A DNA stretch of 37,441 bases from Clostridia bacterium (lineage in GTDB: Bacteria; Bacillota; Clostridia; Christensenellales; Pumilibacteraceae). The translations under genes were made by a program, and so were the position numbers. The stretch spans positions 1 to 37,441 of the forward strand of contig JAAVYI010000030.1 of the NCBI GenBank assembly GCA_022791055.1, given 5' to 3'. Position 1 is the first letter of the stretch. Each line of letters begins with the position of its first letter. Below are positions 1 through 37,441 of the stretch, piece after piece. The notes below the pieces were generated by a model. It was not told the origin of the DNA. It worked only from the letters and a program-made list of their open reading frames with translations, and did no database searches.

Positions 1-455
1 CCGTAGGGCGCGACGCGGCGGCACTGTGTGCCGCAAAAAATGTCCGGGGGACATTTTTTAGCTAAAGCGGCGCAGCAGCTATGCTGCAAGCTGGTCGTCG
101 TTGCGGTACGGGTTAAGAGAGAGGGACACAGTCGAAAGTGTCCCTCTCTCTTACAGTTTTCGCCGAGGCCTTTTGATGTCAAAAGGCCGGGGATCCGTTT
201 TGCAATCTTTTACAAAAGAACAACAATCTTTTTGGCGGCAAAAGGCCGGAAATTCGGTTTTCGTTCTTTTTCAAAAGAAAAGCAATCCTTTGTGCAAAAA
301 GCGTGAGTATTATTTTGTAGTCTTTTGCTAAAAGACTTTTCTTTCCTTTTGACGCCAAAAGGTAAGAATTGTTTTGTAGTCTTTTACTTAAAAGACTTTC
401 GTCCCCTTCAGCCCGCAAAAGGCCGAAAACCCGTTTAACGCCTTTTTCAAATGCC
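1..455. repeat. Modular hairpin-rich intergenic repeat, copy 1
   Basis: No credible gene lies before 599. The block has a perfect 16-bp hairpin at 114-153 (core GGGACAC, 8-nt loop AGTCGAAA, GTGTCCC), a 10-bp palindrome GGCCTTTTGA-TG-TCAAAAGGCC at 167-188, and further CTTTTG/CAAAAG palindromes. Positions 297-361 match 29149-29213 in the same orientation with only about two differences, and 105-210 match the reverse complement of the left half of copy 2. Bases 1-105 look like a secondary insertion, because their 21-bp inner palindrome around 38-58 recurs inverted in copy 3. Small ORFs in all frames are read-through of the repeat and are not called. Confidence 0.8.
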
Positions 456-517
456 GTCCGCGCAGGACGTCATAAATTAAAAAGTCATTAAATTTCTTTT
501 TTCTTTGTTTGTATGTA

Positions 518-546
518 TTGCTAAAATGCAATTCATATGGTATACT
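518..546 (+). promoter_or_regulatory. Vegetative promoter of the ESCRT-like operon
   Basis: TTGCTA (518-523), a 17-bp spacer and TATACT (541-546) preceded by TGG, giving an extended -10. The start site would be near 553, about 46 nt before the first gene. It is the only good promoter seen before 5091, so it probably drives all six genes. Confidence 0.7.
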
Positions 547-598
547 GATTTATAGCCTAAAAGTCGGATAGACGGCTTGAAAGCGGAGAGAGGTGCCT

Positions 599-1186
599 AT
601 GAAATATACAATCGAATGTGCCGACGCGGTACTCAAGCGCGTCTTTTCGGGGCGAATGGAATATCGGTCGACCGTCAGTGTGCCGGCGGGGTTGGAGGCC
701 GTTTTCGTGCGCGGCGGGCAGGTCATCGACTTGCTGCGCGCGGGCGAACACGTCATCAACGAGCGCACCGGCTTTACATTGCGGTCGGCGTCGAAAGAGA
801 CTTGCGAGTTGTACGCCGTTTGTCGGGCGAAACCGTTTGACGTTCTGTGGGGCGTAGGCGGGGTCGAAGTCGACGGCAAGACGTTGGGCGTCAGCGGCAG
901 TTATCGTGTGACGGTCGACAATCCGCTGTCGATCCTCAGGCGGTTCGGATTTGTCGAATCGTTAGACGCCGCCTCACTGCGCACGATGATGAAGGGCGCC
1001 GTGACCGATGCGGTGCGCGAAGAGTTGCACGTAAGCCAGCGCGATCTGGCGGCGCGTATCAAAACGCGTTTAACGCCGGTCATGTTGGACTGCGGGTTGT
1101 ATTTGGATGCGTTTTGTGTAGACGAAGTGCGCGATATGAAAGCGCAGTCCTCGTCGGATTCGGATAATACGGAGAACATACTATGA
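599..1186 (+). CDS. Short SPFH/band-7-like protein
   Basis: 195 aa. The start is ATG 599, 8 nt after GGAGAG (585-590). GTG 593 is in frame but too close to that site. The N-terminal part (about residues 25-55) follows the pattern of YdjI-type SPFH proteins: a 'VxxGQVxDxxxxGxHxxN'-like segment, here GGQVIDLLRAGEHVIN. The middle has a 'GSYRVTVDNP' strand like the SPFH beta-sheet, followed by a helical region and a 'GLYLDAFCVDEVR' segment where the family has 'GIxxxxfxv'. No transmembrane helix is visible. SPFH proteins scaffold membrane microdomains, and in Bacillus the SPFH protein YdjI is encoded with the ESCRT-III relative PspA. Here it opens an operon with ESCRT-III-like proteins, which fits a membrane-recruiting role. 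It overlaps the next gene by 4 bp. The family call is from pattern memory; a remote-homology search should settle it. Confidence 0.6.
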   Translation: MKYTIECADAVLKRVFSGRMEYRSTVSVPAGLEAVFVRGGQVIDLLRAGEHVINERTGFTLRSASKETCELYAVCRAKPFDVLWGVGGVEVDGKTLGVSGSYRVTVDNPLSILRRFGFVESLDAASLRTMMKGAVTDAVREELHVSQRDLAARIKTRLTPVMLDCGLYLDAFCVDEVRDMKAQSSSDSDNTENIL

Positions 1187-1479
1187 AAATTCGGGAAAAG
1201 AAACTCAATTTCAATCGCGTTTCGCGCGACGAGACGGTGGCGATGCTGGCGTCCTTACGGGAGCGCGTGGACGATGCGGCCGTCAAAGGGCGGCTTCGGG
1301 CGTTGGAAGATAAGTTGGCGGTTTGTCCGCCGACCGCCGACACGGACGCGGCGGCGACCGATGCGGAGCTTAGGGCGCTTGCGACCGATTTTATGCAAGT
1401 GTATGCGCAGGGCGTGCTGACCGAACGTTATTTGCAGCGCATGGAAAATCTGACGGCGCGCCGTATGCGGTTTATGTAG
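1183..1479 (+). CDS. Small helical protein of the ESCRT-like operon
   Basis: 98 aa, start ATG 1183 overlapping the previous stop (ATGA), so probably translationally coupled. I do not recognise a family. The sequence is almost entirely predicted helix: a basic N-terminus (MKIREKKLNF), a heptad-like stretch around residues 17-47, an Ala/Asp/Thr linker around 50-62 and a second helix to the C-terminus. There is no signal peptide or membrane segment. Its fixed place between an SPFH-like gene and the Snf7-like genes suggests an adaptor or regulatory subunit of the same complex; that is inference from context only. Confidence 0.7.
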   Translation: MKIREKKLNFNRVSRDETVAMLASLRERVDDAAVKGRLRALEDKLAVCPPTADTDAAATDAELRALATDFMQVYAQGVLTERYLQRMENLTARRMRFM

Positions 1480-1492
1480 GAGGATGAAGGCG

Positions 1493-2140
1493 ATGTTCGG
1501 GAAAAAGAAAAATAAAAAATACGACTACCGGGAAAAGCTCGACCGTATCGAGCGCTCGATCTGGGAACTGGAAAACAAGCAGATCGTCTATTTGGATAAG
1601 CTGAAAGCGGTTGTCGCCAAGCAGGCCGACTACAAGCAGAAAGGGAAAAGCGCGGCCGACCGTAATATGCAACGGCACTGGGCGTCGCTGTATCTCAACT
1701 GCGAAAAGGAAAAGGAGCAGATCGCCGCGTCGATCAATCAGATCAGCAAGGAGATCGTCACGGCGGCGCGCATGGCGCAGCTTGTCGATACGCAGGCGCT
1801 GACGATCGAGTTGGAGAAAACCGAATCGCTGACGCTGGCCGAGATCAACGAGATGAGCGACAGTATCGCCAAAAGCCGCACCAAGCGCGAGGCCGAACAG
1901 TCATTAAAGGACGAAGCGATCGACCGCGCTCTCAGAGTGACCGACCGCGACACCGACAGCGACGTCGACCGCGTGTTGGGGCTGTGGGAAGAGGAGAAGA
2001 GCGCCGAGGACGAACTGCGCTTGACCGAGCAACCCGTCGCCGCACCCGTGACCGCGCCGGAAGTCGAGGCCGACAGCGTGCTCGATGCGTGGGGAGCGGA
2101 AGAGACGGACGCGCCGGACAAGGACAAAATCAGCGAGTAA
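1493..2140 (+). CDS. ESCRT-III/Snf7-like coiled-coil protein A with tandem VLxxW motifs
   Basis: 215 aa. ATG 1493 is chosen because TAGGAGG (1477-1483) sits 9 nt upstream; ATG 1484 directly abuts that site and is rejected. Residues 1-10 are basic (MFGKKKNKKY), residues 11-150 are helical and charged, and the last 65 residues are acidic. That basic core with an acidic tail is the ESCRT-III organisation, and the length matches CHMP proteins (about 200-220 aa). The tail carries a repeated motif: DRVLGLWEEE (about 159-168) and DSVLDAWGAEE (about 194-204), both VLxxW followed by acidic residues, separated by a Pro/Ala/Val linker. In ESCRT-III proteins the tail holds short motifs that bind the MIT domain of Vps4, and an MIT-like ATPase is encoded two genes downstream. 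The Snf7 assignment is inferred from architecture and context, since sequence identity is low. Confidence 0.6.
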   Translation: MFGKKKNKKYDYREKLDRIERSIWELENKQIVYLDKLKAVVAKQADYKQKGKSAADRNMQRHWASLYLNCEKEKEQIAASINQISKEIVTAARMAQLVDTQALTIELEKTESLTLAEINEMSDSIAKSRTKREAEQSLKDEAIDRALRVTDRDTDSDVDRVLGLWEEEKSAEDELRLTEQPVAAPVTAPEVEADSVLDAWGAEETDAPDKDKISE

Positions 2141-2150
2141 GGGGACTGGT

Positions 2151-2726
2151 ATGAAAAGCAAAGAGGAAAAGCAGATCGAGGAACGCATGATGGTGCGCCG
2201 CACCATCAACCGCATGAGCAAGTATGTGGCCGACCTCGAGCCGAAGAAAAAGCAGTTTATCGAGAAAGCAAAAGAGGCGCGGCTTAAAGGGGCGACCAAC
2301 CAGGAGCGTCTGGCTAAGAACGCCTTAAAACAGGTGTTGGCGCAGCAGCGCATGGCCGAACAAATGCTGTTGAACTTCGAGATCACCGCGCAGCTGAAGG
2401 ACTTGACCGAACTGTCGGGCGAGTTCATGAAAGGCATGACGTCGGTCAGCAAGGAAATGAGCAAGATGGCCGACAAGATCAATTTCGGCGCGGCGACCAA
2501 AGAGTTTTCTAAAGCGATGGCCAAGTCGCAAATGCAATCGGAAAAAATGTCGTCCTTTTTGGAGCGGCTGGGAGAGACGTTCGATATTGCCGTAGCCGAC
2601 AGCGACAGCATTGCCGACGAAGAAGTCGACGCGCTGATCGACGGCGTGACGAGCGAAGTCGAAAGCGCGCTCGACCGCGACATCGACGAAAAACTCAAGC
2701 GCGTGCAACAGGCGATCAAGGGGTAG
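2151..2726 (+). CDS. ESCRT-III/Snf7 (CHMP2/Vps2-type)-like protein B
   Basis: 191 aa. Start ATG 2151 with AAGGGG 6 nt upstream; the gap to the previous gene is 10 nt. Residues 1-75 are two basic helices (a hairpin such as ESCRT-III alpha1-alpha2), 76-140 are Met-rich and amphipathic (LKDLTELSGEFMKGMTSVSK region), and 150-191 are acidic and end in DIDEKLKRVQQAIKG. This resembles CHMP2/Vps2/Vps24-class proteins, including the spacing of 'M..m.F...se.m' segments and an acidic 'DEEVDALID' stretch before a terminal helix. The terminal helix partly matches the MIT-interacting motif MIM1 (D/E-x2-L ... L-K/R), but the R-L pair is not in register. Family members polymerise on membranes and are disassembled by Vps4. 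It is followed after 3 nt by the Vps4-like ATPase, the strongest context support. Confidence 0.68.
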   Translation: MKSKEEKQIEERMMVRRTINRMSKYVADLEPKKKQFIEKAKEARLKGATNQERLAKNALKQVLAQQRMAEQMLLNFEITAQLKDLTELSGEFMKGMTSVSKEMSKMADKINFGAATKEFSKAMAKSQMQSEKMSSFLERLGETFDIAVADSDSIADEEVDALIDGVTSEVESALDRDIDEKLKRVQQAIKG

Positions 2727-2729
2727 ACC

Positions 2730-3869
2730 GTGGCCGATCTCAATCAAGCGTTTTTGTACGACGCGTTCAATATGTATTATCAAAAAGGCATGGAGGCCAA
2801 GGCGGCCGGCAACGTCGCGCTCGCCCGCAGTCAGCTTTTGAAAGCGTCCGAAACGCTGTTAAAGTTGGCTGCGCTCTCGAGCGGCGAGCTGAAAAAAGCG
2901 CGCGCCGATCGCGCCATGCGGCTGTTCGAGATCGCCTCGTCGTTCGACGGCGGCGAAGTGCGGCAAGTAAGTAAGGGCGGGCAAACGGCGACGGCGGCCA
3001 AAACGAGCGCGCCGCAGGGCGACGACCCCGATCTGACCAAGTGGGCGGCGGAGTCGGTGCCCGATGTGCGATTTGAGGATGTGGCCGGTCTCGACGACGT
3101 CAAAAAGGCGATCACCGAACGCATTATTTTGCCGCGCAAATATCCCGATGTGTACAAGCGTTTTCGGAAAAAAGCGGGCGGCGGTATTTTGATGTACGGC
3201 CCGCCAGGCACCGGCAAAACGTTTGTCGCACGGGCTACGGCCGGCGAGGTGGGCGCAAAATTCTATTCGGTCAAGTGTTCGGACATTCTGAGCAAATGGT
3301 TCGGCGACGCCGAACAGAACGTGCGCAACCTGTTCGAAACGGCGCGCGCGCAAGAGGCGGCGGTCATCTTTTTCGACGAGTTCGAGGCGATCGGCACGAC
3401 GCGCGACGGCAGCGATCCGGCCATGCAACGGCTGATCCCCGAGATCCTCGCGCAGATGGACGGCTTTGAAAAGCACGAAGGCACGTTGCTGTTTATCGCG
3501 GCGACCAATAAGCCGTGGATGCTCGATTCGGCGTTTTTGCGCCCCGGCCGTTTTGCCGAACGCATTTACGTGCCGCTCCCGGACGAGGCGGCGCGGCGGT
3601 ATATGCTCGAGCGGTACTATCGTCATTTGCCGGTGGCCGACGACGTGGATTTTGTAAGCCTTGTGCGGCGCACGGACGGCTATTCGGGATCGGATATTCA
3701 CGAGCTGTGCGAGCAGTCCAAGCAGCCCGGCATCATGCGCGCTATCGAAAAGGGCGCGGGCGATTACGAGTTTATCACGGCGGCGGACATTACGGCGGCG
3801 TTCGACCGCGTGCGGCCGAGCGTGGCGAGCGGCGATATTGGCCGCTTCGAGCAGTTCCGTCGGGAATAG
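2730..3869 (+). CDS. Vps4-like AAA ATPase with N-terminal MIT-like domain
   Basis: 379 aa, GTG start 2730 with an AAGGGG site just upstream. Residues 8-72 form a three-helix, Ala/Lys-rich unit typical of MIT domains; a Gly/Ser/Thr linker (about 73-108) follows, then one AAA module. Visible motifs: Walker A GPPGTGKT (157-164), the pore-loop signature SKWFGDAE (188-195), Walker B VIFFDE (212-217), sensor 1 N260, arginine fingers in RPGRF (271-275) and SGSD (319-322). The KW-[FM]-G pore loop and MIT plus single-AAA layout are those of Vps4 and the meiotic clade (katanin, spastin, Vps4), not FtsH or Cdc48. Vps4 uses ATP to pull ESCRT-III subunits out of membrane polymers. Two ESCRT-III-like proteins precede it. 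All catalytic residues look intact. The meiotic-clade placement is fairly secure; the MIT call is less so. Confidence 0.82.
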   Translation: MADLNQAFLYDAFNMYYQKGMEAKAAGNVALARSQLLKASETLLKLAALSSGELKKARADRAMRLFEIASSFDGGEVRQVSKGGQTATAAKTSAPQGDDPDLTKWAAESVPDVRFEDVAGLDDVKKAITERIILPRKYPDVYKRFRKKAGGGILMYGPPGTGKTFVARATAGEVGAKFYSVKCSDILSKWFGDAEQNVRNLFETARAQEAAVIFFDEFEAIGTTRDGSDPAMQRLIPEILAQMDGFEKHEGTLLFIAATNKPWMLDSAFLRPGRFAERIYVPLPDEAARRYMLERYYRHLPVADDVDFVSLVRRTDGYSGSDIHELCEQSKQPGIMRAIEKGAGDYEFITAADITAAFDRVRPSVASGDIGRFEQFRRE

Positions 3870-3882
3870 AGGAGAACAGCGT

Positions 3883-5091
3883 TTGAAAATCGATACTTTT
3901 GCCTACGTCGACCGCGTCGTCAACGTGCTGGAGAACGACCGCGCCGCCTTTTCGCAGGCTGCGGCCGAACTGATTGCCTTTTTGGAGCAGTCATTAGGCG
4001 GCAACGATGAAATCGTCGGTATCACCGATAGGATCAAGACGTCGGCAAGTTTGCGCGAAAAGATCGTGCGCAACGGCCTGTACAAGCAGTACCCGGCCGA
4101 AGAACTTTTGTATCACATGTCCGACATCATCGGCGTGCGCATCGAGTGCCGCTTTTTGGCCGACGAGCAAAACGTATTCGCGTTTCTGCGCGCTCTGTTT
4201 TGTAACCGCATCGGCGACGGTCCGTTTTACGCACCCGAGGGGAATGCGGCGTTTAAACTCAACCTCGATGCGCCGCAACCCGAACAGCAGAAGAACGGGC
4301 TGAATATCTACCGTATCGACGGCTATGTCGAGCGCGACGGCGTGCAGTACAATTTCGAGATCCAGATCAAATCGCTGGTCAACAGTTTCTGGTCGGAGAT
4401 CGAACACAAACTGATTTACAAGAACAAGCGGTTTATGATGATCGACCGCTTTGTCAACGATATGATGCTGTCGATTCACGAGAGCCTGATAAACATTGAC
4501 GCGCAACTCAATATGATCTACAGTCGATGTCTCAATAACAACGTCGACCAGCAAATGCAGCAGATCGAGAACGTGCTGACCGCGCTGATCAACGAGGTGT
4601 ACACCAATCTGATCGAAGAGAAAGTCGGGTTCGGCGTCAACATCAAGGACTATTCGGAAAGCCTGGTCAAATATATTTTGTACTACTCGAGCTTTATCCG
4701 CCGCAAGGCCGGCCCGGACGAAATGTACGGCAATACGGTGATGAACGTCATGAACTGGATGCGCAAGGTCGATTTCGACGCCATTCGTATCGGCGAAAAG
4801 ATTTATATCGAGGGCGAAATTGCCTACGAGAACGACTTGCAACGCACGATCGGCGCATATATTTTGGAATACGTCAACAGCGATTTCTACCTCAACACCT
4901 TTTTTCATATCTTTTTTTCGATCGAAGTCGGCGACGATGCGCAGGACTTTTTGAGCTATGTCAAGTACTACGAAAAGCGTATTTCGGCCGGCGCGGATCC
5001 TGCGCGCCGCGTTCTATTAAAAGACCGTGTGCGCCACCTCGACCCGTGCAAAATGGTGTTGGAAAAGACTATCGCGCAAATTCGCGAATAA
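3883..5091 (+). CDS. RelA/SpoT-fold nucleotidyltransferase-like protein with C-terminal helical extension
   Basis: 402 aa. TTG 3883 is chosen: GGAGAA (3871-3876) is correctly spaced and only 13 nt separate it from the ATPase gene; upstream codons in frame overlap that gene. Residues 45-180 match the small alarmone synthetase pattern: DRIKTSASLREKI (about 49-61, the R-x-K...S...K ATP site), SDIIGVRI with D81 as likely Mg ligand, and FEIQIKSLVNSFWSEIEH (158-175) with E159 as the catalytic Glu. The G-loop that normally reads Y-R-S-x-H is altered (KNGLNIYRIDG, 137-147), so guanine binding may differ or be lost. Residues 190-402 are a long helical extension not seen in RelP/RelQ. It may make (p)ppGpp or another pyrophosphorylated nucleotide, or be a binding-only relative. 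Being last in the ESCRT-like operon suggests a signalling link. The stop codon directly abuts repeat copy 2. Confidence 0.68.
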   Translation: MKIDTFAYVDRVVNVLENDRAAFSQAAAELIAFLEQSLGGNDEIVGITDRIKTSASLREKIVRNGLYKQYPAEELLYHMSDIIGVRIECRFLADEQNVFAFLRALFCNRIGDGPFYAPEGNAAFKLNLDAPQPEQQKNGLNIYRIDGYVERDGVQYNFEIQIKSLVNSFWSEIEHKLIYKNKRFMMIDRFVNDMMLSIHESLINIDAQLNMIYSRCLNNNVDQQMQQIENVLTALINEVYTNLIEEKVGFGVNIKDYSESLVKYILYYSSFIRRKAGPDEMYGNTVMNVMNWMRKVDFDAIRIGEKIYIEGEIAYENDLQRTIGAYILEYVNSDFYLNTFFHIFFSIEVGDDAQDFLSYVKYYEKRISAGADPARRVLLKDRVRHLDPCKMVLEKTIAQIRE

Positions 5092-5615
5092 ATTGCTATT
5101 CTTTTGAAAAAGAGAGCAAAACGGAACACCGGCCTTTTGGCATCAAAAGGCCTAGGCGAAAACTGTAAGGGAGAGGGACACTTTCGACTGTGTCCCTCTC
5201 CCTTAACTCTCTCCCCGCAACGACTTCCCTACGGGAAGCGATAAGGACGGGTTTACAAAGTGTAGCTAAGAAGTCGGTGAAACAAATGCACTCTCTTTTT
5301 ATCCATATATTTTGATAATTGATATGACTTTTAAAGAGGAGTCCAGAGACATAGTCTTTGGCAGTTGCGAGGGGGAGATTTACAAGAGGGGGAACACAGT
5401 CTGAAGTGTTCCCCCTCTTGTACGGTTTTGGTCTCACCTTTTGGCGGCAAAAGGTGAGAATTGTTTTCGGCCTTTTCGGAAAAGACTTCCGTCTCCTTTA
5501 GAATGCAAAAGGCCGGAGTTTCGTTTTGTACTCTTTTTTAAAAGGAAATAACCTTTGGTGACTTCAAAAAATCAAAATCCGTTTTCACTCTTTTATAAAA
5601 GGCAGTTGCTTTGTT
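5092..5615. repeat. Modular hairpin-rich intergenic repeat, copy 2 (inverted pair of hairpins)
   Basis: Begins at the base after the stop codon of the RelA-like gene. It has two long perfect hairpins in opposite orientation: 5166-5205 (16-bp stem, loop TTTCGACT) and 5381-5422 (17-bp stem, loop AGTCTGAA, the diverged reverse complement). Outside each lies a CTTTTG/CAAAAG palindrome (5131-5152 and 5433-5458). The left ~85 bp and right ~85 bp are recognisably inverted copies of one another, so the unit resembles an element with long terminal inverted repeats. Between them is a GACTTCCC/GGGAAG mini-hairpin near 5221-5241 and AT-rich filler. No protein gene is supported. The hairpins may also end transcription from the operon. 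Confidence 0.82.
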
Positions 5616-5623
5616 GTTTTGGC

Positions 5624-5652
5624 TTGACTATTTTTATTTAAATTGATACAAT
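5624..5652 (+). promoter_or_regulatory. Promoter of the MATE gene, nearly leaderless
   Basis: TTGACT (5624-5629), 17-bp spacer, TACAAT (5647-5652). The start site would fall near 5659, only about 4 nt before ATG 5663, and no Shine-Dalgarno is present. Confidence 0.75.
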
Positions 5653-5662
5653 AAAGCATACT

Positions 5663-7087
5663 ATGGATACGCCCGACTACAAACAAGAAAATCCCAAAGA
5701 AGAGACCGCGCCGATCGTCGAAGAGAATCTGCGTTCGGTCAAAATGCGCACGATGCCGGTCGGCAAGCTGCTGTTCGCTATGAGTATGCCGGCGATTTTG
5801 TCGATGCTGGTGCAGGCGCTTTACAACGTCGTAGACTCGATTTTTATCTCGTACTATTCGCAAAAGGGCATCGATGCGCTGAGTATCGCGTTTCCCATGC
5901 AGACGCTGATCATCGCGTTCGCCGTCGGCATCGGCGTCGGCGCCAACGCGCAGATCGCCAAAAAGCTGGGTGAGCGGAAGAACGAAGAGGCGTCGTGTAC
6001 GGCGCGCAATGCGCTGTTTTTGACGTTCTGTACCGTCGTGCTGTTTATCGTACTGGGGCTGACCGTTTCGCGGCCGTTCATCGCGGCGTATTCGGCCGAC
6101 GCGGAGACCGTCGAAATGGGAGTGGCGTATCTGACGATCGTCATGAGCGTTTCGTTCGGCGCGTTTATCGAGATCACGCTGTCGAAAATTTTGCAAGCGA
6201 CTGGCAATATGATCGTGCCGATGATCAGCCAACTTTTGGGCGCGATCATCAATATCATTCTCGATCCGATCCTGATCTTTGTTTGCCATATGGGCGTTAC
6301 GGGCGCGGCGGTGGCGACGGTCATCGGACAGATCGTGTCGATGTGTTTTGTCATTCTCATCTTCGTTTTCAAAAAACAAGACGTCAGTCTTGATTTCCGC
6401 CGCTTCAAACCGCAGTGGCAGTATATTCGCGGAATCCTGATCATCGGCATTCCGACGATGGTGATGAACGCCGTCAGCGCGTTTACCACCATGCTGATGA
6501 ACGCAATCGTCAAGCCGTTGAGCGAATACGCCATTCGCATTTTGGGCATCTATTTCAAATTGCAATCGTTCGTCTTTATGCCGGTGTTCGGCTTAACGCA
6601 GGGCGCGCTGCCCATTCTGTCCTACAATTACGGCAGCCGCGACCCGAAGCGCTACAAGCGCGCGAGCGGCCTTACCGTGGCGGTGGCGCTCGGCATTATG
6701 CTGTTGGGGCTGCTGCTGTTCCAGGCGGGCGCGCCGCTGTTGATGAAAATTTTTAACGCAGACGGCGATTATTTGACGCAAGGCGCCTACGCATTGCGCA
6801 TAATAAGTATAGCGTTCCCGTTCGCCGCATTCGGCATTACGGTGACGACGATCTTCCAGTCGCTCGGCTGCGGCATAACTTCGCTGATCATGTCGCTGCT
6901 AAGACAAGTCGCCCTGCTGCTGCCGCTGGCATTCGTACTGGCGATCACGACGGGACTGGCCGGGGTGTGGTTCTGCTATCCGATCAGCGAGTTTGTCGTG
7001 TTCGCGATCTTTACGCCGCTGATGCTCGGTACCGTCAAAAAACGGTTTGCCGTGCAGACGGTACGGGAGGAAAATCATGCAGCTTGA
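5663..7087 (+). CDS. MATE family multidrug/Na+ efflux transporter
   Basis: 474 aa, the usual MATE length, with about 12 hydrophobic segments in two similar halves. The N-terminal 26 residues are acidic and cytoplasmic, then PVGKLLFAMSMPAILSMLVQ and 'ALYNVVDSIFIS' are the typical first-helix signatures; 'LSKILQATGN' and the second-half 'TQGALPILSYNYG' are also family hallmarks. MATE proteins export cationic drugs and metabolites in exchange for H+ or Na+. ATG 5663 is preferred although it lacks a ribosome site, because the promoter places the mRNA 5' end about 4 nt away; later Met codons (residues 27, 30) lack a site too. It overlaps the next gene by 11 nt, so the two are co-translated. Substrate cannot be told. 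Confidence 0.9.
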   Translation: MDTPDYKQENPKEETAPIVEENLRSVKMRTMPVGKLLFAMSMPAILSMLVQALYNVVDSIFISYYSQKGIDALSIAFPMQTLIIAFAVGIGVGANAQIAKKLGERKNEEASCTARNALFLTFCTVVLFIVLGLTVSRPFIAAYSADAETVEMGVAYLTIVMSVSFGAFIEITLSKILQATGNMIVPMISQLLGAIINIILDPILIFVCHMGVTGAAVATVIGQIVSMCFVILIFVFKKQDVSLDFRRFKPQWQYIRGILIIGIPTMVMNAVSAFTTMLMNAIVKPLSEYAIRILGIYFKLQSFVFMPVFGLTQGALPILSYNYGSRDPKRYKRASGLTVAVALGIMLLGLLLFQAGAPLLMKIFNADGDYLTQGAYALRIISIAFPFAAFGITVTTIFQSLGCGITSLIMSLLRQVALLLPLAFVLAITTGLAGVWFCYPISEFVVFAIFTPLMLGTVKKRFAVQTVREENHAA

Positions 7088-7658
7088 GTTTTGGTCGGAC
7101 GTCGACGGGCAAATTCTGACCGTGCGCTTTGTGCGGGCGTTCGGGTTCGAGCGCGTGCGTGTCGATCTCGAGGGCGCGCCGATCGAGGCCGTCAAGACCG
7201 AAATACGCAGAGGCAATTCCTATGCGTTCGAGGCCGGCGGCAAGCGGTATGTCGTCCATTCGATCGTGTCGCGCGGGGCGCGGTACGTGTCGCTGTACGA
7301 GGACGAAACGCTGGTGCGAGAATACTGTTGCGCTTACGAGCGGGCGAAGAGCGCTTACGACGCCAATCCCGCAGTCTACGACAGCACGGCCGCCTTTGTC
7401 AAAGCGGCGCTGTGGGTGGACGCGATCGTCGCCGGCTTTATGCTCAGCATGACGCTGCTTATCTGCGGGCTGAAGTTCGACGTGTTCCATTCGGTCATAA
7501 GCGTGGTATTGCTTTCGGTGGCGGTGTTCATTTTGAGTTATGCCGCCGTGTTCGGCCTACACGCCGCAGGGCATTTCATGCGCCGCGCGCAAATGACCAA
7601 ACAGGGCATCACGCAGCCGCTGTTTAAGACGCGCATTGCGCCGCGGAAAAAGCGATAA
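7077..7658 (+). CDS. Two-helix membrane protein of unknown function
   Basis: 193 aa. ATG 7077 lies 6 nt after GGGAGG (7065-7070), inside the end of the MATE gene. The first ~115 residues are a soluble beta-rich, charged domain (start MQLEFWSDVDGQILTVRF). They are followed by two transmembrane segments (about 118-142 and 147-170) and a very basic C-terminal tail (FKTRIAPRKKR), which by the positive-inside rule is cytoplasmic. No family recognised. Coupling to the MATE gene and 55 nt spacing to the next membrane protein suggest one transcription unit; the function is unknown. Confidence 0.75.
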   Translation: MQLEFWSDVDGQILTVRFVRAFGFERVRVDLEGAPIEAVKTEIRRGNSYAFEAGGKRYVVHSIVSRGARYVSLYEDETLVREYCCAYERAKSAYDANPAVYDSTAAFVKAALWVDAIVAGFMLSMTLLICGLKFDVFHSVISVVLLSVAVFILSYAAVFGLHAAGHFMRRAQMTKQGITQPLFKTRIAPRKKR

Positions 7659-7713
7659 GAGCCGCGCGACTGCGCTTTCGGATTTTACATACATTATAGG
7701 GGAGGGTACATTC

Positions 7714-9375
7714 GTGGCTAATTTCGATTTTCGGGTCGGCCTGGAAAATTTCAAATCCAAGCTGGTCGTCAAAAGCAAAAAGCGGCTGTTGATCCTTTTG
7801 GGCATCGTGACGGCGGTCGTGACGTTTATCGCTGTTTATTTCTGTCTCATGCCGATCAACCTGTCGAGCGGCGGGTTTAAATTCTATCTGGTGCTGATGG
7901 CGCTGCTGTGGAGTACGCCGCTCATATTCAAGTCGCAAAAAGCGGGCTTGCGGCCGCGGCTGAAAAGCCCCTGGGGCATTCCGGCCTGGATCGCGCTGAC
8001 GCTGGTCATTTTTATCGCGGTGTTTGCGTTCGCCGCGTCGCCGCTGTTCATGGCGAAAAATATGCGCGACCTCATTCCGGTGTCGGAAAACGGCGCGTTC
8101 GCCGAAGTGGTCGAGGACTACCGCACCATGCAGATCCCCGTCGTCGACGCCGGGCTTGCCGCCAAACTGGGCGAAAAGAAACTGGGCGAGGGCAACCTCG
8201 GCTCGCAGTTTCAGCTCGACCCGGAAGATTACACGATGATCAAATACCGCGACCGGCTTTGCTGGATCGCGCCGATCGAATACCGCGGATTTTTCCAGTG
8301 GACGTCCAAGCCTGCCAGTCCGGGCTATGTGCTGATCAGCGCGACCGACCAGTCGGACGTGCAGATTATCCGCGACGAGCTGTCGTATGTCGAGTCGGCC
8401 TATCTGTGGGACGATTTGCAACGCAAGATCTATTTTTCCAACATGTTCCGCTACCGCGAGGGCAAGGCGCACCTCGAGTTGGACGAAAACGGACACCCGT
8501 ATTTTGTCGAGGGCGTTTTGACGCGCCGCTATATTTTCTCGGGCGGATTAGACAATGCCGGCGTCATCGTCACCGACGCCAAAACGGGCGACTCGAAATT
8601 TTACGGCCGCGACGAAATTCCCGACTGGGTAGACCGCGCGCAGCCGGCTACGCTGGTCACCGAGCAGCTCGGTTGGTGGGGGCGCTACGTCAACGGCTTT
8701 TTCAATTCGATTTTCTCCAAGCGCGACGTGCTGGACGTGTCGACCGGCGTCAACTACGTGTACAGCAACGGCGATATGTATTTGCAAACCGGCATGACCA
8801 GCGTCGGCAACGACGAGTCGATCGTCGGCGTCGTTATGGTCAACATGCGCAACAAGGATACGACGTTCTACCGCGTGGCGGGCGCTACCGAATATTCGGC
8901 CGCGCAGTCGGCGATCGGCGCCGAGCAGGCGCAACGCTTTACGGCGTCCGATCCGCTGATGATCAACTTCAACGGCATTCCGACCTACTTTACCATGCTC
9001 AAAGACGACGAGGGGCTTGTCAAACGTTATGCCTACGTCAATGTGGCCGACTATCGCATTGTGGCGACCAACGTCGACCGCTTGGCCGCGCTCAACGCCT
9101 ATGAGACGATGATATCGCCGACGTCGGTCACGCGCGACATCGAACTGACGATCGCCGACATTCGCAGCGTGGTCATCGATAACAATACTTGTTTCTATAT
9201 CCGCTTTGCCGATGCGACGATAGAAGGCTTGCCGGAGAACTTCGGTTCGCTGATCTTCAAAGCGCCGCTTTCGCTCGGCAATCCGCTGATCTTTCTGTCG
9301 GCCGGCGACCGCGTGCGCGTCGACCTGCTGCTGGGATCAAGCGAAAACATCGTGACAAAGCTGACGGTGGTGTAG
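7714..9375 (+). CDS. Large membrane-anchored extracytoplasmic protein, unknown family
   Basis: 553 aa. The GTG start 7714 follows GGGGAGGG (about 7699-7706); an upstream in-frame ATG at 7636 lies inside the previous gene and has no site. Three membrane helices occur near residues 24-46, 52-72 and 88-112, then about 440 residues without hydrophobic segments, presumably one extracytoplasmic domain. That domain is rich in aromatic residues and Asp and has pairs such as 'GWWGRYVNGFFNS' and 'RIVATNVDRLAALNAYETM'. I do not recognise the family. It ends the transcription unit that begins with the MATE gene and is followed directly by a terminator. Confidence 0.8.
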   Translation: MANFDFRVGLENFKSKLVVKSKKRLLILLGIVTAVVTFIAVYFCLMPINLSSGGFKFYLVLMALLWSTPLIFKSQKAGLRPRLKSPWGIPAWIALTLVIFIAVFAFAASPLFMAKNMRDLIPVSENGAFAEVVEDYRTMQIPVVDAGLAAKLGEKKLGEGNLGSQFQLDPEDYTMIKYRDRLCWIAPIEYRGFFQWTSKPASPGYVLISATDQSDVQIIRDELSYVESAYLWDDLQRKIYFSNMFRYREGKAHLELDENGHPYFVEGVLTRRYIFSGGLDNAGVIVTDAKTGDSKFYGRDEIPDWVDRAQPATLVTEQLGWWGRYVNGFFNSIFSKRDVLDVSTGVNYVYSNGDMYLQTGMTSVGNDESIVGVVMVNMRNKDTTFYRVAGATEYSAAQSAIGAEQAQRFTASDPLMINFNGIPTYFTMLKDDEGLVKRYAYVNVADYRIVATNVDRLAALNAYETMISPTSVTRDIELTIADIRSVVIDNNTCFYIRFADATIEGLPENFGSLIFKAPLSLGNPLIFLSAGDRVRVDLLLGSSENIVTKLTVV

Positions 9376-9392
9376 CGAATCGAAGTTTGTGG

Positions 9393-9420
9393 GCGCTCTT
9401 CCGCAAGGGGGAGCGCTTTT
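9393..9420 (+). terminator. Intrinsic terminator after the MATE operon
   Basis: A 10-bp stem (GCGCTCTTCC/GGGGGAGCGC with G-U pairs) capped by a GCAA tetraloop and followed by TTTT, 18 nt after the stop codon at 9375. Confidence 0.8.
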
Positions 9421-9489
9421 CCTGTGCTTTCTCGCATAGTTGCCGTATGTCGGAAATTTTTCTAAAAGTGAAGAATAGTCGTACTGTTC

Positions 9490-9503
9490 GTATTGTATAA
9501 TAC
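9490..9503 (+). promoter_or_regulatory. -10 box of the regulator gene inside an inverted repeat
   Basis: TATAAT (9496-9501) with no good -35. It sits within GTATT-GTAT-AATAC (9490-9503). A dyad over the -10 of a regulator gene with a poor -35 suggests an operator, possibly for autoregulation; inference. Confidence 0.45.
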
Positions 9504-9551
9504 TAATAGGAGATTTTATCCATTATTCGGATACATACGGAGGTACGCGAG

Positions 9552-9887
9552 ATGGAGGATAGCTTCACCAGACGCACGAGGATCCTCAATACGCTGAAGG
9601 GGAACAAAAGAATCACACGCAAACAACTGTCGGAAATGACCGATGTCAGCATACGCACCATTTACACCGATATGACGTATATTTCGGGCAATTATCCCGT
9701 CGTGTCTTTCCCGGGACGCAACGGCGGTTACGAGTGGACGGGCGAGCGGGAGGCTACGCTCAACGCCTCGGAAGCGCGCACGATCTTAGCGCATATCGAT
9801 CGGGAAAGCTGCAACGAAGAGGAAGCGAAGTTGATCCGTAAGTTGGAGGCGCTTGTAAAAGAGGCCGAAAACGAGCCGAAACACTGA
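9552..9887 (+). CDS. DeoR/HTH_11-type winged-helix transcriptional regulator
   Basis: 111 aa. ATG 9552 lies 7 nt after ACGGAGGT. Residues 6-58 form a winged helix-turn-helix typical of HTH_11/DeoR proteins (RRTRILNTLKGNKRITRKQL, recognition helix VSIRTIYTDMTYI, wing YPVVSFPGRNGGYEW). The remaining ~45 residues are helical; there is no sugar-phosphate or WYL effector domain, so it is much shorter than full DeoR or WYL regulators (about 250-320 aa). Monocistronic between two terminators. The target is unknown; the inverted repeat over its own -10 box makes autoregulation plausible. Confidence 0.8.
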   Translation: MEDSFTRRTRILNTLKGNKRITRKQLSEMTDVSIRTIYTDMTYISGNYPVVSFPGRNGGYEWTGEREATLNASEARTILAHIDRESCNEEEAKLIRKLEALVKEAENEPKH

Positions 9888-9987
9888 CCCGATTTTTCGC
9901 CGCGGCCGAACAGCTGTCAATGCTTCACGTTTGCTCGTAAGAACCGTTACGGGCATATTTATTTGTTACTTTGAAAGACTGTATTTA

Positions 9988-10020
9988 AGCGCTCCCGTAT
10001 CTCGATAGGGGAACGCTTTT
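9988..10020 (+). terminator. Intrinsic terminator downstream of the winged-helix gene
   Basis: Hairpin AGCG..TCCC(G)TAT / ATAGGGGA..CGCT followed by TTTT, about 100 nt after the stop codon. Confidence 0.65.
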
Positions 10021-10069
10021 AGCATTTTCGGCAATAACGGGACGGGCGCGTCGGCAGTTTGTTTTGGTA

Positions 10070-10106
10070 TAAAAACGGGTGATGCGGTTTTAGGCGCAAC
10101 ACCCGT
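10070..10106 (-). terminator. Intrinsic terminator of the disordered-protein gene
   Basis: On the minus strand ACGGGTG ... CACCCGT (10075-10106) is followed by TTTTTA. It lies just past the stop codon at 10120. Confidence 0.75.
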
Positions 10107-10119
10107 GATAAGACTATTT

Positions 10120-11808
10120 TTAATAGCGGCGGGGCGGGGGACGGCGCAAGGGGCGGCCGAACGGCGAGCGGCGTCTGCCCGGACGCATCGGTCGGCGGCG
10201 GGCGCGGGGACGCGCGGCGCGTGGCGCGGGACGCTTGCGGGCCGGCCTTTTGGCGACGCTTTTGGTCGGCGACGACATGCCGGGCGGCAGGGACGACACG
10301 GGCGCTATGTAATAGGCCTTGCCGTCGTTGGGATTGAAGTACAGGTTTTTGCCCAGTGACACCAAGCCCGGCAAAGTGTCGGGATCGGATACGGTGACGA
10401 CCTCGGGGCGGATCTCTTTCGGCTCGTCGCCGCGACGGTCGCCCTCTTTTTTATCGTCGAACAGCGAACGGAACTTTTCGGTCACTTCGCTTTCAAACCA
10501 CTGCTGGAACATATTGTCGAGGATCGAACTGGGTTTGTCGTGCTGCTGCGGCGCAACGGGCGGCTGTTCGTAATACCGATCGGCATACGGATCGCTGTTG
10601 CGTCTGGCGGCGCGGCGCATGGCGTTTTCTATACGACGCCGTTCGTCGTCGCGGTCGCGGCGATCGTCCTCTCGACTGCGACGGTCGTCGTCGCGGTCGC
10701 GTCTGCGATCCGACTCCGGATCGGCCTCGCGGTGCGGGCGGTCATCGTCCCGAACCTGTCTGCGGAGCGCGATCTCCAGTTCTTTGATCTGCCTTTTGAG
10801 CGCATCGATTTCCCGAAACGGATCCGACGTCGCGGGGGACACTGTCTCCGCGTGCTCTGCGTCGGCAGATGCATGCGGCTCGCTTGCGATCGGTCTTGCG
10901 GCCAAATAGGCGAGCAACGCGGCTTTGGCTTTCTCCGCCTCGACGGCGCGCGCGGCGGCGTCTACGATATTCGACGGCGCGACTTGCATAGGCTTCGGCG
11001 ATTCCGGTTCTGCGTCCGCCGCAGCTTGCGCAGGTGTTGACGGTTCGGCACTGTCGGAAGATCCCGGCGTTTCGCTTGTTGCGTCCGCCGTTTCGGGCGT
11101 TTCGGTCGCTGTCTGTATTTCGGGTGCGGGCGTTTCGGTCTCCGCCGTCGCCTCTTCCGTTGTCGGCGTTTCGGCTGCCACGATCGGCTGCGCCGCCGTC
11201 GGCGACGGGCCGTTCAAGAGCGTTTCCAGCCGTTCCTGTAAAGAAATCAACAGTTGCTCGTCGAGCGGGGAAATGACGTCTTGCCGCAAAATCGCGTTGA
11301 CCTGCTGCTCGATTTCTTCGATCTCGTTGTCGTTGCTCGGCTCTGCCAGCATGGCTGCCAATTGCGCGTCGAGCGATTCCGTTTCGGTCGCGTTTGCATT
11401 TTCGGTTGCGGCCGCGGCCTCTGCGCTCGTTTCCGTCGGCGCGGCCTCTGCTTGGGTGTCTTGCTGTTGCACAGGCGCAACGGGAATTATAACGGGTTCT
11501 TCCGCAGGTGCGGTAACGATAATAGGATCGGCAGCGGGCGCCGCGGGAATAATAACAGGATCTTCCGCGGGCGCGGCAACGATAATAGGCTCTTCTGCCG
11601 GCGCAACCGGAATAACGACGGTGTCGTCCGTAGCCACAGGGTCGGGCGATACGACGATCGGCTCGTCGGATGCCGATGCAATCACCGTGTCGCCGCCCAT
11701 GACGAAAACAGGCTCTTCTGCGCCGAGTATAATCGGCTGCGCCTCGATCACTGTTTCCACGTCGAGCGCGTCGACCCGAGTATTGGCATTGTCTTTGACA
11801 TCGGACAT
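10120..11808 (-). CDS. Large intrinsically disordered protein with acidic repeats and a basic Arg/Pro tail
   Basis: 562 aa, no recognised family. Residues about 60-115 are tandem degenerate units of 12-13 residues built on A-P-A-E-[ED]-P-[IV]-I-[IV]. Residues 115-320 are Ala/Thr/Glu/Pro-rich. Around 325-345 is a short coiled coil (DALKRQIKELEIALRRQ), then an R/D-rich charge-repeat tract to about 395, a folded-looking patch (FQQWFESEVTEKFRSLF and GKNLYFNPNDGKAYYIAPV), and a final ~45 residues dominated by Arg and Pro. There is no signal peptide or membrane helix. The charge pattern suggests a scaffold or nucleic-acid/polyanion binder. The start is supported by a near-perfect promoter whose start site falls on the ATG; no Shine-Dalgarno is present. 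Monocistronic. Confidence 0.85.
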   Translation of the reverse strand: MSDVKDNANTRVDALDVETVIEAQPIILGAEEPVFVMGGDTVIASASDEPIVVSPDPVATDDTVVIPVAPAEEPIIVAAPAEDPVIIPAAPAADPIIVTAPAEEPVIIPVAPVQQQDTQAEAAPTETSAEAAAATENANATETESLDAQLAAMLAEPSNDNEIEEIEQQVNAILRQDVISPLDEQLLISLQERLETLLNGPSPTAAQPIVAAETPTTEEATAETETPAPEIQTATETPETADATSETPGSSDSAEPSTPAQAAADAEPESPKPMQVAPSNIVDAAARAVEAEKAKAALLAYLAARPIASEPHASADAEHAETVSPATSDPFREIDALKRQIKELEIALRRQVRDDDRPHREADPESDRRRDRDDDRRSREDDRRDRDDERRRIENAMRRAARRNSDPYADRYYEQPPVAPQQHDKPSSILDNMFQQWFESEVTEKFRSLFDDKKEGDRRGDEPKEIRPEVVTVSDPDTLPGLVSLGKNLYFNPNDGKAYYIAPVSSLPPGMSSPTKSVAKRPARKRPAPRAARPRARRRPMRPGRRRSPFGRPLRRPPPRRY

Positions 11809-11814
11809 ATCTAT

Positions 11815-11843
11815 ACTATACCATATTCGACAGCCGATGTCAA
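11815..11843 (-). promoter_or_regulatory. Leaderless promoter of the disordered-protein gene
   Basis: On the minus strand TTGACA, 17-bp spacer, TATAGT (preceded by TGG), then exactly 6 nt to ATG 11808, so +1 should be the A of the start codon. Confidence 0.85.
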
Positions 11844-11887
11844 TGGAAAAAGAAAATTATCGACGGAAATTTCCTGTTAAAGCGGAT

Positions 11888-11917
11888 TTGACAGAGAGCG
11901 TATCGGCGTGGTATACT
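11888..11917 (+). promoter_or_regulatory. Promoter of the Y1-transposase/acetyltransferase pair
   Basis: TTGACA (11888-11893), 18-bp spacer, TATACT (11912-11917) with TGG before it. Start site near 11924, a 27-nt leader containing AAGGCGGT. Confidence 0.8.
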
Positions 11918-11950
11918 ATACATAGTTTTACGTAAGGCGGTGCAAGCAGC

Positions 11951-12670
11951 GTGGCGCGGAAAGCCAGACAACGAGCCGAATCGGGCGTGTATTACGTGCG
12001 CATCGATTCGGCGGACAAGTTGATTTTTATCGACGATGCCGACGGACAAGTATTCCTTTCGCAGTTGGAGGCGGCCGCCCGCGACGATTTTGCCGACCTG
12101 TATGCGTACTGCCTGCTGAACGAACACATTCATCTTGTCGTCAAAGAGGGGCTTGCCGGCATCAGTCCGATGTTACAGCGCACGCTTTCGGCCTACACGC
12201 TTACATATAACAAACGCTACGATCGCTATGGGAAACTGTTTTACGACCGTTTCAAAAGTATGCCGCTCGAGGAGACGGCGGACATTCTCGACGCCGTGCG
12301 CTATGTCCACCGTTTGCCGCTGCCGCTCGTAGGTAAACTGCGCTATCCGTTTTCCAGTTACGCCCGCTATTTGCGCGGGGACATGGGCGAGGAGATCGTC
12401 ATGGCGGCCGGCGGCATGACGGCGTTTAAGGAATATACCGACGCGCCGACGGCGTTCGTCGGATTCGACCGCGTGCAAATTTCCGACGAAGATCTGACGA
12501 TCGCCGCGCGTAACCTGCTCGAAGGCTACACGCAGCAGCGGCTCGAGGCCGAATACGACGACGTGCTGCGCAAACTGTTGGCGATCGAGGGGACGACGGT
12601 CGGGCAGCTTTGCCGCGTGCTCAACATCAGCCGCAGACGGTTAGAACGCGTCGCCAAGGAGAAAAATTGA
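11951..12670 (+). CDS. REP-associated tyrosine transposase (RAYT-like, Y1/IS200 fold)
   Basis: 239 aa, GTG start 11951 with AAGGCGGT 8 nt upstream. The first ~150 residues match COG1943/Y1_Tnp: a HUH motif LLNEHIHLVV (H59 and H61), GKLFYDRFKSMPLEE (94-108, the family's G-x-x-F-x-x-R-[FY]-x-S-x-P segment) and ILDAVRYVHRLP, where Y118 is the likely nucleophile. Residues about 205-235 form a helix-turn-helix (VGQLCRVLNISRRRLERV) as a DNA-binding tail. These enzymes nick single-stranded hairpin DNA; RAYT members are usually single-copy and act on dispersed REP palindromes. No IS ends flank it, there is no tnpB, and it shares an operon with an acetyltransferase, all typical of a domesticated RAYT. 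The hairpin repeats elsewhere in this window are candidate substrates. Confidence 0.82.
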   Translation: MARKARQRAESGVYYVRIDSADKLIFIDDADGQVFLSQLEAAARDDFADLYAYCLLNEHIHLVVKEGLAGISPMLQRTLSAYTLTYNKRYDRYGKLFYDRFKSMPLEETADILDAVRYVHRLPLPLVGKLRYPFSSYARYLRGDMGEEIVMAAGGMTAFKEYTDAPTAFVGFDRVQISDEDLTIAARNLLEGYTQQRLEAEYDDVLRKLLAIEGTTVGQLCRVLNISRRRLERVAKEKN

Positions 12671-12672
12671 GT

Positions 12673-13167
12673 ATGTTGGAGTTTGTCGAAGTCAAAAACG
12701 AAGCAGGGGACGAGCGCGTCGCGCGTCTTGCCGAATGGATCTGGCGCGATCATTACGGCGCCATTTTGGGCGACGGACAGATCGGCTACATGTTGGATAA
12801 ATTTCAGTCGGCCGCCGCGGTCGGCAAACAGCGCAGCGAGGGCTACCGCTATTTTCTCGTCCGCGACAGCGGCGCGCCCATCGGCTATTTCGGCGCTAAG
12901 CCCGACGGGGAAAACTATTTTCTGTCCAAACTGTACTTGGTCAAGCCGGCGCGCGGCAAAGGCGTCGGCAAAACGTGCCTATCGTACATCGAGGAACTGG
13001 CGCGCGCGGCGGGGTGCAAGGCGGTGACGCTGACCGTCAACAAGCATAACGCCGGCTCGATCGCCGTTTACGAACACTTGGGGTTTACCGTCTACAGCGA
13101 CGGTGTCGTAGACATCGGCGGCGGCTACGTCATGGACGACTTCTATATGAAAAAAGAATTGCAATAA
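12673..13167 (+). CDS. GNAT family N-acetyltransferase
   Basis: 164 aa. ATG 12673 with AAGGAGA (12656-12662) inside the end of the transposase gene, 2 nt after its stop, so translation is coupled. It has the GNAT acetyl-CoA site LYLVKPARGKGVGKTCL (about 96-112; R/Q-x-x-G-x-G/A) and the C-terminal NKHNAGSIAVYEHLGF signature (about 132-147). It transfers an acetyl group from acetyl-CoA to an amine; the substrate cannot be told. Co-transcription with a RAYT-like gene is probably passive. Confidence 0.87.
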   Translation: MLEFVEVKNEAGDERVARLAEWIWRDHYGAILGDGQIGYMLDKFQSAAAVGKQRSEGYRYFLVRDSGAPIGYFGAKPDGENYFLSKLYLVKPARGKGVGKTCLSYIEELARAAGCKAVTLTVNKHNAGSIAVYEHLGFTVYSDGVVDIGGGYVMDDFYMKKELQ

Positions 13168-13207
13168 AAAACGCCCTGTCTCATACAAGAGGCAGGGTTG
13201 TTTTTTA
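13164..13207. terminator. Bidirectional terminator between convergent genes
   Basis: Hairpin CCCTGTCTC / GAGGCAGGG (13174-13197, 6-nt loop) with an A-run on the left (13166-13171) and a T-run on the right (13201-13206), serving both the acetyltransferase (+) and the YetF-like gene (-). Confidence 0.85.
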
Positions 13208-13915
13208 TTACTGTAAGATCGTGCGCAGACCTTTGCCGGTCTCTTTGAGATAGACGCTCAGATTGCCGTCGGTGTTCAGAGTAGCGAGCGCGACGTTTTT
13301 GATATTGAGCTGCTGGCGGTCGAGTTCGGCGTGTAACCAGTCGGCGGTTTTGTCCATGGCCGACAGATTGCCTTTGACGATCTTGCCGTCGATGACGACG
13401 TTGGCGCTTAAACTTTCCTCGGGCAGCGTCATGCCTTGTTCGGCGGTCTTGGCCGGGCGCGCATCGGGATTGGGCATGACCGACACGGTGCCGTTGGTCT
13501 CCAAAATCGCATAATTGACTTCGTTGATGTCGAAGTAGCCGGCTACGCGCAGTTCGCGCATCAGGTCGTTGACGTCGAAATGGGCGTGTTTTAAGCCGTC
13601 GTACAGAATTTTACCGCCGGCCATCAAAAAGATCGGCGTACCCGTCAGCACCCGTCGCATGACGATCGACTTGTTGGTCAGGATCGACAATAACAGCGAC
13701 GACAGCATGAACAGCGCGATGCCGATAATGGCGTACCAAATGTCGACGTCCCGTTCGATGCACATGCTGGCCGCGATCGAGCCGGCCGAAATGCCGACGA
13801 TATAGTCGTAGAACGTCAGTTGCGAGATCTGCTTGGAGCCGTCGAGACGGGCAAGCAGTAACAAGACGGCGATCGCCAACAGCGTGCGCAGCAATACTTC
13901 GAGATAGGGGTTCAC
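13208..13915 (-). CDS. DUF421 (YetF/YcaP-like) membrane protein
   Basis: 235 aa, GTG start 13915 with GAGGTGA 7 nt upstream. Three N-terminal transmembrane helices (about 5-22, 33-52, 58-78) include the family's 'QISQLTFYDYIVGISAGSIAA' region, followed by the cytoplasmic alpha/beta domain with FDVNDLMRELRVAGYFDINEVNYAILETNG, the diagnostic DUF421 segment. Bacillus relatives (YetF, YkjA, YrbG) are membrane proteins, some tied to sporulation or germination; biochemical function is uncertain. Full length, no defects seen. Monocistronic. Confidence 0.92.
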   Translation of the reverse strand: MNPYLEVLLRTLLAIAVLLLLARLDGSKQISQLTFYDYIVGISAGSIAASMCIERDVDIWYAIIGIALFMLSSLLLSILTNKSIVMRRVLTGTPIFLMAGGKILYDGLKHAHFDVNDLMRELRVAGYFDINEVNYAILETNGTVSVMPNPDARPAKTAEQGMTLPEESLSANVVIDGKIVKGNLSAMDKTADWLHAELDRQQLNIKNVALATLNTDGNLSVYLKETGKGLRTILQ

Positions 13916-13974
13916 GGATTTTCACCTCATAATAACGGTTAAAACGATGATGTCCCTTTTGCCGAAAGTTATAC

Positions 13975-14010
13975 GTAAAAAGACGCGCTTTGCATCAAAG
14001 GCGTCTTTTA
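13975..14010 (-). terminator. Intrinsic terminator of the lipoprotein gene
   Basis: Stem AAAAGACGC / GCGTCTTTT with an inner CTTTG/CAAAG pairing; on the minus strand it ends in TTTTT. It can also function rightward. Confidence 0.8.
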
Positions 14011-14041
14011 TAAAAGTATTCGAGTAATGCGGCGGGTCGGT

Positions 14042-15016
14042 TTATGCGTTCGGCGTGGTGGTGTAGGCCGAAAGCGTGTAAACGGTGTTGAACGTTTCGG
14101 TGGCGTTTGCGCCGTACTCGCGCATAACGATCGAAATAATCACCTTTTTGGTCTCGTTGGCGCCGCCCGTTTTAAAGGCTTGGTTGGAATAGTACACCGT
14201 CTGCGAGGGGCCGGGGAAGGTGTCGGCTTTGGAAATCGAGCCTTTCAAGCATTCGACTTTGGCATGGCCGTTGCCGTCCGACTCCAAGCCGAATGCGGTC
14301 GCCCATTCGCCGATGTACAGCGTTTCTTTTTCCTCGGCGCACGAAACCGTCATCGAATACGTTTGCGAGCCGTTCAGAAAAAGGTCGTGCAGATTGACCA
14401 GTTTGAACGAAACGCTTTGCTTGGGCGCAAGATCCTTGAACGCGCGCGTAACGAAATACAGTTGCTCGTTGTCGAAAACGCTGCCTTCGATATTGACCGA
14501 TCGGGTTTCCGGCTCGGTGTTGCCCTTCCAAAGCATTTCGGCCGTACCCGCCGCATAATCGGCTTTGACGGTGTAGCCGGGGTCTGCGACGCCCTCGCGC
14601 GGGGCGATCGTCATCTTGCGGAACGAGGTCAAGGGCGCCATGCCGGTCTTGCGGAACGTGGCGTTCGATTCGATCGTGTCGGTCAAACCGCGGTCGGCGC
14701 CGGCGCGCTCGCTGTCCTCGTAGGTCAGCGAATACGTCGTTTCGACTTGCATGACGGCGCTCTCGTCGGCGGCCGTGTTGCCGGGACGCACGGTCATTTC
14801 GACGGTGCCGGTCGCGATCGGGTCGCCGTCGCGTACCGTCTCTTTGCCGTTTTTGACCATGCGGTAGCGGTCGATCGTGTACGTCGCGCGCTCGTACAGC
14901 GTTTCGGTCTCCCAGGGTTTTACGGTGTCGAGATCGATGATGACGGGCGCGCTGTTGCAGGCGGCCAAAGAGCCGACGAGCGCGAGCGCTAAGAATAACG
15001 ATAGGATTTTTTTCAT
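14042..15016 (-). CDS. Secreted lipoprotein of unknown function
   Basis: 324 aa. ATG 15016 is preferred (GAGG 5 nt upstream); GTG 15022 is in frame but leaves no room for the site. MKKILSLFLALALVGSLAAC is a classic lipoprotein signal with a lipobox ending in Cys at about residue 20, so the mature protein is lipid-anchored on the outer face of the membrane. The rest is beta-rich and polar with no domain I recognise. Its promoter overlaps the addB promoter, facing away from it. Confidence 0.85.
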   Translation of the reverse strand: MKKILSLFLALALVGSLAACNSAPVIIDLDTVKPWETETLYERATYTIDRYRMVKNGKETVRDGDPIATGTVEMTVRPGNTAADESAVMQVETTYSLTYEDSERAGADRGLTDTIESNATFRKTGMAPLTSFRKMTIAPREGVADPGYTVKADYAAGTAEMLWKGNTEPETRSVNIEGSVFDNEQLYFVTRAFKDLAPKQSVSFKLVNLHDLFLNGSQTYSMTVSCAEEKETLYIGEWATAFGLESDGNGHAKVECLKGSISKADTFPGPSQTVYYSNQAFKTGGANETKKVIISIVMREYGANATETFNTVYTLSAYTTTPNA

Positions 15017-15081
15017 GGACACCTCGGTTTGACGGCCGAATAGCCGCCGTCGTTCGCGTGCTTTGCCGCGAAATTTCTATC

Positions 15082-15110
15082 AGTATAGCACGAATCGCTT
15101 GATTTATCAA
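15082..15110 (-). promoter_or_regulatory. Promoter of the lipoprotein gene, overlapping the addB promoter
   Basis: On the minus strand TTGATA (15110-15105), 17-bp spacer, TATACT (15087-15082). Its -35 directly abuts the addB -35 on the other strand. Confidence 0.75.
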
Positions 15111-15128
15111 CCGGATTCGGGCTACAAT
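15099..15128 (+). promoter_or_regulatory. Leaderless promoter of addB
   Basis: TTGATT (15099-15104), 18-bp spacer, TACAAT (15123-15128), then 6 nt to ATG 15135, placing +1 on the start codon. No Shine-Dalgarno precedes addB. Confidence 0.75.
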
Positions 15129-15134
15129 AGAAGA

Positions 15135-18038
15135 ATGAATAAAAAAATTCTCACTTTTTCGAGTTTTGTCGACGCAGCCGATGCCGCCGTCGCCGCGATC
15201 GCCGCCCGCAAGCGCGATCTCGACGTGCGGCATATCCTCATCGTACCCGACAAATATACGCTGTATTTTGAAAAGCGTCTGTTCGGCACGGACGGGGGCG
15301 CGTTCGACGCCGAAGTGTTGACGTTCAATCGACTGTTTTCCAAAACGGTGCGCCCGGACGGCGATTATCTTTCCAAGCAGGGCGCCGTCATGCTGATCCG
15401 CGGCATACTGGAAAATACCGAACTGGAATGTTTCGGCCGCAGTGCGCAGTACAAGGGCTTTGCCGAAAAGATGTACGAGACGATCACGCAACTGACGGCG
15501 GCAGGCACAGACATTCTTTCGGCGCGCGCGCCCGGGGCGCTCGGCAAAAAGCTGGACGACGTGGCGGCGGTGTACCGCGCGTATCGGGCGGAGACGGCCG
15601 GCAAATTCTGCGACGCGTCGGGACGACTGGAACTGCTGACGCGGCAAGCGGACAACCCCTATATACGAAACGCCTATTTCTACATAGCCAACTTCAACGG
15701 CATGACGGCGCAGGCGGCGCGGCTGGTCGACACGCTGGCCCGCGTGTCTTTGGGCGTGACGGTGTTCGACTGCGTGCCGACGCGCGGGAAACGCGAGGCG
15801 GCGGTCTACGAGGCCGACGACGAGATCAGCCAGCTCAAAAGCGCGGCGCGGCGTATGCGCGCGCTGGTATACGGCGGTGCGCGTTACGGCGAGATCGACG
15901 TGGTGTATACCGGCGACTTGCGGCAGCTCAAGCGCATATTCGGCGAATACGAAATTCCCTTTTTCGTCGACAGCGCCGAAAGCCTGGCGACGCACCCGCT
16001 GCCGCGGTTTGCATTGGGCGCGATCGAGTGCGCGACGCACGGCTACCGCCGCGCCGATATGATCGCGTTATCCAAGAATTTTTACGCGGGCATCGACAAG
16101 CGGCAAGCCGACAGTTTTGAAAACTATTGCAACGCGCGCCTCGTCGATTATCTGGGCTTTTTCAAGCCGTTCGACGACCCGGAAGCGGAGACGGCGCGGG
16201 GCAAACTGGAGACACTGCTGCGGCCGCTGAATAACGCGCTTAAAAGCGCCGACGCCGAACGGTTCGCCCGCGCGCTTACCGTTTTGATCGCCGCCGCGCG
16301 CACGAGCGCCGATCCGCAGTTAAAAGCCGACGCGCTTGACGACACGGCCGCCGAAAAGACGCTTACCGTCCTCGACATGACGGCGTCGCTGATGCGCGGC
16401 TGTCGGCTGTCGACCGTCCTCGACAGCTTTACCGAGGGGCTGAACGCGACCGATTTGCGCGCACTGCCCAACTTGAGCGACACCGTGACGGTCGGGCAGC
16501 CCGCCGTGTTTCGCGGAAAGCGTTCGAAATATTTGTTGGTCGTCGGCGCGTCCGACGGCGATTTGCCGGTGTATACGGCCGACGGCGGCATCATCACCGA
16601 CGCGGAGGCGGACGCGCTGGCGGCGGTCGGCATTCGCGCCGATCCCAAGACTTCGGAAACCAACGCGCGCGCGGCCGACGAGCTGCGGCAGGTCGTTCTT
16701 TCGGCCGGCGAAGTCTATCTGTTTTATCCTGCGGGCAAACGTCTTTCGAGCGTCATCGCCGCGCTTTTAAAAGATAAGACGGCGATCGGCGAGTCGTTCG
16801 AGCGCGACGCAATGCTGTTCGGCGACGCATCGACGGCGGCGGCCGTAGCGGCCGATTATTGCGTGTGCCGCGCGTCTGCGACCGAACTGTTTATCACCGG
16901 CGCGGGGCAGATGCCGATCGCCTCGTCGATCTCGGCGGCTGCGCCCGACCTCGAACGCTACATGCGCCCGACGTGCTACTTGCCCGACCGGATCGACGCG
17001 CCGGCGTACATGCAACGGGCGCGGCTGGGGGTGAGCGAGATCGAAAGCTATTTCCGCTGCCCGCTTAAGCACTTTTTTTCCTACGGACTGCGGTTAAAGC
17101 CGCGCGACAAAGGCGAGCTTTCCTCGCTCGATGTCGGCACGTTCCTACACGAGACGGTCGACCGATTTGTCGGCGACGACAGCGGCCGCCCGATCGAGGC
17201 GGTCGTAAACGAGATCGTCGACGACTTGGCGCGCGGGCAGCAGAAATTCGGACTCGAGCAAAACGCCGCGCTGCTCGATCGGATCCGCCGCGAGGCGGTC
17301 GCGGTGTGCGACGTTGTGCGCAGCCAACTCGAGCAAGGCGATTTCGTGCCGATCTGCCGCGAGGCGGCATTCTCGTCGGCAGAGGGCGCGGCGATGCCGC
17401 CGATCGTACTCGATACCGAATACGGCGAAGTCGAGTTGCAGGGAAAGATCGACCGCGTCGACGCGACCGACGAATTTGTGCGCGTCGTCGACTACAAAAC
17501 CGGCTCGCAGTCGTTCGGCTATACCGGGGTCTATTACGGCACCAAATTGCAACTGCCGATCTATTTGCGCGCCGCCGTGCAGGCTACCGGCAAGCGACCG
17601 GCCGGCATGTTCTATTTTCCGTTTAAGACCCGTTGGACGCTCGATCCCGCGACCAACTTGCTCGACGGCCCGTTCAACGGCGACGAGGCGTGCCTTGTCA
17701 AGCTCGACCGCGGATTCCAAGAAGAGGGCAAGCGCCGCAGCACGGTGTTGAAAGCGTCGGGCGAGCGCAAGAACGGCGTCTTTTCGCTGCGCACGCGCGC
17801 GGCCGCGCTGTCGGCGGAGCGGCTGTATCGCTTGACCGACTACGCGACAGAGGTCGCAACGGCGGCGGTCGAGGAAATGCGCGAGGGGGTGGTCGCGGCC
17901 AGTCCGTTGACCGAGAACGGCCGCAGCGCTTGCGGACTGTGCGACTTCCGCCCTTGCTGTCCTCGCACGCGCGGCCGCACGGCGACGAGCGTCGACGTCA
18001 AAACGCTGTTACGGGAGGCCGAAGATGCAGTGGAGTGA
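15135..18038 (+). CDS. addB: ATP-dependent helicase/nuclease subunit B (AddB)
   Basis: 967 aa. With AddA it forms the Firmicutes end-resection complex that replaces RecBCD, unwinding and degrading broken ends to load RecA. Evidence: C-terminal RecB-type nuclease with VDYKTGS (D786, K788) preceded by ELQGKIDRVD, and the four-Cys iron-sulfur staple of AddB: C642 in FRCPLKHFF, then C933, C936 and C942 in CGLCDFRPCC. The N-terminus resembles an inactivated helicase but lacks the Walker A seen at the start of Bacillus AddB (it begins MNKKILTFSSFVDAADAA), as in RexB-like forms, so ATP hydrolysis should come from AddA alone. ATG 15135 is chosen from the promoter position; an upstream in-frame start at 15063 lies ahead of the -10. 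It overlaps addA by 14 bp. Confidence 0.92.
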   Translation: MNKKILTFSSFVDAADAAVAAIAARKRDLDVRHILIVPDKYTLYFEKRLFGTDGGAFDAEVLTFNRLFSKTVRPDGDYLSKQGAVMLIRGILENTELECFGRSAQYKGFAEKMYETITQLTAAGTDILSARAPGALGKKLDDVAAVYRAYRAETAGKFCDASGRLELLTRQADNPYIRNAYFYIANFNGMTAQAARLVDTLARVSLGVTVFDCVPTRGKREAAVYEADDEISQLKSAARRMRALVYGGARYGEIDVVYTGDLRQLKRIFGEYEIPFFVDSAESLATHPLPRFALGAIECATHGYRRADMIALSKNFYAGIDKRQADSFENYCNARLVDYLGFFKPFDDPEAETARGKLETLLRPLNNALKSADAERFARALTVLIAAARTSADPQLKADALDDTAAEKTLTVLDMTASLMRGCRLSTVLDSFTEGLNATDLRALPNLSDTVTVGQPAVFRGKRSKYLLVVGASDGDLPVYTADGGIITDAEADALAAVGIRADPKTSETNARAADELRQVVLSAGEVYLFYPAGKRLSSVIAALLKDKTAIGESFERDAMLFGDASTAAAVAADYCVCRASATELFITGAGQMPIASSISAAAPDLERYMRPTCYLPDRIDAPAYMQRARLGVSEIESYFRCPLKHFFSYGLRLKPRDKGELSSLDVGTFLHETVDRFVGDDSGRPIEAVVNEIVDDLARGQQKFGLEQNAALLDRIRREAVAVCDVVRSQLEQGDFVPICREAAFSSAEGAAMPPIVLDTEYGEVELQGKIDRVDATDEFVRVVDYKTGSQSFGYTGVYYGTKLQLPIYLRAAVQATGKRPAGMFYFPFKTRWTLDPATNLLDGPFNGDEACLVKLDRGFQEEGKRRSTVLKASGERKNGVFSLRTRAAALSAERLYRLTDYATEVATAAVEEMREGVVAASPLTENGRSACGLCDFRPCCPRTRGRTATSVDVKTLLREAEDAVE

Positions 18039-21000
18039 GGAACAAAAGGCGATCATCTCGGGACGCGGCAATATGCTGGTTTCGGCCAGCGCAGGCAGCG
18101 GCAAAACGACGGTGATGATCGAAAAGATACGGCAGCTTTTGCTGGGTGGAGCGTCGCTCGACGACATGCTGATTTCGACCTATACCGTTGCCGCGGCGGC
18201 CGACATGCGCTATAAACTGGCGCAGGCGCTCGAGGCGTGCTGCGAGGACAACGTAAACTGCCGCGAGCAGCTCGACAAACTGCCGCAAGCGCAGATCGGC
18301 ACCTTGCACAGCCTGTGTTCGCGGCTGATTAAGACGCGCTTTTATCTGACCGACGCCGACCCGGCGTTCGAGATGCTGGGGGAAAGCGAGGCGGCGGCGA
18401 TGAAAACGGCGGCGGTCGAGGCGGCGTTCGCGTGCGGCGGCGATCGTTTTTCGGTGGTGTACGACGCGTTGCTTTCGGGGCGCAGCGACAAGGCGCTCAA
18501 GCATTTGGTTTTGACGCTGTTGGATTTTTCGCGCACGCAGCCCGACCCCGACGGTTGGCTCGACGGGTGTCTTAAGCTATACGACGACCCGGCGGCGGTC
18601 GACGCCGCGCTTGCCGCGCTGTACGGAGAGGAGCGCGACCGACTGACGGCGGCGGCCGAACGGTTGCTTGTCGATACCGAAGCGGCCGGATACGTGCGCA
18701 ACGTTGCCGCGTGCCGTGCGCTGGTCGACTATATCGAAACGGGTGTTTCGCCCAAAAGCCCGACCGGTAAGGTCGGCGATCACATCGAGCTGAACGAGCG
18801 CTACAAAGCGCTACGTGACAGCGTCAAGGCCTACCGTGAGGAAGTCGAATCGGCGGACGCATTGCCGACGGCGGATACGGCCAAAGCCGACGCGCAGTTG
18901 TTCGTCCGTTTGGTGCGCGAAACGGCGCGCGCCTATGCCGACATGAAAGCCAAAAAAGCGCTGCTCGATTACAGCGACCTCGAGCATAAGGCGTTGGAAA
19001 TTCTCGAGGCCGGCGGCGACGAAGCCGCGCAATACAAATATGTGTTCGTCGACGAGTACCAGGACATTAACCCCTTGCAGGAGCGTATTGTCGAACGGCT
19101 CGCGCGAGGCGCCGAACTGTTCCAGGTCGGCGACGTCAAGCAAAGCATTTACGCGTTTCGCCTGTGCGACCCCGGCATTTTTCTCAAGCGGTTTGCCGCC
19201 TATCGCGCAGGCGCGGGCGGCCGCGCCGTCGAACTCAACGTCAACTACCGTTCGGACGGCGGCGTTTTGCAAGCGGTCAACCGCGTGTTCGACCGTTGGA
19301 TGACGCCGGCATTCGGCGGCGTCGATTATGCCGCGCAGGCGCAACTGAAATGCGGGCGGGGGCAGCATACGCCGAACGCCGCGACGCTGACCGTCGTCTG
19401 CGGGGCGGACAAGCCGGATCTGCCCGAAGTGTACCGCGTGACCGGGGACGGCGGCACGCGCGTCGGCGCACAGGCGGCGCTGGTGGCCAAGGACATCGCC
19501 GGGCTGCTCGACGGCCGCAATATCAAGCCGGAGCAGATCGCGGTCATTATGCGGTCGCGGTCGCCGCTGTTATACGAGATCGCCGCCGCGCTTTCGGCGC
19601 TCGGCATCGAGAGCGCGGTGTGCGCCAAAGAGGCGCCGGCCGAATCCGACGCCGTGCGGCCGCTGCTGAACGCCTTGCAACTGATCGACAACCGCTGCGA
19701 CGACGTCATGCTTGCCGCCGTGTTGCTGTCGCCGTTCGGGGGATTTACCGCGGCCGAGCTTGCGACGCTGCCGCAGGCCGAATCGTTCGTTGCGGCGGCG
19801 ACGGCGTGCGACGGAGCTTTGCGGGAACGCCTCGAAGCGTTCTTTGCAAAATTCGACCGTTACGAGCGCATGGCAGCGGTCATGCCGGCCGACGAGCTGG
19901 CGGGCGTCGTGGCGGGTGAGGCCGAATATTTCGAGTATTTGTACGCGCAGGAGAACGGCCGCGCGCTGGCGGCGGAAGCGGGCGCGTTCTTGGCGATGAT
20001 GTCGGCGTCCGGGCATTCTGCGTCGCTAACCGACTATCTGGCGTTTGCGTTGCGCGCGCCGGCGGTCGAGCGGGTGACGGGCGCGGGCGCCGTCAAGCTG
20101 ATGACCGTACACGCCGCCAAAGGCCTGGAATTCGACTACGTGTTTTTCCCGGGTACGGAGACGCCGTTCCGCTTGGACGACGCCGTAAAACCCGCGACGG
20201 CCGATCGGCAGTGGGGGCTGGTCGTCAAGCATTTCGACGAGGACGCGCGCGAGATCGCCGAGACCAAACTGACGCGGCTGTCGGCACGCTCGCAAAGAAA
20301 ACGTATGCTCGAGGAAGAACTGCGCATTCTGTACGTCGCGTTGACGCGCGCCAAAGAAAAGCTGTTCATTTACGGCAAGCGCGGCAAACGGTATGCCGGC
20401 GAGGACTTGAAGCCGAACTGCAATTTGAACTTTTTGTTACCGACGTTCGTCGCCGTCGATTACGTCGAGGCGGCCGAAGTCGACTTTGCGCCGCCCGCGC
20501 GGGTGCGGGTGCTGTCGAGACCCGACGCGGCTCTGAGCGACGAGATCAAGCGGCGGTTACAGTTCGACTACGCCGAACGGTACGGCGACACGCATCTGCC
20601 GCAAAAGACGACGGTGACAAAGGCCGCCGAGGCCTACGACGACCGCGACTGGTCGGTGCCGTCGGTCGGCAACTTCGACGGCGAACGTGCGGCCGCCATC
20701 GGCACAGCCTATCACTTGATGATGGAACATATCGATTTCGACATTCCGTTCGATGCGGCGTGGGAACGGCTTTGCCGCGCCTACCCGAAAGAGAGCGCGC
20801 TGTGTAAGCGCGAGGAGATCGCCGCGGCCGCCGCTTGCGTGCGCGCGCTGTCGGACGGGTGGAAGCTCTACCGCGAAAAGGAGTTTATCGTCAGCGAGAA
20901 CGGACTGCTGATACAAGGCATCGTAGACCTGCTGCTGGTGCGCGGGAACGAGGCGATCGTCCTCGATTACAAGACGACACGTGCCGAAAATTTGCTGCGC

Positions 21001-21150
21001 GGCGAGTACATATTCCAAACCGGATTCTACGCGCGCGCGGTCGAAAAACTGTTGGGACTGCAAGTTTCGCGTGTGCTGCTGTACTCGTTTTATTTGGGAA
21101 AATCGGTCGAAATGCCGTATGATAGCTTGTTTGAACCGGAAAAAGTGTAA
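18025..21150 (+). CDS. addA: ATP-dependent helicase/nuclease subunit A (AddA)
   Basis: 1041 aa, somewhat shorter than Bacillus AddA (about 1230). ATG 18025 lies inside the end of addB with GGGAGG upstream. UvrD/RecB-type helicase: Q motif EEQKAI, Walker A ASAGSGKT (21-28), Walker B VFVDEYQD (D343, E344), 'VGDVKQSIYAFR' (motif III), 'VMTVHAAKGLEF'-type motif V (near residue 690-702) and 'ILYVALTRAKEKLF' (motif VI). The C-terminal nuclease has VLDYKTTR (D981, K983). It moves 3' to 5' on DNA and cuts the 3' strand. Both motor and nuclease sites look intact. Confidence 0.95.
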   Translation: MQWSEEQKAIISGRGNMLVSASAGSGKTTVMIEKIRQLLLGGASLDDMLISTYTVAAAADMRYKLAQALEACCEDNVNCREQLDKLPQAQIGTLHSLCSRLIKTRFYLTDADPAFEMLGESEAAAMKTAAVEAAFACGGDRFSVVYDALLSGRSDKALKHLVLTLLDFSRTQPDPDGWLDGCLKLYDDPAAVDAALAALYGEERDRLTAAAERLLVDTEAAGYVRNVAACRALVDYIETGVSPKSPTGKVGDHIELNERYKALRDSVKAYREEVESADALPTADTAKADAQLFVRLVRETARAYADMKAKKALLDYSDLEHKALEILEAGGDEAAQYKYVFVDEYQDINPLQERIVERLARGAELFQVGDVKQSIYAFRLCDPGIFLKRFAAYRAGAGGRAVELNVNYRSDGGVLQAVNRVFDRWMTPAFGGVDYAAQAQLKCGRGQHTPNAATLTVVCGADKPDLPEVYRVTGDGGTRVGAQAALVAKDIAGLLDGRNIKPEQIAVIMRSRSPLLYEIAAALSALGIESAVCAKEAPAESDAVRPLLNALQLIDNRCDDVMLAAVLLSPFGGFTAAELATLPQAESFVAAATACDGALRERLEAFFAKFDRYERMAAVMPADELAGVVAGEAEYFEYLYAQENGRALAAEAGAFLAMMSASGHSASLTDYLAFALRAPAVERVTGAGAVKLMTVHAAKGLEFDYVFFPGTETPFRLDDAVKPATADRQWGLVVKHFDEDAREIAETKLTRLSARSQRKRMLEEELRILYVALTRAKEKLFIYGKRGKRYAGEDLKPNCNLNFLLPTFVAVDYVEAAEVDFAPPARVRVLSRPDAALSDEIKRRLQFDYAERYGDTHLPQKTTVTKAAEAYDDRDWSVPSVGNFDGERAAAIGTAYHLMMEHIDFDIPFDAAWERLCRAYPKESALCKREEIAAAAACVRALSDGWKLYREKEFIVSENGLLIQGIVDLLLVRGNEAIVLDYKTTRAENLLRGEYIFQTGFYARAVEKLLGLQVSRVLLYSFYLGKSVEMPYDSLFEPEKV

Positions 21151-21201
21151 ATTTCCGAAAAATCTTTTGCGCAAACTATAGATTTTTGCGAAATAGTATG
21201 G

Positions 21202-21258
21202 TATAATATAGAGTACCCGATGCCGACCCCAATAGAACACTGGGGTCGGCACCGGGTA
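21202..21258 (+). promoter_or_regulatory. -10 box and long 5' leader hairpin
   Basis: TATAAT (21202-21207, TGG before it) with no clear -35. Just downstream is a 16-bp stem with one A-C mismatch (21214-21230 / 21242-21258), of the form TACCCG-A-TGCCGACCCC, 11-nt loop, and its complement. A small second hairpin follows (21275-21289). Such a stable 5' stem often stabilises mRNA or is a regulatory leader; no known riboswitch is recognised. Confidence 0.55.
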
Positions 21259-21317
21259 ACCAAATCGATAAGGCGCTTAACGGTAAGCGTCGGGGATCAA
21301 GGAGGGCAAACGTAGTT

Positions 21318-22625
21318 ATGCTATTCGGAGCAGAAGAATCGGTGGTAGCAAAGATCGCGGAAAAACTGGCTGCGAACCTTTTGAAGTACATCGATTATAT
21401 TTTGTACGGCCTGTTGGGTCTGTTGGTCGTGCTGTTCGTCGTCGGCCTCGTCTGCGCGCTGAAGAACGGGGAACTGAATGCGTTTAAAAAATTGGCGAAA
21501 CAGTACTTGGGCGGACAGATCAAGGGTGAGACCGCCGTCATGAAACAGATGCCGGTGCGGTTGAAAAAACTGTACAAGCGCGCCAAAAAGACGCCCGGCT
21601 ACAAGCCCAGCGATTTTTTGACGCCGGACGCGTGTATCTTTGCGCCCTTCAACGCGTCGTTCGCGTCCAAGTTTACCGCATTTACCGCCTATTTGTCGGT
21701 CGTCGTCGCGCTGTTGGGTCTGGCTTTGGGCGGCTTGGCCGAACCGGGCATCGGCTACAACGCCATGGTGCTTGTCGGTTGCGTGACCGTGTTGGGCGCT
21801 GTTTTGACGGCGATCGCCGCGCTCGTTTCGCGCAGCGTGCGCAGCGGTTCATATAAAACGTATCTGAAGTTTATCGACCGTATCGACGGCGAGCCGGCCG
21901 AGCAGCCTACGCAGAATTTTGCCGGTGCGGCAAATTACGAGCAGCCCGCGCAAAATTACGCCGACGCGACAAGCTACGAGCAACCTGCGCAGCAATATGC
22001 CGAGGCGACCGGATTCGATCATGCCGCCTATAACGTCGACGCGCAAGCCGAGGCTTATCAGGCCGAAGAGCCGGCAGTCGAGCAAGAGACGGTTTTCGAG
22101 CAGCCGGTGTACGCCGCGCCCGAATCCGATGCCCAGCCGTTTATGTTCACGGCCACCGAATCGATTGCTTACGAGGCCGTCACGGAAGAACCGGCCGTGG
22201 TCGTCGAACAGCCCGCCGAAGATCCGGCGGCCGCCCGCGCCAAAGCCAAAGCCGAGGCTGTGGCCGCGATGAAAGCCGAGCAGGAGCGGATCCGTTTGGA
22301 ACAAGAAGAGCGCGCCCGCAAAGAGCAGGCCGAACAGGCGGCGAAGGAAGCCGCGGCAAAAGAGGCCGCTGCCGCCAAAGCACGCGCGCAAGCGGAAAAA
22401 GCCGCGAAGGTCGAGGCCAAGGCCGACACCGTTTCTACCGAGGACGTGATTGCGCGGATCGAGCAGATCGACAAGGAAGGCGCGCCGCTTTCGACGATGA
22501 AAGAAGTCGCATTGTTGTTGCAAAAAGAACGCGCTAAGCCGGAGAACAAGACGCCCGACCAGCAGCGCAAACTCAACGAGGCTTTGAGCAAACTTTTAAA
22601 AGCCATGTCGGCCGCCCGTAAGTAA
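21318..22625 (+). CDS. Membrane protein with repeat-rich and coiled-coil cytoplasmic region
   Basis: 435 aa. ATG 21318 follows GGAGG (21301-21305) at 12 nt. Three transmembrane segments: about 25-48, 122-142 and 148-170. After them are imperfect tandem repeats of the type YEQPAQ-[NQ]YA[DE]AT (about 193-235), an acidic Pro/Glu/Val-rich linker, then an Ala/Glu/Lys-rich coiled coil (about 300-375) resembling TolA-type helices, and a small helical C-terminal domain (about 378-432). No family assigned. The layout suggests a membrane anchor with a long cytoplasmic arm. Possibly co-transcribed with nothing else. Confidence 0.85.
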   Translation: MLFGAEESVVAKIAEKLAANLLKYIDYILYGLLGLLVVLFVVGLVCALKNGELNAFKKLAKQYLGGQIKGETAVMKQMPVRLKKLYKRAKKTPGYKPSDFLTPDACIFAPFNASFASKFTAFTAYLSVVVALLGLALGGLAEPGIGYNAMVLVGCVTVLGAVLTAIAALVSRSVRSGSYKTYLKFIDRIDGEPAEQPTQNFAGAANYEQPAQNYADATSYEQPAQQYAEATGFDHAAYNVDAQAEAYQAEEPAVEQETVFEQPVYAAPESDAQPFMFTATESIAYEAVTEEPAVVVEQPAEDPAAARAKAKAEAVAAMKAEQERIRLEQEERARKEQAEQAAKEAAAKEAAAAKARAQAEKAAKVEAKADTVSTEDVIARIEQIDKEGAPLSTMKEVALLLQKERAKPENKTPDQQRKLNEALSKLLKAMSAARK

Positions 22626-22766
22626 CAAATTTAAATCGGTTTTTATGCGCTTGTCATACGCCTATCACATACGTGCTGTATCCTATACATACAGTACGGA
22701 CAAGAGGAGGGCGGCGCTATAAGAGAACGGAGAGCTTATCATAACAAATTCTTCCTTTGTAAATGG

Positions 22767-22797
22767 AAACGGTCGCACATTATGTGCGGCCGTTTTC
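22767..22797 (+). terminator. Intrinsic terminator
   Basis: A 14-bp stem around GGTCGCACA/TGTGCGGCC with a 3-nt loop, followed by TTTTC. It lies 140 nt after the membrane-protein stop. The intervening 22650-22704 can pair as CTTGTC/GACAAG with an inner CTGTAT/ATACAG hairpin. Confidence 0.75.
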
Positions 22798-22805
22798 GCT
22801 ATAGT

Positions 22806-22833
22806 AAAAGCGGCGCTGTTAAACGCCGCTTTT
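22806..22833 (-). terminator. Intrinsic terminator of the coat-F-like pair
   Basis: Perfect stem AAAAGCGGCG / CGCCGCTTTT with an 8-nt loop, just past the stop at 22844; T-run on the minus strand. Confidence 0.8.
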
Positions 22834-22843
22834 GTCGGATTCT

Positions 22844-23143
22844 TTAGTTGTTCATTTCCTGCGCGCAGCGGCAGAACTTGTCTTGCATTTGCGTCACTTC
22901 GGATGCTTGCGCACAGTCGCATTCGTACATGCCGCGCGCATTCATATACTGAAATGCCGCGAACTGGTCGCAGGCGCATTCGCTCATTTGCGACTTGATC
23001 AAGTCGCGGAGCGTTTCGTCGGAACACTCGCACAGGGCGGTGGTGTACTTTTGCACCAGTTGCTTTTGGCAGCCGAGTACGTCGGAAATGATGTCGTAGT
23101 CACTGAGCTTGCAGTTTTCTTGCGCTCTTTCGGTCGCGTTCAT
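22844..23143 (-). CDS. Coat-F-like ferritin-fold protein
   Basis: 99 aa. ATG 23143 with AAGGAGGGG upstream; longer in-frame starts run into the neighbouring gene. It matches the Coat_F (CotF) pattern: 'LSDYDIISDVLGCQKQLVQKY' helix, a second helix 'LRDLIKSQMSECACDQF', and 'MNARGMYECDCA' in the position of the family's M-N-x-[RK]-G-[WF]-Y. It is Cys-rich (8 Cys), unusual for CotF and suggestive of cross-linking or metal binding. CotF-type proteins are spore coat components, though many relatives occur outside sporulation. It forms an operon with the next upstream gene (61 aa). Confidence 0.78.
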   Translation of the reverse strand: MNATERAQENCKLSDYDIISDVLGCQKQLVQKYTTALCECSDETLRDLIKSQMSECACDQFAAFQYMNARGMYECDCAQASEVTQMQDKFCRCAQEMNN

Positions 23144-23156
23144 AGTTTTCCCCTCC

Positions 23157-23342
23157 TTATCTGGCGTTTTCGAGATAGCCCAAAAGCGTATCGAAACGGT
23201 GTTTGTGGTTGTTAGCGTAGCGTCCCAACTCGGCTTTGAGATCCTCGTCGGTCGCGTCGGCGACGTAGTTGCAGCACTTCTTGTAAGCAAGCTCTTCGCT
23301 GCGTAACAGCTCGCTCAGTTCGGTCAGACTTTTCTGGGTCAT
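23157..23342 (-). CDS. Small helical protein paired with the coat-F-like gene
   Basis: 61 aa, ATG 23342 preceded by AAGGAGG. Predicted two-helix hairpin (LTELSELLRSEELAYKKCCN and EDLKAELGRYANNHKHRFDT), the pattern of a half ferritin-like/rubrerythrin-type bundle or of spore-coat-associated small proteins. Its stop codon overlaps the ribosome site of the downstream coat-F-like gene, so the two are coupled. Its upstream region faces the recX promoter; a sequence GTATAA-N17-GATACTT on the minus strand loosely resembles a forespore sigma-G/F promoter (weak). Confidence 0.7.
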   Translation of the reverse strand: MTQKSLTELSELLRSEELAYKKCCNYVADATDEDLKAELGRYANNHKHRFDTLLGYLENAR

Positions 23343-23386
23343 GTTGCCTCCTTAAAATTATTGTTTGTAAATCAAGTATCTGTTCC

Positions 23387-23415
23387 TTGCGAAAAATTTA
23401 TACATGGTGTATAAT
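23387..23415 (+). promoter_or_regulatory. Leaderless promoter of the recX operon
   Basis: TTGCGA (23387-23392), 17-bp spacer, TATAAT (23410-23415), then 6 nt to ATG 23422. No Shine-Dalgarno. Confidence 0.8.
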
Positions 23416-23421
23416 AAGGAT

Positions 23422-24048
23422 ATGGGAAAAATCACCGACATCACCAAACAAAGAAACGGCAAGCGCGCCAATATCTTCATCGACGGCGTGTATCGCTGCG
23501 GGTTGGAGTTGATCACCGTCGCGGCGGCGCATCTTAAGATCGGGGACGAGCTGGACGATGACGCGCTCGAAACGTTACAGATGCGCAGCGAGTCGGAAAA
23601 GGCTTTCGACCGCGCCGTCGGCTACTTGTCGGTGCGCCGTCGGACAAAGCGGGAGATCGAACGCAAGTTGCGGGAGAAAGGCTATTTGCCCGCAGTCATC
23701 GCTAACGTGACGGCCAAGCTGACCGAATACGGCTATGTCGACGACCGCAAGTTTTGCGAGGAGTACGTCGACCTGTATAAAAACACCTACGGCGCATACC
23801 GCATGACGGCCGAATTGAAAAAGTTGGGCGTCGACGGTGAAACGGTGCGCGAGGTGTTGGAAGAGAAGTTGGACGACGACACGCGCCAAGACGCGGCCGT
23901 CGAGGCCGTCCGCAAGTATCTGCGCACGCACGACTTCGACAAAGTCAAGCTGATGCGGCACATGGCCGGGCGCGGGTTCGGCTACGGGGAAGTGCGCGAC
24001 GCGCTCTCCGCGATCGGCGAGGACGCCGACGACGTGTACGAGGACTGA
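23422..24048 (+). CDS. recX: Regulatory protein RecX
   Basis: 208 aa. The start at 23422 (MGKITDITKQ) is fixed by the promoter; GTG/ATG codons further upstream overlap the -10. Three tandem three-helix repeats typical of RecX are seen, e.g. 'AVGYLSVRRRTKREIERKLREKGY' (about 66-90), 'LTEYGYVDDRKFCEEYV' (about 100-118) and the 'RHMAGRGFGYGEVRDAL' C-terminal unit. RecX caps RecA filaments and tunes recombination. It heads a likely operon with the P1 peptidase, acpS and nnr genes (gaps 23, 6 and 13 nt). Confidence 0.9.
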   Translation: MGKITDITKQRNGKRANIFIDGVYRCGLELITVAAAHLKIGDELDDDALETLQMRSESEKAFDRAVGYLSVRRRTKREIERKLREKGYLPAVIANVTAKLTEYGYVDDRKFCEEYVDLYKNTYGAYRMTAELKKLGVDGETVREVLEEKLDDDTRQDAAVEAVRKYLRTHDFDKVKLMRHMAGRGFGYGEVRDALSAIGEDADDVYED

Positions 24049-24071
24049 CGACTTAAAATAAGGAGAAACGC

Positions 24072-24977
24072 ATGGAAAGTAAATTGTTTATTCCCGAAGG
24101 GATCCGCATCGGACACGCCGGCAACGCCCGCACGGGCGTGACCGTCATACTGGCCGAGCGCGGCGCGGTGTGCGGCGTCGACGTGCGGGGCGGCGCGCCG
24201 GGTACGCGCGAGACCGATCTTTTGCGGCCGGAAAAGATGATGGACAAAATAAACGCCGTCGTGCTGTCGGGAGGCAGCGCGTATGGGTTGGAAGCCGGTT
24301 GCGGCGTCATGCGCTTTTTGCGCGAGCGCGGCGCGGGACATGCGATGGGCGATAAGGTGGTTCCGATCGTTTGCCAGGCCGTGCTGTACGACTTAAGCGG
24401 CGAGGGCTACGTCTATCCCGACATGGCGATGGGCGCAGAGGCCTGCCGCAACGCTGTCGCCGACACGCCGCTTATCTGGGGCAAGACGGGCGCGGGAACG
24501 GGTGCGACGGTCGGCAAAATTCTCGGGCCGGCGCTCGCGTCGCCCGGCGGGATCGGCGCGGCAACGGTCGAGGCGATGGGCGTGCATGTCACCGCCGTCG
24601 TCGCGGTCAACGCTTGCGGCGACATCATAGACCCCGCGACCGGGGCGGTAGTGGCCGGCACGCGTTCCCCGCAGGGCGGATTTTTGAGCATGAAACAGGT
24701 CGTTTTAAGCGGCAACATAGGCGCGCTGGCCGCCGGCGCCAACACGACGATCGGCTGCGTGCTGACCGATGCGGCGCTCGACAAGGTGGGCGCGAATAAA
24801 CTGGCGTCGATCGCGCACAACGGACTGGCGCGCACGATCAGTCCCGCGCACACCGACTACGACGGCGATACGCTGTTCGCGCTGTCGGCAGGCGCGGTCA
24901 AGTCCGACTTCAACCTGTTGGGCATTTTGGCGGTCGAGGCGGTCGAACGGGCGGTATTGGCCGCCGTGCGCGGGTAG
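24072..24977 (+). CDS. P1 family peptidase (DmpA-like N-terminal nucleophile hydrolase)
   Basis: 301 aa. ATG 24072 with AAGGAGAA upstream. Hallmarks: IRIGHAGN near the N-terminus, 'AVVLSGGSAYGLEAGCGVM' (about 61-80), 'GKTGAGTGATVGKI' (about 138-151) and 'AAGANTTIGCVLTDA'. In this family the precursor cleaves itself before a Ser/Thr that becomes the nucleophile; here N224-T225 is the likely scissile bond. Members are aminopeptidases/amidases for D- or beta-amino-acid peptides. Full length. Located between recX and acpS; no functional link evident. Confidence 0.9.
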   Translation: MESKLFIPEGIRIGHAGNARTGVTVILAERGAVCGVDVRGGAPGTRETDLLRPEKMMDKINAVVLSGGSAYGLEAGCGVMRFLRERGAGHAMGDKVVPIVCQAVLYDLSGEGYVYPDMAMGAEACRNAVADTPLIWGKTGAGTGATVGKILGPALASPGGIGAATVEAMGVHVTAVVAVNACGDIIDPATGAVVAGTRSPQGGFLSMKQVVLSGNIGALAAGANTTIGCVLTDAALDKVGANKLASIAHNGLARTISPAHTDYDGDTLFALSAGAVKSDFNLLGILAVEAVERAVLAAVRG

Positions 24978-24983
24978 ACGGCC

Positions 24984-25328
24984 GTGCGGATCGGCATCGA
25001 TTTGATCGAGATCGAGCGCGTGGCGCAAGCGGCCGCACGCCCGCATTTTTGCGCGCGCGTCTTTACACAGGCCGAACGCGACTACGCCGACGGTCGGGCG
25101 GAAACGCTCGCCGGCATGTTCGCGGCCAAAGAGGCGGCGGCCAAAGCGTTGGGGACGGGCGTGCGCGGGTTCGGCTTATGCGATATCGAAGTGACGCACG
25201 ACGAGTTCGGCGCGCCGACTTTACGGTTTTATAACCGCGCGGCCGAACTTTTTGGCGGTCGCAAGACGTCTGTCAGCATTACGCACGACCGTCTGTCCGC
25301 GGCGGCTGTCGTGTTGATCGAAGAATAA
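24984..25328 (+). CDS. acpS: Holo-[acyl-carrier-protein] synthase
   Basis: 114 aa, GTG start 24984, 6 nt after the previous stop with only a weak site, so coupling is likely. It transfers 4'-phosphopantetheine from CoA to acyl carrier protein in fatty acid synthesis. Signatures: GIDLIEIER with the Mg-binding Asp (residue 6), 'FTQAERDYA' and FAAKEAAAKALGTG with the catalytic Glu (about residue 50), and a final 'VSITHD' motif. Followed closely by the nnr gene, the usual Firmicutes arrangement. Confidence 0.93.
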   Translation: MRIGIDLIEIERVAQAAARPHFCARVFTQAERDYADGRAETLAGMFAAKEAAAKALGTGVRGFGLCDIEVTHDEFGAPTLRFYNRAAELFGGRKTSVSITHDRLSAAAVVLIEE

Positions 25329-25341
25329 AAGGAGAACAAAC

Positions 25342-26775
25342 ATGCACGTGACGGGAGCAAATACGGTCGCCGACGTGGCGGCGGTCAAGGCGGCCGAACG
25401 GGCGGCGATCGCGGCCGGCGTCAGTGAGGACATGCTGATCGAACACGCCGTAGCGGGGCTATTAAACGCCGTGCAAAACATGCCGTGCCGCAGTATTGCC
25501 GTCGTGTACGGCAGCGGCAACAACGGCGCGGACGGCTTGACGCTTGCCCGGCATTTGGCGGCGCAGGGGCGCGACGTGACGTTGGTCGCCGGCACCGACT
25601 CGATGCGTAACGACCGCTACAAAAAAGCCGCGCTTTACTGCGGGGCGCGTATGGGCGACTTGTCCGACTTTACGGCCGACGACTTGATCGTCGACGCGCT
25701 GTTCGGAACCGGTCTTAACCGTCCGCCCGAAGGGACTGCGGCCGAATCGATCGCGGCGATCAACCGTTCGCGCGCGCGGGTGCTTGCGGTCGACGTGCCG
25801 TCGGGACTGAACGCGCAGACAGGCGCGGGCAAAACGGCCGTTTGCGCCGACAAAACGGTGACGTTCGACTGCCTCAAACCCGGGTTGTTACTCGGCGACG
25901 CGCCCGACCTGGTGGGCGAAATCGTCGTCGCACCGATCGGATTAAAAAGCGTCGAGACGATCGGGCGGCTGACGACGGCGACCGACCTGCCGCCCGCGCG
26001 CAAGAAAAATTCGCACAAAGGCATGTTCGGGCGGGTGTACGTCATCGGCGGCAGCGCGCGTATGCCGGGCGCGCCGGTACTGACCGCTTGCGCCGCCGTA
26101 GCGGCCGGGGCGGGCTATGTCACGCTGTGCGCGCCCGACTGTCACGTTGTGTACGACCGTAACGCCGCCATGTGTACGCGCTTGCCGCTACCGACCGCCG
26201 ACGGCTGTATCGCTTTCGACGAGCCGCTGTTTGTCGAGATCTGCGAAAAAGCCGATTGTATCGTCATCGGCAACGGCATGGGGATTGCGCCCGATCTGGG
26301 GAAAATGCTGCGTTATATCGCCGCGCATTTTCACGGCGTATTGATCGTCGACGCCGACGGGCTTAATGCGTTGGCGAAAGACCGTGCGGCGCTGGCCGGG
26401 CATACGTGCAAGTTGCTTTTGACGCCGCACCCGGGCGAACTGCGTCGCTTGGACGAAAGCGACGGCGACCCGATCGAACGTGCCAAACGGTTGGCGGCCG
26501 AACTTAATTGTGTGGTCGCGGCCAAAAATACGGTGACGGTCATCAGCGACGGCAAAGACTGCCTGTTCAACGTCGAGGGGACGCCGGCGCTCGCTAAGGG
26601 CGGCAGCGGGGACGTGTTGGCCGGCATTGCGGCCGCGTATGCCTGTCGTTTGCCGCTGCTACGCGCGACGGCCGCCGCTTGCTACAAGCTGGGGCGTACC
26701 GCAAGCCGGCGGTATGCGGACAAGGACGAAAACGCGCTATTGTCGTTCGAGGTCATCGACGCGATCGACGATTGA
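25342..26775 (+). CDS. nnr: Bifunctional NAD(P)H-hydrate epimerase / ADP-dependent dehydratase
   Basis: 477 aa. ATG 25342 with AAAGGAGAA upstream. It repairs hydrated NAD(P)H: the N-terminal YjeF domain epimerises NAD(P)HX (GSGNNGADGLTLARHL, about 55-70) and the C-terminal ribokinase-like domain dehydrates it (VDADGLNAL about 337-345, LTPHPGE about 361-367, KGGSGDVLAGI with D424). Both domains are full length. The -35 of the next gene's promoter overlaps its stop codon. Confidence 0.93.
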   Translation: MHVTGANTVADVAAVKAAERAAIAAGVSEDMLIEHAVAGLLNAVQNMPCRSIAVVYGSGNNGADGLTLARHLAAQGRDVTLVAGTDSMRNDRYKKAALYCGARMGDLSDFTADDLIVDALFGTGLNRPPEGTAAESIAAINRSRARVLAVDVPSGLNAQTGAGKTAVCADKTVTFDCLKPGLLLGDAPDLVGEIVVAPIGLKSVETIGRLTTATDLPPARKKNSHKGMFGRVYVIGGSARMPGAPVLTACAAVAAGAGYVTLCAPDCHVVYDRNAAMCTRLPLPTADGCIAFDEPLFVEICEKADCIVIGNGMGIAPDLGKMLRYIAAHFHGVLIVDADGLNALAKDRAALAGHTCKLLLTPHPGELRRLDESDGDPIERAKRLAAELNCVVAAKNTVTVISDGKDCLFNVEGTPALAKGGSGDVLAGIAAAYACRLPLLRATAAACYKLGRTASRRYADKDENALLSFEVIDAIDD

Positions 26776-26801
26776 CAAAGCGGCTGTAGCTGTGGTATAC
26801 T
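26772..26801 (+). promoter_or_regulatory. Promoter of the SdpI-like gene
   Basis: TTGACA (26772-26777, overlapping the nnr stop), 18-bp spacer, TATACT (26796-26801) preceded by TGG. Confidence 0.8.
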
Positions 26802-26831
26802 CTAAGGAGCGAATTTTGGAAAAGGTGAACC

Positions 26832-27503
26832 GTGGATAAACGCGACAGATGGTTTTACGCCGTCAGCCTGCTGATGGGCGTGCTGCCCTTTTCGATGATG
26901 GCGCTGGCGTTGCATTTTTTGCCCGACGAGGTGCCGTTGATCGTCGAACTATATAAGGGTGACGGCATCATGTATATGCACAAAAACCGCAATCTGGTGA
27001 TCGGGGTGTTTTGTCTGATCCCGATCGCCGCGGTCATGTTGGCGGGCGAACTCAAACGCCGCAAGCTGATCGAGCGTAACTTTTACGCGATCACACTGGG
27101 CGCTACGGTGATCAGTCTGGCGTTTTTGTGTTTCGTGCTATATCAGCTGATCATGCAGTCGCAACGCGTCAACATCATCAGCTCGTTCGACTTTGTCGGC
27201 GTGATTTCGGTTTGCGTCAGCTTTATCATTGCTATGTTCGGCGTGCCGATCTACGACTTGCAACCCAACGCCGTTTTGGGATTCCGCAATTCCTATACCA
27301 TGCGTTCGGATGCCGTGTGGTCGGCCGTACACCACCATGCTGCGTTTGCTTGCATTGCCGGCTTTACCGTGTTAGGCATGGGGCTGTCGTTTATCCGCGG
27401 CCTGCCTGCGCTTTTGACTTTGCTGTGCGGCATGGCGGTATACCTGTTTTACGTGTTGTTCATTTCGTGGTATTATTTTAAAAAGTTGATCGTCAAGAAA
27501 TAG
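26832..27503 (+). CDS. SdpI/DUF1648-like membrane protein
   Basis: 223 aa, GTG 26832 with AAAGGTGA 5 nt upstream. Six hydrophobic segments. The N-terminal 'LHFLPDEVPLIVELYKGDG' matches the DUF1648 'LPxxVPxHxxxxGxx' loop, and 'QPNAVLGFRNSYTMRSDAVWSAVHHHAAF' (about 138-167) matches the SdpI core 'NxxxGxRxxxTxxxxxxWxxxH'. SdpI protects Bacillus from the SdpC toxin and signals through SdpR; no toxin or regulator gene is adjacent here, so a general stress or unknown role is equally possible. Confidence 0.8.
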   Translation: MDKRDRWFYAVSLLMGVLPFSMMALALHFLPDEVPLIVELYKGDGIMYMHKNRNLVIGVFCLIPIAAVMLAGELKRRKLIERNFYAITLGATVISLAFLCFVLYQLIMQSQRVNIISSFDFVGVISVCVSFIIAMFGVPIYDLQPNAVLGFRNSYTMRSDAVWSAVHHHAAFACIAGFTVLGMGLSFIRGLPALLTLLCGMAVYLFYVLFISWYYFKKLIVKK

Positions 27504-27509
27504 GGCGAT

Positions 27510-27601
27510 CTTGTCGAAAGTAACCGGTAAATTCCGCAAAATCGGCGTTTTGCGTGCATAAGCAGACAAAGAAAACCGTATAAGCAAAGCGTTTCGACAA
27601 G
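27510..27601. other. Structured intergenic segment (possible 3' UTR or small RNA)
   Basis: CTTGTCGAAA (27510-27519) pairs perfectly with TTTCGACAAG (27592-27601), enclosing a second 7-bp hairpin CGCAAAA/TTTTGCG (27534-27554). No T-run follows, so it is not a plain terminator. Confidence 0.4.
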
Positions 27602-27648
27602 AAACGGCAGTATTTGATAGAATCGACAAAATTGTTCGCTTTGCCGCA

Positions 27649-27657
27649 TGGTATAAT
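27649..27657 (+). promoter_or_regulatory. Extended -10 promoter of the 53-aa gene
   Basis: TG-G-TATAAT (27649-27657) with no consensus -35; start site near 27664. Confidence 0.6.
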
Positions 27658-27685
27658 GCTCGTATCATATAAAGGAGGCAGGCAT

Positions 27686-27847
27686 ATGGACGACTTTATC
27701 TACATAATGGGTGAAACACTAATGATGAATATGGACTGCATCTCGGACATCGCATACCCTCGCGACGAGGCGGAAACGATGATTATCAAAACCGATGATG
27801 CCGAGTATGCCGTAACGGTGAAAAAACTTGACGCAAGCGCCAAGTAG
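27686..27847 (+). CDS. Conserved-looking small protein, 53 aa
   Basis: ATG 27686 with a near-perfect AAAGGAGG (27671-27678) 7 nt upstream, its own promoter and its own terminator, so it is a real gene. The product is acidic, without membrane helix or signal peptide, and Met-rich near the start (MDDFIYIMGETLMMNMDCIS). A beta-hairpin is likely in the second half (TMIIKTDDAEYAVTVKKLD). Family not recognised. Confidence 0.75.
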   Translation: MDDFIYIMGETLMMNMDCISDIAYPRDEAETMIIKTDDAEYAVTVKKLDASAK

Positions 27848-27864
27848 GACATCGAAAAACGGGA

Positions 27865-27910
27865 ATAAAAAACGCCTCGATTGCTGTATGTAGCAGTCGG
27901 GGCGTTTTCG
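27865..27910. terminator. Bidirectional terminator between the 53-aa and tspO genes
   Basis: A 17-bp stem (27869-27885 / 27892-27908) with a 6-nt loop, A-run on the left and T-run on the right. Confidence 0.85.
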
Positions 27911-27923
27911 ATCTTCAAACCGA

Positions 27924-28418
27924 TTACACGATCATCATCAAGTTGATCCAGGCATAGAACAGCACGAACGCCCAGTACGGGAGTACGGCGACCGCGGCCG
28001 GGAACGAGATTTTCAGGTTGATGATAAATTGCACGGTGGTCATCGCGCCGATCAGGGCGAGAATGATAAAGCCGCCGATGTAGCTGCCGAGCGTGAAGAA
28101 CACCGGCAACCAGATCAGGCTGAGCGCATACGAGCCGATCCAAAGACCGACGGCGATACCTTTTATCGCGCGGTCGGTTTGCGTCTCGACAGCGGCGCGC
28201 ACGGTCAGATACAAGCTGATACCGAAGATAAAGCGCGCGGCGGCGTCCATGATGTAAGTCGCAATATCCGGCGGCGTGTAGGCGGGACGCGGCGCGGGAA
28301 TGCCGTTGTAGAATCCTACAAAGTAGGAGATGAGAAATGCGACGGCAGGCGCGATCAGTGCGGCCAAGGCCAGCACGGTAAAGCCTGCGGTTTCGCGTGA
28401 ACGTATCGTGTTTTCCAT
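27924..28418 (-). CDS. tspO: TspO/MBR family membrane protein
   Basis: 164 aa, start ATG 28418 with GGAGGAT upstream. Five transmembrane helices, as in TspO. It has the 'PAPRPAYTPPDIATYIMDAAARFIFGISLYL' region corresponding to the family's P-x-W-x-P-P ... F-x-x-x-W-x-x-[LM]-Y segment, with Tyr instead of the usual first Trp, and the C-terminal LPYWAFVLFYAWIN motif. TspO proteins bind porphyrins and sterol-like ligands and are linked to stress responses. A -10-like TATAAT on the minus strand at 28470-28465 suggests a ~45-nt leader; the -35 is poor. Confidence 0.85.
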   Translation of the reverse strand: MENTIRSRETAGFTVLALAALIAPAVAFLISYFVGFYNGIPAPRPAYTPPDIATYIMDAAARFIFGISLYLTVRAAVETQTDRAIKGIAVGLWIGSYALSLIWLPVFFTLGSYIGGFIILALIGAMTTVQFIINLKISFPAAVAVLPYWAFVLFYAWINLMMIV

Positions 28419-28499
28419 AATATCCTCCGCACAAAGTATGTGTGAGAGAGGGGAAATTTATACGATTATAAAAGTATCTTGTTTTTCATAAAGATGGGG

Positions 28500-29255
28500 G
28501 AGCGGGTTTCCAAACTTTTGCGGGCTAAAGGAAAGTTAATCTTTTAGCAAAATACCGAAAAACAATAGTCACGCTTTTTGCCGGCAAAAAGGATTGCTAT
28601 TCTTTTGAAAAAGAGAACAAAACGGAACTCCGGCCTTTTGCCGCCAAAAGGCCTCAGCGAAAACCGCAAGGAGGAGGGACACTTTCGACTGTGTCCCTCC
28701 TCCTTAACCACCACCCCGCAACGACTTCCCTTACGGGAAGCGATAAAGACGAGTTCGTACGCACCGACCGTTTGTCATTTCGACCGTAGTGGAGAAATGT
28801 ACGAAGGCGTATAAAATGATTGATTCGCTACGCTAGACCCCTCGACTGCGCTCGGGGTGACAAATAGCGAACTCTCAAATGTCGCTAAGAAGTCGGGTAA
28901 ACAAGCCTAACTCTTTTCGCAATATGAAGCGATACTTTATTTATCTTATAAAGAGGATTCCAAAGACTAGTCTTTGGCAGTTGCGAGGAGGGTGTCAAGA
29001 GGGAGGGACACAGTCTGAAGTGGTTGCCTTGCAACCCCAGGTCGCAATCATAGATTGCTCCCCGCTTTGGCTACAAAATGTCCCCCGGACATTTTGCTTA
29101 ACGCGTCGCGCCCTCCCTTTTGCGGTTTTTGCCACGCTTTTTGGCGGCAAAAAGCGTGAGTATTATTTTGTAGTCTTTTGCTAAAAGACGTTTCTTTCCT
29201 TTTGACGGCAAAAGGCCGGAGATCCGTTTTACTCTCTTTTTCAAAAGTTTGACTT
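28500..29255. repeat. Modular hairpin-rich intergenic repeat, copy 3 (with two insertions)
   Basis: Same design as copy 2. Left hairpin 28668-28705 (15-bp stem, loop TTTCGACT), palindrome 28632-28653, shared CTTCCC-TTACGGGAAG mini-hairpin near 28724-28740, then a second hairpin whose left arm (28996-29011) is intact. Its right arm is broken after GTG by an insertion (about 29023-29110) and resumes as CCCTCCC at 29111. A second inserted segment, 28771-28864, is bounded by the 7-bp inverted repeat TTTGTCA/TGACAAA. Positions 29149-29213 nearly duplicate 297-361, and 28501-28530 match the reverse complement of 407-437. No gene is supported between 28419 and 29268. Confidence 0.82.
28771..28864. 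repeat. Inserted short repeat with terminal TTTGTCA/TGACAAA
   Basis: 94 bp reading TGTCATTTCGACCGTAGTGG at the left and CTCGACTGCGCTCGGGGTGA at the right. This type of 'TGTCATTTCGACC ... CTCGGGGTGACA' sequence is a widespread short palindromic repeat in many bacterial phyla (from memory). It sits inside copy 3 and has no counterpart in copy 2, so it arrived later. Confidence 0.6.
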
Positions 29256-29268
29256 ACTCTTTATTCCT

Positions 29269-30534
29269 TTATCGATACGTTTCGAGAAAGGATCTTGCCG
29301 CTACGTCGATCGAACCGGCGCCGGTGTAGAGAACGAAATCGCCTTCTTGTAGGCGGGGGCGCAGATAGGCGTTGATGGCGCAATAGGTGTCGAGGCACAC
29401 GGATTGTTTGCCTTCGTTTTTGAGCGCCAACCACAGGTTTTGCGTAGTGACGCCGACGATCGGCGCCTCGCGTGCGGGGAAAATGGGGGCGAGTACGACC
29501 TCGTCGGCCGCGGCCAACACTTGCGCGAACCGGTCGCCGAGCGCGGCGGTGCGCGAATAGGTGTGCGGCTCGAACACGACGACCACCCGTTTGGCGCCGC
29601 AACTACGCGCGGTGGCGATCGTTGCCGCGATCTCGTTGGGGTGGTGGGCGTAGTCGGTGTAAATGCGCGCGCCCTCGAGCGTGCCAAGCAGCTCGAATCG
29701 CCGCTTGACGCCGCTGAATTCGCTCGCGTCGGCCACCGCGCGGGCAAGCGGCACGCCGCTTAGGTGCGCGCAAGCAACGGCGCACAGCGCGTTGTACACG
29801 TTGTGCCGCCCGGGAACGCGCAGCCGCATGGGGATCCGTTCCGCGTCGTGGCACAGCACGAACGACCAGCAGCCTTGCGACTCGGTCAGGCCGCAAGCCC
29901 GATAGTCGCAGTCGCCGCAACCGAATGTGACGGCGTTGCGCATACCCATGCGGCGGCAGTAGGGGTCGTCGCCGTTTAAAAGCGCGCACTGCGTAGCGCG
30001 GGCGGCGAACGCGGCAAAGCTGTCGAACGCGTCGTCGATGTTGCGATAACAATCGGTGTGGTCGAGGTCGACGTTGAGGACAGCCGCAATGTCGGGGTGC
30101 AGTTCGAGAAAACTGCGCCGATATTCGCACGCTTCCGTGATAAATAGGTCGTTACCGCCGCGGCAGTCGTAGCCGACGTCGCCGCCGATATGTATTTCCG
30201 GGTTTAGGCCCGCCGCCGCGCAACCGGCGTAACCGACCGCCGTCGTTTTGCCGTGACAGCCGGCGATCGCGATCGAGCGCAGATACCCGTTCGCCACGCG
30301 GTCGAGCATTTGCGCCCGCGGCAGCGTCGGGATTCCCAGCCGCCGCGCCTCGAGCAGTTCGACGTTGTTTTCCGCCGCCGCCGTGTATACGACGAGATCG
30401 GCGCCGTGTACGTTGTAGGCGGCGTGTCCGTCCAAATGCAGGTCGGAGCCTGTCACCGTGTAGCCGCGTCGCGCGCAAATATCGGCCAGTCGTTGCATAC
30501 TGACCCCGCAGATTCCGATAAAATGTATTCTCAT
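29269..30534 (-). CDS. murC: UDP-N-acetylmuramate--L-alanine ligase (MurC)
   Basis: 421 aa, a little shorter than the usual 440-470. It adds L-Ala to UDP-MurNAc in peptidoglycan synthesis. Evidence: N-terminal Rossmann FIGICGVSMQRLADI and GSD; ATP loop AGCHGKTTAVGYAG (about 92-105; Cys replaces the usual Thr in G-T-H-G-K-T); ACEYRRSFLELHPDIAAVLNVDLDHTD (about 134-160); 'PGRHNVYNALCAVA'; DYAHHPNEI and FEPHTYSRTAAL. The segment after GSD is about 15 residues short, which accounts for the length. ATG 30534 has a -10 box 5 nt upstream and no Shine-Dalgarno, so the mRNA may be leaderless. Monocistronic; the gene end lies against repeat copy 3. Confidence 0.92.
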   Translation of the reverse strand: MRIHFIGICGVSMQRLADICARRGYTVTGSDLHLDGHAAYNVHGADLVVYTAAAENNVELLEARRLGIPTLPRAQMLDRVANGYLRSIAIAGCHGKTTAVGYAGCAAAGLNPEIHIGGDVGYDCRGGNDLFITEACEYRRSFLELHPDIAAVLNVDLDHTDCYRNIDDAFDSFAAFAARATQCALLNGDDPYCRRMGMRNAVTFGCGDCDYRACGLTESQGCWSFVLCHDAERIPMRLRVPGRHNVYNALCAVACAHLSGVPLARAVADASEFSGVKRRFELLGTLEGARIYTDYAHHPNEIAATIATARSCGAKRVVVVFEPHTYSRTAALGDRFAQVLAAADEVVLAPIFPAREAPIVGVTTQNLWLALKNEGKQSVCLDTYCAINAYLRPRLQEGDFVLYTGAGSIDVAARSFLETYR

Positions 30535-30539
30535 GCTGT

Positions 30540-30569
30540 ATTATATGCGGCTGCGCCTTGGTGTGTCCG
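30540..30569 (-). promoter_or_regulatory. Leaderless-type promoter of murC
   Basis: Minus strand CGGACA (30569-30564), 18-bp spacer, TATAAT (30545-30540), 5 nt to ATG 30534. Confidence 0.6.
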
Positions 30570-30643
30570 CCCCGTAAAAGCCGGGTTGCGGCCGAAAAAT
30601 GCCATAAAAACGCAAAAAGGCACAAAAATTTTTTGAAAAGGTA

Positions 30644-30672
30644 TTGCATTTTATCGTAAAGTATTGTATAAT
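30644..30672 (+). promoter_or_regulatory. Promoter and leader of spoVG
   Basis: TTGCAT (30644-30649), 17-bp spacer, TATAAT (30667-30672). The leader begins with a direct repeat CTATGCTAC (30677-30685 and 30688-30696), the second copy forming a small hairpin with CATAG. Confidence 0.75.
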
Positions 30673-30735
30673 TATACTATGCTACTTCTATGCTACCATA
30701 GAGGCAAATAATTTTTTTACCGAAAGGGTGGGAGT

Positions 30736-31017
30736 ATGAACATTACCGAAGTACGTATCAGACTGGTAAAGAAGGATGAGGGCAAGCTGAAAGCCGTTGC
30801 GTCGATCACCATCGACAACTGTTTCGTCATTCACGACGTCAAAGTCATTGAGGGTACCGACGACTATTTCATCGCCATGCCGTCGAAGAAAACGCCCGAC
30901 GGCGAGTTCAAGGACATCGTGCATCCGCTGAACACCGAAACGCGCGAGCAACTGAAAAAAATCATTCTCGACGAATTCAAAAAAGCACGCGAAACCGCCG
31001 CACTCGAAACCGAGTGA
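30736..31017 (+). CDS. spoVG: Septation/RNA-binding regulator SpoVG
   Basis: 93 aa. ATG 30736 with GGGTGGGA upstream. Clear Spo[13 protein letters not shown] start, '[21 protein letters not shown]' and the hallmark '[22 protein letters not shown]' region, followed by a C-terminal helix. SpoVG binds nucleic acids and affects septation, sporulation and other regulation; it is also found in bacteria that do not sporulate. Monocistronic with its own promoter and terminator. Confidence 0.96.
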
Positions 31018-31034
31018 CCGTCCGTCCGAAACCG

Positions 31035-31066
31035 AAAAGGGATCCGCATATTACGGATTCCTTTTT
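31035..31066 (+). terminator. Intrinsic terminator of spoVG
   Basis: A 12-bp stem AAAAGGGATCCG / CGGATTCCTTTT (one G-U) with a 7-nt loop and a T-run. Confidence 0.85.
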
Positions 31067-31091
31067 CATATGATTTAGGCCCGACGCATTC

Positions 31092-31121
31092 TTGACACGG
31101 CGTGTCGCGCCGTGCTATAAT
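31092..31121 (+). promoter_or_regulatory. Promoter of the ABC transporter with a dyad in the spacer
   Basis: TTGACA (31092-31097), 18-bp spacer, TATAAT (31116-31121). A perfect inverted repeat CACGGCG-TGTCG-CGCCGTG (31096-31114) fills the spacer, the position used by MerR-type activators and many repressors. Confidence 0.75.
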
Positions 31122-31168
31122 CGGTGCAATATACGGGTAGCAATCGGCGTACTTTAGGAGAACATTCG

Positions 31169-33211
31169 ATGATCGAACTGGAAGGGCTTACAAAGGAATA
31201 TAAGCTGACGAAAACGAAGTCGGTGCGCGCGCTCAAAGGCGTGACCATGCAGTTGCCCGATCGCGGTATGGTATTTATCGTGGGGCGCAGCGGCGGCGGC
31301 AAGTCGACATTGTTGCACATCTTGGGCGGGCTGGATACGTTCGACGGCGGAGATATGCGTGTCGACGGTCGTTCGGTCACGGCGTTTACGGCGGCGGATT
31401 GGGACGCTTACCGCAATTTCTATGCAGGCTTTATCTTCCAGGATCATCATTTGATGCACGAATGCACGGTTGGGGAGAATATCCGTATTGCGCTCAGCTT
31501 GCAAGCCGAAGGCGAAGATCGGACTTCGGTCGACGCGCGCATTGCGGAGGCGCTGAAGCGTGTCGGACTGGAAGGATACGAGGACCGGAAAATCAACCAG
31601 CTGTCGGGCGGGCAAAGGCAACGCGTATCGATTGCGCGCGCCTTGGCGAAAAATGCGCGCATGTTGCTTGCCGACGAGCCGACGGCCAATCTGGATGCGG
31701 ACACGGCGCGGGAAATTTTCGAATTGTTGCGGTCGCTTTCCGCCGAAAAGTTGGTCGTCGTCGTGTCGCACGATACGGCGGCGGCAGCGCAGTATGCGGA
31801 TATGGCGTTCGCATTGCATACGGGCGTGATCGCGCAAGCCGAGACCTATCGGCAAACGCAAGACGCATCCAAAACATTCGATTTTTTCACACAGCCGCGT
31901 GGAGAAATGCCGGCCGCGACCATGTGGCGGCTGATCGGTCGTTTTTTCAAGCGACGCGCGCCCAGACTGATCGCCGCTACCGTTTTCGGCATTTTGGCGC
32001 TGACGGTGATGACCTGCGTCGTCAAACTGTGGACATATCGTCCTTACGGCGCGATCAACCGCAGTATGCAATATGAGGGTGCGAGCGTGATCGGTAAGCC
32101 AAAAGATAAGTTTACGCGCGCCGAAATCGACGAATTGCAATACAAGTTTCCGAAACACGCGTTTTATCCGATTGAAAGCACACATTTTATCGGCGGGCAT
32201 GTGCCGGAAATAAGCGAGGCTAAAGCAATCTATTTTTATGGGGACAGCATGGGCATATGCGTTGTCGACGAAGTAGGACTGTCAAAACTGGGCTATGACG
32301 TCGTGGCCGGCTCGTATGCGGCAAACGACTGGGGCGAGAAGGATCTCGCTGTCAGCCGATATACTTTCGAGGTGTTTCAGACGTTCGGTTATCGAAAGAG
32401 CGGTGATGCGGCGATCGAGCAAATCGACAAGTATGACGATTTGATCGGAAGAAAATTGGACAGCTATACGGTGCGCGCCGTGATCGACACGCACGTCGAC
32501 GAGGCGTTTTTCGAGGACAGCAAGCAATATGCGCTGGGTGAGAAGAACAAGATTTCCGCAGCAAAGAAGTTATTGACGGAAACCTATTTTCATTACGATA
32601 ATCTGCATACCTTGACCTTTACGCCGATCGCGGGCGGGCGTGCGTACACAAACGTGCTTTGTGCGACCGCCGACAGTCGGGACAATAAGGCGTTTGCCCG
32701 CTACATACTGAAAAGCGGCGCCTACGTGTTCACCAACAGCTTTGCCGTTACCGTAGCATACTATGTCGCGGATATTCGGGGTGCGCCGATAGGTATTGCG
32801 CTCCACGTGTTTTTATATCTTTTCAGTCTCGGGGTCGCCGCCTATCTGCTATGCGCGTTTGTGCTGTCCGTCTTTAAGGAATCGAAAAAACAAGTCGGCA
32901 TTTTGCGCAGTATGGGCGTATCGAATCGAAATATTGCGGTTATGTATCTGTGGCAGATCGCCATACTGTCGGCGGTTTGGATTTTGCTGACTACGTTGCT
33001 GTTCGGCGGGGCGGTCATGCCGTATGTGTTCTTGTTTTTCGACATGAGTACCTGTGTCTTGCCGTTCCCGATGTTCGTGTTAAACTGGGCGGAAGTCTGT
33101 ATTTTGATCGGCACGGTCGTCGCGATCGCCGGCATTGCGTTTGCCGTTCCGATGTGCAAATTGACGAAAAACTGGCCGGCACAGTTGCTGAACGATATTT
33201 CGGGACAGTGA
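31169..33211 (+). CDS. ABC transporter, ATPase fused to FtsX/MacB-type permease
   Basis: 680 aa. ATG 31169 follows TTTAGGAGAAC. Residues 1-225 are a LolD/MacB-class ATPase: Walker A GRSGGGKS (39-46), Q-loop (Q91), signature LSGGQ (145-149), Walker B with D169-E170 and H201. A first membrane helix lies near 267-290, followed by a large extracytoplasmic domain (about 290-545) and three helices toward the C-terminus with the FtsX-like 'GILRSMGVSNRNIAVMYL' coupling segment. Both parts are in one chain, as in MacB. Such proteins move peptides, lipoproteins or antimicrobial compounds by mechanotransmission rather than classical transport. The palindrome in its promoter implies inducible expression. 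Substrate unknown. Confidence 0.9.
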   Translation: MIELEGLTKEYKLTKTKSVRALKGVTMQLPDRGMVFIVGRSGGGKSTLLHILGGLDTFDGGDMRVDGRSVTAFTAADWDAYRNFYAGFIFQDHHLMHECTVGENIRIALSLQAEGEDRTSVDARIAEALKRVGLEGYEDRKINQLSGGQRQRVSIARALAKNARMLLADEPTANLDADTAREIFELLRSLSAEKLVVVVSHDTAAAAQYADMAFALHTGVIAQAETYRQTQDASKTFDFFTQPRGEMPAATMWRLIGRFFKRRAPRLIAATVFGILALTVMTCVVKLWTYRPYGAINRSMQYEGASVIGKPKDKFTRAEIDELQYKFPKHAFYPIESTHFIGGHVPEISEAKAIYFYGDSMGICVVDEVGLSKLGYDVVAGSYAANDWGEKDLAVSRYTFEVFQTFGYRKSGDAAIEQIDKYDDLIGRKLDSYTVRAVIDTHVDEAFFEDSKQYALGEKNKISAAKKLLTETYFHYDNLHTLTFTPIAGGRAYTNVLCATADSRDNKAFARYILKSGAYVFTNSFAVTVAYYVADIRGAPIGIALHVFLYLFSLGVAAYLLCAFVLSVFKESKKQVGILRSMGVSNRNIAVMYLWQIAILSAVWILLTTLLFGGAVMPYVFLFFDMSTCVLPFPMFVLNWAEVCILIGTVVAIAGIAFAVPMCKLTKNWPAQLLNDISGQ

Positions 33212-33335
33212 AAATTCGCCCCAAATAAACGCAAATATAAAAGCAAATAAAATTTTTTAAAAATATTCGTCGATTTTGAGCAAAAATGCCCTCGAAAAAC
33301 AGTCTTATATATAGACGCATTTCCCTATGCGCGTT

Positions 33336-33468
33336 GCTTTGCGGGCGGCTTTTCGTTTCCAACGCCCGCAAAGCCCTCCTTAATAACAACGCCGAACCTC
33401 CATTCGGCATTTTTAAGGGAAAAGTATAGTCGTTGCTCCTTTTGTAAAGGGGGAACGACTGTTTTTTT
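33336..33468 (+). terminator. Run of three hairpins after the ABC transporter gene
   Basis: A 12-bp stem GCTTTGCGGGCG/CGCCCGCAAAGC (33336-33374), then GCCGA/TCGGC followed by ATTTTTA (33391-33415), then AGTCGTT/AACGACT followed by seven T (33428-33468). The last two look like terminators for rightward transcription. The preceding 33212-33335 is AT-rich with no gene. A small RNA ending here is possible. Confidence 0.6.
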
Positions 33469-33495
33469 ATCTTCGATGCACTTTTGCGCGTCCGT

Positions 33496-33636
33496 TTAAT
33501 GATAATAGGCCAGATCGCCGTAGCAATCGCACATGACCATATGTTCGGCGCATTCGGGGCAGTAGTCGCGCCCGCAAAACGAGCAACGCAGGGCGTTGTC
33601 GAAATTGATTTCTTTTCCGCATTTGGCACAGTTCAT
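33496..33636 (-). CDS. Zinc-ribbon peptide, 46 aa
   Basis: ATG 33636 on the minus strand. The peptide carries CAKCG, CSFCG and CPECAEH plus CDCYG, i.e. at least two zinc knuckles (MNCAKCGKEI, LRCSFCGRDYCPECAEH). It lies 28 nt downstream of rsmA on the same strand and may be co-transcribed. No Shine-Dalgarno is visible; a CATACT sequence 6 nt before the ATG could be a weak -10. Resembles AN1/FYVE-like minimal zinc ribbons; function unknown. Confidence 0.65.
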   Translation of the reverse strand: MNCAKCGKEINFDNALRCSFCGRDYCPECAEHMVMCDCYGDLAYYH

Positions 33637-33664
33637 GCCACTAGTATGTTGCCGCGGCCGAAAA

Positions 33665-34486
33665 TTATACCGGGGCGGGCGTATTTGTAAGAAGATGATA
33701 CAGACGAATATAGTCGGTCGGGGACAACCGTTCCCCGCGCACGTCGGCGGGGAACGAGAGTTTTTCGAGCGCGGCGACAATGTCGGCTTTTTTGTACCCT
33801 GCGCCCGAAAGATTGTTGACCAGCGTTTTGCGGCGCATCGAAAAGGCGCTGCGGATCAGCTTGCGCACGGCGGCCGCGTTTTCGCACTGCGGCGCGTGAT
33901 CGAGACGCACGACCGCACTGTCGACGTTCGGCTCGGGCGTGAACAGCTTGCGCGAGATCGTGCGGGTGGTGCGGACGCGGTAATCGAGTCCCAGTGCGGC
34001 GGTGACGGCGCCGTATTCGGGCGCGCCGGCTGCGGCCGACAATCGGTCGGCGACTTCTTTTTGTACGGTCAGCGTCATCGAAACGGGCGGATGTTGCGAC
34101 TCGACGAATCGGAACAGCACCGGCGTCGTGATATAATAGGGGAGATTGGCGACGACCTTATAGGCGCCGACAGGGCAAAGCGCGCCGTCGTCGACACGCA
34201 TGACGTCCGCAAAACGGATCGTCGCGTTGGGGCAGTCGGCCAACGTCCGTTCGAGTACCGGTTCGAGCGAACGGTCGATTTCGTATCCGATGACAGAACG
34301 CGCCGCGACTGCGATGGCGCGCGTCAAGGTGCCGGCGCCGACGCCGACTTCGATCACGTCGTCGTTGTCGCCGATACCGGCATCGGTGACAACTGCATGT
34401 AAAAGGTTGGTATCGGTCAAAAAGTTCTGCCCGAAACGCTTGTTAAAAGTAAATCCGCATTCGGAAAGGATTTTCAGTACGTTCAT
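33665..34486 (-). CDS. rsmA: 16S rRNA (adenine1518/1519-N6)-dimethyltransferase RsmA/KsgA
   Basis: 273 aa. It dimethylates two adjacent adenines near the 3' end of 16S rRNA in late 30S assembly. Motifs: FNKRFGQNFLTD (about 14-25), the SAM site VIEVGVGAGTLTRAI (about 44-58), E in 'GYEID', and catalytic NLPYYITTPVLF (about 112-123), plus the C-terminal 'FSMRRKTLVNNL' domain. ATG 34486 (MNVLKILSE) is chosen over the GTG/ATG at 34504 because the -10 box lies between them, exactly 6 nt from it. Confidence 0.94.
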   Translation of the reverse strand: MNVLKILSECGFTFNKRFGQNFLTDTNLLHAVVTDAGIGDNDDVIEVGVGAGTLTRAIAVAARSVIGYEIDRSLEPVLERTLADCPNATIRFADVMRVDDGALCPVGAYKVVANLPYYITTPVLFRFVESQHPPVSMTLTVQKEVADRLSAAAGAPEYGAVTAALGLDYRVRTTRTISRKLFTPEPNVDSAVVRLDHAPQCENAAAVRKLIRSAFSMRRKTLVNNLSGAGYKKADIVAALEKLSFPADVRGERLSPTDYIRLYHLLTNTPAPV

Positions 34487-34492
34487 ACCGAC

Positions 34493-34521
34493 AGTATAGC
34501 ACATCGGCCGCGAAAAGGCAA
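34493..34521 (-). promoter_or_regulatory. Leaderless promoter of rsmA
   Basis: Minus strand TTGCCT (34521-34516), 17-bp spacer, TATACT (34498-34493), then 6 nt to ATG 34486. Confidence 0.75.
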
Positions 34522-34544
34522 CAAAGATCGCGGCAAAATACTTT

Positions 34545-34604
34545 AGCGAGAGATTGCTTCGCGTTCGCTCGCAATGACGAAGAAATGGGCGCTCGCCATG
34601 ACGG
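34545..34604. repeat. Short palindromic repeat (GAGATTGCTTCGC ... CGCAATGACG type)
   Basis: ATTGC-TTCGCGTTCGCTC-GCAAT with flanking GCGAG/CTCGC pairings, followed by GGGCGCTCGCCATGACGGGG. From memory this belongs to a widely dispersed short bacterial repeat. It occupies most of the 34505-34657 gap between rsmA and the next gene. Confidence 0.6.
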
Positions 34605-34657
34605 GGAACGTGAAAAATGTGCGCAACAGCGGTTGCGTAGTCCTTGCCTGCTGCCCT

Positions 34658-35095
34658 TTATTGCAACGTGTATGTTTCGGCTATGCGGGTGTACGTGCGT
34701 ACCATGTGTTCGGTGTCGTAGTGTTCTAAGCGGAAATAGCCGACGAACGAACAGGCGAACCGATCGTTCGTGCCTTCGGGGTCGAGGCGAAACGCCAACT
34801 TGCAACGGTCTTGCTCGGTAAACGGCAGCGCGCGCACATACGATTTGTCGTCGCTGACGCAGCGTTCGACGATGGTCGTCCCGTCGGGAGACAGCGTATT
34901 CATCCAAAGATATTCGTCCCGATGGCCGTGTACGCTGCCGTCCATGTACACAAACCAGGCCGTCCCGCAGCCGCCGAACCGTTTGAGCGGCACGGTGCAG
35001 CGCATATACGCGGCGTAATCGGCGCCAAGCGCCAAGTTGATCATATCGACATGGCTTTTGCCGTGCCAGGTGTCTCCGACTTGCAAGGTTTTCAT
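34658..35095 (-). CDS. Unknown soluble protein behind a structured RNA leader
   Basis: 145 aa, ATG 35095, GGAGA about 11 nt upstream. No signal peptide or membrane helix; rich in His, Tyr, Asp and Arg, with motifs such as WHGKSHVDMINLALG (about 10-24) and 'GTAWFVYMDGSVHGHRDEY' (about 44-62). I do not recognise a family. Transcription should begin near 35258 and pass a pseudoknotted RNA and an intrinsic terminator (35115-35150) before this gene, so expression is probably controlled by attenuation. Confidence 0.65.
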   Translation of the reverse strand: MKTLQVGDTWHGKSHVDMINLALGADYAAYMRCTVPLKRFGGCGTAWFVYMDGSVHGHRDEYLWMNTLSPDGTTIVERCVSDDKSYVRALPFTEQDRCKLAFRLDPEGTNDRFACSFVGYFRLEHYDTEHMVRTYTRIAETYTLQ

Positions 35096-35114
35096 TGGTA
35101 AAATCTCCGTATGT

Positions 35115-35150
35115 CAAATAAAAAAGTGCGTCCCAACGCATGGAACGCAC
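35115..35150 (-). terminator. Intrinsic terminator between the RNA leader and its gene
   Basis: Minus strand GTGCGT..CC / GG..ACGCAC (35126-35150) followed by TTTTTATTT. It precedes the coding start by only 20 nt, as in riboswitch/attenuator layouts. Confidence 0.8.
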
Positions 35151-35259
35151 CCCAACAGTACACTCCGCGATTGTTACCACACAATTTCCGCAACGGGATA
35201 GAAGAGAGGTACTCATTGGCATAGTACTTCCCGTGTGCGGACGCTTCTATTGTGTGGTA
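35151..35259 (-). ncRNA. Candidate riboswitch or small structured RNA with pseudoknot
   Basis: The predicted start (near 35258) coincides with the first base of an 11-bp closing stem P1 (35249-35259 / 35175-35185). Inside is a 12-bp helix with one bulge (35029-type numbering avoided: 35229-35241 / 35187-35198), capped by a short GTACT/AGTAC hairpin (35209-35213 / 35223-35227). A TAGAAG/CTTCTA pairing (35244-35249 with 35199-35204) joins the P1 side to the inner loop and crosses the 12-bp helix, i.e. a pseudoknot. A further weak stem (35154-35174) leads into the terminator. It fits no riboswitch class I can recall. Confidence 0.6.
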
Positions 35260-35264
35260 CCTGT

Positions 35265-35293
35265 AGTATACCATATTGTGCGGTATAATGCAA
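35265..35293 (-). promoter_or_regulatory. Promoter of the pseudoknotted leader
   Basis: Minus strand TTGCAT (35293-35288), 17-bp spacer, TATACT (35270-35265) preceded by TGG. Confidence 0.85.
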
Positions 35294-35356
35294 GCATTTT
35301 CAAAAATTTAGGCTTTCGGGATAAGCGGTCGGCGGCAATATATACATTTTAACACG

Positions 35357-35395
35357 TGTCAAACAGTTGCTTTTTTGACAGGCAGATGCTATACT
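35357..35395 (+). promoter_or_regulatory. pckA promoter with overlapping operator-like repeat
   Basis: TTGCTT (35367-35372), 17-bp spacer, TATACT (35390-35395). The inverted repeat TGTCAAA-N10-TTTGACA (35357-35380) spans the -35. Start site near 35402, giving a ~177-nt GC-rich leader to ATG 35579 with several possible stems (e.g. near 35419-35433 and 35475-35515). Confidence 0.65.
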
Positions 35396-35578
35396 TATAT
35401 CGGTGGAGATTTGGTTTTGCCCGAAACGGGTCGGAACGGCGGTCGCAACGGTCGGTCGGAAAAGTCCGTAGACAACGGCGTTCGGCGACGACGCGTATGC
35501 GACAAACGCCGACAGCGAAAAAGCGAAACCCGATTTCCCGTAAACAATAGTATGAAATTTTATGGAGGATACAGTTAC

Positions 35579-37156
35579 ATGAAAACTTACGGTATCGAGA
35601 AACACAACATCTTGAATCCCAAGAACGTTTACCGCAATCTGGAGCCGGCCGTTCTGACCGAAATGGCGCTTCGGACGGAAGAGTGCGCGCTGACCGACAC
35701 GGGCGCGCTGAAGGTCGACACCGGTAAGTATACCGGCCGCTCGCCCAAGGATCGTTACATCGTCGACGAGGCGCCCGTCAGCAAAGAGATCAGCTGGGGC
35801 GCGGAGAACAAGAAGATTTCGGCCGAGCAGTTTACGTCGATCTACGGCAAAGTGTGCGCGTACCTAAGTAACCGCGACATCTTTTTGTTCGACGGATTCG
35901 CGGGCGCCGACACGACCTACCGCGTACCGGTACGCGTCATCAACGAGTACGCCTCGCAAAATCTGTTCATGCACAACATGTTGGTGCGTCCGACGGCCGA
36001 CGAGCTTGCCAAGTTCAAGCCCGAATATACCGTCATCTGCGCGCCCGGCTTGAAACTCGACCCCAAGACCGAGGGGATCAACTCCGAGGCCGCGATCATT
36101 CTCGACTTCAAGCGTCGCTTGCTCGTCATCGCCGGATCGAAATACAGCGGCGAGATGAAGAAGGGCGTGTTCAGCATCATGAACTACCTGTTGCCGCATA
36201 AAGGCGTTTTGGGTATGCACTGCTCGGCCAACAAGGCGATCGACGGCGAGGACACCGCGCTGTTCTTCGGTCTGTCCGGCACCGGCAAAACGACGCTTTC
36301 GACCGACCCCAACCGCGCGCTGATCGGCGACGACGAGCACGGCTGGAGCGACAACGGCATCTTTAACATCGAAGGCGGCTGCTACGCCAAATGTATCGAC
36401 CTGTCGGCCGAAAAAGAACCGGAGATCTTCAACGCGATCAAGCACGGTTCGGTGGTCGAAAACGTCGTTATCGATCCCGAGACCCGCGTACCCGACTACG
36501 CCGATAAATCGTTGACCGAAAACACCCGCGTTTCGTACCCCGTCGAGTATATCCCCGGCGCGGTCATTCCGGGCGTCGGCACGCATCCCAAGACGGTCGT
36601 ATTCCTGTCGGCCGACGCATTCGGCGTTCTGCCGCCGGTCGCCAAACTGACCAAGGAACAGGCGATGTACTACTTCGTGTCCGGCTACACCTCCAAAGTC
36701 GCCGGTACCGAGCGCGGCATTACCGACCCCGTCACCACGTTCTCGACCTGCTTCGGCTCGCCGTTTTTGCCGCTCGATCCGAGCGTCTACGCCGAGCTTT
36801 TGGGCGAGAAGATCGCCAAGCACGGTTCGAGCGTGTACCTCATCAACACCGGTTGGACGGGCGGCGGTTACGGCGTCGGCAAGCGCATGAGCCTGCCCGC
36901 GACCCGCGCGATCGTCACGGCGGCATTGAACGGCAGCCTCAACGACGTCGAGTACGAAGTCGAGCCGTTCTTCGGACTGGCTGTTCCCAAGTCCTGCCCG
37001 GGTGTCGACAGCAGTATCCTCAACCCGAAAAACTCGTGGGCGGACAAAGCGGAGTACGACCGCGTGGCCAAGAAATTGGCGGCTAAGTTCGTCGAGAACT
37101 TCCAAAAGTACCCGCATATGCCGGAAGAAATCGTAAACGCCGGTCCCAAAGCGTAA
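35579..37156 (+). CDS. pckA: Phosphoenolpyruvate carboxykinase (ATP)
   Basis: 525 aa, the normal length. ATG 35579 with GGAGG (35564-35568) upstream; the longer in-frame reading back to 35375 is only the leader. It interconverts oxaloacetate + ATP and PEP + CO2 + ADP, for gluconeogenesis or, in many anaerobes, CO2 fixation into C4 acids. Motifs: TGRSPKDRYIV (substrate Arg, about 48-58), the kinase-1a loop GLSGTGKTTLS (about 237-247), the metal-binding Asp in 'IGDDEHGW', and 'TGWTGGGYG' (about 423-431). All active-site residues look intact. Confidence 0.97.
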   Translation: MKTYGIEKHNILNPKNVYRNLEPAVLTEMALRTEECALTDTGALKVDTGKYTGRSPKDRYIVDEAPVSKEISWGAENKKISAEQFTSIYGKVCAYLSNRDIFLFDGFAGADTTYRVPVRVINEYASQNLFMHNMLVRPTADELAKFKPEYTVICAPGLKLDPKTEGINSEAAIILDFKRRLLVIAGSKYSGEMKKGVFSIMNYLLPHKGVLGMHCSANKAIDGEDTALFFGLSGTGKTTLSTDPNRALIGDDEHGWSDNGIFNIEGGCYAKCIDLSAEKEPEIFNAIKHGSVVENVVIDPETRVPDYADKSLTENTRVSYPVEYIPGAVIPGVGTHPKTVVFLSADAFGVLPPVAKLTKEQAMYYFVSGYTSKVAGTERGITDPVTTFSTCFGSPFLPLDPSVYAELLGEKIAKHGSSVYLINTGWTGGGYGVGKRMSLPATRAIVTAALNGSLNDVEYEVEPFFGLAVPKSCPGVDSSILNPKNSWADKAEYDRVAKKLAAKFVENFQKYPHMPEEIVNAGPKA

Positions 37157-37221
37157 ATTTTTCGAAATCCCAAACGGCAGACGCATTACCGTCCAATAGG
37201 GAATTTAGGTAATCAAGAATT

Positions 37222-37255
37222 AGGCGAGGCTTTAAGTCTCGCCTTTTCTCTTGTT
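37222..37255 (+). terminator. Intrinsic terminator of pckA
   Basis: AGGCGAG.C / G.CTCGCCT stem with a TTTAA loop followed by TTTTCTCTTGTTTTT. Confidence 0.85.
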
Positions 37256-37301
37256 TTTAGTGGATATGTGGTCAAAAGTTCCACAGCGCGAACAAAACGT
37301 A

Positions 37302-37330
37302 TTGTTTTTTTACTTCCGATATGCTATAAT
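37302..37330 (+). promoter_or_regulatory. Promoter of the last partial gene
   Basis: TTGTTT (37302-37307), 17-bp spacer, TATAAT (37325-37330). Confidence 0.75.
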
Positions 37331-37363
37331 GATCGTACAATAAACAGTAATTTAGAGGTGTAT

Positions 37364-37441
37364 ATGGACGAAATTTCTCTCCGTATAATGACAAGGGAGC
37401 TTTGTCATCAGTTATACAGAGATTGGGGAAACGACCCTTCG
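37364..37441 (+). CDS. N-terminus of a GNAT-like acetyltransferase (cut by window end)
   Basis: Only 26 codons are present. ATG 37364 has AGAGGTG a few nt upstream and a good promoter. The fragment has the pattern 'R-x-M-T-R-E-L-C-H-x-L-Y-R-D-W-x-N-D-P', which I associate with the start of a clostridial GNAT acetyltransferase family. The domain itself lies outside the window. Confidence 0.55.
   Translation, partial: MDEISLRIMTRELCHQLYRDWGNDPS

What the first reader, a model, noticed from the sequence alone, without database searches (positions are those of the whole stretch)
2151..3869. Bacterial ESCRT-III plus Vps4-like pair
A Vps4/meiotic-clade AAA ATPase (MIT-like N-terminus, pore loop SKWFGDAE, intact Walker A/B, arginine fingers) directly follows a CHMP2-like protein with basic core and acidic tail. 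Seen: motifs and adjacency. Known: Vps4 disassembles ESCRT-III polymers through MIT binding of tail motifs; bacterial ESCRT-III relatives (PspA, Vipp1) normally lack a Vps4 partner. Inferred: a complete bacterial ESCRT-type machine.
Basis: partly seen in the sequence, partly recalled or inferred. Interest (0 to 1): 0.93.

Follow-up and report, generated by a model that had tools for sequence, protein, structure and literature searches.

The report
Bacterial ESCRT-III and Vps4 operon
A bacterium related to uncultured Clostridia carries, in one compact gene cluster, predicted ESCRT-III membrane-polymer proteins directly followed by an ATPase of the Vps4 clade, a pairing that a 2024 survey placed only in archaea and eukaryotes; it likely builds and takes apart a protein coat on the cell membrane, probably in response to stress or phage attack.

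Summary
ESC3 (2151-2726) is a likely ESCRT-III homologue of Vps2/CHMP2 type: Pfam Snf7 E 4.5e-6, just under the cut-off; profile-profile score 45.9, against at most 27.1 in 200 shuffles. The ATPase (2730-3869) groups with Vps4, CdvC, katanin and spastin, apart from Cdc48 and FtsH (100/97), behind a predicted MIT domain resembling archaeal Vps4 MIT (TM 0.78). The ESC3 tail resembles MIM1. The pair is conserved: 70 of 71 ESC3 loci have an AAA gene downstream on the same strand, 56 within 200 bases. The unit is larger than reported: SPFH protein, small protein, a second predicted ESCRT-III-like protein, ESC3, ATPase, then an alarmone-synthetase-like gene; in relatives TIR-like, BrxL or protease genes follow instead. 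The inferred role is an ESCRT-type membrane responder with exchangeable effectors. Membrane binding, disassembly, MIT-tail docking and the stress or defence role are untested, and 'complete' is not shown: I made no dedicated search for ESCRT-I/II. [quoted passage not shown]

The parts
599..1186 (+). SPFH/Band-7-like protein (195 aa; alternative start GTG 593), first gene of the unit
   Evidence: Band_7_1 E 0.0051, below cut-off, in the window protein; a relative in the same place (L006) reaches 3.4e-19 and carries zinc ribbons; homologue upstream on the same strand in 63 of 71 loci
1183..1479 (+). small 98-aa protein, overlaps the SPFH gene by 4 nt
   Evidence: no Pfam or NCBIfam match at E <= 1; homologue in L002 and L003
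1484..2140 (+). CC218: second, predicted ESCRT-III-like protein (218 aa)
   Evidence: AlphaFold2 helices 15-56, 60-112, 118-150, 157-182, mean pLDDT 80.9; 25 of the 50 Foldseek rows shown are Vipp1, PspA, CHMP, Snf7 or Asgard ESCRT-III; sequence profile alone not significant; counterpart within 200 bases of ESC3 in 66 of 71 loci
2151..2726 (+). ESC3: likely ESCRT-III homologue of Vps2/CHMP2 type (191 aa)
   Evidence: Snf7 4.5e-6; hhalign 45.9 against null maximum 27.1 in 200 shuffles; predicted helices 4-45, 49-103, 112-142, 156-165, 169-188
2673..2708 (+). MIM1-like tail motif DRDIDEKLKRVQ of ESC3
   Evidence: relaxed MIM1 pattern (recalled) in 32 of 72 tails, shuffled mean 1.0, maximum 6; strict pattern in 0 of 72; a tail motif written after seeing the tails is in 70 of 72, at most 2 in shuffles
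2730..3869 (+). Vps4-clade AAA ATPase (379 aa, GTG start)
   Evidence: AAA 7.4e-40; NCBIfam CdvC model matched over residues 13-376, 212 bits, far under its cut-off of 650; tree 100/97 with Vps4, CdvC, katanin, spastin
2730..2951 (+). predicted MIT domain, three helices at the N-terminus of the ATPase
3774..3863 (+). Vps4_C-like C-terminal region of the ATPase
   Evidence: Vps4_C 9.6e-4, 19.5 bits against a cut-off of 21.3
3883..5091 (+). RelA/SpoT-type small alarmone synthetase-like protein, 402 aa, TTG start
   Evidence: PF04607 3.3e-14 (read from 3871); YwaC 6fgk 2.6e-8; same place in L002 and L003 only, of 71 loci

Best explanation
The operon at 599-5091 encodes a likely ESCRT-III homologue and a second predicted one, followed by a Vps4-clade AAA ATPase with a predicted MIT domain, and it likely works as a bacterial ESCRT: the ESCRT-III proteins would polymerise on the membrane at a site marked by the SPFH protein, the ATPase would grip the MIM1-like tail of ESC3 through its MIT domain and pull subunits through its pore, and this would switch or localise the alarmone-synthetase-like partner when the membrane is damaged or attacked. 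Shown by sequence and calls: gene content, gene order, the AAA clade, the profile link of ESC3 to Vps2/CHMP2, and the conservation of the pair. Predicted: the MIT fold, the CC218 fold and the helix layout of ESC3. Inferred: membrane binding, polymer disassembly, the SPFH anchor (by analogy with YdjI and PspA in Bacillus subtilis) and the effector coupling (from TIR-like, BrxL and protease genes standing after the ATPase in relatives where the window has the alarmone-synthetase-like gene).
For: ESC3: Snf7 4.5e-6 and no PspA_IM30 match at E <= 1; 27.9 bits, over the cut-off, in the genome search; hhalign to six ESCRT-III proteins 88.6%, score 45.9, against 0.3% for the reversed set and maxima of 20.5 and 27.1 in 2 x 100 shuffles. 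ATPase: 33 rows (26 of the bacterial family, 4 Vps4/katanin/spastin, 3 CdvC) form one side of a branch at 100/97; held with Cdc48 D2 p-AU 0.037, with FtsH 0.044. MIT: model; 2w2u, 4u7i, 2v6y and 2k3w at Foldseek probability 1.00; 17 of the 50 rows by Z are MIT domains or their complexes, one of them (Calpain-7) by recall. CC218. Conserved pair: 70 of 71. SPFH homologue upstream on the same strand within 4 kb in 63 of 71; the other 8 hold at most 2.3 kb of upstream DNA. CC218 counterpart within 200 bases of ESC3 in 66 of 71. Downstream on the same strand within 5.5 kb of ESC3: TIR-like domain in 38 of 71, trypsin-like in 15, BrxL in 6, alarmone-synthetase-like in 2 (all). TIR_2 1e-8, Trypsin_2 1e-28 and BrxL_ATPase 5.8e-115 on examples. 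The glutamate aligned with the catalytic one (recalled) is present in 47 of 47 TIR-like hits. Against L002 dN is 0.25-0.40 and dS 1.2-2.7, saturated. YdjI is required to localise PspA to the membrane (PMC8581546, abstract).
Against: Single-sequence evidence is thin: only 6 of 49 ESC3 relatives match Snf7 at E <= 0.01; only 5 of 38 N-termini match MIT at E <= 1, as many as match DUF1771, and the window's own does not; single ESCRT-III sequences reach at most 23.9 in hhalign, below the shuffle maximum; in an unfiltered HMMER search a shuffled decoy (5e-5) beat the best real ESCRT-III protein (0.0093). No Foldseek match has E <= 0.001; the top row for the ESC3-MIT model is a designed protein, and unrelated chains also reach probability 1.00. 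The ESC3 half is of low confidence beyond residue 80 and was barely tested by the structural aligner. For CC218 TM-scores stay under 0.5 on the query, unrelated hairpins tie with Snf7 by Z, and the sequence profile reached only 23.3, equalled by 1 of 60 shuffles. MIT profile score 25.0 against a null maximum of 24.7. Strict MIM1 pattern 0 of 72. 19 of the 40 TIR-like loci are weak (1e-12 to 5e-5), and in one of them (L050) Pfam sees no TIR. No defence system was recognised in the window proteins; the ATPase matches only AAA-bearing defence models.
Confidence: 0.67

Rival explanations
1. Same ESCRT-III/Vps4 machine, but a housekeeping one: it serves cell division, vesicle formation or another membrane fission, and the neighbouring effector-type genes are incidental.
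For: CdvB and CdvC act in cell division in archaea (PMC7615534 passages); in some relatives the ESC3 domain is fused to FtsK/SpoIIIE or RuvB-like domains.
Against: Patchy: 38 of 396 genomes of the order, own genome and one weak hit included; 5 of 391 in the class sample and 2 of 398 in the phylum sample, the own genome and weak partial hits included. That suits an accessory rather than an essential division system. A relative, L004, holds an FtsZ-type gene as read by eye.
Confidence: 0.15
2. Adaptor-unfoldase: the ATPase unfolds or extracts proteins (Msp1- or Cdc48-like quality control) and ESC3 is a soluble coiled-coil adaptor; no membrane polymer forms.
For: The ATPase scores highest against p97 chains in the PDB and against the CDC48 NCBIfam model (224 bits, CdvC 212); trypsin-like proteases follow in 15 of 71 loci.
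Against: A CdvC-type query shows p97 rows right after the CdvC chains and p97 rows count two matched stretches, so that ranking does not discriminate; the tree puts the family with Vps4/CdvC; ESC3 matches ESCRT-III proteins over 132 columns.
Confidence: 0.12
3. Look-alike: ESC3 and CC218 are ordinary coiled coils, the N-terminal bundle a generic three-helix domain, and the resemblance is one of composition.
For: Low-complexity bias is real: shuffled decoys score in HMMER; TPR-like, 14-3-3 and designed bundles also match the N-terminal domain.
Against: Profile score far over 200 shuffles, conserved order in 70 of 71 loci, and ESCRT-III structures in 25 of the 50 Foldseek rows shown for CC218.
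Confidence: 0.06

Closest known systems
Archaeal CdvB/CdvC and archaeal ESCRT systems (Makarova 2024, PMC10936438, passages seen)
   Same: ESCRT-III gene together with a one-domain MIT-AAA ATPase of the Vps4 clade; [quoted passage not shown]
   Different: Here in bacteria, which the same paper excludes ('confined to archaea and eukaryotes'); two ESCRT-III-type proteins of which one is recognisable only by predicted fold; RelA/SpoT, TIR-like, BrxL or protease neighbours; none of the window unit's six proteins matches a winged-helix family in Pfam at E <= 1, but no dedicated search for ESCRT-I/II was made
Eukaryotic ESCRT-III/Vps4 (Vps2/CHMP2 with MIM1 tail, Vps4 with MIT)
   Same: ESC3 core aligns with Vps2/CHMP proteins; tail DRDIDEKLKRVQ resembles MIM1 (recalled); ATPase groups with Vps4, katanin and spastin
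   Different: LRPGRF where yeast Vps4 has RRRFERR; much shorter C-terminal part; partners Vta1 and ESCRT-0/I/II not searched for
Bacterial PspA/Vipp1 with the SPFH protein YdjI (PMC8581546, abstract and outline)
   Same: SPFH protein working with an ESCRT-III-superfamily protein
   Different: ESC3 is Snf7-like, not PspA-like; a Vps4-clade ATPase is present; the window genome has no PspA over the Pfam cut-off (best 17.7 bits, cut-off 33.9, on another contig)
Bacterial Snf7/PspA with AAA+ ATPases (Ravi 2024, PMC11237479, section 18 read, other passages seen)
   Same: States that VPS4-like ATPases were transferred to bacteria and that some bacterial PspA/Snf7 genes neighbour AAA+ genes
   Different: There the transferred vps4 has lost snf7 ('displaced by an unrelated gene'), or the Snf7 homologue has a TM segment and transporter neighbours; the MIT-Vps4 plus Snf7 pair with SPFH and effector genes is not described in that section (its supplement was not available to me)

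Membership tests
ESCRT-III (Snf7/CHMP) | Sequence match to the Snf7 profile | tested here: inconclusive
   26.9 bits against a cut-off of 27.3; 27.9 in the genome search; only 6 of 49 relatives at E <= 0.01
ESCRT-III (Snf7/CHMP) | Profile-profile homology to known members | tested here: met
ESCRT-III (Snf7/CHMP) | Helical hairpin followed by helices 3-5 and a C-terminal helix | tested here: inconclusive
   Predicted helix order fits, but residues 81-150 have pLDDT near 50 and that half was barely tested by fold search
ESCRT-III (Snf7/CHMP) | C-terminal MIT-interacting motif | tested here: inconclusive
   Relaxed MIM1 in the window and in 32 of 72 tails in all, strict in 0 of 72; binding untested
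ESCRT-III (Snf7/CHMP) | Membrane-bound polymer | not testable with these tools
   Needs purified protein
ESCRT-III superfamily, protein CC218 | ESCRT-III fold | tested here: inconclusive
   25 of the 50 Foldseek rows shown are ESCRT-III relatives, E 0.02-0.9; Snf7 leads by Z but ties with other hairpins; sequence profile not significant
Vps4 (ESCRT-IV) | AAA domain in the Vps4/meiotic clade | tested here: met
   100/97 with Vps4, katanin, spastin, CdvC; position inside that clade unresolved (with CdvC p-AU 0.132; known members together without it 0.417)
Vps4 (ESCRT-IV) | N-terminal MIT domain | tested here: met
Vps4 (ESCRT-IV) | Vps4_C oligomerisation helix | tested here: inconclusive
   19.5 bits against a cut-off of 21.3
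Vps4 (ESCRT-IV) | Encoded with an ESCRT-III gene | tested here: met
   AAA gene downstream of ESC3 in 70 of 71 loci
Vps4 (ESCRT-IV) | ATP-driven disassembly of ESCRT-III | not testable with these tools
   Needs an assay
CdvC (NCBIfam NF041006) | Score over the curated cut-off of the CdvC model | tested here: not met
   212.4 bits against a cut-off of 650, although matched over nearly the whole length: a Vps4-clade ATPase, not a CdvC orthologue
PspA/Vipp1 (PF04012) | Match to the PspA_IM30 profile | tested here: not met
   No PspA_IM30 match for ESC3 or CC218 at E <= 1
Known anti-phage system | Match to a named defence system | tested here: not met
   PADLOC on 5 window proteins (the 98-aa one not scanned): ATPase matches only AAA-bearing models (IetA 1.6e-38, TRIP13, mad8, DolB); synthetase-like PDC-S33 at 0.0024; ESC3, CC218, SPFH none
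Small alarmone synthetase | RelA/SpoT synthetase domain | tested here: met
   PF04607 3.3e-14; YwaC 2.6e-8; activity untested

The most novel reading that the evidence does not exclude
A bacterial ESCRT that serves as an immune or damage responder: an SPFH platform and a two-subunit ESCRT-III polymer sense or seal a breached membrane, a Vps4-clade ATPase resets the polymer, and the polymer state licenses an exchangeable killer or arrest effector (alarmone synthetase here; TIR-like proteins with an invariant glutamate, BrxL or a trypsin-like protease in relatives).
Probability: 0.33. Interest if true: 0.95.

Novelty: new variant of a known kind. Interest (0 to 1): 0.86.

Why it matters
[quoted passage not shown] A conserved bacterial pair with a predicted MIT domain and a MIM-like tail bears on the age of the MIT-MIM code and on whether the machine was transferred or is ancient, and it offers a small system in which ESCRT function could be tested in bacteria. 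The TIR-like, BrxL and alarmone-synthetase-like genes beside it raise a testable link between membrane repair and bacterial immunity.

Tried and rejected
A first fused alignment placed the MIT rows on the ESC3 hairpin and was dropped; it was rebuilt with 14 rows in which both genes share a frame, out of 17 such relatives plus the window. Unfiltered HMMER of the ESC3 profile against known ESCRT-III proteins and decoys was useless: shuffled decoys scored better. The PDB sequence ranking with p97 on top was rejected as evidence for Cdc48, because a CdvC query shows p97 rows right after the CdvC chains. A direct homology of CC218 with ESC3 by sequence was not found (3.9%). PDB sequence searches with the ESC3 and MIT profiles gave nothing firm: for MIT the best rows were two unrelated proteins, then chitin synthase 1 at E 0.01. 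Single PspA and single ESCRT-III sequences do not separate by hhalign. Yeast Msp1 gave a long branch and was left out of the second tree. Rfam and tRNA scans of the window: none. Promoter and terminator scans gave a site at 518-546 (9 of 12) and a 17-pair stem at 5381-5422; such matches are common by chance. A first count of neighbours ignored strand and distance (SPFH 62, TIR-like 40, trypsin-like 16, BrxL 7 of 71); one search replaced it. Literature: 'ESCRT-III, Vps4, bacteria, operon, Snf7' 5 papers, 'Christensenellales, ESCRT' 0, 'Vps4, ESCRT-III, Bacillota' 1 unrelated, 'ESCRT, anti-phage, Vps4' 1 archaeal, 'Vps4-like, ESCRT-III, bacterial genomes' 1 review, 'PspA, SPFH, YdjI' 3, 2 listed, and two broader searches of which 20 of 113 and 20 of 28 papers were listed. 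Passages were also seen of PMC7618577 and PMC7159879 (no ESCRT). None of the listings, passages or sections seen describes this unit. Only open-licence papers are held and no supplements were open to me, so absence from print is not shown.

The MIM1 patterns are from recall; the 70-of-72 tail pattern was written after seeing the tails. The queries and the TIR model used for neighbour counts came from members of the set. The aligned glutamate of the weaker TIR-like hits depends on the alignment. In the class and phylum samples most genomes are outside the order, and rows without a match were only partly listed by the tool.
Full report
Observation. They sit inside a same-strand run of six genes with gaps of -4 to +13 nt: SPFH-like 599-1186, small protein 1183-1479, CC218 1484-2140, ESC3, ATPase, RelA/SpoT-like 3883-5091. 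The contig is bacterial by gene content (for example AddA/AddB-, MurC- and PEPCK-like ORFs read by eye) and part of a 2.17-Mb genome of 51 contigs, 97% complete. Its name is not given; relatives found by sequence bear titles such as Clostridia, Christensenellaceae and Firmicutes bacterium, and the order name Christensenellales would be my inference.

ESC3. Pfam gives Snf7 at 4.5e-6, 0.4 bits under the cut-off, and no PspA match; in the genome search it passes (27.9 bits). Among 49 family members only 6 match Snf7 at E <= 0.01, so the family is remote. Profile against profile the 49-row alignment matches six yeast and human ESCRT-III proteins over 132 columns with 88.6% probability and score 45.9; the reversed set gives 0.3%; 100 column shuffles reach at most 20.5 and 100 block shuffles at most 27.1. 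Against these proteins one at a time the best score is only 23.9 (CHMP2A). The AlphaFold2 model gives helices 4-45, 49-103, 112-142, 156-165 and 169-188, the ESCRT-III order, but confidence is low for most of the chain after residue 80.

The tail. The last helix of ESC3 holds DRDIDEKLKRVQ, close to the MIM1 motif of Vps2 and CHMP2A as recalled. A relaxed MIM1 pattern is in 32 of 72 tails (71 loci and the window), shuffled mean 1.0 and maximum 6; the strict pattern is in none. Many of the other tails have a similar helix with the first acidic residue shifted (listing).

The ATPase. The N-terminal domain is predicted as three helices with pLDDT about 91. Foldseek ranks archaeal Vps4 MIT 2w2u second and third, after a designed protein, and lists 2v6y (TMt 0.78, rmsd 1.7 over 68) and human VPS4A MIT 2k3w (TMt 0.74); these have probability 1.00 but E of 0.1 to 0.7, and some unrelated chains have probability 1.00 too. 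By Z, 17 of the 50 rows are MIT domains or their complexes (2w2u 11.4, rmsd 1.8 over 74; 2v6y 10.9), tied within 1 with some unrelated bundles. By sequence the MIT link is weak: 5 of 38, hhalign 42% and score 25.0 against a null maximum of 24.7 in 200 shuffles. In a 43-row tree the 26 rows of the bacterial family lie with yeast and human Vps4, katanin, spastin and CdvC at 100/97; forcing them to Cdc48 D2 costs 33.8 log units (p 0.037), to FtsH 36.8 (p 0.044), mild rejections. Where they stand inside the clade is open. The ATPase fails the cut-off of the NCBIfam CdvC model (212 against 650 bits), so it is a Vps4-clade ATPase rather than a CdvC orthologue.

CC218. The model has helices 15-56, 60-112, 118-150 and 157-182 with pLDDT 95-98 in the hairpin. 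Of the 50 Foldseek rows shown 25 are Vipp1, PspA, CHMP, Snf7 or Asgard ESCRT-III, the first two being Vipp1, with E from 0.02 to 0.9 and TM-scores under 0.5 on the query. Snf7 structures lead by Z (9jsd 11.6; 5fd9 rmsd 0.9 over 90) but other hairpins tie. The sequence profile does not confirm it: score 23.3, reached by 1 of 60 shuffles, and 3.9% against ESC3. I call it a predicted ESCRT-III-like protein.

Conservation. A scan of the species-genome collection found 71 loci coding for an ESC3 relative. Of these 70 have an AAA gene downstream on the same strand, 56 within 200 bases and 14 at 219-3896 bases; L003 has none, and the synthetase-like gene follows ESC3 there. 68 hold a match to the window ATPase at E <= 1e-60; L066 and L070 match weakly. 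An SPFH homologue lies upstream on the same strand within 4 kb in 63 of 71, and the 8 others hold at most 2.3 kb of upstream DNA; a CC218 counterpart lies within 200 bases of ESC3 in 66 of 71. In sampled genomes the family is patchy: 38 of 396 in the order, own genome and one weak hit included, 5 of 391 in the class sample and 2 of 398 in the phylum sample; two of the former and one of the latter are weak partial hits and the own genome is in both. The window genome has no PspA over the Pfam cut-off. Against L002, dN is 0.25-0.40 and dS 1.2-2.7 (saturated), so the five compared genes appear to be under purifying selection.

Neighbours. In the window the last gene resembles small alarmone synthetases (PF04607 3.3e-14; YwaC 2.6e-8); it is in the same place in L002 and L003 only. 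In relatives, downstream on the same strand within 5.5 kb of ESC3, a protein with a TIR-like domain stands in 38 of 71 loci, a trypsin-like protease in 15 and BrxL in 6 (examples confirmed with Pfam). Of the 40 loci with a TIR-like hit anywhere, 21 are strong (1e-19 or better) and 19 weak; Pfam sees no TIR in the weak example L050. All 47 TIR-like hits keep a glutamate at the place of the catalytic one (catalytic role recalled). In other genomes of the order the ESC3 domain is fused to FtsK/SpoIIIE or RuvB-like domains, and one locus has a TIR-NB-ARC-APAF1_C protein beside the pair.

How it likely works. By established knowledge Vps4 binds MIM motifs through MIT and threads ESCRT-III subunits through its pore, and in B. 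subtilis the SPFH protein YdjI is required to bring PspA to the membrane (PMC8581546, abstract). By analogy the SPFH protein would mark the membrane, ESC3 and CC218 would polymerise there, and the ATPase would turn the polymer over. Different enzymes standing after the ATPase in different relatives suggest an effector slot, hence a stress or defence role. That last step is inference from gene neighbourhood alone.

Known or new. [quoted passage not shown] a 2023 review says that bacteria lack a clear Vps4 homologue (passages). Ravi 2024 mentions Vps4-like ATPases in bacteria with snf7 displaced, and bacterial PspA/Snf7 genes beside AAA+ genes (section 18). I found no description of this unit in the searches listed under Tried and rejected. 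It is a new variant of a known kind.

Noticed in passing
L125:8772-10670, L126:4719-6251, L128:1301-4183, L130:4969-6633: The ESC3 domain is fused to FtsK/SpoIIIE domains (L125, L126) or RuvB-like AAA domains (L128, L130), an unusual coupling of an ESCRT-III-type domain to DNA motors.
   Followed up: partly
L126:8390-11710: TIR + NB-ARC + APAF1_C protein with weak beta-propeller matches, two genes after the ATPase of the pair, an apoptosome-like architecture.
   Followed up: partly
L004:11513-13600, L049:8683-12195, L006:3852-5885 and others: Zinc-ribbon/TPR proteins with a TIR-like domain near the pair, sometimes two in a row.
   Followed up: partly
L125 (G230) and the related genomes G095, G363: Three ESC3 matches on one contig within about 6 kb, possibly a composite polymer.
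   Followed up: no
L040, L057, L065, P0030: ATPases of about 650-710 aa with two AAA modules behind a MIT-like N-terminus.
   Followed up: partly
window 227-436 and 5092-5548: Related intergenic repeats, direct and inverted, flank the operon on both sides (for example arms 230-286 and 5092-5148, 79% complementary).
   Followed up: no
window 1920-2137 and A4 relatives: CC218 ends in VLGLW and VLDAW stretches, most aligned relatives in a (D/E)xxLLxxFE-like stretch, perhaps a second short binding motif.
   Followed up: no
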